The notes beneath the pieces are model-generated. The model was not told where the DNA came from. It made no database searches and worked only from the letters and a program-made list of their open reading frames with translations. Below, one piece after another: positions 1 through 64,000 of a stretch of DNA of 64,000 nt. Position numbers and translations under genes: made by a program. The stretch spans positions 1-64,000 of the forward strand of contig JANWYH010000011.1 in the NCBI GenBank assembly GCA_025054715.1, given 5' to 3'. The stretch's first letter is position 1. Every line of letters starts with the position of its first letter. The stretch comes from Pyrinomonadaceae bacterium (lineage in GTDB: Bacteria > Acidobacteriota > Blastocatellia > Pyrinomonadales > Pyrinomonadaceae).

Positions 1-81
1 ATGGAGAAGGGATTGAGGTTTGCAATCAGAGAAGGTGGTAGAACCGTCGGCGCAGGTACAGTCGCGGAAATTATTGAGTAA
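1..81 (+). CDS. tuf: Elongation factor Tu, C-terminal fragment
   Basis: The window opens inside a gene whose last 26 codons read EKGLRFAIREGGRTVGAG and end in EIIE before TAA. This is the conserved end of domain III of EF-Tu, the GTPase that delivers aminoacyl-tRNA to the ribosome. The rest of the gene lies upstream of the window. Its position 20 bases before rpsJ is the common str-S10 junction. The first ATG is an internal methionine, not the start. Confidence 0.95.
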   Translation: MEKGLRFAIREGGRTVGAGTVAEIIE

Positions 82-101
82 AAATCCTTGGGATTTGAAA
101 T

Positions 102-425
102 ATGTTGAACGAAAAATTTCGCATTAAATTGAAGGCTTACGATCATAGAGTGTTAGATCAATCGGTTCAGGAGATTGTTGACAAAGCAAAGCGCACAGGT
201 GCAAAGGTTGTGGGGCCAATACCGCTTCCAACCGTAAAGAATCGTTGGACGGTTCTTCGGTCCCCGCACGTTGACAAAAAATCTCGGGAGCAGTTTGAAA
301 TAAGAATTCATAAACGGCTGATAGACATAGTAAATTCTACTCCTGAAACGATAGAAGCTCTTATGAAGCTTGATCTGCCGGCTGGTGTTGATGTTGAAAT
401 AAAGGCATTCGATAAAGCAAGATAA
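102..425 (+). CDS. rpsJ: 30S ribosomal protein S10
   Basis: This 107-residue protein has the usual S10 length and sequence, including the loop region around [20 protein letters not shown] and the C-terminal [12 protein letters not shown]10 sits in the 30S head and also pairs with NusB in transcription antitermination. It opens the S10 operon directly after tuf, with rplC following after 14 bases. The ATG start gives the canonical N terminus of the family. Confidence 0.97.
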
Positions 426-439
426 GGGCAGGTAAGGTT

Positions 440-1099
440 ATGAATGTGACTGGCATTATTGGTAGAAAGATAGGGATGACCCAGATATTTTCTGAGGACG
501 GGACTGTTACGCCTGTAACCGTTATAAAAGCAGGGCCATGTATTGTTGTTCAAAAGAAAACTGCTTCAGGTAAAGACGGCTATAATGCTGTTCAGCTTGG
601 TTTGGTTGATGATAAACCAGTAAAGATAAAGAATGTAACCAAGCCGATGCGTGGGCACTTTGAGAAAACAGGTGGAGGCGTGCCGCCGACTAGGGTCTTA
701 AAGGAAATAAGATTGCAGGACGAGCCAGACGTAAATGTTGGCGAGCAGGTAAAGGTAGAGATTTTTTCCGAAGGCGAAAAAGTGGATGTTACTGGGAAAT
801 CAAAAGGTCGGGGTTTTGCTGGGACTGTCAAACGACATGGTTTTCGCAGAGGACCTGAATCTCACGGTTCTATGAATGTTCGTGCGCCGGGTTCAATTGG
901 TGCCTCTGCATTTCCGTCTAGGGTTTTGAAAGGAACTCGCGCATCTGGACACATGGGAAACGTAAGAGTTACTGTTAAAGGATTAACGGTAGTGAAGGTT
1001 GACCCTGAAAATAATCTGATGCTTGTGCGAGGAGCAGTTCCAGGAGCAAATGGAGGCGTTTTAATCATAAAAAAGTCAACAAAAGCCTTGAAAAAGTAA
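440..1099 (+). CDS. rplC: 50S ribosomal protein L3
   Basis: The 219-residue product starts near the family hallmark [12 protein letters not shown] and has the central glycine-rich [22 protein letters not shown] stretch that reaches toward the peptidyl-transferase centre. L3 is an early 23S rRNA assembly protein. At the position where E. coli L3 carries a methylated Gln (GQMGN), this protein reads GHMGN, so that modification is not expected. It lies between rpsJ and rplD. Confidence 0.97.
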
Positions 1100-1128
1100 C
1101 GCTTTCTTTTTAGATAGGAGATTTAATT

Positions 1129-1800
1129 ATGCCTACTGTGAAGGTTTTTAATCTAGAGAACAAAGAAGTCGGCGAAATAAACTTATCTGATGAGGTTTTT
1201 GGTGTAGAGCTTAATGAAGCTTTGATTCACGAAGCAGTCAGAAACTTCCTAGCAAATCATCGCCGAGGAACTGCTTCAACAAAAACTCGTGGAGAAGTTT
1301 CTGGTTCGGGAAGGAAGTTGTGGCGTCAAAAAGGAACGGGACGGGCACGTGTGGGTTCGATTCGTTCCCCTCTTTGGAGAAAAGGTGGAACGGTGCATGG
1401 TCCAAAACCGCGTGATTGGTCTTACGAGCTGCCAAAGAAAATGCGTCGTGGAGCAATACGATCGGCACTTTCGGAAAGACTTCGTGAGGGGAATTTAATT
1501 GTAGTAGAAAATTTTGCGATTGAAAAGCCAAAAACGAAAGACTTTGTAAAGATAATGGGAAATTTTGGTTTGCTTGCTGATGACAAAAAACCAATCAAAA
1601 CCTTAATTGTTGATTCTTTAGAAAACAAAAATCTCGTGCTTTCTTCGAGAAATCTTCCAAAAGTAAAGGTAGTAAATAGTAACGGATTGAACATTTACGA
1701 TTTGCTTTATCATGAAAAGTTAGTTATCTCGAAGGAAGCTGTTGAGCAAGTCGAACGTCTCCTCAACCCTAAACTTGATAAGAAGGTAAAGGAGGAATAG
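1129..1800 (+). CDS. rplD: 50S ribosomal protein L4
   Basis: This 223-residue L4 carries the extended loop region with [19 protein letters not shown] that lines the peptide exit tunnel. In enterobacteria L4 is also the autogenous repressor of the S10 operon; whether that applies here cannot be seen, because the operon leader is upstream of the window. GGAG lies just before the ATG. The stop is 3 bases before the rplW start, so the two are probably co-translated. Confidence 0.97.
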
Positions 1801-1803
1801 CAA

Positions 1804-2124
1804 ATGAAGAGGTCTTCTGGAATTAGTGTTTGGGAAGTTTTGAAAGCTCCTATTGTAACAGAAAAGAGTGTTATTTTGAAAGAAGCAGAAGAAGATGAAA
1901 AGCAAGTTTTAACTTTCCGTGTGGATAAAAGAGCAACAAAAGAAGATATTAAGCGAGCGGTTGAGGAGATTTTTAATGTTAAGGTTGAAAAGGTGCACAC
2001 CGTAAATTATCAAGGGAAGACAAAGCGTCGCGGAAGATACGAAGGGCGACGCGCTTCTTGGAAGAAAGCTTACGTTACCCTAGAGAAGGGGCAACCAATG
2101 GTTGATTACGGCGAAGCTATTTAG
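1804..2124 (+). CDS. rplW: 50S ribosomal protein L23
   Basis: The 106-residue protein contains the L23 signature [11 protein letters not shown] and the basic loop [24 protein letters not shown]23 sits at the tunnel exit and is the docking site for trigger factor and SRP. The upstream AAAGGAGG (end of rplD) is a strong ribosome binding site. It lies between rplD and rplB as in most bacteria. Confidence 0.97.
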
Positions 2125-2141
2125 TTTTGGAGAGAGTGAAA

Positions 2142-2972
2142 ATGCCGATTAAGAAGTTAAAACCGACATCACCAGCTAGAAGGTATCAAACTTATCTAAT
2201 AAGTGATGAGATCACACCAGGCGCAAAGCCAGAGAAGTCTTTACTAGAGCCTAAGAAGAGGATTTCGGGTCGAAATAATTATGGTCATCTAACGATCTGG
2301 CGGCGAGGTGGTGGGCACAAGCGAATGTATCGAATCATTGACTTTAAGCGTGACAAAATAGGTATTCCTGGAAAGGTCACGCAAATAGAATACGATCCGA
2401 ACCGCTCAGCAAATATAGCTCTCATAACTTATGCGGATGGAGAGAAACGATACATACTCGCTCCGCTTGGTCTAAAGGTTGGAGATACCGTAATGAGCGG
2501 AGAAGATGCCGATATTTTGCCCGGAAACGCCTTACCAATAAAAAATATTCCTTTGGGAACTTCAGTTCATAACATAGAGCTTCGTCCAGGTAAAGGCGGA
2601 CAGCTAGTAAGGGCAGCTGGCACTTTTGCTCAGATAATAGCAAAAGAAAGCGACTATGCCCACCTTAGAATGCCATCTGGTGAGATTAGAAAGGTTCCGA
2701 TCAATTGCATGGCAACCGTTGGGCAAGTTGGTAACATTGAACATGAAAATGTCAGTTTAGGAAAAGCTGGTCGCTCTCGATGGCTTGGACGTCGTCCTAC
2801 AGTGCGTGGTGTTGCAATGAATCCCGTTGATCACCCGCACGGCGGTGGTGAAGGTAAAACCTCTGGAGGTCGCCACCCCGTAACTCCGTGGGGGCAACCT
2901 ACAAGAGGTTACAAGACTAGAAGAAATAAACGCACTCAGAAATACATCGTGCGTGATAGGAGGGCTAAGTAA
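2142..2972 (+). CDS. rplB: 50S ribosomal protein L2
   Basis: I place the start at the ATG at 2142, giving [14 protein letters not shown] and 276 residues, the usual L2 length. A TTG at 2127 is in frame, but it overlaps the GGAGAG ribosome binding site that serves the ATG. The C-terminal region holds [18 protein letters not shown], the segment with the conserved histidine near the peptidyl-transferase centre. L2 is needed for subunit association and peptidyl transfer. Confidence 0.96.
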
Positions 2973-2974
2973 TT

Positions 2975-3265
2975 ATGCCTCGCTCTGTTAGAAAAGGACC
3001 TTTTGTTGATTTAAGTATCTTGAGAGTCCTAAAAAGGATAAAAGAAACCGGTAAGAAACCACCGGCGATTAAAACTTGGTCACGCCGGTCAACCATAATA
3101 CCGGAAATGGTTGGTTTGACTTTTGGCGTTCACAACGGAAAGCGTCACATACCGGTTTACATAACAGAAAACATGGTTGGGCATAAACTAGGAGAATTTG
3201 CCCCGACCAGAACTTTCAAAGGGCATCCGGGAACAAAAGCCGAAAAAGCTGCGAAAAAGAAGTGA
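2975..3265 (+). CDS. rpsS: 30S ribosomal protein S19
   Basis: This 96-residue protein begins [15 protein letters not shown] and contains [15 protein letters not shown] and [11 protein letters not shown], all typical of S19. S19 binds the 30S head with S13 and contacts the A-site finger bridge. It starts 2 bases after rplB and ends in a lysine/alanine-rich tail. No unusual features were seen. Confidence 0.97.
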
Positions 3266-3280
3266 GCACAAAGAGGAATT

Positions 3281-3748
3281 ATGGAAGCGATAGCAAGAAC
3301 TAGGTATCTAAAAGGTTCGCCAAGAAAAACCCGTTTGGTAATTGATTTAATTCGTGGGCAAAAGGTTTCACGAGCCTTTGCAATTTTGAAATTTACTAAC
3401 AAGCGTGCAGCTAGATCGATCGAAAAAACCTTGCGGTCAGCCGTAGCTAATGCAGTTTATAAAGCGGAACTGCAGAATATAGCTATCGATCCGGGCGATC
3501 TTTACGTGAAGGCTTGTTATGTTGACATGGGACCTACAAAAAATCGATATAGACTGCGTCCGGCACCTCAAGGTAGGGCATATCGCGAAAGGAGGCATTA
3601 TTGCCATATTACAATAGCGGTTTCAACTGAAAATCCTGGAAAGAAAGATATCAAGGCAATAAAGTCTCAAGCTACGGTTCAGGAACCAGTAAGTATAAAA
3701 GATTCAACCGAGGAAATCTCGAAAGAAACTGAAAAGAAAGAGGAGTAA
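3281..3748 (+). CDS. rplV: 50S ribosomal protein L22 with C-terminal tail
   Basis: The first ~110 residues are a standard L22, with [20 protein letters not shown] at the start and the beta-hairpin region [18 protein letters not shown]22 lines the exit tunnel. At 155 residues it is longer than the usual 110-120. The extra ~40 residues form a Ser/Thr/Glu/Lys-rich, probably disordered tail ending [11 protein letters not shown]. The tail is in frame with no sign of a frameshift, so I read it as a real lineage extension. Confidence 0.95.
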
Positions 3749-3762
3749 TCGGCGAAGAATTT

Positions 3763-4473
3763 ATGGGACAGAAGGTTCATCCATACGGTTTTCGAGTAGG
3801 TTATAACAAAGATTGGCATTCACATTGGTTTGCCAAAAAGAAGGAATTTTCAAAATTTTTGGCTGAGGATCTAGAGCTGAAAAGGGATCTAAAAAAGCGG
3901 TTTGCTGGAGCAGGAGTTTCGCATGTTGATATTGAAAGAGCGGCGAATCGTCTAAAAATAACGATTTACACCTCACGGCCAGGAATTATAATAGGTCGCA
4001 AAGGTGCTGAAATGGAAAAATTAAGAGAAGAAATAGCCAAAAAGACGAAGTATGATGTAGTAGTTTCTATTCAAGAGATTCAAAAGCCTGAGCTTAATGC
4101 TCAGCTTCAGGCAGAAAAGATTGCTCAGCAGATAGAAAAACGTGTTGCTTTTCGTCGCGCGATGAAGCGGATTATAGAAGAATCACAACGTTTCGGAGCT
4201 TTAGGAGTTAAAGTAATGTGTTCAGGTAGGCTTAACGGTGCCGAAATAGCCCGTTCGGAGTGGATTTTAGAAGGAAGACTTCCGCTTCACACGCTTCGAG
4301 CAGATATTGACTACGGATTTGCAGAAGCGTTGACGACTCTTGGGGTTATAGGAGTAAAGGTTTGGATATACAAGGGTGATATTCTCGATCCAAAAGCTTC
4401 AATGGCTCGTGGAACTACGACTGATCCGATTAATGATGCAAAGCCGAAAGTAAGAGGGTTTCGTAGGCGCTAA
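3763..4473 (+). CDS. rpsC: 30S ribosomal protein S3
   Basis: The 236-residue protein starts [19 protein letters not shown], has the KH-domain GXXG segment [16 protein letters not shown] and the C-terminal half with [21 protein letters not shown]3 forms the mRNA entry pore of the 30S subunit and contributes helicase activity there. It lies between rplV and rplP. Length and motifs are normal. Confidence 0.97.
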
Positions 4474-4494
4474 TAAAAGTGAGGTGGATTAGCT

Positions 4495-4923
4495 ATGTTA
4501 ATGCCTAAAAAAGTCAAATATCGAAGAGTTCAGAAGGGAAGAATCAAGGGAAAAGCTACTCGCGGTGATAAGATAAGCTTTGGCGATTATGGTCTAAAGG
4601 CTTTAGAAGCTGGGTGGATAACAGATAGACAGATAGAAGCGGCACGTGTTGCCATGACCCGTCATGTAAAACGTGGTGGTAAGATATGGATTAGAATTTT
4701 TCCTGACAAACCGATCACTAAAAAACCTGCGGAAACTCGTATGGGAAGCGGTAAGGGAGCTCCGGATCACTGGGTAGCAGTTGTTAAGCCCGGTCGGATA
4801 CTTTATGAAATTCAGGGAGTTAGTGAGGAGATGGCACGTGAAGCAATGCGGCTCGCAGCTCAAAAGCTTCCTATAAAGGTTAAGTTCGTAACTCGTGCCG
4901 ATATGGAAGGAGGGGTTGTCTAA
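4495..4923 (+). CDS. rplP: 50S ribosomal protein L16
   Basis: The product starts [16 protein letters not shown], the usual L16 N terminus, so the ATG at 4495 is preferred over the internal ATG at 4501; GAGGTGG lies about 8 bases upstream. It includes [22 protein letters not shown] and [20 protein letters not shown]16 helps organise the A site of the 50S subunit. Its TAA overlaps the rpmC ATG by one base (TAATG), suggesting translational coupling. Confidence 0.97.
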
Positions 4924-5132
4924 TGAAAAGGAAAGAGTTGATGGAGCAACTTAGAGGGATGTCTCTTGAAGAGCTGAAAGAACAGGCAGAAAGCCTAAGA
5001 GAGTCCTTGTTTCGTTTGAGATTCAGAAAGTCGATGGGCTTTCGTGAGGTTGTCAAAGACATCAGACGAGAGAAAAAGGTTTTAGCTAGAGTTTTGACTT
5101 TAATAAATGAACTAGAGAAACAAAAAAATTAA
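4923..5132 (+). CDS. rpmC: 50S ribosomal protein L29
   Basis: This 69-residue helical protein has the L29 pattern: an N-terminal helix (MEQLRGMSLEELKEQ), then LRFRKSMGFREVVKDIRREKKVLARVLT. L29 sits near the tunnel exit beside L23. It starts within the rplP stop codon, and rpsQ follows closely. Confidence 0.95.
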   Translation: MKRKELMEQLRGMSLEELKEQAESLRESLFRLRFRKSMGFREVVKDIRREKKVLARVLTLINELEKQKN

Positions 5133-5150
5133 AATGAGGTTTTGCTGAAG

Positions 5151-5486
5151 ATGGAGGACCTAAAGGAAAAGATAGAGGGTGAAACCGAAACTTCTGAAAG
5201 TTCAGATGAAGTGAAAACGTCTGTTTCTGCTCCTAGAAAGAGAAGAAGAGCAGAGCGGATCGGGATAGTTGTTTCCGATAAGATGATGAAAACAGTTGTT
5301 GTTAGAGTTGATAGGCTTGTCAAACATCCAAAATACCGCAAATATGTTAAAAGGCGCAAGAAGTTTATGGCGCATGACGAGTTGGGAGCAAAGATCGGCG
5401 ACAAGGTTAGAATCGTGGAAACTCGCCCGCTTTCAGCTCGCAAGCGATGGAGAGTTGTTGAGATAATTCAAAAGGCTTCAAGGTAG
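5151..5486 (+). CDS. rpsQ: 30S ribosomal protein S17 with N-terminal extension
   Basis: The S17 core runs from about residue 35 ([19 protein letters not shown]) to the end and includes [19 protein letters not shown] and [19 protein letters not shown]17 is a primary 16S rRNA binder with an OB fold. From the ATG at 5151 the protein has 111 residues, against about 85 usually. The extra N-terminal segment is rich in Glu, Ser and Thr and ends in a basic KRRR patch. An in-frame TTG at 5142 is only one base from the GAGGT and is less likely as the start. Confidence 0.94.
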
Positions 5487-5511
5487 TTTCTTTAGGAGAG
5501 GTGAGAAGATT

Positions 5512-5880
5512 ATGATTCAGATGCGCACGATGCTCGTAGTGGCCGATAATTCTGGCGCAAAAAAGGTGCAGATGATTTTACCACTCGGTGGCTCAACCGG
5601 AAAAACGGCCACAATCGGCGATAGGATAAAGGTTACCGTAAAGGAGGCAGCGCCAGATGGAGCAGTTAAGAAAGGAAAAGTTTATACGGCTGTAGTCGTA
5701 AGAACAAGAAAAGAGATAAGGCGTAAAGACGGAACCTATATTCGTTTTGATGATAATGCTGCAGTTTTGATAAAAGATGACGGAACTCCTATCGGGACGC
5801 GTGTTTTCGGTCCCGTTGCACGTGAGCTTCGCGAGAAAAATTATATGAAAATAGTTTCTTTGGCGCCGGAGGTTATATGA
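5512..5880 (+). CDS. rplN: 50S ribosomal protein L14
   Basis: A canonical 122-residue L14 starts [20 protein letters not shown] and ends [19 protein letters not shown]14 contacts the 30S subunit (bridges B5 and B8) and is the binding site of the silencing factor RsfS. Its TGA overlaps the next ATG as ATGA, so rplX is probably translationally coupled. Confidence 0.97.
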
Positions 5881-6266
5881 AGAAAGAAATTAAAAAAGGG
5901 GTTTACAAGACCAAGATAAAACAAGGTGATAAGGTAATATTCATTGCTGGCAAAGAGTATAACATTTTCGATAAAGATGGAAAACGCAAGCCTTACGTTG
6001 GTAAGGTTATCGCGGTTGATCCTCGCCGTGGTAAAGTTAAAGTTGAAGGCGCAAGATTAGTTAAAAAACATCGAAAGCCGATTCCCCAACTTAACATAGA
6101 AGGTGGAATTTTTGAGGAAGAAGCTTGGGTTGATATATCGAATGTTGCGTTGGTTGACCCGAAAACAGGTAAACCAACTCGCATAAGATATGAAATTCGT
6201 GATGGTAAAAAAGTAAGAGTTGCCGTAAGAAGTGGAGAAGTCATACCCGAGCCAAAAAAGGCTTAA
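5877..6266 (+). CDS. rplX: 50S ribosomal protein L24
   Basis: The KOW-type core ([15 protein letters not shown] to [19 protein letters not shown]) and the later [19 protein letters not shown] identify L24, an assembly initiator for the 50S subunit. At 129 residues it is somewhat longer than the usual ~105. Additions are an insertion after the first KOW strand ([14 protein letters not shown]) and a basic tail. The start overlaps the rplN stop (ATGA). Confidence 0.95.
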
Positions 6267-6317
6267 TCTCCGGAAACACTGAAACGGTGAGACCCGGAAT
6301 GTAGGGAGAGTTGAGAG

Positions 6318-6860
6318 ATGGCAAGACTAAAGGATAAATATAGAAATGAAGTAATGCCCGCTTTAGCGAAGGAATTCGGGATAAAGAATCCAATGGCAAT
6401 TCCGCGTTTAGAAAAGATAGTTATCAATATGGGTTTAGGGGAAGCTGTTTCGAATCCGAAGATTTTAGACGTGGCAGTTGAAGAACTTAAGGCTATTACT
6501 GGGCAAAAACCAGTGATTACTAAAGCCAAAAAATCCATAGCTTCTTTTAAGTTACGTCAAGGGATGAGGATAGGAGCTATGGTTACCTTGCGTGGCGATA
6601 GAATGTATGAATTCTTGGATAGATTGATTTCCATAGCTCTGCCGCGTGTTAGGGATTTCAAAGGGCTTTCCCCGAAGTCGTTTGACGGGCGAGGTAACTA
6701 TACGCTTGGAATTCGCGAGCAGATAATTTTCCCAGAAGTTGATTTTAACAAGGTTGACAAGATTCGTGGGATGAATATTTCAATAGTAACAACAGCCAAG
6801 AACGATGAGTTAGGTTTTGCTCTTTTGAAAGCTTTGGGAATGCCTTTTAGGAAGAATTGA
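6318..6860 (+). CDS. rplE: 50S ribosomal protein L5
   Basis: The 180-residue protein has the L5 signatures [36 protein letters not shown] and the C-terminal [21 protein letters not shown]5 binds 5S rRNA in the central protuberance with L18. The ATG follows GGGAGAG. It ends 6 bases before rpsN. Confidence 0.97.
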
Positions 6861-6866
6861 GGAATT

Positions 6867-7172
6867 ATGGCGAAGATAAGTAAGATAGTAAAGAATGAAA
6901 AAAGAAAAGCCATTGTTGCAAAATATGCCGAGCGTCGAGCTGAACTTAAGAGAATAATAAAAAATCCGAACTCGACGCCGGAGCAGATACAAGAGGCTAT
7001 TTTGAAACTGCAAAAGATGCCTCGTGATGCAAGTCCTGTTAGGGTCAGGAACCGTTGTTCACAAACGGGACGGCCGCGTGCATATTTGCGCAGATTTGGT
7101 GTTTCAAGAATAGCCCTACGGGAGCTTGCTTTGCGCGGACAAATTCCTGGAATGATTAAGGCTAGCTGGTAA
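6867..7172 (+). CDS. rpsN: 30S ribosomal protein S14, zinc-independent form
   Basis: This is the long (101-residue) S14. The C-terminal block [21 protein letters not shown] lacks the CxxC...CxxC zinc knuckle of the short form, so it is the C-minus paralogue type. S14 sits in the 30S head near S3 and S10. It is in the usual spc position between rplE and rpsH. Confidence 0.96.
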
Positions 7173-7197
7173 ATTTCGATTGGGTGGAGTTTTAGAG

Positions 7198-7593
7198 ATG
7201 ATTCAGGATCCGATATCTGACATGCTTATACGCATAAAGAACGCTATCGCAGCAAAACACCCGCGCGTAGATGTGCCGGGTTCAAAAATGAAGCTAGAGA
7301 TAGCAAGAATCTTAAAAGAAGAAGGCTACATAAATAGCTACATGACGAAGGGAGAAGGTGCAAAATACTCAATTAGGATATTCCTTCGTTATGATGCAAA
7401 AGGTAATTCTTCAATAACTGAGCTTAAGAGAGTTTCAAAGCCGAGCCGTCGCGTTTATGTAAAGGCATCGGAAATTCCTAAAGTCTTAGGCGGTTACGGC
7501 ATTTGTATACTTTCAACTCCGAAGGGAGTAATGACCGGCAAAAAGGCTCGCCAAGAGAATGTTGGTGGAGAGCTGATAGCCGAAATATATTGA
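7198..7593 (+). CDS. rpsH: 30S ribosomal protein S8
   Basis: I take the ATG at 7198 (MIQDPISDMLIRIKNA), the conserved S8 N terminus; GGTGGAG lies about 9 bases upstream. The TTG at 7180 would add six residues and precede the ribosome binding site. The 131-residue protein ends GGELIAEIY with GICILSTPKGVMTGKKAR before it. S8 is a primary 16S rRNA binder and, in E. coli, the spc operon repressor. Confidence 0.96.
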   Translation: MIQDPISDMLIRIKNAIAAKHPRVDVPGSKMKLEIARILKEEGYINSYMTKGEGAKYSIRIFLRYDAKGNSSITELKRVSKPSRRVYVKASEIPKVLGGYGICILSTPKGVMTGKKARQENVGGELIAEIY

Positions 7594-7608
7594 TTCAAGA
7601 GGTGCTTT

Positions 7609-8169
7609 ATGTCTCGCGTAGGGAAAAAACCGATAAGTTTGCCAGCCGGTGTAACAGTGACGATTCATGAAAAGGAGCTGGAAGTAAAAGGTCCAAAGGG
7701 AACATTAAAAACTCCGATTCCAAACGGAATAAAATTTCGTTTGGAAAATAACCATTTGATAACTGAAAGAGAAGGCGATGAATATGCGGCTTTACATGGT
7801 TTAGCGCGTGCTTTAGCAAATAATGCTGTAATTGGTGTAACTCAAGGGTTTAGTAAAGCAATGGACATAGTCGGTGTAGGCTACAAAGCGGAGCTTCAAG
7901 GTAGGAAACTAGTTTTTTCATTGGGATATTCGCATCCAGTTGAATATAGTCTACCAGAAGGGATTGACGTGAAAATAGAAAGGGATAATGCAAAAAGCTC
8001 AATTAACCAGTATCAAGCAACGTTAATCATTACCGGGATTGATAAGCAAAAACTAGGTCAAGTTTGTGCCGAATTGAATCGTTTAAGAAAACCTGATGCC
8101 TATAAGGGCAAGGGTATCCGATACGCTGATAGAGTGTATAAACTCAAACCAGGGAAAGCAGGTAAATAA
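7609..8169 (+). CDS. rplF: 50S ribosomal protein L6
   Basis: The 186-residue protein starts [14 protein letters not shown] and ends in the signature [27 protein letters not shown]6 has two similar alpha/beta domains and lies near the factor-binding region of the 50S subunit. It starts 15 bases after rpsH, with an AAGAGGTG ribosome binding site. Confidence 0.97.
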
Positions 8170-8172
8170 TTT

Positions 8173-8559
8173 ATGGCGAGGAAGAACAGAGCTGAGGTCA
8201 GAAAAGCTATTCACCGTCGGATACGCAAAAAAGTGAGAGGAAGCAGCGTAAGGCCACGTCTTGCCGTTTTTCGTAGCTTAAAGCATATTTACGCACAGAT
8301 AATAGACGATGATAGCGGTAAGACTTTGGTAGCAGCTTCTACCCTAGAGAAAGACTTGCGTGGAAGCACTGGCGGAAACATAGAAGCTGCAATTAGAGTT
8401 GGTAAGGCGATAGCCGAAAGAGCCTTAGCTGCCGGGATAACCCAAGTAGTTTTCGATAGAGGTGGATATGTTTATCACGGCAGAGTAAAAGCCTTAATTG
8501 AAGCTTCTCGCGAAGCAGGACTAAACCGAAAAGAGGAATTGAAAGATGAAGATAAGTAA
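8173..8559 (+). CDS. rplR: 50S ribosomal protein L18
   Basis: This L18 includes [34 protein letters not shown] and the conserved [24 protein letters not shown]. It has 128 residues. L18 binds 5S rRNA together with L5. The 3' end overlaps the rpsE start by 14 bases, which adds a short acidic tail (KEELKDEDK) beyond the usual L18 end. Confidence 0.96.
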
Positions 8560-9058
8560 AGAGAGGAGAGTTTCACCACAAGGTTTAATACTGAAGGATC
8601 ATCTGATTTCGGTAAATCGAGTGACTAAGGTTGTAAAGGGCGGAAAGAATCTATCTTTTGCTGCCTTAGTCGTTGTTGGGGATGAAGCTGGGCACGTAGG
8701 ATTCGGAACAGGGAAGGCTAGAGAAGTGCCTAGCGCAATAAAAAAGGCAATCGAGTCGGCTAAGAAAAATCTTATCAGAGTTCCACTTATTAGCGGCACG
8801 TTGCCGCATCCCATGATTGGCGATCACGGGGCAACGAAGGTTTTGGTAAAGCCAGCAGGCGAAGGAACGGGTGTTATTGCTGGTGGTGCAGTAAGGGCTA
8901 TCATGCAAGCTTTGGGTGTTCGCAATGTTCGCACGAAAATTTTAGGCTCGACAAATCCACATAATGTTGTAAGGGCTACATTTGATGCGCTTTTGAAAAT
9001 CAAAGATCCGATAGAAGTTGCTCGCCTGCGGGGCAAGCCTTTAGAAGAAATCCTGTAA
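8546..9058 (+). CDS. rpsE: 30S ribosomal protein S5
   Basis: The 170-residue S5 has its dsRNA-binding-like N domain ([20 protein letters not shown]) and the C domain with [20 protein letters not shown] and [20 protein letters not shown]5 acts in translational fidelity and at the mRNA entry site. The ATG at 8546 lies inside the end of rplR, after GAGGAATTGAAAG, so initiation is probably coupled. Confidence 0.96.
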
Positions 9059-9072
9059 ACTTGGAGGAAGAA

Positions 9073-9276
9073 ATGCCAAGAAAGAAAAAGCAGGAAGAAA
9101 AGAGAACTGTAAAGATTCAATATTATCGAAGTTCTATTGGCTATTCTCATAAGCAAAAGAAACTTGTCAAAAGTTTAGGTTTTACAAAACTAAATCAGGT
9201 AGTCGAACGACCTGATACGCCTGCTATTCGTGGAATTGTTGCCAAGGTTCCGCATCTTTTGAGAATAATTGAATAA
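9073..9276 (+). CDS. rpmD: 50S ribosomal protein L30
   Basis: I use the ATG at 9073, since the upstream TTG at 9061 overlaps the GGAGGAAG ribosome binding site. The 67-residue product has a basic lead ([14 protein letters not shown]), then the L30 core [20 protein letters not shown] and [23 protein letters not shown]30 is a small 50S protein in the usual slot between rpsE and rplO. Confidence 0.94.
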
Positions 9277-9293
9277 GGTAGGAGTAAGAGAAA

Positions 9294-9752
9294 ATGACAC
9301 TTTCGCTTAATAATTTGCATCCGGCAAAGGGAAGTAAGCAAAAAAAGAAGAGAGTTGGGCGTGGACCCGGTTCGGGACTTGGTAAAACAGCAGGAAGAGG
9401 TACCAAAGGTCAGAAGTCTCGTTCTGGATATTCGAGAAGACGAGGTTTCGAAGGTGGGCAGATGCCCTTGCAGAGAAGACTTCCAAAAAGAGGGTTCACA
9501 AATCCCTTCAAAAAGAGATGGGTTGAAGTAAGTCTTTCGAAGATAGAAGCGAATTTTAATTCCGGTGATGAAGTTTCGCCAGAAATTTTACATGAAAAAG
9601 GTTTGATAAAAAAAGTAAATCATGACGTTGTGGTTTTAGGCAACGGAGACATAACGAAACCACTTAAGATCATGGCACATCGTTTTACCAAGTCGGCGAA
9701 GGAAAAAATTGAAAAGGCTGGTGGAACGGCTCTCTTGATCACAAAGCAATAA
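9294..9752 (+). CDS. rplO: 50S ribosomal protein L15
   Basis: The 152-residue protein starts [20 protein letters not shown] and continues with the glycine-rich, basic L15 arm [20 protein letters not shown]. It ends with the globular domain. L15 binds late in 50S assembly. The gene contains a run of seven A at 9340-9346 that is read in frame, a useful control for the homopolymer frameshifts elsewhere in the window. Confidence 0.96.
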
Positions 9753-9767
9753 GGAGCATTCTAAAAG

Positions 9768-11186
9768 ATGGATAAGTTTTTTGCTGCCGTTCAAAACATG
9801 TTCAAGATCCCCGAGCTGAGAAGCAGGATTTTATTTACGCTCGGGATGTTAGCAATCTATCGTTTTGGTGCTCACATTACTGCACCAGGTATAAATAAAA
9901 CAAGGCTGGAACAGGTCTGGGGAGAAGTAAGCGGAACACTGCTTGGAGTGCTGGACCTTTTCTCCGGTGGCAATTTCCGCACTATTTCGGTTTTTGCCTT
10001 AGGGGTAACGCCTTATATTACAGCTTCGATCATAATGCAACTGATGACAGTGCTTTATCCTTCAATAAAAAAGGTGCAAGAGGAAGGAGAGGTTGGACGG
10101 CAGAAAATAAATCAATGGACTAGATACCTTACGGTTGGGCTTTGTGCTATTCAGACTTTCTTCGTGGCTACTTGGCTAAGAAAAAATGGAATCATTGAAG
10201 AAACTTGGTGGGCTACTTTTCTCATAGTCGTAACGTTAACTACTGGAACGATTTTTGTAATGTGGCTTGGCGAGCAGATAACCGAACGAGGTGTCGGAAA
10301 CGGGATATCTTTGCTAATTTTTGCAGGTATTGTCGTAAGTCTTCCAACTGGTGTTCAGCAGGTGATTGAGAGAGTTAGGGTTGGCGACCCGTCTCAGACA
10401 TTAGGGGTTATTTTCCTTGTAGCCGTTCTTATAGCTTTAATTGCTTTAATTGTCTATGTAGAGTCAGCAAGGAGAAATATAGCCATTTCCTATGCTAGCC
10501 GTCGTGTAGGTGGGCAGACTTATCGGGGTTATCAAAACGTTCTACCTTTGAAAATAAACATGGGCGGGGTTATACCCGTAATTTTTGCTTCGTCTGTTTT
10601 GGCGATGCCACAGACGATTTTTTCGGCCTTTCCTCCCGATCCATCTAATCCTGACTCAACTTGGACGAAAGTTTATAGCTTCTTCGCGCAATTTCACGGT
10701 GGGGACCCTTACTATGAGTTTTTCTTCATTTCTTTGATAATTCTCTTCACGTTTTTCTACATCACGATAATTTTTAATACTGATGACGTAGCTGATAATT
10801 TAAGAAAGCACGGAGGATTTATTCCGGGGATTAGACCCGGGGCACCTACGGCTGAATATCTTAACTACATCTTAACAAGACTTACAACCGTGGGGGCAAT
10901 ATATCTTGCTTTTGTAGCTTTTGTTCCGCAGGTTCTCCTGAGTGGGTTTAAGGTTGCTCGCCTGCCATTTATAGGCACGGCACTTGATAACTTCTTTTCA
11001 TCTACACCAGGGCTTAGCTGGATTCCAACAGGATTAGGTTATCAATTTTATTTTGGTGGGACTTCACTTCTTATCTTGGTTGGTGTCGCTATGGATACTG
11101 TTGCTCAGATAGAAGCTCAATTAATCATGAGAAATTACGAAGGTTTTCTCGGAGCTGGTTCGAGGCTACGCGGGAGAAGATTCTAG
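9768..11186 (+). CDS. secY: Preprotein translocase channel subunit SecY
   Basis: The 472-residue multi-spanning membrane protein has the SecY signatures FSGGNFRTISVFALGVTPYI and GLCAIQTFF, and the C-terminal AQIEAQLIMRNYEGFL. About ten membrane segments are visible. SecY is the protein-conducting channel of the Sec translocon. It is slightly longer than E. coli SecY (443) owing to longer loops, for example after FSAFPPDPSNP. It follows rplO by 15 bases and is followed by adk after 2. Confidence 0.97.
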   Translation: MDKFFAAVQNMFKIPELRSRILFTLGMLAIYRFGAHITAPGINKTRLEQVWGEVSGTLLGVLDLFSGGNFRTISVFALGVTPYITASIIMQLMTVLYPSIKKVQEEGEVGRQKINQWTRYLTVGLCAIQTFFVATWLRKNGIIEETWWATFLIVVTLTTGTIFVMWLGEQITERGVGNGISLLIFAGIVVSLPTGVQQVIERVRVGDPSQTLGVIFLVAVLIALIALIVYVESARRNIAISYASRRVGGQTYRGYQNVLPLKINMGGVIPVIFASSVLAMPQTIFSAFPPDPSNPDSTWTKVYSFFAQFHGGDPYYEFFFISLIILFTFFYITIIFNTDDVADNLRKHGGFIPGIRPGAPTAEYLNYILTRLTTVGAIYLAFVAFVPQVLLSGFKVARLPFIGTALDNFFSSTPGLSWIPTGLGYQFYFGGTSLLILVGVAMDTVAQIEAQLIMRNYEGFLGAGSRLRGRRF

Positions 11187-11188
11187 AT

Positions 11189-11845
11189 ATGCACAAGATA
11201 ATAGTTCTTATTGGGGCTCCGGGTGCTGGAAAAGGCACTCAAGCACGTTTGTTAGAGGAGCGCCGCGGGATCCCTCAGATTTCTACAGGTGACATGTTTC
11301 GTGAGATGAAGTCATCTAATACGCCTCTTGCGCTTGAGATTCAAAGGATAATGAAAGAAGGAGGTCTCGTTCCAGATGATCTAACTTACAAAATGGTGAA
11401 AGAGAGAACTGAAAAGGAGGATTGCAAAGGAACTTACGTTTTAGACGGTTTCCCAAGAAATGTTATTCAAGCTGATATGTTGGAGGAGCTGGCAAAGGAG
11501 CAGAATAAGAAGGTTAAAGCTTTTTTGATTGATGTTGATAGTGACATTTTAGAAAAAAGGCTTACGGGAAGAAGAACCTGCAAAGTATGTGGCGAGATTT
11601 TTAACATTTATTTCAAGCCACCAACAAAATGCGATCGTCCCGAGTGTGATTTGGAGAAGAATCTTGTGCAGAGAGAGGATGATAACCTTGAAAGTGTAAG
11701 AAAGAGGTTAATAACTTATGAAGAAAGCACAAAGCCTTTGATTGAATATTACGAAAAAAGTGGAAGGCTTGTTAAAATAAACGGGGATCGAGAGGTAGAG
11801 CAGATATATTCGGAGATCAGTCGTAGCATAGATGATAATAGCTAA
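11189..11845 (+). CDS. adk: Adenylate kinase, zinc-binding LID type
   Basis: Adenylate kinase interconverts ATP + AMP and 2 ADP. The Walker A loop GAPGAGKGTQ is at residues 9-18, the AMP-site segment STGDMFRE follows, and VLDGFPRN is near residue 85. The LID carries four cysteines (C131, C134, C148, C153), the pattern of zinc-stabilised adenylate kinases. It has 218 residues. The end overlaps map by 14 bases, so the two are probably coupled. Confidence 0.97.
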   Translation: MHKIIVLIGAPGAGKGTQARLLEERRGIPQISTGDMFREMKSSNTPLALEIQRIMKEGGLVPDDLTYKMVKERTEKEDCKGTYVLDGFPRNVIQADMLEELAKEQNKKVKAFLIDVDSDILEKRLTGRRTCKVCGEIFNIYFKPPTKCDRPECDLEKNLVQREDDNLESVRKRLITYEESTKPLIEYYEKSGRLVKINGDREVEQIYSEISRSIDDNS

Positions 11846-12620
11846 GTCGCAAAAAGACCTTGAAAGGATGCGAGAAGTGGGCGAGTTGGTAGCTGAGGTG
11901 CGCGAGGAGCTTCGGCGGATGATTCAAGTTGGAATCACCTCGCTTGAGCTGAATAATGCCGCAGAGAAGATGATTCGCGAGCGAGGTGCTATACCTACTT
12001 TCATCGGTTACCGTGGTTTTCCTTTTGCAATATGTGCTTCAGTTAATGAGCAGGTTGTGCATGGTTTTTCTAACTCAATCCCGCTCAAAGAAGGTGACAT
12101 TATCTCGATAGATGTTGCAGCAACTTACAATGGTTTCGTTGGCGATACTGCTTTTACAGCTCCCGTTGGAAAGATAAGTGAAGATCTGGAGCTTCTGTTA
12201 AAGGTTACGGAAGAATGTCTTTATTTAGGAATACAGCAGTGTTATCCTAACAAGCATATAGGAGACATTGGTTACGCTATCCAAACTCATGCTGAGAAGC
12301 ACGGATTTAGCGTTGTCAGAGATTACGTAGGTCATGGCATTGGAAGACGAATGCATGAAGATCCTCAAGTTCCAAATTACGGGAGACCGGGAACGAGAGA
12401 AAAACTTCGTGTTGGTTATTGTCTTGCGATCGAACCGATGCTGAATATGGGAACGCATGAAGTGGAAGTTTTAGAAGATGGTTGGACTGTAGTAACGAAA
12501 GATAGAAAGCCATCGGCGCATTTCGAACACACGGTTGCGATAACGGCGGAAGGTCCTGAGATTTTGACCTTGACAAAAGAGCAAAAAGCCCAGAGAAAAT
12601 CCGTTGTAGGTTTGACTTAA
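11832..12620 (+). CDS. map: Type I methionine aminopeptidase
   Basis: This enzyme removes the initiator methionine from new proteins. The five metal ligands of the family can be placed at D94, D105, H168, E201 and E232, with the conserved substrate histidine at H77 (VVHGF). The 262 residues match the short type Ia form without an N-terminal zinc domain. It starts inside the end of adk and sits between adk and infA, the usual order. Confidence 0.96.
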   Translation: MIIAKSQKDLERMREVGELVAEVREELRRMIQVGITSLELNNAAEKMIRERGAIPTFIGYRGFPFAICASVNEQVVHGFSNSIPLKEGDIISIDVAATYNGFVGDTAFTAPVGKISEDLELLLKVTEECLYLGIQQCYPNKHIGDIGYAIQTHAEKHGFSVVRDYVGHGIGRRMHEDPQVPNYGRPGTREKLRVGYCLAIEPMLNMGTHEVEVLEDGWTVVTKDRKPSAHFEHTVAITAEGPEILTLTKEQKAQRKSVVGLT

Positions 12621-12664
12621 GTTTTTGAAATGGCTATCATTGATATTTTGCCAACATAGCAGTT

Positions 12665-12886
12665 ATGCCGAAAGAAGATGCAATAGAAGTTAACGCAATA
12701 GTTTTAGAAACTTTGCCAAATGCAATGTTTAGAGTTGAGCTAGAAGATAGTAAGCATCAGGTGCTAGCTCATGTTTCGGGTAAGATGAGAAAGAATTTTA
12801 TTCGTATTTTGCCAGGTGATAGAGTCGTTGTTGAGTTGTCACCTTATGACTTAAATCGTGGGCGAATAGTTTATCGCCATAAATGA
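12665..12886 (+). CDS. infA: Translation initiation factor IF-1
   Basis: The 73-residue OB-fold protein has the IF-1 pattern: [41 protein letters not shown] and the end [13 protein letters not shown]-1 occupies the 30S A site during initiation. No good Shine-Dalgarno sequence is visible before the ATG at 12665. It lies between map and rpmJ, as in many spc/alpha clusters. Confidence 0.96.
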
Positions 12887-12908
12887 CTGTGAAGGAGTGG
12901 CTTAAGAG

Positions 12909-13022
12909 ATGAAAGTTAGAGCTTCAGTAAAAAAGATTTGCAACAAATGCAAGATAGTGCATCGCAAAGGGGTAGTTCGCATCATCTGCGAGAATAAGAA
13001 ACATAAACAAAGGCAAGGTTAA
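12909..13022 (+). CDS. rpmJ: 50S ribosomal protein L36, zinc-binding form
   Basis: A 37-codon gene reads [20 protein letters not shown] and then continues to TAA at 13020-13022. The zinc ligands C11, C14, C27 and H32 are all present, so this is the C-plus form of L36. L36 is the smallest 50S protein. The gene lies between infA and rpsM, its standard place. Confidence 0.96.
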
Positions 13023-13046
13023 TTTTCTTTTGAAGGAACAGGAAAG

Positions 13047-13430
13047 ATGGCTCGTATAGCAGGAGTTGATATACCAGCGAATAAACGCATTCAGATAGGT
13101 TTGACTTACATTTACGGTATAGGCAAATCTAGAGCGACTGATATATTAAATAGAGCACAAGTTAGCGTTGATAAAAAAGTAAAGGACTTAACAGATGACG
13201 AATTAAATCGGATCCGTGCGATTATCGAAGAGGAAGGCGATATAGAAGGTGATCTTCGTAAGCGTGTTCAGATGGATATAAAGCGCTTGATGGATATAGG
13301 TTGTTATAGAGGCCTTCGTCATCGTAAAGGCTTGCCAGTGCGCGGCCAAAGAACGCACACAAATGCACGGACTCGTAAAGGGCCTCGTGGTGCTGCTATA
13401 GCTAAGAAGAAAGCCCCTGGTAAGAAGTAG
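13047..13430 (+). CDS. rpsM: 30S ribosomal protein S13
   Basis: The 127-residue protein begins [20 protein letters not shown], has the GIGKSRA turn and ends with the basic arm [16 protein letters not shown] plus a lysine-rich tail. S13 is in the 30S head and contacts the 50S subunit and the P-site tRNA. It is followed by rpsK after 9 bases. Confidence 0.97.
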
Positions 13431-13439
13431 TTTTGACCT

Positions 13440-13832
13440 ATGGCAAAAAAAGGAAAAAAGACTTTCAAGAAGAAAGAGAAAAAGAACGTTCCGATTGGGA
13501 TAGTTCACATTTCGGCTTCTTTTAATAACACTATAGTTTCGATAACAGACCTTGAAGGGAACGTAATAGCTCAGTCTTCTGCTGGGATGGTAGGTTTCAA
13601 AGGGTCTAGAAAAGGAACTCCGTTTGCTGCTCAGCAAGCTGCGCTGGATGCAGCTCGTAAGGCGATGGAGGCTGGTATGCGTGAATGCGAAGTTAGAGTA
13701 AAAGGACCTGGCGCTGGTCGTGAATCCGCCATAAGGGCGATTCATCAAGCGGGGCTTCGCATCACTGCTATTCGTGACACGACTCCGATACCTCATAATG
13801 GATGTCGTCCGCCTAAAAGAAGAAGGGTCTGA
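13440..13832 (+). CDS. rpsK: 30S ribosomal protein S11
   Basis: The 130-residue S11 has a basic N terminus followed by [17 protein letters not shown], and ends with [18 protein letters not shown]. It lines the platform of the 30S subunit near the Shine-Dalgarno helix. The start region contains A runs of seven (13445-13451) and six (13454-13459), both read in frame. A short imperfect repeat of its 3' end follows the stop. Confidence 0.97.
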
Positions 13833-13900
13833 GATTGGGCAAAAAAGGAAGAAGGGTCTAAAGAGACCTGTAAACTTTTTATCTAGTTTTTGGAGGAAAA

Positions 13901-14536
13901 ATGGCAAGATATAGAGATGCAGTATGTCGTCTGTGTCGGCGAGAAGGCATGAAGCTTTTTCTTAAAGGAGATAGGTGTTTTAAGCCTTCTTGCGCAATAG
14001 AAAAGCGAGGAACTCAACCTCCTGGTCAACATGGTGCTTTGGCTAGGAGAAAGGTTCTGGCTGGTTATGGACAGCAGCTCAGGGAAAAACAAAAGGTAAA
14101 AAGAATGTATTTTGTTTTGGAAAAGCAATTCCGTAATTATTTTGAGAAGGCTGTCAGGCAGAAAGGCGTCACTGGCGAAAATCTTCTAATTTTACTTGAG
14201 AGAAGATTGGATAATGCCGTTTATAGAGCAGGGTTTGCAACTTCAAGACGTCAAGCAAGACAGCTCGTCAGCCATGGCCATATTTTGGTAAATGGGCGTA
14301 AGGTTGACATACCTTCTTTCCAAGTAAAGGTAGGAGATGTTATTTCCGTAAAGGAAAAGAGCTTGAAAAATCCGCATATAGTAACAGCCTGGGAAACAGC
14401 AAGCGGTCGAGGAAGACCGCAATGGCTGATGGTAAATGGCGATCAAATGAGTGTTACAGTTACGGCTTTGCCGAGAAGGGAAGATATTGACGCAAACATA
14501 AACGAGCAGCTCATCGTTGAGCTTTATAGCAAGTAA
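13901..14536 (+). CDS. rpsD: 30S ribosomal protein S4, zinc-binding form
   Basis: The 211-residue S4 has an N-terminal cysteine cluster (C9, C12, C26, C31) typical of the zinc-binding C-plus form, then GTQPPGQHG. The S4 RNA-binding domain follows ([34 protein letters not shown]). S4 nucleates 30S assembly and in many bacteria represses the alpha operon. A good GGAGG lies before the ATG. Confidence 0.97.
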
Positions 14537-14568
14537 TAACCTCTTTGTTTGAGAGGGTGGTGTAAGAT

Positions 14569-15591
14569 ATGGCAGTAATAAACAACAGCATGTGGACTAA
14601 TTTTCAAATGCCGAATCGTCTCGAGGTTGACAAAGAGACCTTGAGTGATACCTACGGAAAATTCTATGCACAACCTCTTGAGCGCGGTTTTGGGACAACG
14701 ATAGGCAATTCCTTAAGACGCGCGCTTCTTTCTTCGATTGAGGGAGCAGCCATAACGGCTGTGAAAATTGAAGGAGTGGAACATGAATTCTCTTCAATTA
14801 AAGGAGTAGTGGAGGATGCTATTGATATAATTTTGAATCTCAAACAGATTCCTTTCAAACTTCATGGGCAAGGTCCGAAAACTCTACTTATAAGCAAGAG
14901 TGAACCAGGAGATGTCACAAGTGCAGATATTCAACATGATTCAGATGTCGAAGTATTAGATAAAAACGTTCACATAGCAACGATAAGCCCGGGCGGTCAG
15001 CTTAATATAGAGATGCGTTTGAAAAGAGGGCGCGGGTATGTGCCGGCAGAATTTAACAATGATGATGATCTTTCTTTGGGTTACATTCCAATAGATTCGG
15101 TTCACTCACCAGTAAAAAAGGTAAATTACACGGTTGAGGCAGCCCGTCAAGGATCGAATACAGAAATGGATAAGCTCACGATAGAAGTTTGGACTGACGG
15201 TTCTGTAAGACCGGAAGACGCTATTGGAATGGCAGCAAAGCTCATAAAGGATCACATGTCAATCTTTATTAACTTTGAAGAAGAAGAAGAGGAAGAAAAG
15301 CAAATAGAAGAAATTACTCGCCCGCCGCTGATGCGTCATGATGTCCTTGACAGGTCAGTTGATGAGCTAGACCTTTCCGTAAGAGCTTATAATTGCTTGA
15401 AGAACGCAAATATTAGAACCATCAGGGAACTTGTAATGAAGACCGAAAAAGAAATGCTGCAAACTAAGAATTTTGGAAAGAAGTCGCTCAATGAGTTAAA
15501 AGAAATTTTGCATGGTATGGGGCTAGATTTCGGAATGGAGTTTGATGAACACGGCAACCCCATACCAGGCTCTGGTGGTAGAAGAATTTGA
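14569..15591 (+). CDS. rpoA: RNA polymerase alpha subunit
   Basis: The 340-residue protein has the assembly domain ([18 protein letters not shown]-like segment [20 protein letters not shown] near residue 40), a very acidic linker with six consecutive Glu near 240, and the helix-hairpin C-terminal domain ([20 protein letters not shown]). Alpha dimerises to start core assembly, and its C-terminal domain binds UP elements and activators. It follows rpsD and precedes rplQ in the alpha operon. Confidence 0.97.
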
Positions 15592-15603
15592 GGAGAAGGG
15601 TTT

Positions 15604-16110
15604 ATGCGACATCTAAAAGCACATCGCAAGTTAGGTAGAAAAACTGAGCATAGAATATCAATGCTTAGAAACCTTGCTACTTCGCTTATAAACTCAAAAA
15701 AAGAGTACATAATAACAACTGTTCCAAAAGCGAAAGAATTAAGGTCGTTTGTGGAGAAGGCAATAAATTTGGCGCGTAAAGCTCAAAATCTTTCTGGTGA
15801 AGATGCAGCAGTCAAAAGGCTACACTTAAGACGCCTAGCAGCAAAGTATTTCCATGCCGGAAATCATGAATACAAACAAAAAATGAGCGTTTACAGGGGT
15901 AAAAAGGGTGAGGCAAAGGAAAGACCAGAAAGGACGGCTGGGGTTAAAGCTCTAAAGAGGCTTTTTGAAGAGCTAGGTCCTCGCTACAAGGATAGAAACG
16001 GAGGATACACCAGAATTATCCGTTTAGGAAAAAATAGAAAGGGCGACGGGGCTGAACTTGCTCTTATAGAATTAGTTGATAATCCACGTGAAAAAGAGCA
16101 AAATTCTTAG
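15604..16110 (+). CDS. rplQ: 50S ribosomal protein L17, long form
   Basis: It begins [20 protein letters not shown], the invariant L17 N terminus, and carries [20 protein letters not shown]. The end [18 protein letters not shown] is also typical. At 168 residues it exceeds the common 117-130. The extra length is a basic insertion around residues 80-110 and a tail after the core. L17 lies near the tunnel exit. It closes the alpha operon here. Confidence 0.95.
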
Positions 16111-16347
16111 TTTCTAAGCATGAAGCAGTAAAAAGTAGGCGATTGAAGCTACTTCTTCGGCATACTTAGAATATCTGAGCTATATCTCACTTTTAGGGAA
16201 ATCATAAACCCGCGCCGAATTAGACTCGCGGAAGGGGTAGTAGTTTTAGGATTGGTTTTTAATACTTGCAAGCTACCTTGAAGAAATAGCAAGCTTTACA
16301 TTTGAAGTGGAGTAGTATTGCTTTTTGGTAAATTGAGGAGAGTAAAA

Positions 16348-16890
16348 ATGAGTATTGCTTCTAACAGAAAAAAAGGCGCAAGGTCTCGAGTGGAGTCTTC
16401 CTTAAACATTAGCGAGATACACGAGATAGCAAAACTCGTAGAAAAGTATGGATTTACTGAATTCGAGTTTGAAAACGAAAAGATAAGGATTCGTTTAAGC
16501 AAATCTTTGCCTGCTCAATTTATTTCGGCTATTCCTACGCAGACTCCAACCGCAGCTGCCACTTCTGCCGTTGAAACTAAGGTTTCAGCAGATTCTAAAG
16601 AACAGGCGGTTCAGGAAAAATCAGACATAGAAGCAACGCTTGATGATAATCTTCACAAGATTACATCTCCGATTGTTGGAACATTTTATCGTGCCCCTGC
16701 GCCAGATAAGCCGCCTTACGTTGAAGTGGGAGATAAGGTTACGCCTGACACGGTAGTTTGCATTGTTGAGGCAATGAAGCTGATGAATGAAATAAAGGCT
16801 GAAGTGTCTGGCGAGGTAGTAAAAATTTATGTGGAGAATGGACAACCCGTAGAATATGGTCAGCCGCTTTTTGGGATAAAACTGTCTTAA
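16348..16890 (+). CDS. accB: Biotin carboxyl carrier protein of acetyl-CoA carboxylase
   Basis: The C-terminal biotinyl domain carries EAMKLMNEI with K144 as the biotinylated lysine, preceded by [14 protein letters not shown]. The N-terminal helix region and an Ala/Pro/Thr-rich linker (residues 52-90) are as in BCCP. It carries biotin between carboxylase and transcarboxylase in malonyl-CoA synthesis. I choose the ATG at 16348 (180 residues) because GAGGAG lies 7 bases upstream; the TTG at 16318 has no such site. accC follows after 5 bases. Confidence 0.95.
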
Positions 16891-16895
16891 ACGAA

Positions 16896-18266
16896 ATGAG
16901 GAAAAGAGAAATAAAAAAGATACTGATAGCAAATCGAGGTGAGATTGCCTGTAGGATCATCTGGACATGCAAAGAAATGGGTATAAAGACGGTTGCTGTT
17001 CACTCTGAAGCGGACAAAGAAGCTTTGCATGTTCGGTTTGCGGATGAAGCTGTTTGTATCGGTCCAGCACCTTCTGCTCAAAGCTATTTGAATATTCCTG
17101 CTATCATCAGTGCTGCTGAAATTACAAACGCTGATGCTATTCATCCGGGATATGGTTTTCTTGCCGAATCTGAGACCTTTGCTAGGGTTTGTGAAGAGTG
17201 CAACATCAAGTTTATAGGTCCACGTCCGGAAGTTATAAAAGCGATGGGCGATAAAGTAGAAGCTCGACGGACAATGAAAGCGGCTGGTGTTCCTATCCTG
17301 CCTGGTTCATCTGAGCCGATAAAGTCAGTTGAAGAAGCAACGAAAATAGCGAAAGAAATAGGTTTTCCAGTAATAATAAAGGCGGCTGCTGGCGGTGGTG
17401 GACGTGGTATGAGAATAGTTCGTAGCCTAGACGAGTTAGCCAGCAGTTTGGAGCTTGCGCAATCCGAAGCACAGGCTGCATTCAAGAACAGTGCGGTTTA
17501 CATTGAAAAATATATCGAGCGTCCTCGGCATATAGAAATTCAGGTTTTGGCGGATGAAAACGGAAATGTAATTCACTTAGGAGAAAGAGAGTGTTCTATT
17601 CAGCGTCGCCATCAAAAGTTATTAGAGGAAGCTCCGTCACCCGTAGTAACGCCTGAACTTAGAAGACAAATGGGAGAAGTAGCCGTAAAAGCTTGTAAGC
17701 AGATAGGTTATTCTAGTGCTGGGACATTTGAATTTTTGCTTGATGAAGATGGTTCGTTTTACTTTATGGAAATGAACACCAGAATTCAAGTTGAACATCC
17801 TGTTACTGAGATGGTGACGGCAATAGACATAGTGCGTCAACAGATAAGGGTAGCGCAAGGTGAAGATTTAGGTTTCCGGCAAGAAGATATTCAACTTTTT
17901 GGACATTCAATAGAGTGCCGTATAAATGCAGAAGATCCTGAAACCTTTACTCCAAGTCCTGGCAAGATAACGGGGTTAAATATACCGGGTGGACCCGGAG
18001 TCAGAGTAGATACAGCAGTTTATTCAGGTTACGTTGTGCCACCCTTTTACGACTCAATGATTGCAAAGTTAATCGTTCATGCTGGGACTCGTGAGTTTGC
18101 CATAGCTAGGATGAAACGGGCACTTGAAGCGATGGTTGTTGAAGGAATAAAGACAACGATACCGCTTCATCTTAAAATTATGAATGATGAAAGTTTTCAA
18201 AAAGGAGATTTTTCAACCAAGTTTATGGAAGAGTTCACCCATAGAAAAGGCTCTGCGGAAAATTGA
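16896..18266 (+). CDS. accC: Biotin carboxylase subunit of acetyl-CoA carboxylase
   Basis: The 456-residue ATP-grasp enzyme carboxylates biotin on AccB with ATP and bicarbonate. It shows [16 protein letters not shown] at the start, the glycine-rich ATP lid [13 protein letters not shown], and the active-site block [19 protein letters not shown] with the conserved Glu/Asn/Arg. The biotin carboxylase C-terminal domain completes it. It forms an accBC pair, inserted here between rplQ and rpsO. Confidence 0.96.
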
Positions 18267-18310
18267 CAACGAAGACCTAGCCAATCAAAATGTATTCTTT
18301 GGAGTAGTGT

Positions 18311-18580
18311 ATGGCAGTTACAAAAGAGACAAAAGAAAAGATAGTTAAGGACTTTCAGTTACATGCGACAGACACTGGTTCACCGCAAGTGCAGATTGCA
18401 CTCTTGACGGAGAGGATAAAGGAACTGACGAAGCATTTTGAGGTTCACAAAAAGGATAATCACTCAAGGCGTGGGCTTTTGAAGCTGGTAGCTAGGCGCC
18501 GAAAACTACTTGAATATCTGAAAAGAAGAGACATAGAGCAATACCACAAGATAGTTGACCAGTTAGGGTTAAGAAAGTAG
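18311..18580 (+). CDS. rpsO: 30S ribosomal protein S15
   Basis: An 89-residue S15 with [20 protein letters not shown] and [21 protein letters not shown]15 binds the central domain of 16S rRNA. It is followed 68 bases later by pnp, a pairing conserved widely in bacteria. An autoregulatory leader is often present upstream of rpsO, but I could not identify one in the 44 bases after accC. Confidence 0.97.
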
Positions 18581-18648
18581 CTAAGATTTTCAAAGGACAG
18601 TCGAAATGTGGCTTCATAGTTTAATTTTTTGAATGGAGAAAAGAATAA

Positions 18649-20778
18649 ATGCCACAAAGAAAATATTTGAAGGAATCTATAAAGGTTGGCGAAAGAGATT
18701 TAATAGTTGAAACCGGAAAGGTTGCTAAACAAGCAAACGGAGCCGTTGTAATTCGTTATGGTGAAACAATGGTTTTAGTCACTGCTGTAAGCGGTGAGAT
18801 GATACGGGAAGGTATAGATTTTTTCCCGTTGACAGTCGAATATCGTGAGTCAACATACGCCGCTGGAAGGATTCCTGGAAACTACTATAGACGTGAAGGC
18901 CGCCCAAATGAGAAAGAAACCTTGACAAGCCGTCTGATTGACCGTCCATGCCGTCCGCTTTTTCCTGAAGGATATAAGAATGAAGTTCAGATAATAGCAA
19001 CGGTGATTTCGGCTGACGATGAAAACGATCCAGATGTGATTGCAGTTACTGGAGCTTCCTGCGCCCTCTATTTCTCGGACATTCCTTTTTATCATCCAGT
19101 AGGGTGCGTTCGAGTAGGACTTATTGGTGACAAATATCTAATAAACCCCACTTATGAGCAACGCCGCGAGTCAGTTCTTGATTTGGTCGTTGCTGGAACC
19201 GAAGATGCCATCGTCATGGTCGAAGCTGAAGCAAAAGAAGTAAGCGAACGAATAATGGTCGAAGCGATGATGCTCGCTCATAAGGAAATAAAACGTATCT
19301 GTATATGGCAGAAAGAGCTTTTCAAAGTTTTAGGAATAACGAAAAAGGAAGTAGTAGCTCCGAAAATAGATGAAAAAATGCTTGGTGAGATAACTAGAAA
19401 GTATGAAGAAAGGTTGCGTCAAGCTTTGGATACTTCCAAGCAGGATAAACTAACCTCATACGCTGCAGTTGATGCCTTGAAGAGAGAAGCCATAGAGAGC
19501 TATCCTGAGGAGGATGTAGAAGCTAGGACGATGGCGAGTCGAGTCTTCAATTATTTGAAGGAAAAGATCTTTAGAGAAGATATTCTTGATCGTCGTCGCC
19601 GTCCCGATGGTCGAAGATTTAGTGAGATCCGACCAATTTCCTGCGAGGTTGGTTGGCTTCCACGAACACATGGTTCTGCTTTGTTTACAAGAGGAGAAAC
19701 TCAAGCGATTGTTACTACAACGCTTGGAACGAAAGAAGATGAGCAGTTTATAGATGACCTTGAAAAGGGTGAAGTAAGAAAGCGTTTCATGCTTCATTAC
19801 AATTTCCCGCCTTACTCAGTCGGAGAAGTTGGCAGAATCGGTAGTTCAAGTCGCAGGGAAATAGGGCATGGAAACCTAGCACGTAGAGCTTTAGAGGCAG
19901 TTCTTCCCGATGAAAAAGAGTTTCCTTATACGATCAGAGTTGTTTCTGAGATAACAGAGTCTAATGGTTCTAGTTCAATGGCTACTGTTTGCGGTGGTTC
20001 TTTGAGTTTGATGGATGCGGGTGTTCCGATTAAAAGAGCCGTTGCAGGCGTAGCAATGGGGCTTGTTATGGAAGGGAACCGTTACGCAATTCTTTCGGAC
20101 ATTGCCGGTGCCGAAGATCATTACGGCGATATGGATTTTAAGGTTGCAGGAACAACTGAAGGAATAACTGCGTTGCAGATGGACATAAAAATAAGCGGTG
20201 TGAATGCGACTATTCTACAAGAAGCACTTGAACAAGCAAGAAGAGGAAGGCTTCATATTTTAAATGTAATGTCTCAAACGATTAGCCAACCTCGCGCTGA
20301 TATTTCCAAGTATGCACCTCGAATTTTTACTATTCGCATTAATCCTGAAAAAATACGTGAGGTGATCGGTCCTGGCGGAAAGGTTATAAGGTCCATTATA
20401 GACGAGACCGGAGCAAAGATTGATATCGCAGATGATGGGACGGTCAACATAGCTACTTCCGATAAAGAATCAGCGAGAAGAGCCGCCGAGATGATTCGGG
20501 AAATTACTGCAGAAGTCGAAGTTGGAGAAGTTTATCGTGGTAAAGTCTTGAAGGTGGTTGATTTTGGTGCTTTTGTAGAAGTATTCCCTGGCGTGGCAGG
20601 GCTACTTCACATATCAGAGATTTCTGACAAAAGAATAAGAAATATCCGCGAAGAACTCAAAGAAGGACAGACCATTTTAGTTAAATGCATTGGAAAAGAA
20701 GACAACAAGATAAAGTTTTCTCGTAAAGCAGTTTTGAAGGAGGAAAGGGAAAAGCTGGAGGGTGTGCAAAGTAAATAA
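18649..20778 (+). CDS. pnp: Polyribonucleotide nucleotidyltransferase (PNPase)
   Basis: The 709-residue phosphorolytic 3'-5' exoribonuclease has two RNase PH domains. The first includes FFPLTVEYRESTYAAGRIPG; the second includes SEITESNGSSSMATVCGGSL and GDMDFKVAGTTEGITALQMD. They are followed by a KH domain (REVIGPGGKVIRSIIDETG) and an S1 domain (GKVLKVVDFGAFVEVFPG). It degrades mRNA in the cytoplasm, alone or in a degradosome. The rpsO-pnp arrangement is standard. Confidence 0.97.
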   Translation: MPQRKYLKESIKVGERDLIVETGKVAKQANGAVVIRYGETMVLVTAVSGEMIREGIDFFPLTVEYRESTYAAGRIPGNYYRREGRPNEKETLTSRLIDRPCRPLFPEGYKNEVQIIATVISADDENDPDVIAVTGASCALYFSDIPFYHPVGCVRVGLIGDKYLINPTYEQRRESVLDLVVAGTEDAIVMVEAEAKEVSERIMVEAMMLAHKEIKRICIWQKELFKVLGITKKEVVAPKIDEKMLGEITRKYEERLRQALDTSKQDKLTSYAAVDALKREAIESYPEEDVEARTMASRVFNYLKEKIFREDILDRRRRPDGRRFSEIRPISCEVGWLPRTHGSALFTRGETQAIVTTTLGTKEDEQFIDDLEKGEVRKRFMLHYNFPPYSVGEVGRIGSSSRREIGHGNLARRALEAVLPDEKEFPYTIRVVSEITESNGSSSMATVCGGSLSLMDAGVPIKRAVAGVAMGLVMEGNRYAILSDIAGAEDHYGDMDFKVAGTTEGITALQMDIKISGVNATILQEALEQARRGRLHILNVMSQTISQPRADISKYAPRIFTIRINPEKIREVIGPGGKVIRSIIDETGAKIDIADDGTVNIATSDKESARRAAEMIREITAEVEVGEVYRGKVLKVVDFGAFVEVFPGVAGLLHISEISDKRIRNIREELKEGQTILVKCIGKEDNKIKFSRKAVLKEEREKLEGVQSK

Positions 20779-20816
20779 AACGAGCGCGCGCTTTGAGGAA
20801 GAATAAAGAGGAGCTT

Positions 20817-20846
20817 TTGAAGTTGAGAGAAACGAAATTATAGAAT
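20817..20846 (+). promoter_or_regulatory. Possible sigma-70 promoter for the pseudouridine synthase gene
   Basis: TTGAAG at 20817-20822 and TAGAAT at 20841-20846 are separated by 18 bases, in the 86-base gap between pnp and the next gene. Transcription would begin near 20853, leaving a leader of about 12 bases before the GTG at 20865. This is a sequence match only. Confidence 0.4.
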
Positions 20847-20864
20847 ATCGACTTTAGTTATAAA

Positions 20865-21620
20865 GTGGCATTAGAGAGGCTACAAAAGTTAATAGCGCAA
20901 GCGGGCGTTGCTTCGCGGAGAAAAGCAGAGGAGCTTATACGAAGTGGTGCGGTCACCGTCAATGGAAAGACGGTTACTCAGCTCGGAACGAAAGCTGATC
21001 CGGAAATTGATCACATAAAAGTCAATGGTAAGCTTATAAATCCGAAATTAAAGAAAAGAAAAAACGTTTATTTGTTGTTGAATAAGCCGAAAGGAGTGCT
21101 TTCTAGCACTGCTGATCCACAAGGACGAAGACTTGTAGTTGACTTTGTGCCGCTTAAATACGGCAAAGTTTTCCCAGTTGGAAGGTTAGATTACAATACA
21201 GAAGGCTTAATTATTTTGACAAATGACGGTGAGTTAGCAAATCTAATTGCATCATCGAGGGTGATACCGAAAACTTATCGGGTCAAAGTTAAAGGTATTC
21301 CTCCTGAAAAAGCTATCGAGAGTTTAAGGCGCGGAATCCGTCTTGAAGACGGTTATAAGACTGCACCAGCGGAAATAAATTTAATAAAGACAACTGAAAA
21401 AAATGCTTGGTATGAAGTAATTCTTTACGAAGGGCACAATCATCAGATACGTAAGATGTTCGATGCGATTGGGCATTCGGTTGTGAAACTTCGTAGAACG
21501 AGAATAGGTCACCTGACGGATAAAGGTTTGTCGGTCGGAAAAGTAAGAGAGCTTTCGCCGGAGGAGGTTCAAAGATTTTTTGCTTTTTCAGCTGAAAAAT
21601 CAAAGAAAATGAAATATTGA
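20865..21620 (+). CDS. rRNA pseudouridine synthase, RsuA/RluB/RluE/RluF family
   Basis: An N-terminal S4 RNA-binding domain (LQKLIAQAGVASRRKAEELI) precedes the catalytic domain. The motif GRLDYNTEGLIILTNDGEL places the nucleophilic aspartate at D109, and the later EGHNHQIRKMFDAIGH is a family signature. It isomerises a uridine in rRNA, most like RluB (23S) by length (251 residues), but the exact target cannot be read from sequence. The start is GTG with no clear Shine-Dalgarno sequence. Confidence 0.9.
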   Translation: MALERLQKLIAQAGVASRRKAEELIRSGAVTVNGKTVTQLGTKADPEIDHIKVNGKLINPKLKKRKNVYLLLNKPKGVLSSTADPQGRRLVVDFVPLKYGKVFPVGRLDYNTEGLIILTNDGELANLIASSRVIPKTYRVKVKGIPPEKAIESLRRGIRLEDGYKTAPAEINLIKTTEKNAWYEVILYEGHNHQIRKMFDAIGHSVVKLRRTRIGHLTDKGLSVGKVRELSPEEVQRFFAFSAEKSKKMKY

Positions 21621-21691
21621 ACTTTTTCTCTGGATTTTCCCGTGCAAAAATTGTTAAATTATCAAAGACAATAAGTTATTTTGGGAAGAAA

Positions 21692-22012
21692 ATGAGCAAG
21701 AATACAGCTTATTGTTTGATTGTCGAAGGAAACTATTTCGATGAATCGGAAGCTGAACACGCTCTGCGTGATCCATTTATTGAGGAATGGGTTGAACAGA
21801 CCGGAAATTTCAAGATAGACAATTTTGATGAAATTTTAGTTGCTGAAGGGATTTCACTCGGTGAGCTTTCCGTTGAAATGATAGATGAAGGAATTTTTAG
21901 AATTACGGGAAACGGCAGAAGACCCTTAACATGGCATACAGCAAAGCAGCTTGCCGAAACTTTGGAAAGACAAGGAATGTTTGACGACATAAAGGTTGAA
22001 CCTGTAAGTTAG
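21692..22012 (+). CDS. Unrecognised acidic 106-residue protein
   Basis: I do not recognise this family. The ATG at 21692 follows GGGAAGAAA and gives a 106-residue, strongly acidic protein with no signal peptide or membrane segment. It starts SKNTAYCLIVEGNYFDESEA and has a middle segment rich in Asp/Glu and Ile. The C-terminal part RRPLTWHTAKQLAETLERQG looks helical. It is 3 bases before the macro-domain gene, so the two are very likely co-transcribed. A longer in-frame ATG at 21617 overlaps the previous gene and is less likely. Confidence 0.7.
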   Translation: MSKNTAYCLIVEGNYFDESEAEHALRDPFIEEWVEQTGNFKIDNFDEILVAEGISLGELSVEMIDEGIFRITGNGRRPLTWHTAKQLAETLERQGMFDDIKVEPVS

Positions 22013-22015
22013 CAA

Positions 22016-22564
22016 ATGACAAAGCAGTATTTAGCAGGACGCATCGTCGTTTCCGTAGGCGACATAACGCAAGAAGACACGGAAGCGATAGTAAATGCGG
22101 CGAATTCCTCGCTGATGGGTGGCGGTGGTGTAGATGGGGCTATACATCGAGCCGGGGGTCCCCTTATACTGGAGCAATGCAAGCTTATCCGGCAGACTTC
22201 TTATCCTGAAGGTTTGCCGACCGGAGAAGCTGTTGTCACCACAGGAGGAAATCTAAAGGCACGATGGGTTATTCATACTGTAGGGCCAATTTATGGAAGA
22301 CACGGTGGACGTGAAGCACAGCTTCTAGCTTCTTGCTATAAAAACTCTTTACGGCTCGCCGTTTCAAAAGGTATTAGAACAATTAGCTTTCCGTCAATTT
22401 CAACAGGCGCATACAGTTATCCAAAAGATGAAGCGGCGATTATCTCTTCCAAGGCAATTTTAGAATTTTTGTCTCAAGATGAAACAATCCAACTTATCCG
22501 AATGGTTTTCTTTTCCAAATCAGATGCAAAAATTTTCATAGAGAATCAAAAATTTGAGGCTTGA
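22016..22564 (+). CDS. Macro-domain protein, probable O-acetyl-ADP-ribose deacetylase/ADP-ribosyl hydrolase
   Basis: The 182-residue protein is a single macro domain. It has DITQEDTEAIVNAANSSLMG with the conserved Asn pair, GGGGVDGAIHRAGGP, and the phosphate-binding loop SFPSISTGAYSYPKDEA. Members of the YmdB/TM1266 group bind ADP-ribose and hydrolyse O-acetyl-ADP-ribose or protein-linked ADP-ribose. It lies in a tight run with the unknown 106-aa gene upstream and the phosphorylase 6 bases downstream. The substrate is not deducible. Confidence 0.9.
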   Translation: MTKQYLAGRIVVSVGDITQEDTEAIVNAANSSLMGGGGVDGAIHRAGGPLILEQCKLIRQTSYPEGLPTGEAVVTTGGNLKARWVIHTVGPIYGRHGGREAQLLASCYKNSLRLAVSKGIRTISFPSISTGAYSYPKDEAAIISSKAILEFLSQDETIQLIRMVFFSKSDAKIFIENQKFEA

Positions 22565-22570
22565 AGGAAG

Positions 22571-24736
22571 ATGAAACCCTTAACTGAAAAGCGCTTCTTA
22601 GACCTTTCTGAAGGTGTATTTTTACCCGAAAATCTAGCTTGTTTGGATGCTATCTCGAGCAATTTCTATTGGTCGTGGCATCGGGAAGGTGCCGAGCTTT
22701 TTCGTGATCTCGATCCATTTCTTTGGGAATCGGTCGAGCATAATCCTAGACAACTGCTTAAAAAGATTGACAGGTTTTTGCTTTGGCAGAAGGCAAGCGA
22801 TCCTGAGTATGTTGAGAGGGTTAGGAGATTTTTCGAGGAACAAGAGAAATACCTGGCCGAACCTTTACGTAGCTTCGGCAGAATAACACCACAAAATCCT
22901 GTAGCTTATTTTTGTGCAGAGTATGGAGTGCATAAGTCGCTACCTTTTTATTCGGGAGGACTCGGGATTTTGGCAGGTGATCACCTGAAATCAGCAAGTG
23001 ACATGAGTTTACCGCTAGTTGCAGTTGGGCTTCTATATCGCTTTGGTTACTTTAGGCAGAAGATAACTCATGACGGTTGGCAGGAAGAAAGATATGCTGA
23101 CGTTTTTGGTTTAGATTTGCCCATATCAAGAGTTACAAACGAGAAGAAAGAGCGCATCATTGTAAGCGTGCGTATAAGGCAGCGGGAGGTTTTTGCTCAA
23201 GCATGGCTTGTAAGAGTTGGGAAGGTTAGGCTTTATCTTCTTGATACAAACATACCGCAAAACAACGAAATAGATAGATATATCACGGGACATTTATACG
23301 GCGGTAATGGTGAGACCCGAATTGTTCAGGAGAAACTTTTGGGAATAGGCGGAGTTCGACTTTTGAAAGCTTTAGGCATTGAACCTGCTGTTTATCATCT
23401 TAACGAAGGTCATTCTGCTTTTTTAACGCTTGAGCTTGCAAGGCAATTTCTTCAAGAAAATTCGGATAAGACTTTTGATGATGCCGTTCAATATGTTCGC
23501 CAGAAATGTGTTTTTACAACTCACACGCCCGTAGCAGCTGGAAATGACGTTTTCCCACCAGAGCTTATTGACGCGTGTTTTGATAAGCAGTTTATTGATT
23601 CGTTAAAACTCGACAGGGAAAGCTTTTTAGCGTTAGGAAGGGTAAATCCTGAAGACAAAAACGAATGGTTTGGGATGACTCCTCTTGCCTTGAAGATGTG
23701 TGCTGTATCAAATGGTGTAAGTAAAAAGCATGGTGAGGTTTCGAGAAGATTATGGGTAAGGGTTTTCAAGAACGAAAAAGTTGAAGATGTGCCTATAACT
23801 TACATTACAAACGGGGTTCACCCTTTGACATGGATTGCACCTCAATTTCAAGCTCTCTATGAGCAATACATGGGGAAAAACTGGTATAAGCTACTCGATG
23901 AGCCTGAAAGATGGAAAGAAGCCGTGTCAAGCATTCCTGATGAGGAAATATGGAAGACGCATCTTTTACTGAAGAATCTGCTCATTTATTACATTCGCAG
24001 AAAGGTTTTCTCGAGTGATACAGGTAAATTTGAAACCATACATGAGCATTCCGATATAAAAGACTTTTTCTGTTCGGAGTATTTGACGATTGGATTTGCG
24101 AGGCGGGTCGTTGGTTATAAGCGTTGGACCCTAATTTTAAAGGATTTCGAGCGGTTTTTGAGAATAATTGATAATCCAATAAGACCCGTTCAGATTATTT
24201 TTGCCGGCAAGGCACATCCACAAGACAGAGAAGCAAAAATAATGCTTCAGAATTTAATAAGCCAAAATCAAAATCGCATTTGGTTAAAGCGTGCAGTTTT
24301 CATTGAAGATTATGACCAAGACATTGCTCGTTATTTGGTTCAAGGCACGGATGTTTGGCTGAATGTTCCGCGCCGACCGCTGGAAGCTTCTGGAACGAGC
24401 GGCCAAAAGGCAGCAATGAATGGAGTCTTAAACCTTTCGATACTTGATGGTTGGTGGATAGAAGGTTTTAACGGCGAAAATGGTTTCTCGATTGGAACAC
24501 TTGACGATCCGCAAGGGCTTTCAGACGAAGAGATTGACCATCAGGAATCGAATTCGCTTTATGAAATTTTAGAAAATCGAGTTGTTCCGCTTTTTTATGA
24601 AACGAACGAACATGGGATTCCGAAGACTTGGGTAGCAAAAATGAAAAATGCTATTCAAACTGTAACTCCTCAATTTTCAAGCTATCGAATGTTGAAAGAT
24701 TACATTGAAAAAGCCTACACAAGGTTTACTGATTGA
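22571..24736 (+). CDS. glgP: Alpha-glucan (glycogen) phosphorylase
   Basis: This 721-residue GT35 enzyme releases glucose-1-phosphate from alpha-1,4-glucans using pyridoxal phosphate. It begins with a DUF3417-type N-terminal domain (NLACLDAISSNFYWSWHREG) as in the short TIGR02094 subfamily. Next come AYFCAEYGVHKSLPFYSGGLG and the PLP region EASGTSGQKAAMNGVLN with K613 as the predicted Schiff-base lysine. Its stop overlaps the convergent TPR gene by 11 bases. No other glycogen genes are adjacent. Confidence 0.93.
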   Translation: MKPLTEKRFLDLSEGVFLPENLACLDAISSNFYWSWHREGAELFRDLDPFLWESVEHNPRQLLKKIDRFLLWQKASDPEYVERVRRFFEEQEKYLAEPLRSFGRITPQNPVAYFCAEYGVHKSLPFYSGGLGILAGDHLKSASDMSLPLVAVGLLYRFGYFRQKITHDGWQEERYADVFGLDLPISRVTNEKKERIIVSVRIRQREVFAQAWLVRVGKVRLYLLDTNIPQNNEIDRYITGHLYGGNGETRIVQEKLLGIGGVRLLKALGIEPAVYHLNEGHSAFLTLELARQFLQENSDKTFDDAVQYVRQKCVFTTHTPVAAGNDVFPPELIDACFDKQFIDSLKLDRESFLALGRVNPEDKNEWFGMTPLALKMCAVSNGVSKKHGEVSRRLWVRVFKNEKVEDVPITYITNGVHPLTWIAPQFQALYEQYMGKNWYKLLDEPERWKEAVSSIPDEEIWKTHLLLKNLLIYYIRRKVFSSDTGKFETIHEHSDIKDFFCSEYLTIGFARRVVGYKRWTLILKDFERFLRIIDNPIRPVQIIFAGKAHPQDREAKIMLQNLISQNQNRIWLKRAVFIEDYDQDIARYLVQGTDVWLNVPRRPLEASGTSGQKAAMNGVLNLSILDGWWIEGFNGENGFSIGTLDDPQGLSDEEIDHQESNSLYEILENRVVPLFYETNEHGIPKTWVAKMKNAIQTVTPQFSSYRMLKDYIEKAYTRFTD

Positions 24737-25385
24737 GTCCTTGCTTAAGGCGTTCAATTGCTGGATTTTTAGGATTGACCTTTTCTAGCTTTGCAAGGGT
24801 TTCTTTCAAACTTTGCTTGTCGCCTTTTTCAAGATAAGCAACGCATAAGTTTTGAAGGGTAGGCTCGTAATTCGGCTTTATTTGAAGCGCAATCTTGTAT
24901 TCTTGGATTGCTCGATCAAGGTCTTTTTGTTGACGTAGAAAGAAGGTTGTTGCATAGTCGGTGCGGACGTCAACATCGTTAGGATTTATCTGAAGAGCTT
25001 TCTCATACCATTTGGAAGCCTCTTCATATCTTTTTAATCCGTAATTGGAATTTCCCAAGCGAACTAAAGTTTGGTAGTCATCAGGCTTTAGTTTATGTGC
25101 AGCTTCGTAATACTTTATAGCTTCCTCGAATCGGTCTATTTGATAATACATGCTTGCGGCAGCAAATTGAGCTTCGAAGCTATCTGGCTCTTTTTTCGCT
25201 CTCTCGATTGCATCAATTACAATGGGCAAAGCTCCTGTGAGAGCTTGCCCATCGTTTTGTGTTGCCAAAGAAACTGCACGATTCATCGCACTACGATTAA
25301 GGCTATTTGCCAGAAAAAAACCACCAAAAAAGCCAATTATCAGGCCTGCAGAGGTAAACCAAATTATTTTGCTTCTACCTTTCAT
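24726..25385 (-). CDS. TPR-repeat membrane-anchored protein
   Basis: A 219-residue protein with an N-terminal membrane anchor (about residues 7-28, IIWFTSAGLIIGFFGGFFLA). About four tetratricopeptide repeats follow from residue 60 (for example FEEAIKYYEAAHKLKPDDYQ and YEEASKWYEKALQINPNDVD). It is the last gene of a ResB-CcsA-TPR run and overlaps the ccsA end by 4 bases. By position it could be a CcmH/CcmI-like helper in cytochrome c assembly, but TPR proteins are generic and this is inference. Confidence 0.85.
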   Translation of the reverse strand: MKGRSKIIWFTSAGLIIGFFGGFFLANSLNRSAMNRAVSLATQNDGQALTGALPIVIDAIERAKKEPDSFEAQFAAASMYYQIDRFEEAIKYYEAAHKLKPDDYQTLVRLGNSNYGLKRYEEASKWYEKALQINPNDVDVRTDYATTFFLRQQKDLDRAIQEYKIALQIKPNYEPTLQNLCVAYLEKGDKQSLKETLAKLEKVNPKNPAIERLKQGLNQ

Positions 25386-26995
25386 GCGTAACTATGTAGC
25401 CCCGGAAGTAAATAGCTTACGCCAAGATAGGTGAAAATTATAAGCAAGAAACCAATTATTGCAAAATAGGCAGAAGCCCTTCCTGTCCATCCTCTTGAAA
25501 TTCTTGTGTGCAGGAAGGCAGCATAAGTAAGCCATGCCACTAATGCTCCGGTTTCTTTTGAGTCGAAACCCCAAGGTCTTCCCCAAGACTCGTTAGCCCA
25601 TATAGCTCCTGTGATCAGCAACATCGCAAGCCCGGCAAAGGTGAGCCCTGCCGTCTTATACATCAAACCATCAAGTGTTTCAAGGCTTGGGAGCCTTTCG
25701 CGTAAATGTTCGGTCTTGAAGCTAAATAGTGCAACAAATCCGAGGGCTACGAGCGCAGTTATTAAACCCGCAAGTTCTACAGGGTTTGTGTTCAAGCTTA
25801 GATACATTTTTGATTTGTTTTCTTGCAGGAATTGCCTTCCCATTCTCTCGAATTGAAAAGGAGTGATTTGTGCAAATTCTTGAGCTGAAAGTTGTTGTCT
25901 TTCAGCGATGGCTTTCCCAGCAGTTATGTAACCGGCAGAATTTGCGGCAAGTTGTGCTTCTAGTTTTTCACCAACATTTTCCGTTGTTTTTATCCCGTAA
26001 ACTAAAAAGCCGATCGACAAGACGAGCGTAACTATGGATAGTCTTAAGAACCAGTGTCCTATTAGAGCAGCTTTTTCGATGTTTTTGTAGATGTAAGCTA
26101 AAAAGCTTGCAATCATTGCCAGGCAGAAAATCCCAGTCATTACGAGCAAAGGTCCAACGAAGGGAAGTTCTAGCCTAAAGGGTGTCAGGAAAGGCTTTGG
26201 TGAATTCGGTAGGAAAATACCTGCACGATAGACGAATTCTGTGAAAACAGAAAACTTGCTAACTGAGGCAATTACGCCAACAGTAAAAAGACCAACCCAA
26301 ATAGCCATTGCTTCCACTTTGACATTGTCCTTCAGAAGGTAGGCAACCGCAATCGCAAAGCAAACCAAAGCTATGCCGTAACTAATGCTTGCTACTCCGA
26401 CGTGGATCGGGCGCCAATAAGAGTCCAAAATAGGCATTAAGTTTGTGTATTCACCGCCAATAAAACGCGCAAGAGTTAGAATTATAGCAGCAAGCGGAAG
26501 ACTAAATGCAGCTAAACTCTGAACACTCGGACGTTTGATAATCAAAATGGTTGCAAGACCAGCACCGAAAGCAAAAGCAAGACTTAGATCGTATAGATTT
26601 GAAAAAGGAATATGGCGGAAAATCCATGGCGTTTCCATGTTTCCACTTGCTCTCAGCTGTGCTATCTCGAATTCATAGAGATTAACCCAACGAACAAGCC
26701 AGCTTGAAAGGTTAAAAAAGACTCCAAGAACCGCGCTAACGAAACTTATTTTTCGAGCTATCTCCGATGGGGCATACAAATCAGTAAGCTGCAAGACAGC
26801 CGCTAAAACGTAAAAGGCAAGAGCTATCATCATCAAAGCAGTGTCCGAAATAAAGCTCTGACCAATCTGAAGCCTTAAAAACAACATTAAGAATGCACCT
26901 ACGATCGCTAAAATAGCAGGAAGATAATAACTTACAAACTCCGATCTTTTATCCGTCGAAGTGGTTACGTTTTTCGCCGAAATCGCTTGTGACAT
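25382..26995 (-). CDS. ccsA: Cytochrome c biogenesis protein CcsA/ResC (System II)
   Basis: The 537-residue polytopic membrane protein has about ten to twelve hydrophobic segments. A tryptophan-rich haem-handling segment lies near the C terminus (SWGRPWGFDSKETGAL). With ResB it moves haem and attaches it to apocytochrome c outside the membrane. The motif differs from the usual WGxxWxWDPKE by a Phe for the second-last Trp. It is longer than typical CcsA (~320-390) because of an insert of ~100 residues around 330-420. AAAGGAG lies before the ATG, so the 47-base overlap with resB is real. Confidence 0.88.
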   Translation of the reverse strand: MSQAISAKNVTTSTDKRSEFVSYYLPAILAIVGAFLMLFLRLQIGQSFISDTALMMIALAFYVLAAVLQLTDLYAPSEIARKISFVSAVLGVFFNLSSWLVRWVNLYEFEIAQLRASGNMETPWIFRHIPFSNLYDLSLAFAFGAGLATILIIKRPSVQSLAAFSLPLAAIILTLARFIGGEYTNLMPILDSYWRPIHVGVASISYGIALVCFAIAVAYLLKDNVKVEAMAIWVGLFTVGVIASVSKFSVFTEFVYRAGIFLPNSPKPFLTPFRLELPFVGPLLVMTGIFCLAMIASFLAYIYKNIEKAALIGHWFLRLSIVTLVLSIGFLVYGIKTTENVGEKLEAQLAANSAGYITAGKAIAERQQLSAQEFAQITPFQFERMGRQFLQENKSKMYLSLNTNPVELAGLITALVALGFVALFSFKTEHLRERLPSLETLDGLMYKTAGLTFAGLAMLLITGAIWANESWGRPWGFDSKETGALVAWLTYAAFLHTRISRGWTGRASAYFAIIGFLLIIFTYLGVSYLLPGLHSYA

Positions 26996-28505
26996 AGTTT
27001 TCTCCTTTCGTTATTTCTTTTATCTTGCTGGCTATTTTCTTAAATTTTTCCTCAAAACTTACATGATTGCGGTTTGTATCGGCGGCGATGATTATTTCAT
27101 CTTTGCTTTTTTCAATCAAAGCCCAGAAACGCTGATGCGAAAAGAAGAACACAAACGCCAGAGAAGCTAAAAGTCCAAAGCCACCGAAATACCAAGCTAT
27201 GAAAGCCCCGTGATAGGGATCATATTTGATCGAAAGAACGTGTGCTAATGGAACTTTTTCAAAATCCTTCAGGCGAAATTTGTAGCCTGCAACCGGCGCT
27301 CCTATGGGAATTCCGTCAGGCAAGCGATTAAAGAATGCATAAGCTATTTTTCTTTCACCTTCTGGTGTTAGAACATTTAATCTAACGGCTGGGTTATTAT
27401 ATTCACCTGAACGAGTATCGGGTTGACCGTTTGAAAGAACAAAATCCGGATAAAACGAATCATATTCAATTACCGTTCCATCTGGAAGTGATGTGAAGCC
27501 GTTTCGTTCGAGTAAAACTTCGGTTACGCTTCCGTCCTTTTGCGATGTAAGCTCCAAGGTCATTTTTCTTGCGTTACCGACGGTTATTGCGCTAGCTTGA
27601 AAGAAGCGGTAGCCTCTGTAACTAAAAGGTTTATTCAATTGAATATCTGCAATGGTTGTTCCGTATTCGGGGTCGTCAATTCTTATCTGTGTTCGCCAGT
27701 CAATCGTATTGTTGATGTCTATTGAACCTTTCGGGTCAATGAGTTTCTGTTCAATATCTGTGCAGGTAATGGTAAAAGGCAGATCAACGTTATATCTTTC
27801 CACACTTAAACCTTTTTCAAGATCGAGGTTGAACTCAATGAGTTGAATTTGGTTTGTTGTCTGTCCCGGTATTAGTCTTACATCGGCGTCGAATCCTGTT
27901 TGAAGAGAGACGAAATGTCCGAGAAAAAGAATAAGAAGCGCCAAGTGAACTATGTAAGCACCCATTCGATTCCATTTTCCTTTCTCTGCAAAAACATAGG
28001 TTCTAGGACCGCGTTCGGTAATTTTAGCTTTTAGTCCATTCTCTTCAAAAATGGCTTTTATTGCTTCGGCTAATGAATCGTTTGACACAGTTTTCAAAAT
28101 TTCCTTATATCTTTGCTTTAAGAGCCATGCTCTAGTTGCTTCCAGTTTTGGTTTTACAATGTAAGACCATGCTTTAGGGAACCTGTCTATCGAGGCTAGG
28201 ATAATGTTAAGCGAGAGAATTAGTAACAGGAAGTTATAATACCAGCTATGATAAACATCAAAAAGGCCTAAAGTGCCAAATAACCATCTTTCAGCAGGCG
28301 TAAGCGAGGCAAAGTAAGTATCAAATCCTTGAACATTCTTCTGCATTATCACCATGCCGAGAAAAGACAGGACTACAAGAAGGCAAAGAAGAAAAATGCC
28401 GAAACGAACAGAGCTTAAGAAATCAAGTGCTCTTTCCCACAAGGGTTTGCCCTTTGCTAGCGAAATGGCAGTTTTTGTCGCTGTCTTTGTTGTTTCAGGT
28501 GACAT
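26949..28505 (-). CDS. resB: Cytochrome c biogenesis protein ResB (Ccs1)
   Basis: This 518-residue protein has three N-terminal hydrophobic segments (including FGIFLLCLLVVLSFLGMVIM near residue 35), a large extracytoplasmic domain and a final membrane segment (IAWYFGGFGLLASLAFVFFF), the ResB/Ccs1 layout. It partners CcsA in the System II cytochrome c synthase. It is the first gene of the minus-strand run resB-ccsA-TPR. The stop lies within ccsA. Confidence 0.88.
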   Translation of the reverse strand: MSPETTKTATKTAISLAKGKPLWERALDFLSSVRFGIFLLCLLVVLSFLGMVIMQKNVQGFDTYFASLTPAERWLFGTLGLFDVYHSWYYNFLLLILSLNIILASIDRFPKAWSYIVKPKLEATRAWLLKQRYKEILKTVSNDSLAEAIKAIFEENGLKAKITERGPRTYVFAEKGKWNRMGAYIVHLALLILFLGHFVSLQTGFDADVRLIPGQTTNQIQLIEFNLDLEKGLSVERYNVDLPFTITCTDIEQKLIDPKGSIDINNTIDWRTQIRIDDPEYGTTIADIQLNKPFSYRGYRFFQASAITVGNARKMTLELTSQKDGSVTEVLLERNGFTSLPDGTVIEYDSFYPDFVLSNGQPDTRSGEYNNPAVRLNVLTPEGERKIAYAFFNRLPDGIPIGAPVAGYKFRLKDFEKVPLAHVLSIKYDPYHGAFIAWYFGGFGLLASLAFVFFFSHQRFWALIEKSKDEIIIAADTNRNHVSFEEKFKKIASKIKEITKGENYVTSDFGEKRNHFDG

Positions 28506-28650
28506 AAAAGAATTGGTTGAAATTTAGATTCAGTTTACTTTCAATTTACATGATAACCTTTAGCTATTTGGTTTGTCATCTCTTAGAGATATTAGTTGTT
28601 CTAAAAAGGATAATTTTAGAAACTTTGATTGTTTTACCAGATGAAGGTGA

Positions 28651-28673
28651 AAAGCCTAGGTCTTCCGTAGGCT
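28651..28673 (-). terminator. Weak intrinsic terminator after the eRF1-like gene
   Basis: On the minus strand AGCCTA, a 9-base loop and TAGGCT form a 6-bp stem followed by TTTTC, about 20 bases past the stop of the eRF1-like gene at 28694. The stem is short and the T tract brief, so this is a modest call. Confidence 0.4.
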
Positions 28674-28693
28674 ATCTTGTTGAATGAGTAATT

Positions 28694-29905
28694 TCACCAT
28701 CGCAGCAAAGCAGCCATTCCACCCATTTCTTTTATGAGTTTTTCTTCGGCATCGCCTCTTACAAACTCTAAACGTGCGCCAAATTCGGCAGCAAGTTCCC
28801 AAACATAATTGCGCAGAGCAACTCTTTCTGGCTGTTTGCATACGATTTTTGCCATTTCTTCCGTAGCCGCTATGAACTTTTGCTCCTTACAATACCAAGC
28901 TTGTTCTCTAAGTGACCATGGGAGAATCCATAAATTGACCCTTGCATACTGTAAAGCATCTAAAACTGAAGCCATGCCCCATAGCCCGCCTTTTTGCTTG
29001 ACCTGTTCTAGGAGTTCCATCTCAGCTTCCCGCTCAACCTTCTCTAACACTGGGAATATATACTCTTCAAAATCTTTTCTAGTGAGAGCCGTAGAGTTTG
29101 CTGGTCTCGGAATTCTAGCAACTATTCGATTTCTTGATCCTCGACTCATATAATTTTCAAAGTGATTAACTTGCCACTTTTCTCCCATTAACACGATTCT
29201 TTCTATTGCGAGGCTGTCAACAGCTTTGTCAAGTAGATAGGAAAGCCTTTTGTACTGTTTATGAAGAAGAGTATCTATTCTTGATGAAGCACGCTCTTTT
29301 GGACTCATTTCATCATAAAGCCCGCCAGGACGAGCACCACGCTTTTCAAACATTTCATTAACTTTCTGAGCTGCACCGTGTAACTCCTGCCATTCTTTGT
29401 CATCTATTTCACTAAAAACTTGCTCTTCTTCCCTGATCTCACCTAAGAAAACCTCGAAAAACTTCCAACCTTTTCCGGCAAGGTGTAATATACCTGTGCG
29501 TTCGTACTCATCTATAGCGAATAGAAGAGGATTTAAGTAAGGTTTGCCATAGTGCACTTCAATATGTCCTGATGCTAGGTCAACCACCGGCAACTCAATC
29601 TGTAGGTCTAAGCGTTCAAGCATCAGATCTAAATTAGCTTTGCTTGCAAAAAGAACCAAGGTCCGGGCACTCGGGCGATCAGTCTCTAACAGCTTAACTA
29701 CTTCATCACACAGAGAGATTAGGTTTTTATCGGCAGGTTGACTGTTTGATAACTCTCTGAGGGTAGTTTTTATGCGAGTAATCCATGCCCGATTTGTATT
29801 TTCAGGTTTTGCCGGGTTTACATCACAGTATATGGAGAGCGTAGGGTTTGATTGATCCTGGAATCTTTCGCGTATCACTTTTATTCGATTTTCAAAACCT
29901 AACAT
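28694..29905 (-). CDS. Bacterial eRF1-like (baeRF) protein
   Basis: The 403-residue protein looks like a bacterial archaeo-eukaryotic release factor homologue of the family-10 type. The N domain starts IKVIRERFQDQSNPTLSIYC. A middle domain includes RIVLMGEKWQVNHFENYM. The C-terminal L7Ae-like end has EFGARLEFVRGDAEEKLIKE followed by GGMAALLRW, a recurring ending in this group. The biochemical role is not established; proposed roles are in ribosome rescue or stress. No GGQ loop is visible. It is divergent from the small cysteine-rich gene. Confidence 0.7.
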   Translation of the reverse strand: MLGFENRIKVIRERFQDQSNPTLSIYCDVNPAKPENTNRAWITRIKTTLRELSNSQPADKNLISLCDEVVKLLETDRPSARTLVLFASKANLDLMLERLDLQIELPVVDLASGHIEVHYGKPYLNPLLFAIDEYERTGILHLAGKGWKFFEVFLGEIREEEQVFSEIDDKEWQELHGAAQKVNEMFEKRGARPGGLYDEMSPKERASSRIDTLLHKQYKRLSYLLDKAVDSLAIERIVLMGEKWQVNHFENYMSRGSRNRIVARIPRPANSTALTRKDFEEYIFPVLEKVEREAEMELLEQVKQKGGLWGMASVLDALQYARVNLWILPWSLREQAWYCKEQKFIAATEEMAKIVCKQPERVALRNYVWELAAEFGARLEFVRGDAEEKLIKEMGGMAALLRW

Positions 29906-29954
29906 GATTTAAAATGCTAAATCTAGAAGATTGCAAAGTCAAACTTTACTTCGG

Positions 29955-29983
29955 TTGACTTTTTTCATTCAAGTTTTTAGCAT
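29955..29983 (+). promoter_or_regulatory. Sigma-70 promoter giving a leaderless transcript of the Cys-rich gene
   Basis: TTGACT at 29955-29960 and TAGCAT at 29978-29983 are spaced by exactly 17 bases. The expected transcription start (about 29990) falls on or next to the ATG at 29991, and no Shine-Dalgarno sequence precedes that ATG. A leaderless mRNA is therefore likely if this promoter is used. Confidence 0.55.
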
Positions 29984-29990
29984 ATTCTCC

Positions 29991-30179
29991 ATGAAAAACT
30001 TACTTTTGCTTTTCGTTGCAATATTAGTCCTAAACCCTTTGGTTTTGGCAAATAACAAAGGACAAGGCAGCGGCTGTCCTTACGTCTGTCGTGAGGAGTA
30101 TAAACTTTGCATAAAAAAGAAAAGCAAAAAGAAATGCAGGGTTGAATATAGAAGATGCATGCGTGGATGCCCTAGATAG
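29991..30179 (+). CDS. Small secreted cationic six-cysteine protein
   Basis: The ATG at 29991 gives 62 residues: a clear signal peptide (KNLLLLFVAILVLNPLVLA, cleavage near residue 20) and a 42-residue mature part. Six cysteines (29, 33, 40, 49, 56, 60) have mirror-symmetric spacing, C-X3-C-X6-C-X8-C-X6-C-X3-C. The two arms are similar (CREEYKLCIK and CRVEYRRCMR), so it may be a duplicated half. The mature part has 8 Lys, 6 Arg and 3 Glu, net about +11. A nested-disulfide helical hairpin is plausible. No family was recognised and the function is unknown. Confidence 0.7.
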   Translation: MKNLLLLFVAILVLNPLVLANNKGQGSGCPYVCREEYKLCIKKKSKKKCRVEYRRCMRGCPR

Positions 30180-30219
30180 AAGTTTCTGAAAGCCGTTGGA
30201 ATTTAGTATAGCAAGAGTC

Positions 30220-30250
30220 ACCGCCGCTATGATGCCGTAAACGGCGGTTT
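30220..30250 (+). terminator. Possible terminator after the Cys-rich gene
   Basis: ACCGCCG (30220-30226) and CGGCGGT (30242-30248) form a 7-bp GC-rich stem with a 15-base loop. It is followed only by TT and then mixed sequence. It lies 40 bases past the stop of the small secreted protein. The rest of the 259-base gap to the next gene shows nothing else I can name. Confidence 0.45.
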
Positions 30251-30438
30251 ATCCAGGTTTTTTCAAAAAGTCTCCTAGATTTTGCAAACAGACTCTTATC
30301 ATCAGTTCGCCTAATAATCCCTTCGTAAATAAGTTTGGGTGTTTGAGGTTTGTCTAACCATTTTTCTATAAAAATCTTGTCAAACTTCTTTTAACTATGC
30401 CAAAATACTATTAACTTTCTTTTTGTGGGGTTAGCAAA

Positions 30439-31011
30439 ATGTCGGAAAAATTGATAGCGCAAACCGAGAAAAATGAGAAGGGATATTTTGACCTAAGCAG
30501 TGAAAGTTTTAGGAAAAACGGTTCGAGTCGAAGGCACAATCTTATAAGCACAAATACTTTGGTAGGGATAGGAAGTCGCGTTCGCGGTGGCAGGTGTGAA
30601 ATTTATTCAAAGGACATGTGCGTTAGAGTCGGACGCAACTTTTTTTCTTATCCCGACGTTGTCATAGTTTCTGGTGAGCCAAAGTTCTTGAATGATGCGT
30701 CGGAAGTTCTTCTAAACCCAACGATTGTTATAGAGATTGTGTCGAAGGAAACAGCTCTTTACGATAGAACTGCTAAACTTGAAAGTTATCTTGCGACCGA
30801 AAGTGTAAAAGAGGTGCTACTTATAAATGAAACCGAGATGCGTGTTGAGCACTATTTCAAGCAAAATCAGAAGCAGTGGATATATCGAATTTATGATTCA
30901 GGCGATGATGTAGTTAGCCTTGATTCGATAAACTGCAAGGTATCGCTTTCGGAAATTTATTCGCAGGTAAGGCTGGAATCGTCTTCGATAGATTCGCAAG
31001 CGGTAAATTAG
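30439..31011 (+). CDS. Uma2-family (DUF820) putative endonuclease
   Basis: The 190-residue protein carries the Uma2/DUF820 core: SYPDVVIVSGEP, then NPTIVIEIVSKET and RTAKLESYLATESVKEVLLI. This arrangement matches the PD-(D/E)xK nuclease fold, with candidate residues D, E and the later K. These proteins are abundant in cyanobacteria and some Acidobacteriota, and their role is unknown. TGGGG precedes the ATG. It converges with the PBP gene and overlaps it by 4 bases. Confidence 0.85.
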   Translation: MSEKLIAQTEKNEKGYFDLSSESFRKNGSSRRHNLISTNTLVGIGSRVRGGRCEIYSKDMCVRVGRNFFSYPDVVIVSGEPKFLNDASEVLLNPTIVIEIVSKETALYDRTAKLESYLATESVKEVLLINETEMRVEHYFKQNQKQWIYRIYDSGDDVVSLDSINCKVSLSEIYSQVRLESSSIDSQAVN

Positions 31012-33713
31012 TTTTTAGGGCTCGGAGAGTGAATGAAGCAGTAATCTTTAGGTTCGTCGCCTTGATGAAAAGACACAAGTTTTTTATCTGGACATGAAGC
31101 CGTAGCACGAAAGCCTGTCGTAGAACATACAGTAACTTTTACGATTGGTTTCTGGATTTCTTCTTCGGGTGTTGAAGTTTTCAAGACGGGATCGTTTTCT
31201 TCTTCTATCCAAGGCTTAAATGGAGTAGGTGAGTCGGAAGGTTCCGTTTCTACGGGTTCTTCATTTGTAAAAGTAAAGTTTGGTATTGTGCCACTTATAA
31301 AAAGCTCTACTCTTCTAAATTCTGATGGAACATGATCACTTTTAGTTTCATTTTCACTTTGTTTCTGACCTGACTCCATAGCTTCTGATTTTCCTAGCTC
31401 GCGTATGACCTTACCGGTGCGGATGTCAATTTCGGCTTTTACGATTGTATCGGGCATGTGCCAGTCGCCATTCCACTCGGGATAAAGTTCTAAGGCTTCT
31501 TTCATAAAATCTGCCCAGATTGGCAAGGCTGCATCAGCTCCTTTCAAACCTAAGTCCGAGCCATCATCAAATCCTACATAAACGACACAAACCAGATTTG
31601 GTGTGAATCCAGCAAACCATGCGTCGCGTGAGGTTCCAGTTTTACCAGCAAAAGCCCTTCCAGGCGAATTTCTAATCCCCCAGCTTTGAACTGCGGCACC
31701 TGTGCCTCGATTTATGACATCTTTTAGCATATCGTTTACTATGTAAACCACATCAGGACGAAGGACACTAAGTTTTTCGGAACTGGGTCTGATGAGAGTT
31801 TCGCCGTTTCCTGTGGCTATCGCACTTATAGGTTTTGGAGTAACTCTTTCGCCTAAATTTGCAAAGACTGTGTAAGCAGTTGCGATTTGTAAGGGAGTAG
31901 CTTCTGCCGTGCCTAGCGCCATTGAAGGGTAAGCTTTTTCGACTTTAGGTAAACCGAACTTATGGGCTAGATTCATTACTTTGCCGATGTTTAGTTCCAT
32001 TGCAAGCTCAACCGTTACCGTGTTCTTTGATTTAACTAGTGCGTCGCGAAGGGTGATTTCCTTATTTGTAAAAACATCTCCGTAGTTATTTGGAGAATAC
32101 ATTTCACGTCCGTAGGTAAAGACTTTCTTTTCGTCTTTAAGTGTTGTGGCGGCGGTGAAGATTCGAGAGGAGGGGTCATAGACAGAGTTAATGGCTGCGG
32201 CGTAAACTATTGGCTTAAAGACTGATCCGGGTTGGCGCATTGCGCTGGTTGCTCGGTTAAACTGATTCTCTAGAAAGTTCCTGCCGCCTATCATAGCTAC
32301 GATGTCGCCTGTCTTGGGATTCAATGCGACAAGCGCTGCTTGAAGTCCGCTTTTATCCTTTCTGAGAAACAGTTTTTCTAGCCTTTGCAGTTGTTTGGTT
32401 ACGGCTCTATATGCTGCTTGTTGAAGGTCAACGTCAATAGTTGTGTAAATTCTCAAGTTTTGCAATGCTTCCGGATCGTTTACATACTTTGCAAGTTCTT
32501 CTTCGACGTATTGAGTAAAATATGGAATGTTTAGAAGTTCGGGTCTATTGGGTGGGATTATTTTCAGTGGTTGAAGCTTTGCTTGGTTAAACTGCTCTTC
32601 AGAAATCGCACCTTCTTCTAGCATTGATATTAGCACCTGATTTCTTCGCTCAGTTGCTCTTTCGAGACTTTTGTAGGGGCTATATCGGTTTGGGCTTCTT
32701 ATAAGCCCTGCAATGAATGCAGACTCAGCAAGATCAAGCTGTGATACATCTTTGCCAAAATATGCATTGGCGGCTTCTCCTACGCCGTAAATTGCGACTC
32801 CAGCTTGTTGACCGAGATAAATCTGATTTACGTAAAGCGTGAAAATTTGCTCTTTCGTAAGCCTTGTTTCGAGAATAATTGACATATAAGCTTCTTGAAG
32901 CTTTCTTTTTATGGTTTTTTCGGGCGTAAGAAACAGGTTTTTAACAAGCTGCTGAGTTATAGAAGAGCCGCCTTGATAAGCTATCGGGGAATTCTCTTCG
33001 CTTTCATATCGTCGCCATAAAGCTCGAAGGATTCCACGAAAATTGATACCATAATGCTCAAAAAAAGCACGGTCTTCAGTTACCGTGATAGCCTTAATTA
33101 AATGCTCCGGTAGGTCCTTAAAACTTACAACCTTTCTTCTTCCATCGCCCTCGGCTGCTAACGAGCTTAAGATTTGCGGCTCAAGCTTTGTCCGTTTGAT
33201 CTTTCGTGATGTTCTCAAATCTGTAATTGACTCTACTTTTTTCCAATCCCTAGAAAACTTAACAGAAACAGGTGTGAAAACCATTTCTCCGTCAATTACT
33301 GCCGATGAGCCTGGCTCTATTAAGAGATTTTGTTCGGTTACTTGATAGCGGCTACGAGATTCGTCTGCTTTGCTATTTTTTTCAACATATCCAGCGGATT
33401 TCAAATACCTAGTGAGCTCGTCGATAGATATATTTTCGCCTTCATAGAGTGTTTTAGGGGCAGAGTAAATGCCGGCGTTTCTAGTGAAAATCTCTCCTTT
33501 TAGCATCAAATCAATCTTTGCCGAATACTCTAACCAAAAATAGATGGCGGTTAAAAATGCAGCAACTGTAACCGAAGAAAGAATGCTTACTGTCCAGGGA
33601 TTAAGAATAAGTCTTACCAAACGATCAAATAAACTTGGCTTATATGCTCTAAAAACCGCAACCTTTTTTCTTCTTGGATAAGGCGAATATCTTTTATAAG
33701 GGCGATTTTGCAT
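31008..33713 (-). CDS. Class A penicillin-binding protein (peptidoglycan glycosyltransferase/transpeptidase)
   Basis: The 901-residue protein has a basic cytoplasmic start, one membrane anchor (about residues 38-60) and a UB2H-like segment. The GT51 domain follows (VTEDRAFFEHYGINFRGILR with its catalytic Glu; GGSSITQQLVKNLFLT). The transpeptidase has MRQPGSVFKPIVYAAA (SxxK), SKN, and KTGTSRDAWFAGFTP (KTG). The domain order resembles PBP1b. The last ~130 residues form a Pro/Glu/Ser-rich linker and a small Cys-containing end. It polymerises and cross-links the cell wall in the periplasm. Confidence 0.94.
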   Translation of the reverse strand: MQNRPYKRYSPYPRRKKVAVFRAYKPSLFDRLVRLILNPWTVSILSSVTVAAFLTAIYFWLEYSAKIDLMLKGEIFTRNAGIYSAPKTLYEGENISIDELTRYLKSAGYVEKNSKADESRSRYQVTEQNLLIEPGSSAVIDGEMVFTPVSVKFSRDWKKVESITDLRTSRKIKRTKLEPQILSSLAAEGDGRRKVVSFKDLPEHLIKAITVTEDRAFFEHYGINFRGILRALWRRYESEENSPIAYQGGSSITQQLVKNLFLTPEKTIKRKLQEAYMSIILETRLTKEQIFTLYVNQIYLGQQAGVAIYGVGEAANAYFGKDVSQLDLAESAFIAGLIRSPNRYSPYKSLERATERRNQVLISMLEEGAISEEQFNQAKLQPLKIIPPNRPELLNIPYFTQYVEEELAKYVNDPEALQNLRIYTTIDVDLQQAAYRAVTKQLQRLEKLFLRKDKSGLQAALVALNPKTGDIVAMIGGRNFLENQFNRATSAMRQPGSVFKPIVYAAAINSVYDPSSRIFTAATTLKDEKKVFTYGREMYSPNNYGDVFTNKEITLRDALVKSKNTVTVELAMELNIGKVMNLAHKFGLPKVEKAYPSMALGTAEATPLQIATAYTVFANLGERVTPKPISAIATGNGETLIRPSSEKLSVLRPDVVYIVNDMLKDVINRGTGAAVQSWGIRNSPGRAFAGKTGTSRDAWFAGFTPNLVCVVYVGFDDGSDLGLKGADAALPIWADFMKEALELYPEWNGDWHMPDTIVKAEIDIRTGKVIRELGKSEAMESGQKQSENETKSDHVPSEFRRVELFISGTIPNFTFTNEEPVETEPSDSPTPFKPWIEEENDPVLKTSTPEEEIQKPIVKVTVCSTTGFRATASCPDKKLVSFHQGDEPKDYCFIHSPSPKN

Positions 33714-34125
33714 TGCTTTGCCTTTGATAGTTTATAGTTTTTGGTTTGAAGTTGTCTAGGATGACAGAGCACGAGAGACACGAAGATTTATGCTTTTGTC
33801 TGACCCGTGATTTAAAAATATTGGGATGAGATTCGGAGTTATCGGTTGCTGTGAAGTAAACAAAGATATTTCACGGAAACTTCGCTGCATTTTAATAAGA
33901 AGTATCGTTGTTTTTGATGAAGTCAAAGGAGCTTCCGTTACGCTTGCATGACCTTTCTATTTATGCTCCATGAGCTTCAAGAGACTTTGGGCGCGAGTTT
34001 CTCGTTTTCAGTGCTGCAACAATCCTACCTCTAGGGAAAGCAAGAGAATTCGAGAGATGAGATGGATTTGGTTGCGTCAAATTTCGGTCTAGCCACCGCA
34101 AATGCAAGTGGCATTGATTGGGATG
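33714..34125 (-). other. 412-base gene-free stretch
   Basis: No convincing gene was found here. The longest readable frame I noticed is 41 codons (33826-33951, +) without support. A short stem GCCAC/GTGGC at 34092-34112 has no T tract. The promoter of the penicillin-binding protein gene should lie near 33714-33780, but I cannot assign boxes. Confidence 0.5.
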
Positions 34126-34638
34126 TTAATTTTGTGTTTGTCTTTCTGATTTAAAAACTGGACGAGTTAGTTCCGGATTATCTGGTGATGTGTGAAGGTG
34201 AACAGCTTTCCATTCTTTACCTATCCGTTTGAAGATTAAGGTCATTCTACCGGAGGCGAATTCCAGTTCGCCATCGAATTCTTGTGTTTGTTTCCACTTA
34301 CAGGTTAAGTAAGCTGATTGAGGGCTTAGCATTTCTATTCGCAAACCTGTTATTTCTAAGTTTACATTCTTTGTTCTTGCGTAGAGTGATTGCCGGTTTT
34401 TGAGCATATTTTCCCAACCGATGGTTACTGTGCCATTGTTATTAAAGAAGAGTATTCGGTCGCTTTTTTCATAGACGCTCATAACTTTTTCGGCGTCAAG
34501 CTGTCGGATGCCTTCTATTAAGCGGTCGAATGCTGCTTTTATTTCTTGTTTGGGATCTGATGGCTGTTTATTTGGTTTTTGGGCGAATGCGGCAAAGCTA
34601 AACAGAAGTAAAAGTATCGGGATCAGATATTTTCTCAT
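34126..34638 (-). CDS. Secreted SnoaL/DUF4440-like protein
   Basis: A 170-residue protein with a signal peptide (YLIPILLLLFSFAAFAQ, cleavage near residue 19) and an NTF2-like fold typical of SnoaL/DUF4440. The core includes FDRLIEGIRQLDAEKVMSVY, RILFFNNNGTVTIGWE and GRMTLIFKRIGKEWKAVHLH. Some relatives are enzymes, many only bind ligands; the role here is unknown. GGAGG precedes the ATG. It lies 17 bases downstream of the epimerase gene and may belong to that operon. Confidence 0.8.
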   Translation of the reverse strand: MRKYLIPILLLLFSFAAFAQKPNKQPSDPKQEIKAAFDRLIEGIRQLDAEKVMSVYEKSDRILFFNNNGTVTIGWENMLKNRQSLYARTKNVNLEITGLRIEMLSPQSAYLTCKWKQTQEFDGELEFASGRMTLIFKRIGKEWKAVHLHTSPDNPELTRPVFKSERQTQN

Positions 34639-34655
34639 AATGCTTCCTCCTTTTC

Positions 34656-35777
34656 TTATTTTACCAGATTGCGCAAGGTTAGTTCTGCCGTAGCTTTTGC
34701 AACCATATCTTCAGCTTTTTGATTTCTTACCCATTCGAGAAGTTCCTTCAGTCCGTCTTCTAATTTAACTTTGGGTTTGTAGCCGAGAAGATTTCTTGCT
34801 TTCGTTATGTCGGCTACGCAGTGCCGAATATCGCCTTCGCGGTATTTACCTACGATTTCGGGTTGTATTTTTTTACCGAGTCCTTCGGCAAGCATCTCAG
34901 CTATTTGTTTTACTGATGTTGGTCTGCCAGTGCCGATGTTTATTGCTTGATAGTTAGCTTTGTCGCTTTCTAGAGCGAGGAGATTTGCTTGGACTATGTC
35001 GCTTACATGGACGAAATCACGGGTTTGATTCCCATCTTCAAAAATCAATGGTGGTTGGTCATTAAGAAGCCTGGCTGAAAAGATGGCACAGACGCCAGTG
35101 TATGGATTTGATAAGGCTTGTCTTGTTCCGTAAACATTAAAGTATCGAAGTGCAACAGTTGGAATTTTGTAAGCTCTGCCGACGGCAAGACAGTATTGTT
35201 CTTGGTCTTGTTTGCTGACGGCATAGACTGAGGTGGGGAACAGAGGTTTATCCTCTGGGGTGTTTATTGGTTCCAAAACGGTGCCGTCTTCGTCAATCAA
35301 TTCCCAATTGTGAGCAGCAAGTTGCTCGTCACGGCGAAGTTGCGGATAGACAATTTTCCCTGATCTCGGATTTCTGTAGGCACCTTCTCCATAGATTGAC
35401 ATTGAAGAAGCGACTACAAGCTTTTTGAATTGGGTAGGACGCTTTGTCATTTCTTCAAGCAGGACAGCAGTGCCGAGATCGTTTGCACGAACATATCGAA
35501 CGATTTCATACATTGATTGACCGACGCCAACTTCTGCCGCTTGGTGGTAAACAACGTCAATGCCATCAAGAGCTTGCCTTATTGCATCTGCGTCGCATAT
35601 GTCTGCTTTGATGAATTCGGCATTTTTGTTGAGATGATCAGGTATTTTATTGCCGTGAACCTGTGGCACAAGCGAGTCCAATATCCTGACTTTGTGACCG
35701 CGTTCGATCAAGGCATCAACGAGGTGTGAACCGATAAAACCTGCTCCACCTGTGACCAAGATGTTATACTTTGACAT
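34656..35777 (-). CDS. NAD-dependent sugar epimerase/dehydratase (extended SDR)
   Basis: The 373-residue protein has the Rossmann motif GGAGFIGSH at residues 10-18, a catalytic Ser region SSMSIYGEG (124-132) and the Y185-xxx-K189 pair in SVYAVSKQDQ. These place it among UDP-sugar 4-epimerases and related dehydratases of the extended SDR family. It probably makes an activated sugar for the polysaccharide cluster it closes. The exact nucleotide sugar cannot be read from sequence. A 90-base gap separates it from the glycosyltransferase upstream. Confidence 0.88.
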   Translation of the reverse strand: MSKYNILVTGGAGFIGSHLVDALIERGHKVRILDSLVPQVHGNKIPDHLNKNAEFIKADICDADAIRQALDGIDVVYHQAAEVGVGQSMYEIVRYVRANDLGTAVLLEEMTKRPTQFKKLVVASSMSIYGEGAYRNPRSGKIVYPQLRRDEQLAAHNWELIDEDGTVLEPINTPEDKPLFPTSVYAVSKQDQEQYCLAVGRAYKIPTVALRYFNVYGTRQALSNPYTGVCAIFSARLLNDQPPLIFEDGNQTRDFVHVSDIVQANLLALESDKANYQAINIGTGRPTSVKQIAEMLAEGLGKKIQPEIVGKYREGDIRHCVADITKARNLLGYKPKVKLEDGLKELLEWVRNQKAEDMVAKATAELTLRNLVK

Positions 35778-35867
35778 CTAATCTAGCCTTTCTTTCTAGA
35801 AAATCGCAAAATAAAAAGATAGCTTAACAAGCCATTGATAGCAAGCTGAGGTAAGCTTCGAAAGTCC

Positions 35868-36956
35868 TTATTCGCAGGAACTAGATTTCAAAGCGGACTC
35901 GAAGACCTTATAAACTCTTGGTGCTTGAGCTTTCGCTGAATAATTTTCTTCAACCGTTTTCCTTCCAGCAAGCCCTAAATTCTTGCGCAACTCAGGAGAA
36001 TGCAGAAGCTTTTTCAACCTTTCAATCCATTCGTCTTCGTTATTAGCTAAAAAGCCATTTTTGCCATCTTGAATTATAGTCGAATTTACGCCTACAGGTG
36101 AGCAAATTGTTGGTATCCCTAAAGCCATGTATTGTAGTGCTTTCAATCCACATTTCCCTTTGCTCCATTCATCGTCAGGCAAGGGCATAACACCGATGTC
36201 AATGTCGCTTAAGTCTTGAATTTCTGTTTCTGAACGCCAAGGCATACTTTCGACTTCAACCCCTGGAATCTCATAATTCGATGTTCCTATTACTCTGAGT
36301 CTAAAGGTTTCTGTCTTTGCAAGTTCTCTGAAAACGTTTCTAATGGTGTCTAAGTGTTGAACCGTACTGAAGCTGCCGCTCCAGCCTATTGTAGGCTTTT
36401 GCTTATCGGCATTCTTTTTTACTACTTTGTATTTTTCCGTGTCAATTGTAGTAGGAATTATGGTAACGTTTTTGTTGAACTTAATAGCGTAGTCAGCTAG
36501 ATACTGGTTACCTACGATTACTTGTGTGGAAAGCCGACAAATCTCAGCTGTTTTGTGGGGGAATTTCAAATAGCTTAAATAACCGTTTGCAGGACTTTTG
36601 TAAGGGACGAAAATAGCATCATCAAAGTCGAAAACAATGGGAACTCCTGAGCGAGCAATCTTGCGTTCAAACCAGGGCGGTCCTAAAATAGCTGCCTCAC
36701 GAAAAACGTAAACTAAATCATATTCCTTAACAGATTGAACGTCTCTTAATCTCTTTTTGAAACTTTCCACTATTGCAAAAAACTTTTTTACGGAATGGGT
36801 TGGCTTGTACAAAACTTTTCTTAACCTTTCTGTTTCGAACGGTGCATAAGTTATTTTTACACCTTCTTTTCTCAAGATTGTCTCCCATTGCTCTAGTCGG
36901 AATCTTTGCCCGGGTGATGTATCATAAACAGCGGGGACTATAGCTAAGACTTTCAT
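35868..36956 (-). CDS. Family 4 type glycosyltransferase
   Basis: The 362-residue protein has a GT-B layout. The C-terminal nucleotide-sugar half includes PTIGWSGSFSTVQHLDTI, IGVMPLPDDEWSKGKCGLKA and LQYMALGIPTICSPVGVNS, followed by the conserved Asn-Gly-Phe-Leu. It probably adds a sugar in exopolysaccharide or O-antigen assembly at the inner membrane. Its ATG overlaps the TGA of the interrupted small gene upstream (ATGA). Confidence 0.87.
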   Translation of the reverse strand: MKVLAIVPAVYDTSPGQRFRLEQWETILRKEGVKITYAPFETERLRKVLYKPTHSVKKFFAIVESFKKRLRDVQSVKEYDLVYVFREAAILGPPWFERKIARSGVPIVFDFDDAIFVPYKSPANGYLSYLKFPHKTAEICRLSTQVIVGNQYLADYAIKFNKNVTIIPTTIDTEKYKVVKKNADKQKPTIGWSGSFSTVQHLDTIRNVFRELAKTETFRLRVIGTSNYEIPGVEVESMPWRSETEIQDLSDIDIGVMPLPDDEWSKGKCGLKALQYMALGIPTICSPVGVNSTIIQDGKNGFLANNEDEWIERLKKLLHSPELRKNLGLAGRKTVEENYSAKAQAPRVYKVFESALKSSSCE

Positions 36957-37255
36957 AATTCTACGGAGTCAGGTAAAATTTCTTTGAACCTATCAAATCT
37001 TCTAGGGTGAAGAAAAAGATAATTATCTTCGACAATGTCACCGGTTTCAACTTGTTTAAGTTTTTTACCAGCTTCATTTGAATAGAAGAATATTTTGTAA
37101 CCTTTTTTATAATAGGTGTTTTGGCAAAACTTTTCCTATCTATCTTCGGACATTTCGACCAAAATTTTCGCACTCTTATAATGTGCCTCATGCTTGTCAG
37201 AAGTGCTAGAGAAGATTCTTTTCAACTCTTTTAGGTATCTTTCAAGCTTTCTCAT
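36953..37255 (-). pseudogene. Small gene interrupted by an in-frame TAG
   Basis: On the minus strand an ATG at 37255 opens RKLERYLKELKRIFSS and continues for 39 codons to a TAG at 37136-37138. The same frame then stays open for another 60 codons (EKFCQNTYYKKGYKIFFYS to RFKEILPDSVEL). It ends in a TGA that overlaps the start of the next glycosyltransferase as ATGA. The tight coupling and protein-like composition on both sides suggest a real gene of ~100 codons with one nonsense codon. No in-frame start follows the TAG. I do not recognise the family. A 76-codon reading frame on the same strand overlaps it and looks spurious. Confidence 0.5.
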
Positions 37256-37374
37256 AATCTTCAGCTTATTTTTACAAGAATTACTTCCCTTTTCAAGGAA
37301 GATTCAATTCTTTTTCTGGGGAAGGCTGAATAAGTGGGTTTGAAGTGTTTTTGGTAAAAAGTTGATTGAATTTT

Positions 37375-38634
37375 TTATATAGTGATATTTAGCAGTCTTG
37401 CATACAGTCTTCTATATCTTTCCCCGCCGACTTTTTCGAGATCAAATCTTTTCTTTGCACTTTCGACGCAACGTCTTGAAAGTTCGTCTCTTTCCTTTAA
37501 CATTTCTTCGATTTTCCTTAATACTTCTTCGTAACTTTCCTTTGAGAAATCCTTCATGATAACACCTGTTTTGTCTTCGTTAATAAAGAGAGAAGTATCG
37601 CCTATGCCATCATTTGAGACTATGGGAAGGCCACAGATCAGATATTCAGCATTTTTCGTAGGAGAGGAGGCTTGTTTTGAGTAACACGGTTTTATGAAAG
37701 AGATAGCAACATCACAGGCAGAAAGATAACTTGGGATCTCATTCACAGATACTTTTCTTATCAAAAAATCTTCTTCCTTAAAGCCTTTTTCCAGTAGAAG
37801 TTTCTTTATTTTTTCCGGGTTACTTTGTGTTAAGACCATTGCAAAAACATTTGGGTATCTTTGTTTTGCGGTCTCAAAGAAGCGGGCTGTTTCTTCAGTC
37901 ATATACCAGCCGCCAAGAGCGCCAGCATAGACGATTACAAAACGATTTTGAAGGTTTAGTTTTTGACGCATTTTTTGCCTTAAGTTTTCATCTACCGAGC
38001 TGAAGCGATTGAAATCGACACAGCAGGGGATCACTTCGACGGGCCTTCCTTTTATGTCGTAGCCGGTTTCTTTGCTTTCAGGAAAAAGTATCTCTCTAGC
38101 TCTTTCCGTTAAAACTACAAAACCGTCAGATTGTTTAATTAGCCATCTTTCCACTTTTTTTGCTGATTTATAGATTAGTCCGTTTTCTTTCCAGATACCA
38201 GCATCAACGTATTCTTCTGGGAAAAAGCCACGAATATCAAAAAGCAGTTTAGGTTTTTTCTTATCGAGAATAAATAAGCGTGCAAGTGCACCCATCATCG
38301 CAGGCACGTGAACTCTTGCATGGAAAATATCTATTTTCTGCTTTCTTGCCAAACGCCATGCGTAAAAGGCTCCGCAAAGAATATCGAAAAGTGTTGCGGG
38401 AACAGAAGGTTTTTTGTGGTAAGTCAGAAAGTCCCAATAAATTCCCTCATCTGCCAATTTTCTCTTTTCGGCCTCTAATTGTTCTTTTGTCCAATTTTTT
38501 TGCGGATTCGGCTCGAAGGTTAATAGGAAAATCTCTATCCCGCCTTTTTTTATTTCACGCAAGTATGGTAAGACTTGCGTTTGCACAAGTGGTTCGCGTA
38601 AGCTGAAGTAACACAAATAAAGTGCTTTAGGCAT
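37375..38634 (-). CDS. Glycosyltransferase, GT-B fold (family 4-like)
   Basis: From the ATG at 38634 (MPKALYLCYFSLREPLVQTQ) it has 419 residues. The upstream TTG at 38658 would run into the previous gene and is not preferred. The N half has HARVHVPAMMGALARLF; the C half has RFVIVYAGALGGWYMTEETA, AISFIKPCYSKQASSPTKNA and EYLICGLPIVSNDGIGDTS, as in GT4 enzymes. It starts 1 base after the split methyltransferase gene and is likely co-translated. The sugar and acceptor are unknown. Confidence 0.87.
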   Translation of the reverse strand: MPKALYLCYFSLREPLVQTQVLPYLREIKKGGIEIFLLTFEPNPQKNWTKEQLEAEKRKLADEGIYWDFLTYHKKPSVPATLFDILCGAFYAWRLARKQKIDIFHARVHVPAMMGALARLFILDKKKPKLLFDIRGFFPEEYVDAGIWKENGLIYKSAKKVERWLIKQSDGFVVLTERAREILFPESKETGYDIKGRPVEVIPCCVDFNRFSSVDENLRQKMRQKLNLQNRFVIVYAGALGGWYMTEETARFFETAKQRYPNVFAMVLTQSNPEKIKKLLLEKGFKEEDFLIRKVSVNEIPSYLSACDVAISFIKPCYSKQASSPTKNAEYLICGLPIVSNDGIGDTSLFINEDKTGVIMKDFSKESYEEVLRKIEEMLKERDELSRRCVESAKKRFDLEKVGGERYRRLYARLLNITI

Positions 38635-38635
38635 A

Positions 38636-39615
38636 TTATTGAGTCTTTTTTCTACCAACTAGATTCAAACCCGGATTTTTTAACCTTAATATTTCCTCTA
38701 TGTCGTTTTCTTTCAAGATCGTAAAAGCTTCCTGTTCGGTCATTGGCAAATCAAATTCAGGCGAGAGCATGTCAAAAGTGTCAAGAATTGCCCAATTGTA
38801 TCTTTGCTCGCGAGTCAATCTTCTCTCGTTAACGTAGTTTGCAACTGGAATGATAAAACTGAAAAGTTTTCCAAGAGCCGGGAGGCGAAAAAGTAGATCA
38901 GTGATTGGAAAGAGGATAGGCATTGCGATTTTTATGAGTCCTAGAAGCTTTTCTTTTTTATCCTCTTGGTTATTGGTCGAAGCCAGTATTTTGAATAAAG
39001 CTTTGTCCATGGCTTTCTTTCGTAAGTGGTAACTGCTATTTTACCTTCTTTCTTCATTGTTTTAGCAACTAACGAAAGCGCTTTTGGAGGATCGGGGGTG
39101 TATTGAATGATGCCTATACAGTAGCAGAAATCAAATGTTTCTTCGCGGAAACGTAGGTCATATATGCTTGCTTGAACGAAGTGGACATTGTCTCTGTCTT
39201 CTAGATTTGCTTTTGCTGCATCAATTGCTGAGCTTATATCAACTCCGGCGACTTCAGCCTTACTTTTCGAGATAACATCTAAAAAACGACCTACCCCACA
39301 ACCAACATCTAGAATCCACTTTCCTGTCAATTCATCTCTTGTCCAGTTAGTTTCTGACCAGAATCTTTCGGCAGAGATACTAGTGCCATTGTGGGAGTCC
39401 AATTGTTCTTTGCGGAAAATTTGCCATTGATACCCGAATGAAGAAGCGTAATTTTCGGTTTTCACGAATCTCGGTATTCCATTCGTTATCGGATATTGTT
39501 GATTACACTTTTGGCAAAATAGTATTCCTTCAAATATATCTCCACTTTCATCTCTTTGCTTAGCTTCGCAGCTTAGTGAAGCTTTACACCTTGTGCAAAT
39601 GAGTAATTCGATCAA
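38636..39615 (-). CDS. SAM-dependent methyltransferase, split by a -1 frameshift
   Basis: Two overlapping minus frames join into one 326-residue methyltransferase. Frame one (39615 down to the TAG at 38941-38943) has an N-terminal zinc-ribbon-like part (C7, C10, C34, C37) and the SAM motif WILDVGCGVGRFLDV. Frame two continues with LLFRLPALGKLFSFIIPVAN and ends NPGLNLVGRKKTQ. The only clean join is a one-base backward shift at A AAA AAG (38953-38959). The start is TTG at 39615; no in-frame ATG lies upstream. It probably modifies a surface sugar. Confidence 0.75.
38953..38959 (-). other. Canonical -1 slippery heptamer A AAA AAG
   Basis: On the minus strand the codons AAA AAG, preceded by the last A of ATA, form A AAA AAG in the zero frame. 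This is the heptamer used by E. coli dnaX. Slipping back one base here joins the two halves of the methyltransferase. AAGAGG lies just upstream, but closer than the ~10 bases seen in dnaX, and I find no strong downstream hairpin. It may equally be a lost base in an A7 run. Confidence 0.5.
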
Positions 39616-39658
39616 TTTAGATTTCGCTGTAACTACCCAAAATGAATTGATGACCTAA

Positions 39659-41428
39659 TTACTTTTCAATTAGAAAGCTTCCCATCGCTAAAGCGTCTAA
39701 CCCTGAGCTATAGAAGGTTCTTATAGCATCTCTGGGCGAATTAACGATTGGCTCGCCCTTGAGATTAAAAGACGTATTCATTATGACAGGAACCCCGGTC
39801 TTTTCACCAAAGCGCTTTATCAGGTCGTAGTAAAGTGGGTTAACTGAGCGTCTGACCATTTGAGGTCTTGTAGTTCCGTCTATGTGAACTACCGCTGGAA
39901 TTAAATGCTTCTTTTCTTCCTTGACTGGAAAAGTCATTATCATGAATGGCGCATAGACAGGATTTTCAAGATATTCTTCAGCTACTTCCTCAAGCATGGA
40001 AGGTGCAAAAGGACGCCATCCATCACGGTATTTGACAGCGGCATTGACTTTATGGAGCATCTCTCTGTTTCTTGGATCAGCGAGGATTGAACGTGCACCA
40101 AGTGCACGTGGTCCCCATTCGGCTCGACCTTGAAACCAGCCGACGATTTTACCCTGAACGAGTAAATCACTTACAGTTTCAATAAGTTCTTCTCTCGAAA
40201 GCCTCTTATACTTTACTTTGACTATTTCCAGAGCCTTTTGTATTTCTTCGTCCGTGTAGCCAATACCCCAATACACGTGCTCTAGTTCTTTAGGTTTAAG
40301 CTCGTAGCCTAGATTGACATACCCCATATATGCCGCGCCTAAAGCCCCACCAGCATCACCAGCTTCGGGTTGTATGAAAATTTTATCTACGAGTCCTGAA
40401 CGGGCTATTTTGCCATTCATTGTGGCATTTAGTGCTACGCCGCCTGCAAAAGCCACATTACGGCAACCAGTCATCTCCAGGGCTCTCTTAAGATAGGTAA
40501 AGCCGAAGTCTTCTACTAATTTTTGAAGATCTGCCGCTATAGTCTTGTGCCGTTCTGTTATTTCTTCATGTTCTGCTCTAGGTTTTCCTAGCCATTTGGT
40601 TAATTCCCAGCAATATCCCATGCCAGGAGCTACGACTGGACGGCTTATCTTGCTAAAATCAATGTAGAGCTTTTCAGGAATAGCAACCTTATCAAAAGTG
40701 CCCTTTGGCGTTCCATAGCCTGCTAATCCCATTAAGGATCCTTCATCGCTAAGCTGAAGGAAACGATGAATCGCCCAATAGACTTCACCAATTGAAAAAT
40801 CTCCTCTCTGTTCTAGAACTTTTAGCTTCCCATCTTTACCGTAAGATATTGTCGCGCTTAAACCATCACCACTTCCATCCCAAGTTATGACCGTTGCCTC
40901 GTTAAAACCACTTGCATAATAGGCTGATGCAGCATGGGCAAGATGATGATCTATACAAAAGAATGGAATTTGATCGATACTGGTTTGAAACTTTACTCTG
41001 AAACCGGTTTTTTCATTTTCTTCTTCTATCCAAGGTTTAAGCGAAAGATCAAAGAAGTTAAGCCCTTTTTTTATACCGTTTTTCGAGCGCTTGAGCATTT
41101 TAGCAAAGCTGTATGCTAAATTTTTAATAAAAGTATTGTTAGCTTTTATCCAGCGTTCAGTAGCAAGATAAGGATTGTTTGACCATGCTATTGCGTCTAA
41201 ATCCTCAAGGGATATACCGGCTGTGTCTAGGCAGAACTTTATTGAATGATAAGGAAAAAAACCTATTGCGTATTTTACGCGCACGAATCTTTCTTCGCTT
41301 CCCATAGCAACTATTTCACCGTCTTTGAGCAATGCTGCTGCCGGATGATGAGCGTCAGCCGCTCCACCTAAACCGTATTTTCCGCTTATTCCAAGAACGT
41401 AGACATGCTTTTTTGATTTCGAATTCAT
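39659..41428 (-). CDS. Carbamoyltransferase, NodU/CmcH family
   Basis: The 589-residue protein has the Kae1-like N domain with the metal/ATP histidines in FCIDHHLAHAASAYYASGF and TWDGSGDGLSATISYG. Then come NVAFAGGVALNATMNGKIA and the YrdC-like C domain with ARGPRA-type segment EWGPRALGARSILADPR. It ends GVPVIMNTSFNLKGEPIVNS. Such enzymes carbamoylate sugars or antibiotics from carbamoyl phosphate. In this cluster the likely substrate is a polysaccharide residue. It lies between the two frameshifted genes. Confidence 0.9.
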   Translation of the reverse strand: MNSKSKKHVYVLGISGKYGLGGAADAHHPAAALLKDGEIVAMGSEERFVRVKYAIGFFPYHSIKFCLDTAGISLEDLDAIAWSNNPYLATERWIKANNTFIKNLAYSFAKMLKRSKNGIKKGLNFFDLSLKPWIEEENEKTGFRVKFQTSIDQIPFFCIDHHLAHAASAYYASGFNEATVITWDGSGDGLSATISYGKDGKLKVLEQRGDFSIGEVYWAIHRFLQLSDEGSLMGLAGYGTPKGTFDKVAIPEKLYIDFSKISRPVVAPGMGYCWELTKWLGKPRAEHEEITERHKTIAADLQKLVEDFGFTYLKRALEMTGCRNVAFAGGVALNATMNGKIARSGLVDKIFIQPEAGDAGGALGAAYMGYVNLGYELKPKELEHVYWGIGYTDEEIQKALEIVKVKYKRLSREELIETVSDLLVQGKIVGWFQGRAEWGPRALGARSILADPRNREMLHKVNAAVKYRDGWRPFAPSMLEEVAEEYLENPVYAPFMIMTFPVKEEKKHLIPAVVHIDGTTRPQMVRRSVNPLYYDLIKRFGEKTGVPVIMNTSFNLKGEPIVNSPRDAIRTFYSSGLDALAMGSFLIEK

Positions 41429-41466
41429 AATTTTATATCCATTTTAGAGTTTAGAGACTTGATATT

Positions 41467-42632
41467 TCAAGATTCGCACTTGATTCTTGAGTATAAGTCT
41501 ATCCATTCTTTTATAAGATTGTCGCCGAATTTTTCAGTGACCACTTTAAAAGCTTCTCTTCCTAGAGATTCTCTGAGCTTTTCGTCAAGATATAGTTTTA
41601 GCATTGCTTCCTTAATTTCCTCAGGTGAGTTTGGGTCAACAAAGATAGCTGATTTTCCATCTTCAACTATCTCCTCAAAAACGCTGATGCGGGACACAAC
41701 GCAGGGCACCCCTTTTGACATTGCCTCTATGAGTGCAATTGGTAACCCCTCGAAAAAGGATGGAAAAACAAACACATCGGCGATTTCTAACAATGCACCA
41801 ATGTCGCTTCTTCTACCTAGAAATAATACTTTTTCTTCGATTCCCAGCCCTTTTGTCAGTTCTTTCAGATTTTCTTCTAAATTACCAACACCAGCTATGA
41901 GTAAGACCAATTTTCTTTTATCTGTTTGTTCGAGTAGCTTTGCAAAAGCTTTTATTAAGTTTTCATGATTTTTCTGTGGTGATAGCCTTCCTACGGAAAG
42001 GAATACAAAACTTTCCTGAGCTAACCTAATTTCTTCTCTCAGTTTTTGTATTTCCTCAGCACAAGTTTTAAGACGAGTTTCGTCGTATGAATTGTAGATA
42101 ACAACCGCTTTTTCTTTTCTAAGACCATAATGTTTTTGGTAAGAATCTTTAGTTGAATAAGAACATGCTACAAAATAAGGGTTTGTAAGAACGGCAGTTA
42201 TTTTGTCGATAAGTTTCAGTGCAAGAATTTTTTTGCTATTCCAATTAGAACTTTTAATCGTTTCTGGATCGTAGTCCAGACATTGAAGAGAAGTTAGTAT
42301 TGGTGCTTTACAAGGGTAGAAGAGCTTAGCTAATCGGGAAACTATATTTGCGTCGTAAAGCCATGAGTGAATAATATCAGGATTCTCTTCCTTTACAACC
42401 TTTGCAAATTTTCTCGTAGCAGTAAAAAAAGGTGTTTCTGATGAAGATTAAACTCTATAACCTTGCATCCTAGGTTTCTCAAAGTAGGTCCGAAAAAACT
42501 CGCGTCTGAGATTACGCAGACTACATGTTCCAGTTTTTCTTTAGGAGAGTTTTTAATTAGGTTTACGAGCTGACATTCAGCGCCCCCGCTTTGTAAAGTA
42601 GGAATCAAGTGAAGAACCTTGATTGCTTTCAT
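41467..42632 (-). CDS. Family 4 glycosyltransferase, split by a -1 frameshift
   Basis: The gene begins at the ATG at 42632 behind GGAGG and reads KAIKVLHLIPTLQSGGAECQ for 70 codons. It then loses frame at the T7 run 42424-42430. Shifting back one base at T TTT TTA gives 318 further residues without a stop: PDIIHSWLYDANIVSRLAKL, FLSVGRLSPQKNHENLIKAF, then VFPSFFEGLPIALIEAMSKG, the GT4 acceptor/donor motifs. The joined 388-residue protein is a normal GT4 length. Without the shift only a truncated N domain is made. Confidence 0.75.
42423..42429 (-). other. Canonical -1 slippery heptamer T TTT TTA
   Basis: In the zero frame the minus strand reads CTT TTT TTA, containing T TTT TTA, the heptamer of HIV-1 gag-pol. 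A -1 slip here restores the glycosyltransferase frame. I see no obvious stimulatory hairpin within the next 20 bases. A simple loss of one T from a T8 run would look the same. Confidence 0.5.
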
Positions 42633-42707
42633 TCTATCCTCCCTATCCTCCATAATTTATTTAGGTCTGTATACATACATCATCATGTTTGCTACCAGGA
42701 ACCGCAT

Positions 42708-43562
42708 TCAACTTAAGAAGGTGCCTGCTAACGGAATGGTTTTATCTTCACTTACGACTAACCTTTTTAGTAAACTTGGATGTTGTTCTTTTACCAAAAC
42801 TTCCAAGTCAACTCGTGAGGATTGTGCCTTTTCTGGTAAGATTTCCTTAGATTTAGTAGTGTTATAAGTGGCGAGTCTTTCTAGAACCTTTTGCAAAAAT
42901 GGAATGTCATAGAGTCCCCAGAGAATTGAATAACCTTTTGTTTCGATGACTTCGAAACCTGCATCGGATAAAGCATTCTTAAATTCCGAAGGACGATAAA
43001 CATATTGAAAAAAGCTTTTGCCCTCAATTTCTTCTAGATCAATCTCCTCTTTTTTCACCTTTCGCCAAGTGTCTTTCTTAAAGTAGTATAAAAACTCTCT
43101 AAGAGGATTAAGGTAAGGAACACTTACGAGTAAAATTCCATTCCTTTTAAGGACGCGTCTTGCTTCCGACAGGGCTAATTCTGGACCACTTTCAAAGTGT
43201 TCTACTACACCGCCCGAATAATATAGGTCAAAAACTTCATCACCAAATGGAAGCTTTGAAACATCTCCTACGCAAACAGGTAGATTGGGTTGATATTCGC
43301 GTAGTCTCTTCAATGTTTTTTGTGCGAAATCCAAACCTATCACGCGCCAGCCACGTGCAGTATAATAAGCTACATAGTTTCCTAAGCCGCAACCACCTTC
43401 AAACATTATTGCTCCTGGAAATAGGTATTTCTCAAAAAGTGGACGCAACGGATCAATAACGCAAAATTTTACTGCTTGCTCAAAATCGCTTTGTCCCCAG
43501 TTATCCTCCCAATAGTCGGGTGTATTTCCTGAAAACCGTTTGTTGTGATACATCTTGAGCAT
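42708..43562 (-). CDS. SAM-dependent methyltransferase
   Basis: The 284-residue class I methyltransferase has motif I FEGGCGLGNYVAYYTARG near residue 54, then VIGLDFAQKTLKRL and VGDVSKLPFGDEVFDLYYSG. An ARRVLKRNGILLVSVPYLNP segment follows. It probably methylates a glycan or its precursor within the surface-polysaccharide cluster. It lies between the flippase and the split glycosyltransferase. The C-terminal ~50 residues are less conserved. Confidence 0.87.
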   Translation of the reverse strand: MLKMYHNKRFSGNTPDYWEDNWGQSDFEQAVKFCVIDPLRPLFEKYLFPGAIMFEGGCGLGNYVAYYTARGWRVIGLDFAQKTLKRLREYQPNLPVCVGDVSKLPFGDEVFDLYYSGGVVEHFESGPELALSEARRVLKRNGILLVSVPYLNPLREFLYYFKKDTWRKVKKEEIDLEEIEGKSFFQYVYRPSEFKNALSDAGFEVIETKGYSILWGLYDIPFLQKVLERLATYNTTKSKEILPEKAQSSRVDLEVLVKEQHPSLLKRLVVSEDKTIPLAGTFLS

Positions 43563-43628
43563 AATCTTCTACTTGTAGATTACCTTGTCAGAGGTAGATG
43601 ATACATTTTCTTTTTAGGACCTTCGAAA

Positions 43629-45134
43629 TTACATTGCTTCTTTTGTTGTTATTTTTTTGTAGTTAATTATTCTTTCTAAAAGTTTTAAATCAGAGAATGA
43701 GATTTTGCAAATCGAAAGCGCTACTATAGATATGATCATATTGATAATTAAAGAAAACGCGTAATTTTCGGTCATTAATGCGTAAGTTAAGCTTATGAAG
43801 CTAGGCAGTGGCATTACTATTGCTATGTTACTTATTGTCGGAAATTTAAATTTTATCAAAAGAAATGCGATTAAGACGCTTAATTCGTAAGATATTGCTG
43901 TAGCCCACGCAGAGCCTAATATGCCGTATTTCGGTATCAAAATCATATTTCCCAGAACGTTTGCTGAAGATAAGGCTATACCGGAGAACATTGAAATATA
44001 GGTTGCTGAGATAGAATTTGTAAATGGAGCGTAACCTAGCAAAAATGGAGAAGCTGAACAAGCTGACATTCCTAAAACCAAAAGAACTTTCCCTAACTCT
44101 GTAAATCCATTCTTGAAAACCACGGGCAGTAAAAAAGCGAGAAGAACGACGATAGCAGTGTAGAAAAAGCTGAAGATAAGCACCAGCAAAGGGAGAGCCT
44201 TCTCGAAATAAAGCTTTGTGATATCGAAACGATCTTCGGAATGTATAGTTACGAAAAATGGCATCAGTAAAGTGTTTGCTATTACAAGGAGTTGCATGAA
44301 GATACCGTTTGCTTGATAAGCTACTGAATAAACCCCTGCTGCGGCGATATCTAGGTATTTAGCAATGAGAATAGCGTCTAAGTAGTTTGTTGATAGATAG
44401 CCAACGATTGAGACAGGGAGAAGTGGAAAAGAAAATCTTAATACTTTCCTGATGTATAAAAAATTGAGGTCTATCCTAGATAGATACTTTCGGAGTGAAA
44501 ATAAACCTGCTACTCCTACACAAATAGCAGGAAGAATGTAACAAATAAGAGCTGAGTAGATGTTTAGATTTTTATTTGCTATAAAAGCTGCTAGCAATAG
44601 AAAGATAATGATTCTTTCCAATGCTAGAAGTCTTCCTTGCAGTTTTAATAACTTAGCACCTTGTAGAGCATGTTGGATATGCAACCAGAAAGCTTGACTT
44701 AAGAAATGAAGAGCAACAAATACGTAAAACTCTAATGGTAAATTTGTCCATTCTGATATCAAAGGTATTAAGAAGGTTAAAGGTAAAGCTACCAAGAATA
44801 TGTTTAAAATCAGAACTGCACTTCTTGCCCAGAATGAGTAGTTAATATTGCCTGTTCTTACGAATTCTTCGGCTGCATGACGCGCTAATGCAACTGCCGT
44901 CCAGTTGACGGTAGTCTGAATTAATTGGGAGATTGAAATAGCTAAGACAACAGATCCATAGCCTTCAGACCCTAGATAAACGGTTATTAGCCAAACGGAG
45001 GCAAATGAAAAACACATAGAAATCGCTTGCGTAAAGACTAATGTTAAATAGTTACGAAAGGCGTTTCTTATGTCCCAGTCTAGGCTTTGACGCTCATTTT
45101 TGTTTTCTTGCAAATCAGAACTAGTCGTCTGCAC
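43629..45134 (-). CDS. Polysaccharide flippase (Wzx/MATE-like)
   Basis: A 501-residue protein with about twelve to fourteen hydrophobic segments, of the oligosaccharide flippase/polysaccharide biosynthesis type. Recognisable parts are the start FRNYLTLVFTQAISMCFSFA, LITVYLGSEGYGSVVLAISI and FSFPLLPVSIVGYLSTNYLD. It likely moves lipid-linked repeat units across the inner membrane. The start is GTG at 45134 without a clear Shine-Dalgarno sequence. It is the first gene of the minus-strand polysaccharide run. Confidence 0.88.
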   Translation of the reverse strand: MQTTSSDLQENKNERQSLDWDIRNAFRNYLTLVFTQAISMCFSFASVWLITVYLGSEGYGSVVLAISISQLIQTTVNWTAVALARHAAEEFVRTGNINYSFWARSAVLILNIFLVALPLTFLIPLISEWTNLPLEFYVFVALHFLSQAFWLHIQHALQGAKLLKLQGRLLALERIIIFLLLAAFIANKNLNIYSALICYILPAICVGVAGLFSLRKYLSRIDLNFLYIRKVLRFSFPLLPVSIVGYLSTNYLDAILIAKYLDIAAAGVYSVAYQANGIFMQLLVIANTLLMPFFVTIHSEDRFDITKLYFEKALPLLVLIFSFFYTAIVVLLAFLLPVVFKNGFTELGKVLLVLGMSACSASPFLLGYAPFTNSISATYISMFSGIALSSANVLGNMILIPKYGILGSAWATAISYELSVLIAFLLIKFKFPTISNIAIVMPLPSFISLTYALMTENYAFSLIINMIISIVALSICKISFSDLKLLERIINYKKITTKEAM

Positions 45135-45451
45135 AGTCTTTGAGATTAATTCAAATAGAAGAAAATATCAAGCTAGACAATTTTTGAGATTTTAACTCAC
45201 TCTTTTTATGATTTCTGAACTTATGACCTATTTTTGATTTACCTGCAATTTTCATTTGACAAGTCTTTCCAGAAAGATCTTCTGGCAGACTTTATCTTCA
45301 AATTCGCTAGTATCTCCTACTCAAAAGACAAGTTTCGATTTAAGTTCGTTGTTGAAGACATTTTCAAAGAGTTTGTACCGACAAAATAATCAAAACCTTC
45401 ATCACGCTTACTAGTCTAACTAGTTTAGTAAAAGAGAAAGCAATCCTTTTG
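45135..45451 (-). other. 317-base gene-free stretch upstream of the polysaccharide cluster
   Basis: This AT-rich gap separates the OppD-like gene from the flippase gene, both on the minus strand. I found no gene or hairpin terminator. The promoter of the polysaccharide operon should lie near 45140-45220. The palindrome-like ACTAGTCTAACTAGT at 45408-45422 is the only small repeat noted. Confidence 0.45.
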
Positions 45452-46414
45452 TCAGTACAGAATACAGCGGACTTTTGAGCCATTGAGTTTTTTTAAGTTG
45501 ATCTGGCTTGTTTCACATTCTTTTTGTTTGAATTTGCATCTTGGAGCAAAATGGCATCCACTCGGTAGGTTTAGTAAATTCGGAACATTTCCTTCGATTG
45601 TTTGCAATCTTTTCTGCGCAGACTCAGAAAGCCTCGGAACCGAACTGATTAGTCCTTGAGTGTATGGATGTTTGGGGCTTTCAAAAATTTCACTTACTTC
45701 AGCTTCTTCGACTATCTTGCCGGTGTACATTACGCAAACTCTATCGGCAACTTCTGCTACGACTCCTAAATCATGAGTTATTAGAAGTATTGATAGTTTT
45801 CTTCTTCGTCGAAGCTCGTTTAGAAGGTCGAGTATTTGAGCTTGGATTGTTACATCTAGTGCTGTTGTGGGCTCGTCTGCTATGAGTAGGTCAGGATCGC
45901 ATGCAAGAGCCATTGCTATCATTATTCTTTGACGCATTCCGCCTGAAAGCTGGTGAGGATAATCTTTTGCTCTTTTCGACGGGTCGGGAATAGCTACTTC
46001 CCTCATTGCCTCGATGGCAGCTTCTCTGGCTTCGCGTCGGCTCATTTTTCTGTGTAGTCTTAAAGCTTCAGCTATTTGCTCGCCTACGGTATAAACAGGA
46101 TTTAGTGAAGTCATCGGGTCTTGAAAGATCATAGCTATTGAATTGCCTCGAATCTCCCGCATACGTTCTTCTGTGGCTTCTACAAGGTTTTCACCTTTGA
46201 AAATTATTCGACCGTTAACTATTTTTCCCGGTGGTGGCACGAGTCGAATTATTGAGAGAGCAGTTACTGATTTTCCGCATCCTGATTCGCCTACAAGACA
46301 TACGAGTTCGCCTTCTTTTATCTGGAAACTTACATCGTCAACGGCTTTTATCGTGCCCTCGGAGGTAAAAAAGTAAGTTTTTAAGTTTTGGACTTCTAGT
46401 AAATTCTCAGGCAT
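45452..46414 (-). CDS. Oligopeptide/dipeptide ABC transporter ATP-binding protein (OppD/DppD type)
   Basis: The 320-residue ATPase has Walker A GESGCGKS, the Q loop [17 protein letters not shown], signature [13 protein letters not shown] and Walker [15 protein letters not shown]. The C-terminal oligopeptide extension carries cysteines ([15 protein letters not shown]), which in relatives can hold an iron-sulfur cluster. It energises peptide import. No permease, binding protein or OppF partner is adjacent, so the rest of the transporter must be elsewhere. Confidence 0.92.
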
Positions 46415-46519
46415 ACAACTTTTGCTTTTCGTTCTACCTCAAAAATGTTATCATTTTCTAGCATAAATTTTGAAAAATCACGATTGTTTATTGAAAAGGA
46501 GTTAGCATCGGTGGAGAAA

Positions 46520-48208
46520 ATGAGAAGGTTTTTGGTTGTTGCTTGGATCTTCTTTTTAATTGTTGGAATTCCTGCTCAAACAGCTACGAAATCATCAAAA
46601 GATGAATCTATTTCGGTTACTTCCGGTAAAAAGAGTAGTGTTACGATTGAGAAGATTGAAGCTGATGTCGCCGAAGCCTTGACCATAATTCAGGAAAAAC
46701 ACGTTGATGGTAAGAATCTCGATTACAATGAGCTTTTCAAAGTGATGATAGATTCGATGCTTCACACGCTTGATCCGCATTCAAATTACCTTGATGCGAA
46801 AGAGTTCGAACAATTCAGGACCGAGCAGCAGTCGCAGTATTTTGGGATTGGGGCCACAATAGGTGATTTGAGAGATAGCTCTGGCAAAATCATAGCGACC
46901 TACATAAAGTCAACCTTTGATGGTTCACCAGCTCACAGAGCTGGCCTGCGTTATGGGGACAAGATAGTTGAAGTAAATGGCGTTTCTATGCTAGGCAAGC
47001 CTTTCATCGAAGTTCGCTCTCATCTGCGAGGACCGAGGGGCACAGTTGCAAAAGTGGTTATTGAAAGACACGGGACCGGCAAGCGAGAAACCGTTGAGAT
47101 AATTAGAGATGTCGTTTCGCAGCCATCAATCCCAGAAGCCTATATGATAAAGCCCGGTGTAGGTTATATTGCTATGACCGTCGGGTTCAATCAAACTACC
47201 TACAACGAATTCCGAAAAGCAATGGATGAACTCAAGAAAAGAGGGATGCAGTATCTTATACTGGATTTAAGAAATAATGGCGGTGGACTTGTTAATCAGG
47301 CTTTTCGTGTTGCTTCCACATTTCTTGAACGAGGTCAAGTGGTTTTCATGCAAAAGGGACGATATGAGAATTCCTTCGGTAGTTTCGCTTCTGACAATGC
47401 AGAACCTGACAGAACTCCAATGGTCGTTTTGGTGAACAGAAATACTGCTTCAGCATCTGAAATTCTCGCGGGTGCACTCCAGGATCATGATAGAGCCTTA
47501 ATCGTAGGCGAAGATACCTTTGGAAAAGGACTTGTTCAAAATCCTTTTCTTTTAGAGTATGGCTCAATGCTGCTTTTGACGATAGCCAAGTATCAAACAC
47601 CTTCAGGTAGGTTAATTCAAAGAGATTATTCGGATGGAAGTCTTTATGATTATTATACAAACGGAGGAAGCTTGAGAGAGGAAAGGCAAAACAAACCTAA
47701 GGGCGAGGAAAGTAAAACCGATCTAGGAAGAAGAGTTTACAGCGGCGGAGGCATTCAGCCTGATGTAGTTGTAAAGCCGGAATCTGTGCCTATAGAAAGA
47801 GCAAGACAGCAGTCGAGACTTCTTGATCCAATATTTGCCTTTGCTATGGATTTGGTTTACGGAAAAGTGCAAGGTTTTGAATCCTATAAAGTAGATCGAC
47901 CGATAATTTTCGGTTATGTTCTAAAGCCAAGCGATTTTCCTGTAACTGAGCAGCTTTTCGAGAGATTTAAGAAATTTGCTTCGGAAAAATATGGCATACC
48001 AGCATCAATCGTTGACCAAGAAAAAGAATTCGTAAGTCGGAACCTAAGATCGGAGCTTGTAACTGCAGCTTATGGCTCAGTTACTTCGTTTCAAGTCGCA
48101 AACGATTATGATATACAGTTAAAGCAAGCTCTTGAAATGCTTCCGAAAGCAAAAGAACTTCTAGCTGCTTCTCTTGAAAGGCGAAGAGACGCTTCCTCGT
48201 ACCGTTAG
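46520..48208 (+). CDS. S41 family C-terminal processing peptidase
   Basis: From the ATG at 46520 (GGTGGAG upstream) the protein has 562 residues and a signal peptide (RRFLVVAWIFFLIVGIPAQ). A PDZ domain spans about residues 85-175 (RAGLRYGDKIVEVNGVSM). The S41 protease domain follows, with the nucleophile at S311 (NTASASEILAGAL) and general base at K336 (EDTFGKGLVQ). Their 25-residue spacing matches E. coli Tsp/Prc. It cleaves proteins near their C termini in the periplasm. The TTG-type start at 46445 is less likely. Confidence 0.92.
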   Translation: MRRFLVVAWIFFLIVGIPAQTATKSSKDESISVTSGKKSSVTIEKIEADVAEALTIIQEKHVDGKNLDYNELFKVMIDSMLHTLDPHSNYLDAKEFEQFRTEQQSQYFGIGATIGDLRDSSGKIIATYIKSTFDGSPAHRAGLRYGDKIVEVNGVSMLGKPFIEVRSHLRGPRGTVAKVVIERHGTGKRETVEIIRDVVSQPSIPEAYMIKPGVGYIAMTVGFNQTTYNEFRKAMDELKKRGMQYLILDLRNNGGGLVNQAFRVASTFLERGQVVFMQKGRYENSFGSFASDNAEPDRTPMVVLVNRNTASASEILAGALQDHDRALIVGEDTFGKGLVQNPFLLEYGSMLLLTIAKYQTPSGRLIQRDYSDGSLYDYYTNGGSLREERQNKPKGEESKTDLGRRVYSGGGIQPDVVVKPESVPIERARQQSRLLDPIFAFAMDLVYGKVQGFESYKVDRPIIFGYVLKPSDFPVTEQLFERFKKFASEKYGIPASIVDQEKEFVSRNLRSELVTAAYGSVTSFQVANDYDIQLKQALEMLPKAKELLAASLERRRDASSYR

Positions 48209-48236
48209 TTTTTCCGAGTTAACTACTTATTTTTTG

Positions 48237-48281
48237 AAAGCCACCTCTTATTGAAAAACTCGAACTAAGGTGGCTTTTTTC
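48237..48281. terminator. Bidirectional intrinsic terminator
   Basis: AAAGCCACCT (48237-48246) and AGGTGGCTTT (48268-48277) form a 10-bp stem, with a T run on the + side and a TTTTTT tract read as A upstream. It lies between the convergent S41 peptidase and LOG-family genes and can serve both. Confidence 0.85.
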
Positions 48282-48289
48282 TTTTATAA

Positions 48290-49039
48290 TTACCTTTCGC
48301 CGAGAAACCATGATTTTTTGATGGGTTTTTGGTTGAGTTTGAACCTTTTTATGGAATGTTCAGATATGTGACTGATTGCTTCTTCTATCGAATCTGTAAT
48401 TAAAAGTAGCTTTAGGTCTTCTTCAGATATGCTTTTCGCTTTCGCCATGTCTTTTAGGAGTTCTCTTAAATGATGCCAATATTGAGTGTCGAAAGCTACT
48501 ACAGGGAAGTCGAGAATCTTACGAGTTTGAATCAGGGTAAGAGCCTCGAAAAGTTCGTCGAGTGTTCCGAATCCGCCAGGCATTACCACGAATGCATAAG
48601 AGTATTTAACCAAAGCCACCTTACGAACAAAGAAATACCTGACCGTAAGCCAGTGATCGAGGTAAGAATTTGGTTTTTGCTCAAACGGAAGAAGAATGTT
48701 GCATCCAACGGAAATGCCACCGGCTTCTTTTGCTCCTCGATTCGCTGCTTCCATAAGACCTGGACCGCCGCCCGTCATGACTGTAAATCCAATCTTTGCA
48801 AGCTCTGCTCCAATCTTTCGAGCTATCTCGTAATATTTGTGCCCTTCACAAAAGCGAGCAGAACCGAAAACAGTTACACAAGGTCCTACAAAATGCAGAA
48901 CACGAAAGACTCTGAGAAATTCCCAGCCGATTCGCAAAATCGTCAAGAATTCTTTTGTCCTCGATCTAGGTCCTTGAAGAAAAAGAACTTCTTTTTCGGT
49001 TGTAACAACATTTTGAGTTTGGCTTTGGAGTGCTTTCAC
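48290..49039 (-). CDS. LOG-family protein (TIGR00730, putative nucleotide 5'-monophosphate phosphoribohydrolase)
   Basis: The 249-residue protein has the two family motifs: TGGGPGLMEAANRGAKEAGG and VMPGGFGTLDELFEALTLIQ (PGGxGTxxE). In plants and some bacteria such enzymes release cytokinin bases from nucleotides; in most bacteria they are general nucleotide 5'-monophosphate nucleosidases. An extra N-terminal ~50 residues precede the Rossmann core (VTVFGSARFCEGHKYYE). The start is GTG at 49039. It diverges from the LytTR gene by 38 bases. Confidence 0.88.
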   Translation of the reverse strand: MKALQSQTQNVVTTEKEVLFLQGPRSRTKEFLTILRIGWEFLRVFRVLHFVGPCVTVFGSARFCEGHKYYEIARKIGAELAKIGFTVMTGGGPGLMEAANRGAKEAGGISVGCNILLPFEQKPNSYLDHWLTVRYFFVRKVALVKYSYAFVVMPGGFGTLDELFEALTLIQTRKILDFPVVAFDTQYWHHLRELLKDMAKAKSISEEDLKLLLITDSIEEAISHISEHSIKRFKLNQKPIKKSWFLGER

Positions 49040-49077
49040 AAAGATAATAATAAGATTGTTGTGTCGTTTTTGAAATT

Positions 49078-49857
49078 ATGCAGAAGCTAAAAGTTATAAT
49101 AGCCGATGATGAACGTCCAGCAAGAAATTTCTTGAAAAATCTGCTTGCTGATTTTGAAGACGTAGAAGTTATTGGAGAAGCGGAAAATGGAGCAGAAACT
49201 GTTGAGATAATCAAAAGAATGAAACCTGATTTAATTCTGCTAGACTTACAAATGCCAGAAGTTACTGGTCTTGACGTTGTAAAACTCTTGAATAAAGCTC
49301 AGCTTCCCTTAATAGCTTTCGTAACCGCTTATGATGAATATGCGGTTCAAGCATTTGAGATAAATGCCATTGACTATCTGTTAAAACCTGTTGAGAAGTC
49401 AAGGTTACGAGAAACTATACAAAGAGCACACGAAAGATTAGAAAGAAACGATTTTCGTCAAGCACAGGTGCAACGCTTGGACTCTGCGATCAAGGTTTAT
49501 GAGGCGACGGCTGGTCAAGGCTATTTGGAGCGAATACCTGTTAAAAAAAGAGAAGAAATTTTTTTAGTTCCAGTTCGAGAAGTCGCTTCGATAGTTGCTG
49601 ATGGAGAGCTACTTAATATTACGACGATCAGCAATAACCGTTACGTTATAAACTATCGCCTCAAAGAAATAGAGGCACGTCTCGATCCTAGTCAATTTAT
49701 TCGTATCTCAAGAGGCGCTTTAGTTAATTTAGAAATGATTGCGAAAATCAGCCCGATGCCCGGCGGAACTTACATCCTCACACTCAAAAATGGGCAGAGC
49801 CTACCGGTAAGCCGACTACAATCAAGAGTTTTACGTGAAAGGTTTTTGAAAATGTAA
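49078..49857 (+). CDS. LytTR-type response regulator
   Basis: The 259-residue protein has a receiver domain (KVIIADDERPARNFLKNLL with the acidic DDE; DLILLDLQMPEVTGLDVV with the phospho-acceptor Asp; final AIDYLLKPVEKSRL). A LytTR DNA-binding domain follows (VREVASIVADGELLNITTIS to FIRISRGALVNLEMI). It is a LytR/AlgR-family transcription factor. No histidine kinase is adjacent, so its partner is unknown. No ribosome binding site is evident before the ATG. Confidence 0.92.
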   Translation: MQKLKVIIADDERPARNFLKNLLADFEDVEVIGEAENGAETVEIIKRMKPDLILLDLQMPEVTGLDVVKLLNKAQLPLIAFVTAYDEYAVQAFEINAIDYLLKPVEKSRLRETIQRAHERLERNDFRQAQVQRLDSAIKVYEATAGQGYLERIPVKKREEIFLVPVREVASIVADGELLNITTISNNRYVINYRLKEIEARLDPSQFIRISRGALVNLEMIAKISPMPGGTYILTLKNGQSLPVSRLQSRVLRERFLKM

Positions 49858-49881
49858 TGAAGCGTGCGGATTTTCAAAAAA

Positions 49882-50136
49882 TCAAAAGGAAATTGAGCAG
49901 GCTTGCCTTATTTCAAATAACGCAAAAGTTTCTTCCCTTGTGAGATGGATATAATGGATACTAAGGTTTTCAACTAAATATCTCTGTGATTCTGGCTTAA
50001 AAAGCGATGCCAAGATGCGAGATTTATCTTTTTTGAATAATAATAGTTTTCTCCTTTCATTTATTCTGAACTCTTTATTTAGAAAGCTTTGGTTAATGTT
50101 TTTCTCTCCAAAGAGATGGAGAATCAGATGAATCAA
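49882..50136 (-). CDS. Doubtful short reading frame, 84 residues
   Basis: A TTG at 50136 opens 84 codons (IHLILHLFGEKNINQSFLNK onwards). The frame stays open for about 20 more codons upstream with no ATG or GTG. Composition is protein-like but no family is recognised. It may be the 3' remnant of a decayed gene. I include it only because it is the main content of the 385-base gap after the LytTR gene. Confidence 0.25.
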   Translation of the reverse strand: MIHLILHLFGEKNINQSFLNKEFRINERRKLLLFKKDKSRILASLFKPESQRYLVENLSIHYIHLTREETFALFEIRQACSISF

Positions 50137-50242
50137 TCTTTCTACTTTGCGAAAACCCTGCCCAAAAACTTGCCTGCTAGTACATTGCTCTTCAGAGTCT
50201 AATCATTATCAGATTTCGGGCAAAATTTCTGTTTAATTATCG

Positions 50243-50449
50243 GTGACGTTTTGGCTTGTAGAAGACGAAAGACTTTTTGGAATTTTTCAAGCAAAAAGCG
50301 AGTTTTTAGTAGAGAAAAAAGCAAATTGTTTTAATTCTTTCGTCGTAAAAGTAGTGACTAAGTTTAAGAAGTTAGTGCTCGTCAAAAGTTACGAAGAGGT
50401 CGAGTTTGATTCAGATTTGACTTTTAAAACAAGGAGAAGGCGCGTATGA
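50243..50449 (+). CDS. Unrecognised 68-residue protein, coupled to the next interrupted gene
   Basis: A GTG at 50243 gives 68 residues (starting TFWLVEDERLFGIFQAKSEF) with an aromatic N-terminal half and a basic end (FKTRRRRV). Its TGA overlaps the ATG of the following interrupted gene as ATGA, behind AAGGAG, so the two look like an operon pair. No family recognised. It may be a 3' fragment, because the start has no clear ribosome binding site. Confidence 0.35.
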   Translation: MTFWLVEDERLFGIFQAKSEFLVEKKANCFNSFVVKVVTKFKKLVLVKSYEEVEFDSDLTFKTRRRRV

Positions 50450-50971
50450 CAGATATAATGAAAAAACTTGGCTCGGAATTGGGATTAAAACAGGCGGCAT
50501 AGCGATTGTTACTGGACTAGAAAACACCATAGGTAGAGTTTTTAATGTAAGCAACTTTTCGCGACAAGCAAATTTCAATTTAACCAATATTCGCCTCGGA
50601 TTAGGGTTAGGTGGTGGTACAGGATTAGTGGCGATGTGCGTTTTTAACTGTATTAATATTCACGAATTAAATGGGCAACCTAACAATGACTGGGGTGTAA
50701 ATATTTCACTTGGCGTAAAATGGGATAAAGTGGTTAAAGCTTTACGAGGTTACAAGTTTTTTTCTACTGTTGCAAAGATTGGCCCAAAATTACTTATTAC
50801 CTCGGGTAATGATATCGAAAGCATTCGTAATTCGCTGCACTATCTTTACAATTCGTATGATTTGGATCGACGGGAAATGCGCCTAAAGTTATTTGCATAG
50901 ATGTCCCCGTTGGAGCCGGTCTCGAAGTATCGGCATTCTATGCCTTCGGAGGAGAAATAGAGATTTGGTGA
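50446..50971 (+). pseudogene. Interrupted gene with two frameshifts, unknown family
   Basis: The ATG at 50446 lies 9 bases after AAGGAG. It reads MTDIMKK and then loses frame at an A6 run (about 50461-50466). With one added base the frame reads TWLGIGIKTGGIAIVTGLEN, a glycine-rich LGLGLGGGTGLVAMCVFNC and DWGVNISLGVKWDKVVKAL. Near 50870 a second missing base is needed, after which GNAPKVICIDVPVGAGLEVS and GGEIEIW run to the TGA at 50969-50971. The repaired protein has about 175 residues. Neither shift site is a canonical slippery heptamer, so I read it as a decaying gene. Confidence 0.55.
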
Positions 50972-51282
50972 AATTCTAAAGAAGAAAGTTAAAGAGAAAA
51001 TAGAATGATATTAACTGTTTAGTTTTGGAGTCTCGCACTAACTCTGGTGAATGTAAAAGGAGCGTAAGCATGCTAAGATATGCCTCCCATTTTGATAGAT
51101 AGACAAGAAGAAGGAAAATTCAAATCCTTATCGGTTAAGCCTAAGGGATAACTGATTCTCTACGGTTTAGGGAAGAATTTCAACTCTTTGTCATCGTGAA
51201 AGGCTGTTTTTCACTTAGCCTTATTGCGAAGCTATATTCTTGTAGGTTATTTCATGACGCTAGAGCGAATTTCGTTAGGCAG
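50972..51282. other. 311-base stretch without a supported gene
   Basis: This gap between the interrupted gene and dprA has no long frame. An AAAGGAG ribosome-binding-like site at 51056-51062 precedes ATGs at 51070 and 51080, but these open only 10 and 23 codons. It looks like a remnant. No terminator was identified. Confidence 0.4.
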
Positions 51283-52398
51283 CTATAGATTTTTCACAAA
51301 GCGGTTTCCCGGCAGGCTACGGATGAGTCCTCTAGTCTCGAGAGCTAATAAGGCTATGGAAAGATCGGCAACGTTTGTTTGAGCAATTTCGACTATGGTG
51401 TCAAAGTGAGTAGGTTCATCTGCGAGAAGAAGCTCATAGACTTTTCTTTCTGTTTCGGTTAGATCGGCTGGCATAAGACTTGTTTGTTGTGGTCTTTTCT
51501 CTTGTGTTTTTTCAGACAAGAGTTTCAAACGGATTTCCTCAGGTAATTCAACTACAATGTCTTGCCATTGTTGCACGAGTTTAGCTCCTGTTTTTATTAG
51601 ATAGTTTGTACCGAAAGAATTACGAGAAGTTATATTTCCGGGAACAGCGAAAACCTCTCTGTTTTGCTCGAGAGCGTGATAGGCTGTTATGAGGGATCCA
51701 CTTCTTTCCGAAGCCTCAACAACTAAAACACCTAAACTTAAACCGGAAATAATGCGGTTTCTGTAGGGGAAGTTATCCTTAAGTGGCGGTGTTTTCAGTG
51801 GAAATTGTGAGATCAATGCACCTTTGTTTTGCAGAATCTTCTCAACCAAAGATTTGTTTTCTCTCGGATAGACTTCATCAATGCCTGTTCCTAAAACAGC
51901 AATCGTCTTACCTTTTACTTCGATGGCGGCTCGATGTGCCGCTGAATCGATTCCTCTTGCTAATCCTGAAGCTATGCATATACCTCTTTTTGCAAGTTCG
52001 CGAGTTAACATCGAACAGGCATTTTCTCCATAGGTTGAGCATCTTCTTGAGCCAACTACTGCGATGCAAGGCATATCTAAGCACTCTTTCCAATTGCCCT
52101 TCACATAAAGAACTATTGGTGGATCTAGGATTTCTCTTAAGAGAGCCGGGTACAAACCATCGTCGAGAGTCAAAACTTCACCACCGATTCTTTCAACCTG
52201 AACTAATTCCTCCTCCGCCTTTTTGTGAAATTCCTTGTTAAGAATGCTCTCGATAGTTTCGGGTTTTAGACGAAGGTTTTCGAGTTCTTTTCGCCTTGCA
52301 AGAAACACATTTTCCGCAGAGCCGAAACGTTCAATCAACTTGATAGCTACTCGGGGCCCGACTCCGGGCGTCATATTCAAGGCAATCCAGTCTATCAT
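51283..52398 (-). CDS. dprA: DNA processing protein DprA
   Basis: From the ATG at 52398 (MIDWIALNMTPGVGPRVAIK) it has 371 residues. A helix-hairpin-like N domain is followed by the Rossmann DprA core: CIAVVGSRRCSTYGENACS, CIASGLARGIDSAAHRAAIE and EVKGKTIAVLGTGIDEVYPR. Last comes a winged-helix end (LLADEPTHFDTIVEIAQTNV). DprA loads RecA on incoming single-stranded DNA in natural transformation. No other competence genes are adjacent except divergent priA. Confidence 0.93.
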   Translation of the reverse strand: MIDWIALNMTPGVGPRVAIKLIERFGSAENVFLARRKELENLRLKPETIESILNKEFHKKAEEELVQVERIGGEVLTLDDGLYPALLREILDPPIVLYVKGNWKECLDMPCIAVVGSRRCSTYGENACSMLTRELAKRGICIASGLARGIDSAAHRAAIEVKGKTIAVLGTGIDEVYPRENKSLVEKILQNKGALISQFPLKTPPLKDNFPYRNRIISGLSLGVLVVEASERSGSLITAYHALEQNREVFAVPGNITSRNSFGTNYLIKTGAKLVQQWQDIVVELPEEIRLKLLSEKTQEKRPQQTSLMPADLTETERKVYELLLADEPTHFDTIVEIAQTNVADLSIALLALETRGLIRSLPGNRFVKNL

Positions 52399-52488
52399 CT
52401 TTTTGCCGAAAGAAGATACCAAATAGCCAACAACGATTTCAAGCGAAAATTTATTTTTTGGCTTTACAGTAATAGAATTATTTATGTG

Positions 52489-54930
52489 ATGGAAAGTTTT
52501 TCTTCAAACTATGCAGAAGTTGCCTTGCCAGTTCCAATAAGAAAGACTTTTTCTTACATTTTGCCCTCTGATTTTCGAGATAAAGTGAGACTTGGATCAA
52601 GGCTAGTTGTGCCATTTGGTAAGAGGAGTTTGACAGGTTATGTTGTTGCGCTTTATCAAAGTCGTGATGAGATGGGTGAATCTACTGATGAAGAAGCTTT
52701 AAAAGAGGCGGTAGAGCTTTTAGATGAGGAACCACTTTTAACACCGGAAATTTTGGAGCTTACGCGTTGGGCTGCTGACTATTATCTGACTTCTTGGGGA
52801 GAATTTCTAAAAGCTTCTCTTCCTGCAGGTGTTAATTCAAGAATTGAGCGCATAGTCAGTGCAACACAAGAAGCAATGAAAGAATTTCCTAAAATGAGAG
52901 ATTCTTTGAAAGCGAAAATTTTGAGATTTCTAATTGAGAATGGAGAGTCTGATGTGTCGAAGATTTATAAAGTTTTTGGTAAAAAATCTTCGCAAAGAGT
53001 AATAAACGAACTTGAGAAACAAGGGCTTATTTTGAGCTCTAACAGAATTTTACAAGCAAGGACTAAGCCGAAATTACAAAAGATGGTTAGGCTTATCAGG
53101 AGTGATGGGCGTTTTACAGAAGCGCAGCAAAGAGTAATTTCGATTTTGGTAGAGGAGAAGGAGGTATTTTCAAAAGACTTAATTAAAAGAGCGAAAATTA
53201 GCGCTTCTGTTTTGAAGGGCTTGGAAGAAAAAGGATTTGTAGAAATTTTTGAAAAAGAAGTTTATAGAGACCCTTTGAGAGATAGGACTTTAAGGGGGTT
53301 AGAAGACGTAGTCTTGAATGAAGATCAAAAGAATGCTTTAGCTGAAATTTGCAAGCCATTGCAGAAGAATGAATACGGAGCTTTTCTTCTTCATGGGGTT
53401 ACTGGAAGTGGCAAAACGATTGTTTACATTCGGGCTATAGAAGAGACGTTGCGGCTTGGGCGATCTAGTTTAGTGCTTGTTCCTGAAATTGCACTTACTC
53501 CAGCTTTTTCAGAAAAACTTGTTTCTGCCTTTGGAAATCAAGTAGCCTTGCTTCATTCGTCTCTATCTGCCGGCGAAAGATTTGATGAATGGCGACGAAT
53601 AAAGGCAGGAAAAGCTAAAGTTGTCATCGGGACAAGATCGGCAATTTTCGCTCCTTTAAAAAATATAGGCTTGATAGTTGTAGATGAAGAACATGATAGC
53701 TCCTATCGTCAACAGGAGACTCCTCCATACAATGCTCGTGATTTAGCCGTAGTTCGTGCGAAACTAGCAGATGCAGTCGTGATTCTCGGTTCGGCGACTC
53801 CTTCTTTAGAAAGCTTTCGCAATGCAGAACTTGGTAAGTATAAGTATCTTTGCTTGCCTGAACGGGTAAAAAAGCGCTCTTTGGCAAAGGTTGAAATAGT
53901 TGATATGGAAAAGGTTTATCAAAAAGAAGGCGAGGCCGTTGTTTCTACTCATCTGCTTTCCGCTATTGAAGAAACTCTCAATAGAGGTAACCAAGTCATA
54001 ATTTTATTAAATCGCAGAGGCTTTTCTCAATTCGTTCACTGCGTCAGATGTAAAGATGCAATTCGTTGTAAGCATTGCGATATTACGCTTACTTACCATA
54101 AAAAAAAGAACATACTGTTATGTCATTACTGTAACTTTCACATACCTGTTTCTTTAAGGTGTCCGTCTTGCGGTTTTGATAGGCTTTTCTTTGTTGGAAG
54201 CGGAGTAGAGAAGATAGAGGAAATTTTGAGAAGTCGTTTTCCAAAAGCGAAGCTTGCCCGACTTGATAGAGACACCGTTCAAAACAGAGAATCGCTTGAA
54301 AAGACTTTACGTGACTTTGCCGAAGGTAGAATAGATATTCTTGTTGGGACGCAGATGGTTGCAAAAGGGCATGACTTTCCGAAAATAGCATTGGTCGGTG
54401 TGGTTTCTGTGGACAACATTTTAACTCTGCCGGACTTCAGGGCTGGTGAGAAAGCCTTTCAGCTACTGACTCAAGTGGCAGGTCGTTCCGGCCGCGGTGA
54501 CGTTTCGGGCAGAGTTATCGTGCAGACATTCTATCCTGAAAATTATGTGATCAGATTTGCTTCGGAGCAAAACTACGAGAAATTCTATCAAAAGGAAGCT
54601 GAATTTCGGCAGAGATTCATGTACCCACCTTTTTCATCACTTGCTTGCGTTTTGATACAACACAAAGACTATAATCAAGCCTTGCGGACAGCTCTTTGCT
54701 TTAAGTCATGCCTTGATGAAGCTAACCTGCAGAAAAGGGTGCAGGTATTGGATGTATCTCCAGCTCCTATATCCAAACTCAAGGATAAGTATCGTTTGCA
54801 AATAATAGTCAAGGCGCCAAGTGGGACCTTGCTTCATCAAACTCTAAACACGGCTCTTATGCTTGCAGAGGAGAAAAAGTGTGATTCAAACTCGGTTCAG
54901 ATAGATGTCGATCCTGCTTCTCTTATCTAA
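52489..54930 (+). CDS. priA: Primosomal replication restart helicase PriA
   Basis: The 813-residue protein has the N-terminal 3'-DNA-binding domain (YAEVALPVPIRKTFSYILPS) and Walker A GVTGSGKT. The helicase box VVDEEHDSSYRQQ follows, then the zinc-binding insertion with paired cysteines (CVRCKDAIRCKHC and CHYCN...CPSCG) and the C-terminal VGTQMVAKGHDFP and QVAGRSGRG motifs. It reloads the replisome at stalled forks. GTG at 52486 directly precedes the ATG and either could be used. Its stop overlaps the convergent AlbA_2 gene by 4 bases. Confidence 0.95.
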   Translation: MESFSSNYAEVALPVPIRKTFSYILPSDFRDKVRLGSRLVVPFGKRSLTGYVVALYQSRDEMGESTDEEALKEAVELLDEEPLLTPEILELTRWAADYYLTSWGEFLKASLPAGVNSRIERIVSATQEAMKEFPKMRDSLKAKILRFLIENGESDVSKIYKVFGKKSSQRVINELEKQGLILSSNRILQARTKPKLQKMVRLIRSDGRFTEAQQRVISILVEEKEVFSKDLIKRAKISASVLKGLEEKGFVEIFEKEVYRDPLRDRTLRGLEDVVLNEDQKNALAEICKPLQKNEYGAFLLHGVTGSGKTIVYIRAIEETLRLGRSSLVLVPEIALTPAFSEKLVSAFGNQVALLHSSLSAGERFDEWRRIKAGKAKVVIGTRSAIFAPLKNIGLIVVDEEHDSSYRQQETPPYNARDLAVVRAKLADAVVILGSATPSLESFRNAELGKYKYLCLPERVKKRSLAKVEIVDMEKVYQKEGEAVVSTHLLSAIEETLNRGNQVIILLNRRGFSQFVHCVRCKDAIRCKHCDITLTYHKKKNILLCHYCNFHIPVSLRCPSCGFDRLFFVGSGVEKIEEILRSRFPKAKLARLDRDTVQNRESLEKTLRDFAEGRIDILVGTQMVAKGHDFPKIALVGVVSVDNILTLPDFRAGEKAFQLLTQVAGRSGRGDVSGRVIVQTFYPENYVIRFASEQNYEKFYQKEAEFRQRFMYPPFSSLACVLIQHKDYNQALRTALCFKSCLDEANLQKRVQVLDVSPAPISKLKDKYRLQIIVKAPSGTLLHQTLNTALMLAEEKKCDSNSVQIDVDPASLI

Positions 54931-56213
54931 ATGCCATGTATTTTGAGATGAAACTCATCATTTATGATGGAAAATTCTGGTTTTTTCCCTGAGAACATCT
55001 GAGCTTCACGAAGCATGCTCGGAAAGTCACGACTTCCTAACTCAATTTCATAGGCAGGACTTGTAAATATAGCCGCTATTTGAGGGTTTATGCGCTGGGT
55101 AATCCCATAGCATATAGCCTTTGAAACAAAAGGTACAAAACCAGTATGGCGACGCGAGTTTATGATTTCGATTGAGTCATCGAATATACAAATGCGGGTT
55201 TTGGCTTCCCTCAGGGCTAAGTCTCTGTGAATGAGGGCATTGGTGATGGCTTCGCGAATGACGTTTTCGGAATAGTTCTGTCTTGCTGGTATTGGTGATG
55301 GCTGGATTCGTAATTTAGGCTTTTCCTTCATTAAATCGCAGTATTTTTTTATGAATCTAATAGCTGATTCAAACAGTGTTGTTAGGTTACCTTCTAAGAC
55401 CTTCTCTTCTACTACGGGTGAGGATGGGGAATTTCCAGAGTAGCGCGTCACAGTAACGGTTGAGCGAGGAAGAAGCTGCGAAACTCTATCATTCTTGCCA
55501 AAGAGTAAAATGGCGGCGACCGTAGGCGTAAAATCTTCTCCGCTTCCTGTTGCTAGAAGTAAATCTCTTTTTAAGAATTCTTCGGTATTGTAAGAGAGGC
55601 TCGTTTCAGATATGTCTTCAAAAGCACGCGCAAAACTCCATAGAAGAGCGTCATCAATATCATCCTTTGTCGCTCCCGGAACGGGTAGATTTTCATAGTT
55701 CATAGGAGAAGATTCCTGAATCAAGTCAGATAATTCTTCTCTTGTAGCCTCTCTTTTTTGAGTTCCTATTCTTAAAAAGACCCTTCCTTCTCGGGTTCTA
55801 TAAGGGCGGTGTTTTCCCTGAATTTCTAACACTACAATTCTTCTACCATTATCAAATGACACAGTGTCGATTATGGGAATAATCGGTGGTATGATTTCCT
55901 CTCGGCAGATTCTGACTATTTCGCTTATTACCTCTTCAGGATAATCAACACCTTCGATACGAAGTTTATCGGTTACGCCGAATATTATGAAACCTCCAAC
56001 CGTGTTGGCTATCGCAACAATTTCCTGTGAGATTTTTTCGGGGTTTGAAAGTTTGACCTTTAATTCAAGATAAGTATCTTCGCCACCACGAATCATTCTT
56101 AAAAGATCATTTCTTGAAATCTGTAAGGAAGACTGATTTATAAGGTACTCCTGCAGGGATCGTTCAGAGGAAGGAAACCATCGTTCGCCATAACGAAATT
56201 TCTTGCGCGTCAT
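54927..56213 (-). CDS. AlbA_2 (Schlafen-type) domain protein with a divergent ATPase-like C-terminal domain
   Basis: The 429-codon gene starts at the ATG at 56213 (TRKKFRYGERW); an upstream TTG adds two residues. The N part has the AlbA_2 signature EDTYLELKVKLSNPEKISQE and ANTVGGFIIFGVTD. The middle/C part has REAITNALIHRDLALREAKT and FDDSIEIINSRRHTGFV, as in the HATPase_c_4/AAA_4 group. Such proteins are often called transcriptional regulators or putative DNA-binding proteins, with little experimental support. Confidence 0.85.
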   Translation of the reverse strand: MTRKKFRYGERWFPSSERSLQEYLINQSSLQISRNDLLRMIRGGEDTYLELKVKLSNPEKISQEIVAIANTVGGFIIFGVTDKLRIEGVDYPEEVISEIVRICREEIIPPIIPIIDTVSFDNGRRIVVLEIQGKHRPYRTREGRVFLRIGTQKREATREELSDLIQESSPMNYENLPVPGATKDDIDDALLWSFARAFEDISETSLSYNTEEFLKRDLLLATGSGEDFTPTVAAILLFGKNDRVSQLLPRSTVTVTRYSGNSPSSPVVEEKVLEGNLTTLFESAIRFIKKYCDLMKEKPKLRIQPSPIPARQNYSENVIREAITNALIHRDLALREAKTRICIFDDSIEIINSRRHTGFVPFVSKAICYGITQRINPQIAAIFTSPAYEIELGSRDFPSMLREAQMFSGKKPEFSIINDEFHLKIHGI

Positions 56214-56422
56214 TTTCAAAATACCTCTAGAAAGCTTTCAACACTTAAATATATTGAATCACTTTATGAACGAAAAGTAAAAGACATGTTTGCAGAGGAG
56301 TTTACTGAAAGACGTTAGATTTTACGATTATTTGAATTCTTGATCCATTTTTCTGGAAATCTTAAACCCTTAAAGGTCTTGGGCGTTTGGTTAAACTATT
56401 GAAAAAACTGATTTTTACATTC

Positions 56423-56438
56423 TGGCATAAAAGTTGCA
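56423..56438 (+). promoter_or_regulatory. Sigma-54 (-24/-12) promoter for the TonB-dependent receptor
   Basis: TGGCATAAAAGTTGCA fits the sigma-54 consensus TGGCAC-N5-TTGCA with a single C-to-T change and exact GG/GC spacing. Transcription would start near 56448, about 47 bases before the ATG at 56495. No enhancer-binding protein gene was found nearby. The spacing and match are direct observation; use in vivo is inference. Confidence 0.65.
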
Positions 56439-56494
56439 AAGCAGACTAAACACGAAGACTATCTTCATTCTTTAGAAAAAAAGAGGTTATGTGT

Positions 56495-59400
56495 ATGAGG
56501 GTAAAGAGCTTGTTTTTAATGTTAACTTTGTTTTTGGTCGGTTTGGGAACAAGTTTTTCACAAACCACGACGGCTTCTCTTTCGGGTGTTGTTACCGATG
56601 AGAAAGAGGCAGTAATACCGGGAGCGACTGTTACAGTTCGTAACGTGCAGACCGGGTTTACGAGAACACTAGTTACGGATAGCGAAGGTCGCTATAGCTT
56701 CGTTAACTTGCCGATAGGGCAGTATGAATTAACGGTTGAGGCGCAGAATTTCTCCAAGTACGTGCAAAGCGGGATAGTGCTTCTGGTTAATCAGAACGCC
56801 GTAGTTAATGTTGCGTTAAAACCAGGACCGATTCAGGAAACTATCACGGTTACGGAAAACGCTTCTCTTTTGAACACTTCGACACCAGAAGTTAGCACTC
56901 GTTTTGACGAAAGAAGGCTTTCTGAGCTTCCTATTGCTCCAAACCGCAGTGTTTACAACGTTTTGCTGTCAGTCCCTGGCGTAAGCCAGCTAGGTAGCGG
57001 ACAGACGGGGTTTGCGAACGGTATAAGCTTTTCATCGAACGGAGGACGCTTGCGCTCGAACAATTTTATGCTCGATGGGCAAGATATAAACGATCCGTCC
57101 ATTTCTGGTGGACAGATAGGTTTGAATAACCCGGATGCTATCCAGGAAGTAAGAATTATTACCAATCAGTTTCTTGCAGAATACGGACGAAACTCGGGTT
57201 CAATTGTCAATTTCGTAAGCAAATCCGGAACGAATGAATTCAGAGGGACCGCTTTCATATTCTATAACAACGAAAACTTAAACGCTTGTAGCAATTTGGA
57301 CAAGAGAGCTGGTTTTTGCAATCCGAACGCTACAACAGAAGATAGAAGAAAAGCGCCTTTTCGTAAAGAGCGTCAGCTAGGATTTACGCTTGGTGGGCCA
57401 CTTGTGATGCCTTGGTTTGGGGATGAAAACAAGCCCTATATTTGGATTGGAAGAGACAAGACGTTTTTCTTCGTTGACATGCAGCAGTGGAAAGATCAGG
57501 CACTCGGGTCCGGGTTTACCTTAAGAGGTGCTCCAACTGCTCAAGGAAGAGCCATATTGCAACAAATAGCTAATGGTTCGATAGATGGAATTGTTAGACC
57601 TCAAGTCCAAGCCTTACTTGATTTTGTTCCTGCGGGGACTCCAAATGGTCAAAGCCGAACGGTTACAGTTGGCTCGAGCAGCTTTACCATTCCACTCGGT
57701 GATCTTACGGGTTCATCAACTTTCAATTTCAAGAATCACCAAGGTTCAGTCAGGATTGACCATCGCTTTAATGATAAAAACCTAATCTATGGGCGGTATC
57801 GCTTCGAATGGGGTAAAACCTCAGGAACGGGTCAAGTTACTCCTCCAGGACTTACGACAAGAAATCGTTTGAAGACCCAAGCTGCTACAATTGTATGGAA
57901 TAGCGTTCTGACAAGCAGGTTAAGCAATGAACTACGTCTTGCCTGGTCGAGATTCGATTCTAACACGAGCGCTGAGGACCCACGTTCGGAAACCATTCCT
58001 TCAATCGAAATTGCCGATCTTGGAATGACAGGGTTTAACGCTGCAGCTAATAGAACCGCTATAGGTTTAGCTGTTAACCTACCTCAGTTCCGTATAAACG
58101 ATACATATCAAATTACAAACAATCTTTCTTACGTAACGGGAAGACATACGATGAAGTTCGGCTTTGATGCCCGCCGAATTGATGTAAAAAGCTTCTTCTT
58201 CCCAACTGTTAGAGGAAGATTAGTTTACACCACACTGCAAAACTTCATAAACGATGTCGCTCAAGTGGCAACCATTAACCTCCCGCTTGCTGGTGGTGAC
58301 GTGATTGGATTTTACCGTTGGTATGAATTTTATGCTTTTGCTCAAGATGAATGGAAGATTACCCCGAATTTTACCTTAACTCTTGGCTTAAGGTATGAAT
58401 ATCCGGGTGATTCTTTCAGTTATCTGAAAGACCTCAATCAAAGAATTCTCGCTGCCAATGGGAACAATCCTGCATTTCGCTTGAACCCTGTTCCGAAAAC
58501 TGATAAGAATAACTTTGCCCCAAGGATTGGCTTTAACTGGAATCCTAAGACCAGTAACGAAGGTATAATCGGATTCATTACGGGTGGCGATAAGCTTGTC
58601 ATAAGAGGTGGTTTTGCAAGAGCCTTTGACGCTAACTTTATCAATATAAACCTTAATATCTTCAGCTCGTTCCCGTTTGTTGCGGCACAGAGCACATCTC
58701 TTACCAACGCTTTTGTAACGATGCGGAATACGAGGGTGCCCAATGTGACAAATCCGAATCTTTTGACGAGAACAATAGTAGCTGAAGATTTCCAATCTCC
58801 TTACACGGATCAAATCTCCCTTGAGGTGCAAAGAGAACTTTCCCGTGACCTAATTTTGCGTGTAGGATACATCAGGACCAGAGGAATCAAACTCTTTCAA
58901 ACGGTTGATGGCAATCCAAGAAGGCCATGCCCGTTCGATCCAGCAGCGACCCCTACTTCTGGAACTTGCAACCTAGCAGCTGGGATTCTAGCACCTAGAG
59001 TTGATCCAAATCGCGGTGTGATCCGCACTCGTGCAAACTCGGCAAGTTCAACTTATGATGCGCTTCAAATAAGCCTTGACAAGCGCTTGAGCCGTGGCTT
59101 TAGTGCGGGTTTCCACTACACTTACAGCACGTTTATTGACACAGCATCTGAAATTTTCAATCCATCGGGGGCAGAGGTTGCAATTCCTCAGGATCCGTTT
59201 AATTGGGCAGCAGACAGAGCGCGTTCAAGCTACGACAGACCTCATCGATTTACAGGTAACTTTGTCTATGAGTTTCCATTCTTTAGGTCGCAAAAAGACT
59301 TTGTTGGAAAGCTTTTAGGTGGCTGGCAAGTTAACTCATTCTTCACTTTCCAAAGTGGTGCTCCTTTCACACCATTGTTAGGAACTGATCCTGCCGGCAC

Positions 59401-59788
59401 TGTCAACGGTATTGATGGGCTTGTCGGAAACTCTATTCGGCCGAATGTGAATACCACGCTAAATCTCTCTCAGATGAGCATTCCCGAAATTCTGAGAGCA
59501 GGTGGTGCAAGTCTGTTTAGAACTCTCTTCCCAGGTCAACGAGTTGGAAATGCTGGTAGAAATATTTTACGTGCTGACAGCATACAGCTAGTTGACTTTG
59601 GTATAATCAAGAATACGCTTTTTGGGGAAAAATATCGCCTGCAAATTCGTGCTGATATGTTTAACGTCTTCAACAATCGCAATTTCGGTATCCCTGAAGG
59701 ACGTATATCAGCACCTAACTTCCTCGATCAGTGGGGAACGAATGGCGGTAATCGCCGAATCGTTCTTGGAGCTAGATTCGTCTTCTAG
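56495..59788 (+). CDS. Oar-like TonB-dependent outer-membrane receptor
   Basis: A 1097-residue protein with a signal peptide (RVKSLFLMLTLFLVGLGTSF, ending FSQ). An N-terminal carboxypeptidase-regulatory-like domain (ASLSGVVTDEKEAVIPGATV), a plug region (NNFMLDGQDINDP, FLAEYGRNSGSIVNFVSKSG) and a large beta-barrel to the terminal VLGARFVF follow. The last residue is Phe, usual for outer-membrane barrels. This is the SusC/Oar-type architecture common in Acidobacteriota. The substrate is unknown. I choose the ATG at 56495 because AGAGG lies 8 bases before it; ATG 56489 is too close. Confidence 0.92.
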   Translation: MRVKSLFLMLTLFLVGLGTSFSQTTTASLSGVVTDEKEAVIPGATVTVRNVQTGFTRTLVTDSEGRYSFVNLPIGQYELTVEAQNFSKYVQSGIVLLVNQNAVVNVALKPGPIQETITVTENASLLNTSTPEVSTRFDERRLSELPIAPNRSVYNVLLSVPGVSQLGSGQTGFANGISFSSNGGRLRSNNFMLDGQDINDPSISGGQIGLNNPDAIQEVRIITNQFLAEYGRNSGSIVNFVSKSGTNEFRGTAFIFYNNENLNACSNLDKRAGFCNPNATTEDRRKAPFRKERQLGFTLGGPLVMPWFGDENKPYIWIGRDKTFFFVDMQQWKDQALGSGFTLRGAPTAQGRAILQQIANGSIDGIVRPQVQALLDFVPAGTPNGQSRTVTVGSSSFTIPLGDLTGSSTFNFKNHQGSVRIDHRFNDKNLIYGRYRFEWGKTSGTGQVTPPGLTTRNRLKTQAATIVWNSVLTSRLSNELRLAWSRFDSNTSAEDPRSETIPSIEIADLGMTGFNAAANRTAIGLAVNLPQFRINDTYQITNNLSYVTGRHTMKFGFDARRIDVKSFFFPTVRGRLVYTTLQNFINDVAQVATINLPLAGGDVIGFYRWYEFYAFAQDEWKITPNFTLTLGLRYEYPGDSFSYLKDLNQRILAANGNNPAFRLNPVPKTDKNNFAPRIGFNWNPKTSNEGIIGFITGGDKLVIRGGFARAFDANFININLNIFSSFPFVAAQSTSLTNAFVTMRNTRVPNVTNPNLLTRTIVAEDFQSPYTDQISLEVQRELSRDLILRVGYIRTRGIKLFQTVDGNPRRPCPFDPAATPTSGTCNLAAGILAPRVDPNRGVIRTRANSASSTYDALQISLDKRLSRGFSAGFHYTYSTFIDTASEIFNPSGAEVAIPQDPFNWAADRARSSYDRPHRFTGNFVYEFPFFRSQKDFVGKLLGGWQVNSFFTFQSGAPFTPLLGTDPAGTVNGIDGLVGNSIRPNVNTTLNLSQMSIPEILRAGGASLFRTLFPGQRVGNAGRNILRADSIQLVDFGIIKNTLFGEKYRLQIRADMFNVFNNRNFGIPEGRISAPNFLDQWGTNGGNRRIVLGARFVF

Positions 59789-59816
59789 TCTGAGCCTAAC
59801 AGATTAGATCAGGGCG

Positions 59817-59843
59817 GGGCGACCGATGCAGGTCGCCCTTTTT
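59817..59843 (+). terminator. Intrinsic terminator after the TonB-dependent receptor
   Basis: GGGCGACC, a 6-base loop and GGTCGCCC form a perfect 8-bp GC-rich stem followed by five T. It lies 29 bases past the receptor stop and just before the convergent gene's end. Confidence 0.9.
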
Positions 59844-59847
59844 AGAC

Positions 59848-60921
59848 TCAATCTGTTGCTGTCTGCAGTTTTTTAGCTTGAGAGAAAATTTCCTTTATTG
59901 TAAGTCCACGCTTTACTATTAGAAGAACTCCTATCATTGCCCAGAAAAAAATTCTTCCTTTGCGAATTATGGCTACTGTAACGCCTAAACCAGCACCTAG
60001 TGACAAAACTTCGGTCACAAACTGCGCACCTGCCTCGTCAATGCCTATTAGGAAAGGAACAAGCTTAAAAACGACAGTAATCAGGCGACTTACGGATTCA
60101 AGAAGAAAAGCGGTATAGAAGGATAGCTCGCCGGTAAGCCGAAACAAAATAAATGCGATTTCTAAAACTCCTAAAAGGTGGAAACATCCCTGAAGAAACA
60201 GTATGGGAAGAAGATATTTAGGATATTGCCTATAGTAGCCATAAACTAGATTTTCAAAAAACCTTGCGTGAATCCTACCACTTTCCATGTATTGCCGTAG
60301 TATGCCTTTTCTATAGAGCCATTCGCAGAGTCCACTTAAAAAATGCCATTGTCTGATGACCATTAAGACGAGAAAAATCATTATTGAAAAGGTTAATACT
60401 ATCAGTAAATCAAGTGTCAAATACCATCCTTCACTAAGTTCAAAACTTCTTACAAAAGCAATTGCGCCGCAAGCAACGAAGAAGGCTGTCATAAAAGAGT
60501 AGAAGAGGTTTTCCGTTGCAACGCTTGATAGACCGATTATCAGAGGAACTCGGTGTCTGACGGCGATTGCTTTTGATGTGCCGCTTACAAGAATCCCTAA
60601 AGGTATCATGCTGCTCATCGCTTCGCCGATGATTACTGCTGGTAATGTGTCGCGTAGTTGTAGTTTGTAAGGCTCAAATACCGATAGTTTCCAGGCTATT
60701 GATCGGACCATAATTCTTAAAAAGTAAATTGAAATTATCACCGCAAAACCATCTAATCCGATTTTGCCGATACCTTCTAGGATTTCATAGATTCCCACTG
60801 ACCAAACAAAATAACTAAAGAGCAGGATACCGCAAAGTGTTAACGAAAATCCTATAATGCGTAGTCTTCGGGTTTTATTCTCAGTTTTTGCTGTTTTTTC
60901 TTCTTTGAATTTTGAGTTCAT
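59848..60921 (-). CDS. Lysylphosphatidylglycerol synthase-type (UPF0104) membrane protein
   Basis: The 357-residue polytopic protein has about eight hydrophobic segments and the UPF0104/LPG-synthase transmembrane-domain pattern. Examples are LRDTLPAVIIGEAMSSMIPLG, the loop with ...VSGTSKAIAVRHRVPL, and a C-terminal EAGAQFVTEVLSLGAGLGVT. Family members include MprF flippase domains and glycan-lipid related proteins; it lacks the aminoacyl-transfer domain. It is divergent from the acyl-CoA dehydrogenase gene, 56 bases away. Confidence 0.75.
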   Translation of the reverse strand: MNSKFKEEKTAKTENKTRRLRIIGFSLTLCGILLFSYFVWSVGIYEILEGIGKIGLDGFAVIISIYFLRIMVRSIAWKLSVFEPYKLQLRDTLPAVIIGEAMSSMIPLGILVSGTSKAIAVRHRVPLIIGLSSVATENLFYSFMTAFFVACGAIAFVRSFELSEGWYLTLDLLIVLTFSIMIFLVLMVIRQWHFLSGLCEWLYRKGILRQYMESGRIHARFFENLVYGYYRQYPKYLLPILFLQGCFHLLGVLEIAFILFRLTGELSFYTAFLLESVSRLITVVFKLVPFLIGIDEAGAQFVTEVLSLGAGLGVTVAIIRKGRIFFWAMIGVLLIVKRGLTIKEIFSQAKKLQTATD

Positions 60922-60977
60922 TACTTTTATGATGATTTTAACGAAACTATTTTACAAGAACGTAACGAGGTGTTTTT

Positions 60978-62159
60978 ATGGAAGCAAAGGTTTTACAAGT
61001 GCAAAGCTTACATCCTGCTTTGACGATGTTAAGCGAAGAAGAGGCTCTTTTTAAGAGCTCTGTAAGGGAATTTGCTGAAGGTGAAGTTCGCCCGCGCGTT
61101 GAAAAGATGGAAGAAGAGGGAAAGCTAGACCCTGCACTTATTAAACAATGCTTTGATCTTGGACTAATGTCAATCGAAGTTCCGGAAGAGTACGGTGGTG
61201 CTGGCTCGACGTTTTTTAACGCTATTTTAGCTATCGAGGAGCTGGCCCGTGTTGACGCTTCAACAAGTGTGTTTGTAGATGTTCACAATACGCTTGTTCT
61301 AAATGCGATGCTTCGTTGGGGAAATGAACAGCAAAAAAAGAAATACTTACCGAAAATGGTCACAGAAAAGGTGGGAGCTTATGCTTTGTCAGAAGCTGGC
61401 AGCGGCTCGGATGCTTTTGCCCTCAAGACTCGCGCCGTAGATAAAGGCGATCACTATGAGATAACAGGCAGAAAACTCTGGATTACTAATGGAAACGAAG
61501 CTGATATATTTATTCTCTTTGCGAATGTAAATCCAGAGGCAGGTTACAAAGGTATAACTGCTTTTATTGTTGAAAGAGGCTTTGAGGGCTTTTCTGTTGG
61601 TAAAAAGGAGAATAAATTGGGGATTAGGGCTAGTTCTACGACGGAGCTAATTTTAGATGCCTGCAAGGTGCCGAAAGAGAATGTGCTTGGAGAAGTAGGC
61701 AAAGGCTATAAAGTTTCGATCGAGACCCTTAACGAAGGCAGAATAGGTATCGGTGCTCAGATGGTCGGAATAGCTCAAGGTGCATACGAGGCTGCACTCA
61801 AATATACGGCTGAGCGTGAGCAATTCGGTCAGACGATAAATAAGTTTCAAGCCGTGCAATTTCAGCTTGCTGAGATGGCTCTTCAAATCGAAGCTGCAAG
61901 ACTCCTAGTTTACAACGCTGCTAGGCTGAAGGATGCAGGAAAGAACTTTGTAAAGGAGGCAGCAATGGCAAAGCTTTACGCTTCACGCGTTGCTGAAAGG
62001 GTTTCTTCAATGGCAATAGAGCTTTTCGGTGGATATGGATACACTAAGGATTATCCGGTTGAAAAATTCTGGCGTGACTCGAAAATCGGTGCGATCTATG
62101 AAGGAACAAGCAATATGCAGCTTCAAACTATAGCTAAAATCATTATCGGTGGGAAGTAG
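60978..62159 (+). CDS. Acyl-CoA dehydrogenase
   Basis: The 393-residue FAD enzyme oxidises acyl-CoA to the 2-enoyl form. It shows AYALSEAGSGSDAFALKTRA, the GRKLWITNG segment, RASSTTELILDACKVPKENV, and AERVSSMAIELFGGYGYTKD. E375 in AIYEGTSNMQ is the predicted catalytic base, as in short- and medium-chain enzymes. Chain length preference is unknown. No electron-transfer flavoprotein genes are adjacent. It is followed immediately by the dipeptidase gene. Confidence 0.94.
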   Translation: MEAKVLQVQSLHPALTMLSEEEALFKSSVREFAEGEVRPRVEKMEEEGKLDPALIKQCFDLGLMSIEVPEEYGGAGSTFFNAILAIEELARVDASTSVFVDVHNTLVLNAMLRWGNEQQKKKYLPKMVTEKVGAYALSEAGSGSDAFALKTRAVDKGDHYEITGRKLWITNGNEADIFILFANVNPEAGYKGITAFIVERGFEGFSVGKKENKLGIRASSTTELILDACKVPKENVLGEVGKGYKVSIETLNEGRIGIGAQMVGIAQGAYEAALKYTAEREQFGQTINKFQAVQFQLAEMALQIEAARLLVYNAARLKDAGKNFVKEAAMAKLYASRVAERVSSMAIELFGGYGYTKDYPVEKFWRDSKIGAIYEGTSNMQLQTIAKIIIGGK

Positions 62160-62163
62160 AATT

Positions 62164-63441
62164 ATGAAGGTTTTGTTACTGTTTTTTGTTTTGGTTTTTT
62201 GCTTTCAAGCAGTGTCGCAAACAATGCCACCTGACTTAGACCCGAAGCTATGGGAAAGGGCTCTTAAAATCCACAAGGGAGCCATAATTGTTGATGGACA
62301 CAACGACATCACAACACCGATGGCTGATGAGAATTTGGATTTAAGAACAGATACGAGAGGAAAGTTTCATCAAGACGGAACGCCTTTCCATACGGACTTA
62401 AATCGCTTAAAGCTTTCAGGAATTACAGGTGTTTTCTTTTCGATTTATGTTTCAGGAAGTTATTACAGGACGGGCGGTGCGATGCGGCGAGCTATTGATT
62501 TGATTGATGCCGTTTATCGTGAAGTTGAAAAAAACCCTGATGCTTTAACGATGTGTTATACTGCTGCGGACATTCGGCGTGCGAAGCGTCAAGGAAAAAT
62601 TTGTGCATTGATGGGGATTGAAGGAGGTTACGCAATAGAAAATTCACTTTCAGCTCTCAGAACTTTCTATAGACTGGGTGTTCGTTACATGACCTTAACT
62701 CACAATGTCACACATGATTGGGCTGACGCCCATAGAGACGAGCCAAGAAACAATGGGCTTTCCGAATTTGGAAAGGAAGTCGTTCGGGAGATGAACCGAT
62801 TGGGAATGCTTGTTGATATCTCTCATGTTTCGGATAAGGTGATGAATGATGTGCTTGACATTTCAATTGCACCGATAATTGCTTCACATTCTTCAGCTCG
62901 TGGCGTTGCAAATCATACTAGGAACATTCCGGACGACATTTTGCGGCGCATCGCACAAAATGGTGGCGTGGTAATGATAAATTTTTATCCTGTATTTTTG
63001 GACGATAATTACAACAAGGCAGACAGCGAACGTCGAGAAAGACTTAAGTTACAGTTAGAGGCTTTGCGTGAGAAATATAAGAACGATCAAAAAGCCTTCG
63101 TTGAAGCGGAGCGACGTTTGTTGGCTGAAAATCCTATACCCGTGCCGAGTTACAAGCGAATTGTTGATCATATAGATCACATAAAAAAGACGGTTGGAAT
63201 TGACTATGTTGGCATAGGCTCAGATTTTGATGGGATTCCATTACTTCCTGACGGGATGAGAGGCGCAGAAGATTTGATTTTGGTGACTTACGAGATGCTA
63301 AGGCGTGGATACACGGAACAAGAGATAAGGAAAGTACTTGGTGGAAACTTTTTGCGGGTTTTTGAGCAGGTTGAGCGAATTGCAAGAATAAATAGGCGCC
63401 AAATCAGTGGGGAAGGTAGCTTGAAAAAGTTTAGCAGATGA
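62164..63441 (+). CDS. Membrane (renal-type) dipeptidase, secreted
   Basis: From the ATG at 62164 it has 425 residues with a signal peptide ([18 protein letters not shown]). The M19 dipeptidase zinc ligands are visible: HND in [12 protein letters not shown], the bridging Glu in [12 protein letters not shown], the His residues of DISHVSD and [13 protein letters not shown], and the Asp of [10 protein letters not shown]. It hydrolyses dipeptides, probably in the periplasm. It follows the acyl-CoA dehydrogenase by 4 bases. A start at 62149 inside that gene is less likely. Confidence 0.93.
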
Positions 63442-63448
63442 AGATTTT

Positions 63449-64000
63449 ATGCTCAACGGGCAGAAAATAATAGTAGTTATGCCGGCTTACAATGCTGCGC
63501 GGACACTTGAGCGGACGGTGTCAGAAATTCCTCGCGACATTGTTGATGAAATTTTACTTGTTGATGACAGAAGCTCCGACGAAACCGTGAAGCTGGCCAA
63601 GGAACTAAGATTGACCACTTTTGAGCATGAGCAAAACTTTGGTTACGGTCGTAATCAAAAAACTTGCTATCGCGAAGCCTTAAAGCGAGGTGCTGATATT
63701 GTTGTAATGTTACATCCTGATTATCAATACTCTCCTAAACTTATTGTTCCGATGGCGGGAATGATTGCCTATGGTGAATATGATGTTGTTTTAGGATCGA
63801 GAATTCTTGGCGGAACAGCACTAAAAGGCGGGATGCCTCTTTACAAATACATTGCCAACCGATTTTTGACTTTTTTTCAGAATATTTTGATTGGGCAAAA
63901 GCTTTCCGAATATCACACAGGTTTTAGGGCTTTTCGGCGTGAAGTCTTAGAAAATCTGCCACTTGAAGAGAATTCAGATGATTTCATCTTTGATAATCAA
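63449..64000 (+). CDS. Family 2 glycosyltransferase, 5' part
   Basis: An ATG at 63449 opens 184 codons that run to the window end without a stop. It has the GT2 N-terminal motif [18 protein letters not shown], the nucleotide-binding [19 protein letters not shown], and the later [29 protein letters not shown] and [19 protein letters not shown]. This resembles dolichol-phosphate-mannose-synthase-like enzymes. The rest of the gene is beyond the window. It lies 7 bases after the dipeptidase stop. Confidence 0.9.

Follow-up and report, generated by a model that had tools for sequence, protein, structure and literature searches.

A small exported six-cysteine protein

The window, the 64,000-nt stretch of DNA analysed here, contains an open reading frame (ORF) of 62 codons plus stop (Table 1), whose translation (29991–30176) comprises a signal peptide, MKNLLLLFVAILVLNPLVLA, followed by a mature part, NNKGQGSGCPYVCREEYKLCIKKKSKKKCRVEYRRCMRGCPR. 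The mature part has a computed pI of 9.9 and the cysteine spacing C-x3-C-x6-C-x8-C-x6-C-x3-C; translation and computed charge reproduce the spacing, the 42-residue length and the net charge of +11 given in the original prediction. The mirror symmetry that was also proposed holds for the cysteine positions, a mirrored gap pattern having a chance of ~0.004 under random placement of the four inner cysteines within the span, while the arms are direct repeats (CxxxYxxC twice) with an unmirrored tyrosine, so that the symmetry is better described as pseudo-two-fold. The signal peptide, judged by eye like all signal peptides in this work, supports the description of the protein as secreted as far as export is concerned; beyond that, the destination in a diderm host may be the periplasm. 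When the 2.45-Mb genome is scanned with a DNA pattern for the six cysteines that allows a variable loop, this ORF is the single match; the reversed control gives none.

The gene is solitary: 85 bp separate it from a divergent gene whose release-factor-like product belongs to bacterial archaeo-eukaryotic release factor (baeRF) family 10, and on the other side a Uma2-family gene follows after 259 bp. No known RNA elements were found near the ORF. The −10 hexamer of the promoter-like sequence ends 7 nt before the ATG and there is no Shine-Dalgarno sequence, a layout that would be compatible with a leaderless mRNA.

Table 1. Features in and around the six-cysteine hairpin gene
Feature	Position	Strand	Basis
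Gene for baeRF family 10 protein	28694..29905	-	PF18854
Promoter-like TTGACT-17-TAGCAT, ends 7 nt before ATG	29955..29983	+	Consensus scan only, near chance expectation
ORF for six-Cys protein with predicted helical hairpin, 62 aa + stop, ATG start	29991..30179	+	Purifying selection against sister-species copy (L016)
Signal peptide, residues 1–20, cleavage after LVLA (by eye)	29991..30050	+	Sequence; L016 counterpart diverged faster than mature part
Mature protein, 42 aa, charge +11	30051..30176	+	
Predicted helix 1, residues 29–43; C29, C33, Y37 and C40 towards one face	30075..30119	+	AlphaFold2; helical-wheel angles
Predicted helix 2, residues 46–58; C49, Y53 and C56 towards one face, C60 just after	30126..30164	+	AlphaFold2; helical-wheel angles
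G+C-rich stem-loop, then T-rich DNA; possible terminator	30220..30248	+	Weak; no more stable than shuffles (z −0.99)

The only other genome of the genus that was compared (G001) carries one copy (L016), 73% identical, which is preceded by a strong ribosome-binding site, AAAGGAG, in contrast to the window copy. Between the two copies, synonymous differences amount to 0.89 per site, near saturation, whereas the nonsynonymous value is 0.18 for the whole gene and falls to 0.065 within the mature part; third codon positions hold 35 of the 61 differences (p = 1e-4), and the signal peptide has drifted. With synonymous sites nearly saturated and the mature residues hardly changed, the gene is real and selected, and strong purifying selection acts on the mature part.

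A predicted hairpin fold with probable nested disulfides

AlphaFold2 without an alignment predicts two helices (residues 29–43 and 46–58), and with a two-sequence alignment of the mature part the hairpin reaches a pLDDT of 93–94 over both helices; the prediction, which agrees with the helical hairpin proposed originally, is thus confident even from one or two sequences. On ideal helices, C29, C33 and C40 lie no more than 40 degrees apart, as do C49, C56 and C60, with the tyrosines beside them. A Foldseek search with both models gave no meaningful match.

The nested pairing 1-6, 2-5, 3-4 put forward for the disulfides gains indirect support from this geometry of facing cysteines and from co-variation. 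In particular, two relatives (G026 and G043, genus g26; loci L121 and L124) keep only C1, C3, C4 and C6, forming a plain twin CX10C protein with a 13-residue loop as in near relatives, and the joint loss of C2 and C5 supports the nested arrangement. The genome of the window also encodes an exported DsbA-like protein with a CPAC motif, which is available for disulfide formation.

A family of exported cysteine hairpins in the class

A first protein search in relatives returned two faint matches, both small exported proteins with the same cysteine frame, which revealed a conserved aromatic residue at the fourth position after C2 and again after C4. The family delimited by the resulting signature, C-x3-C-x3-[YF]-x2-C-loop-C-x3-[YF]-x2-C-x3-C, consists of small and mostly exported proteins. 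As a DNA pattern the signature matches in 19 of the 162 genomes of the class; three matches (L018, L028 and L039) that resemble chance repeats were dropped, and the remainder are small ORFs that almost all encode a signal peptide. Profile A5 extends the range to 25 of the 162 genomes and 16 of the 53 genera at E ≤ 0.001, two doubtful; G029:C7, G029:C16:76535 and G090:C296 are counted as members by the profile only, and the doubtful members L107/L108 were dropped. The family total is about 23 of the 162 class genomes, and about 30 loci, nearly all with a signal peptide, share the cysteine/aromatic frame. Among about 350 sampled genomes of the phylum outside the class, the pattern hardly occurs, with one plausible member (G177), and in a scan of genome contigs the sister copy was the sole match; the range given here refers to these class- and phylum-limited genome sets and that one contig scan.

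Homologues that keep the cysteines thus exist, as the original prediction had asked of relatives. Its statement that no family could be recognised holds for the databases, in that no Pfam, NCBIfam or PHROG model covers the family above cut-off, and fails in the sense that the protein is no orphan. Searches of phage, plasmid and viral-contig collections gave no match, so that within these sets nothing points to a phage or other mobile source.

The high positive charge, by contrast, is not supported as a trait of the family. Both the sister copy and relatives from several genera retain it, and the nearest cationic subfamily shares 33–39% identity with the window protein over the core, but across the family the core charge ranges from −8 to +13. 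Since charge is not conserved, a polycation activity would be at most a subfamily trait; what is conserved is the cysteine/aromatic frame.

Several members carry additional elements. Three members without a signal peptide (L037:1360–1611, L038:608–835 and L104:1342–1632) have a Lys/Ala-rich, histone-H1-like N-terminal tail before the six-cysteine hairpin. A long Asn-rich repeat tail (NGNTNGN...) follows the hairpin in L019:1369–2064, L024:1309–2025 and L032:197–766, and a Pro/Thr repeat follows it in L023. In the subfamily of L080:6996–7277, L081:7744–7983 and L089:2455–2730, CC opens each arm, the loop is short and the tail bears extra Cys.

Genomic context is conserved within subfamilies

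The window copy and the sister copy share no neighbour gene at their G000 and G001 loci, and one search, run without a positive control, did not find the PF18854 protein in the sister genome. No partner gene shared by all family loci was found. Inspection of neighbourhoods in the relatives likewise yielded no conserved adjacent immunity or export gene of the kind that the original prediction had pointed to and that would mark a bacteriocin with immunity.

Within subfamilies in other genera, context is conserved. Specifically, the cationic subfamily lies 3′ of nuoN on the same strand, roughly 27–90 nt away, in genera g21, g7, g25, g13 and g26. In G051, G041, G007, G025 and G037 the hairpin gene ends 300–365 nt after the nuoN stop on the same strand, in G026 and G043 the four-cysteine form starts 27 nt after nuoN, and in G002 (genus g2) the gene is also downstream of nuoN. 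Overall, a hairpin gene accompanies nuoN at 8 of the 32 loci of this nuoN type that were inspected. The window genome (G000) has only the other nuoN type, on contig 3; the window copy is not near nuo genes, and none were found near the sister copy. A radical-SAM gene near the nuoN-linked copies, which is not near the window copy, was considered as a sign of a RiPP or toxin-immunity system and rejected, as it sits among nuo and atp genes and is more likely a housekeeping gene.

A different arrangement is confined to another taxonomic family within the class, where acidic or neutral six-cysteine hairpins adjoin exported TPR-CHAT proteins (L078:6308–11700, L079:2531–7000 and L082:1–4940). The same loci hold an exported protein of 262–267 aa, which we read from its sequence as LolA-like, and ECF sigma/anti-sigma genes, and may represent an exported CHAT module. 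The window's 2.45-Mb genome, apparently a reduced one, has no CHAT matches; three relatives checked carry about 16 to 27.

Comparison with known helical hairpins

The protein was originally likened to alpha-hairpinins. Plant alpha-hairpinins are likewise short, cysteine-stapled helix-loop-helix proteins, often cationic, and the likeness stands for the helix-loop-helix fold, as predicted for the window protein. It does not extend to the cysteines: the published motifs are CX3C-X4-20-CX3C (4C) and CX3CX3C-X4-20-CX3CX3C (6C) (PMC11591084), whereas the window protein reads CX3CX6C-X8-CX6CX3C and the family CX3CX6C-Xn-CX6CX3C. Furthermore, the CX3C pairs flank the loop in the plant hairpins and lie at the open end in the window family.

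Mitochondrial CHCH or twin CX9C proteins (QCR6, COX6B and COA6, the last with CX9C-CX10C) are small two-helix hairpins with nested disulfides, and they reside in an oxidising compartment that adjoins the outer face of an energy-conserving membrane; a like build and setting are proposed here. QCR6, a cysteine-stapled helical hairpin of complex III, is the best profile match among solved structures, at a non-significant E of 0.059; the CHCH models in Pfam gave no match. The window protein lacks the two CX9C motifs (or CX9C with CX10C) of CHCH members. Most members of the family have six cysteines rather than four, with a CX10C outer frame (C1–C3, C4–C6) and a further cysteine inside each arm, and the family is bacterial with a Sec signal peptide. 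Only the relatives in G026 and G043 have a plain twin CX10C layout, a point of likeness to CHCH proteins.

The ribbon-worm neurotoxin B-IV is a solved helical hairpin with four disulfides (PMC6410017). Some relatives align with its model (PF07822, Toxin_13) over profile positions 12–52, with a best E of 0.002 for one relative and 9.7–11.8 bits among the relatives listed, against a cut-off of 21 bits; the window protein itself gave no match. The family has two fewer cysteines and is bacterial, and the likeness is likely convergence. Lepto_8Cys (TIGR04453) is another small, cysteine-rich bacterial protein, which one relative matches at E 0.014 and 15.8 bits, against a 34-bit cut-off, and the window protein does not match.

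The family may act in a similar way to alpha-hairpinins, CHCH proteins or B-IV, but we place it under none of them: its cysteines depart from the hairpinin motifs, CX9C motifs and a significant CHCH profile match are lacking, and its scores fall below the PF07822 cut-off. It is a new, previously unnamed family on a known kind of scaffold, which adds to bacteria an unannotated group of exported, cysteine-stapled helical hairpins otherwise best known from plants, venoms and mitochondria.

A candidate periplasmic binding scaffold

For the window protein we tentatively infer a disulfide-stapled binding scaffold that would reside in the periplasm and dock through its cationic surface on an anionic partner, in the accessory manner of CHCH proteins. 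After Sec export, the miniprotein would fold into two antiparallel alpha-helices, each of which turns its cysteines and one aromatic side chain inward, held by the three nested disulfides, which the DsbA-like CPAC protein could make. The outer surface would be free to vary and would set the partner, the Lys/Arg coat of the window copy giving a rigid module for an anionic one; the most plausible candidates are a respiratory complex of the inner membrane and anionic lipid at its surface, bound in a mode akin to the CHCH accessory proteins of the mitochondrial intermembrane space. In the cationic subfamily, linkage to nuoN and the QCR6 likeness (E 0.059, non-significant) point to a respiratory complex or its anionic lipids; as the window copy has no such link, we treat this as a lead of modest probability. 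Against the scaffold reading count the missing nuo link of the window and sister copies, the occurrence at only 8 of 32 nuoN loci, the three signal-less members and the non-significance of the QCR6 match.

A more far-reaching version, which we regard as quite unlikely, is that the class evolved its own CHCH-like proteins, Sec-exported and DsbA-oxidised hairpins, encoded in some genera directly after nuoN, that from the periplasmic side would help to assemble respiratory complexes or join them as supernumerary subunits, in parallel with the CHCH subunits of mitochondrial complexes. Should the copies linked to nuoN prove to be accessory proteins of complex I, which can be tested directly, they would be an independent bacterial case of the mitochondrial clamping of respiratory complexes by disulfide hairpins. 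Either way, this is a small scaffold that seems to be stable and accepts very different surfaces.

The size, charge and scaffold that recall alpha-hairpinins, the charge kept in the sister species and several genera, and the sporadic presence would also suit a bacterial alpha-hairpinin analogue, that is, a secreted antimicrobial or polyanion-binding peptide whose disulfide hairpin resists proteases and whose +11 surface binds competitors' LPS, nucleic acid or cell walls. We consider this unlikely, given the charge range of the family, the departure from the hairpinin motifs, and purifying selection in place of fast change; immunity, export or maturation genes are not conserved, and helical-wheel positions suggest no second hydrophobic face for membrane insertion.

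Rather improbable is a thiol metal site, in which the six cysteines would bind Cu(I) or Zn(II) in a copper chaperone or store instead of forming a staple. Some twin-CXnC proteins, COX19 for example, bind copper (PMC7909247), the six cysteines point inward in the predicted fold, and the window gene is 1.5–5 kb from resB/ccsA; the chief ground is that the three signal-less members would meet a reducing cytosol. The loss of C2 and C5 as a pair is nevertheless disulfide-like, an exported DsbA-like oxidase is present, and the conserved neighbours include no metal gene.

Hairpin trypsin inhibitors occur among plant hairpinins, and the Lys-rich loop between the inner cysteines could in principle serve as the substrate loop of such a serine-protease inhibitor; with a loop that varies widely in sequence and length and is not basic in many members, this is very improbable. 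Finally, that a chance ORF without function lies here, as its shortness and weak promoter evidence might suggest, is scarcely credible in view of the selection pattern, the sister copy with its good ribosome-binding site and the wide family.
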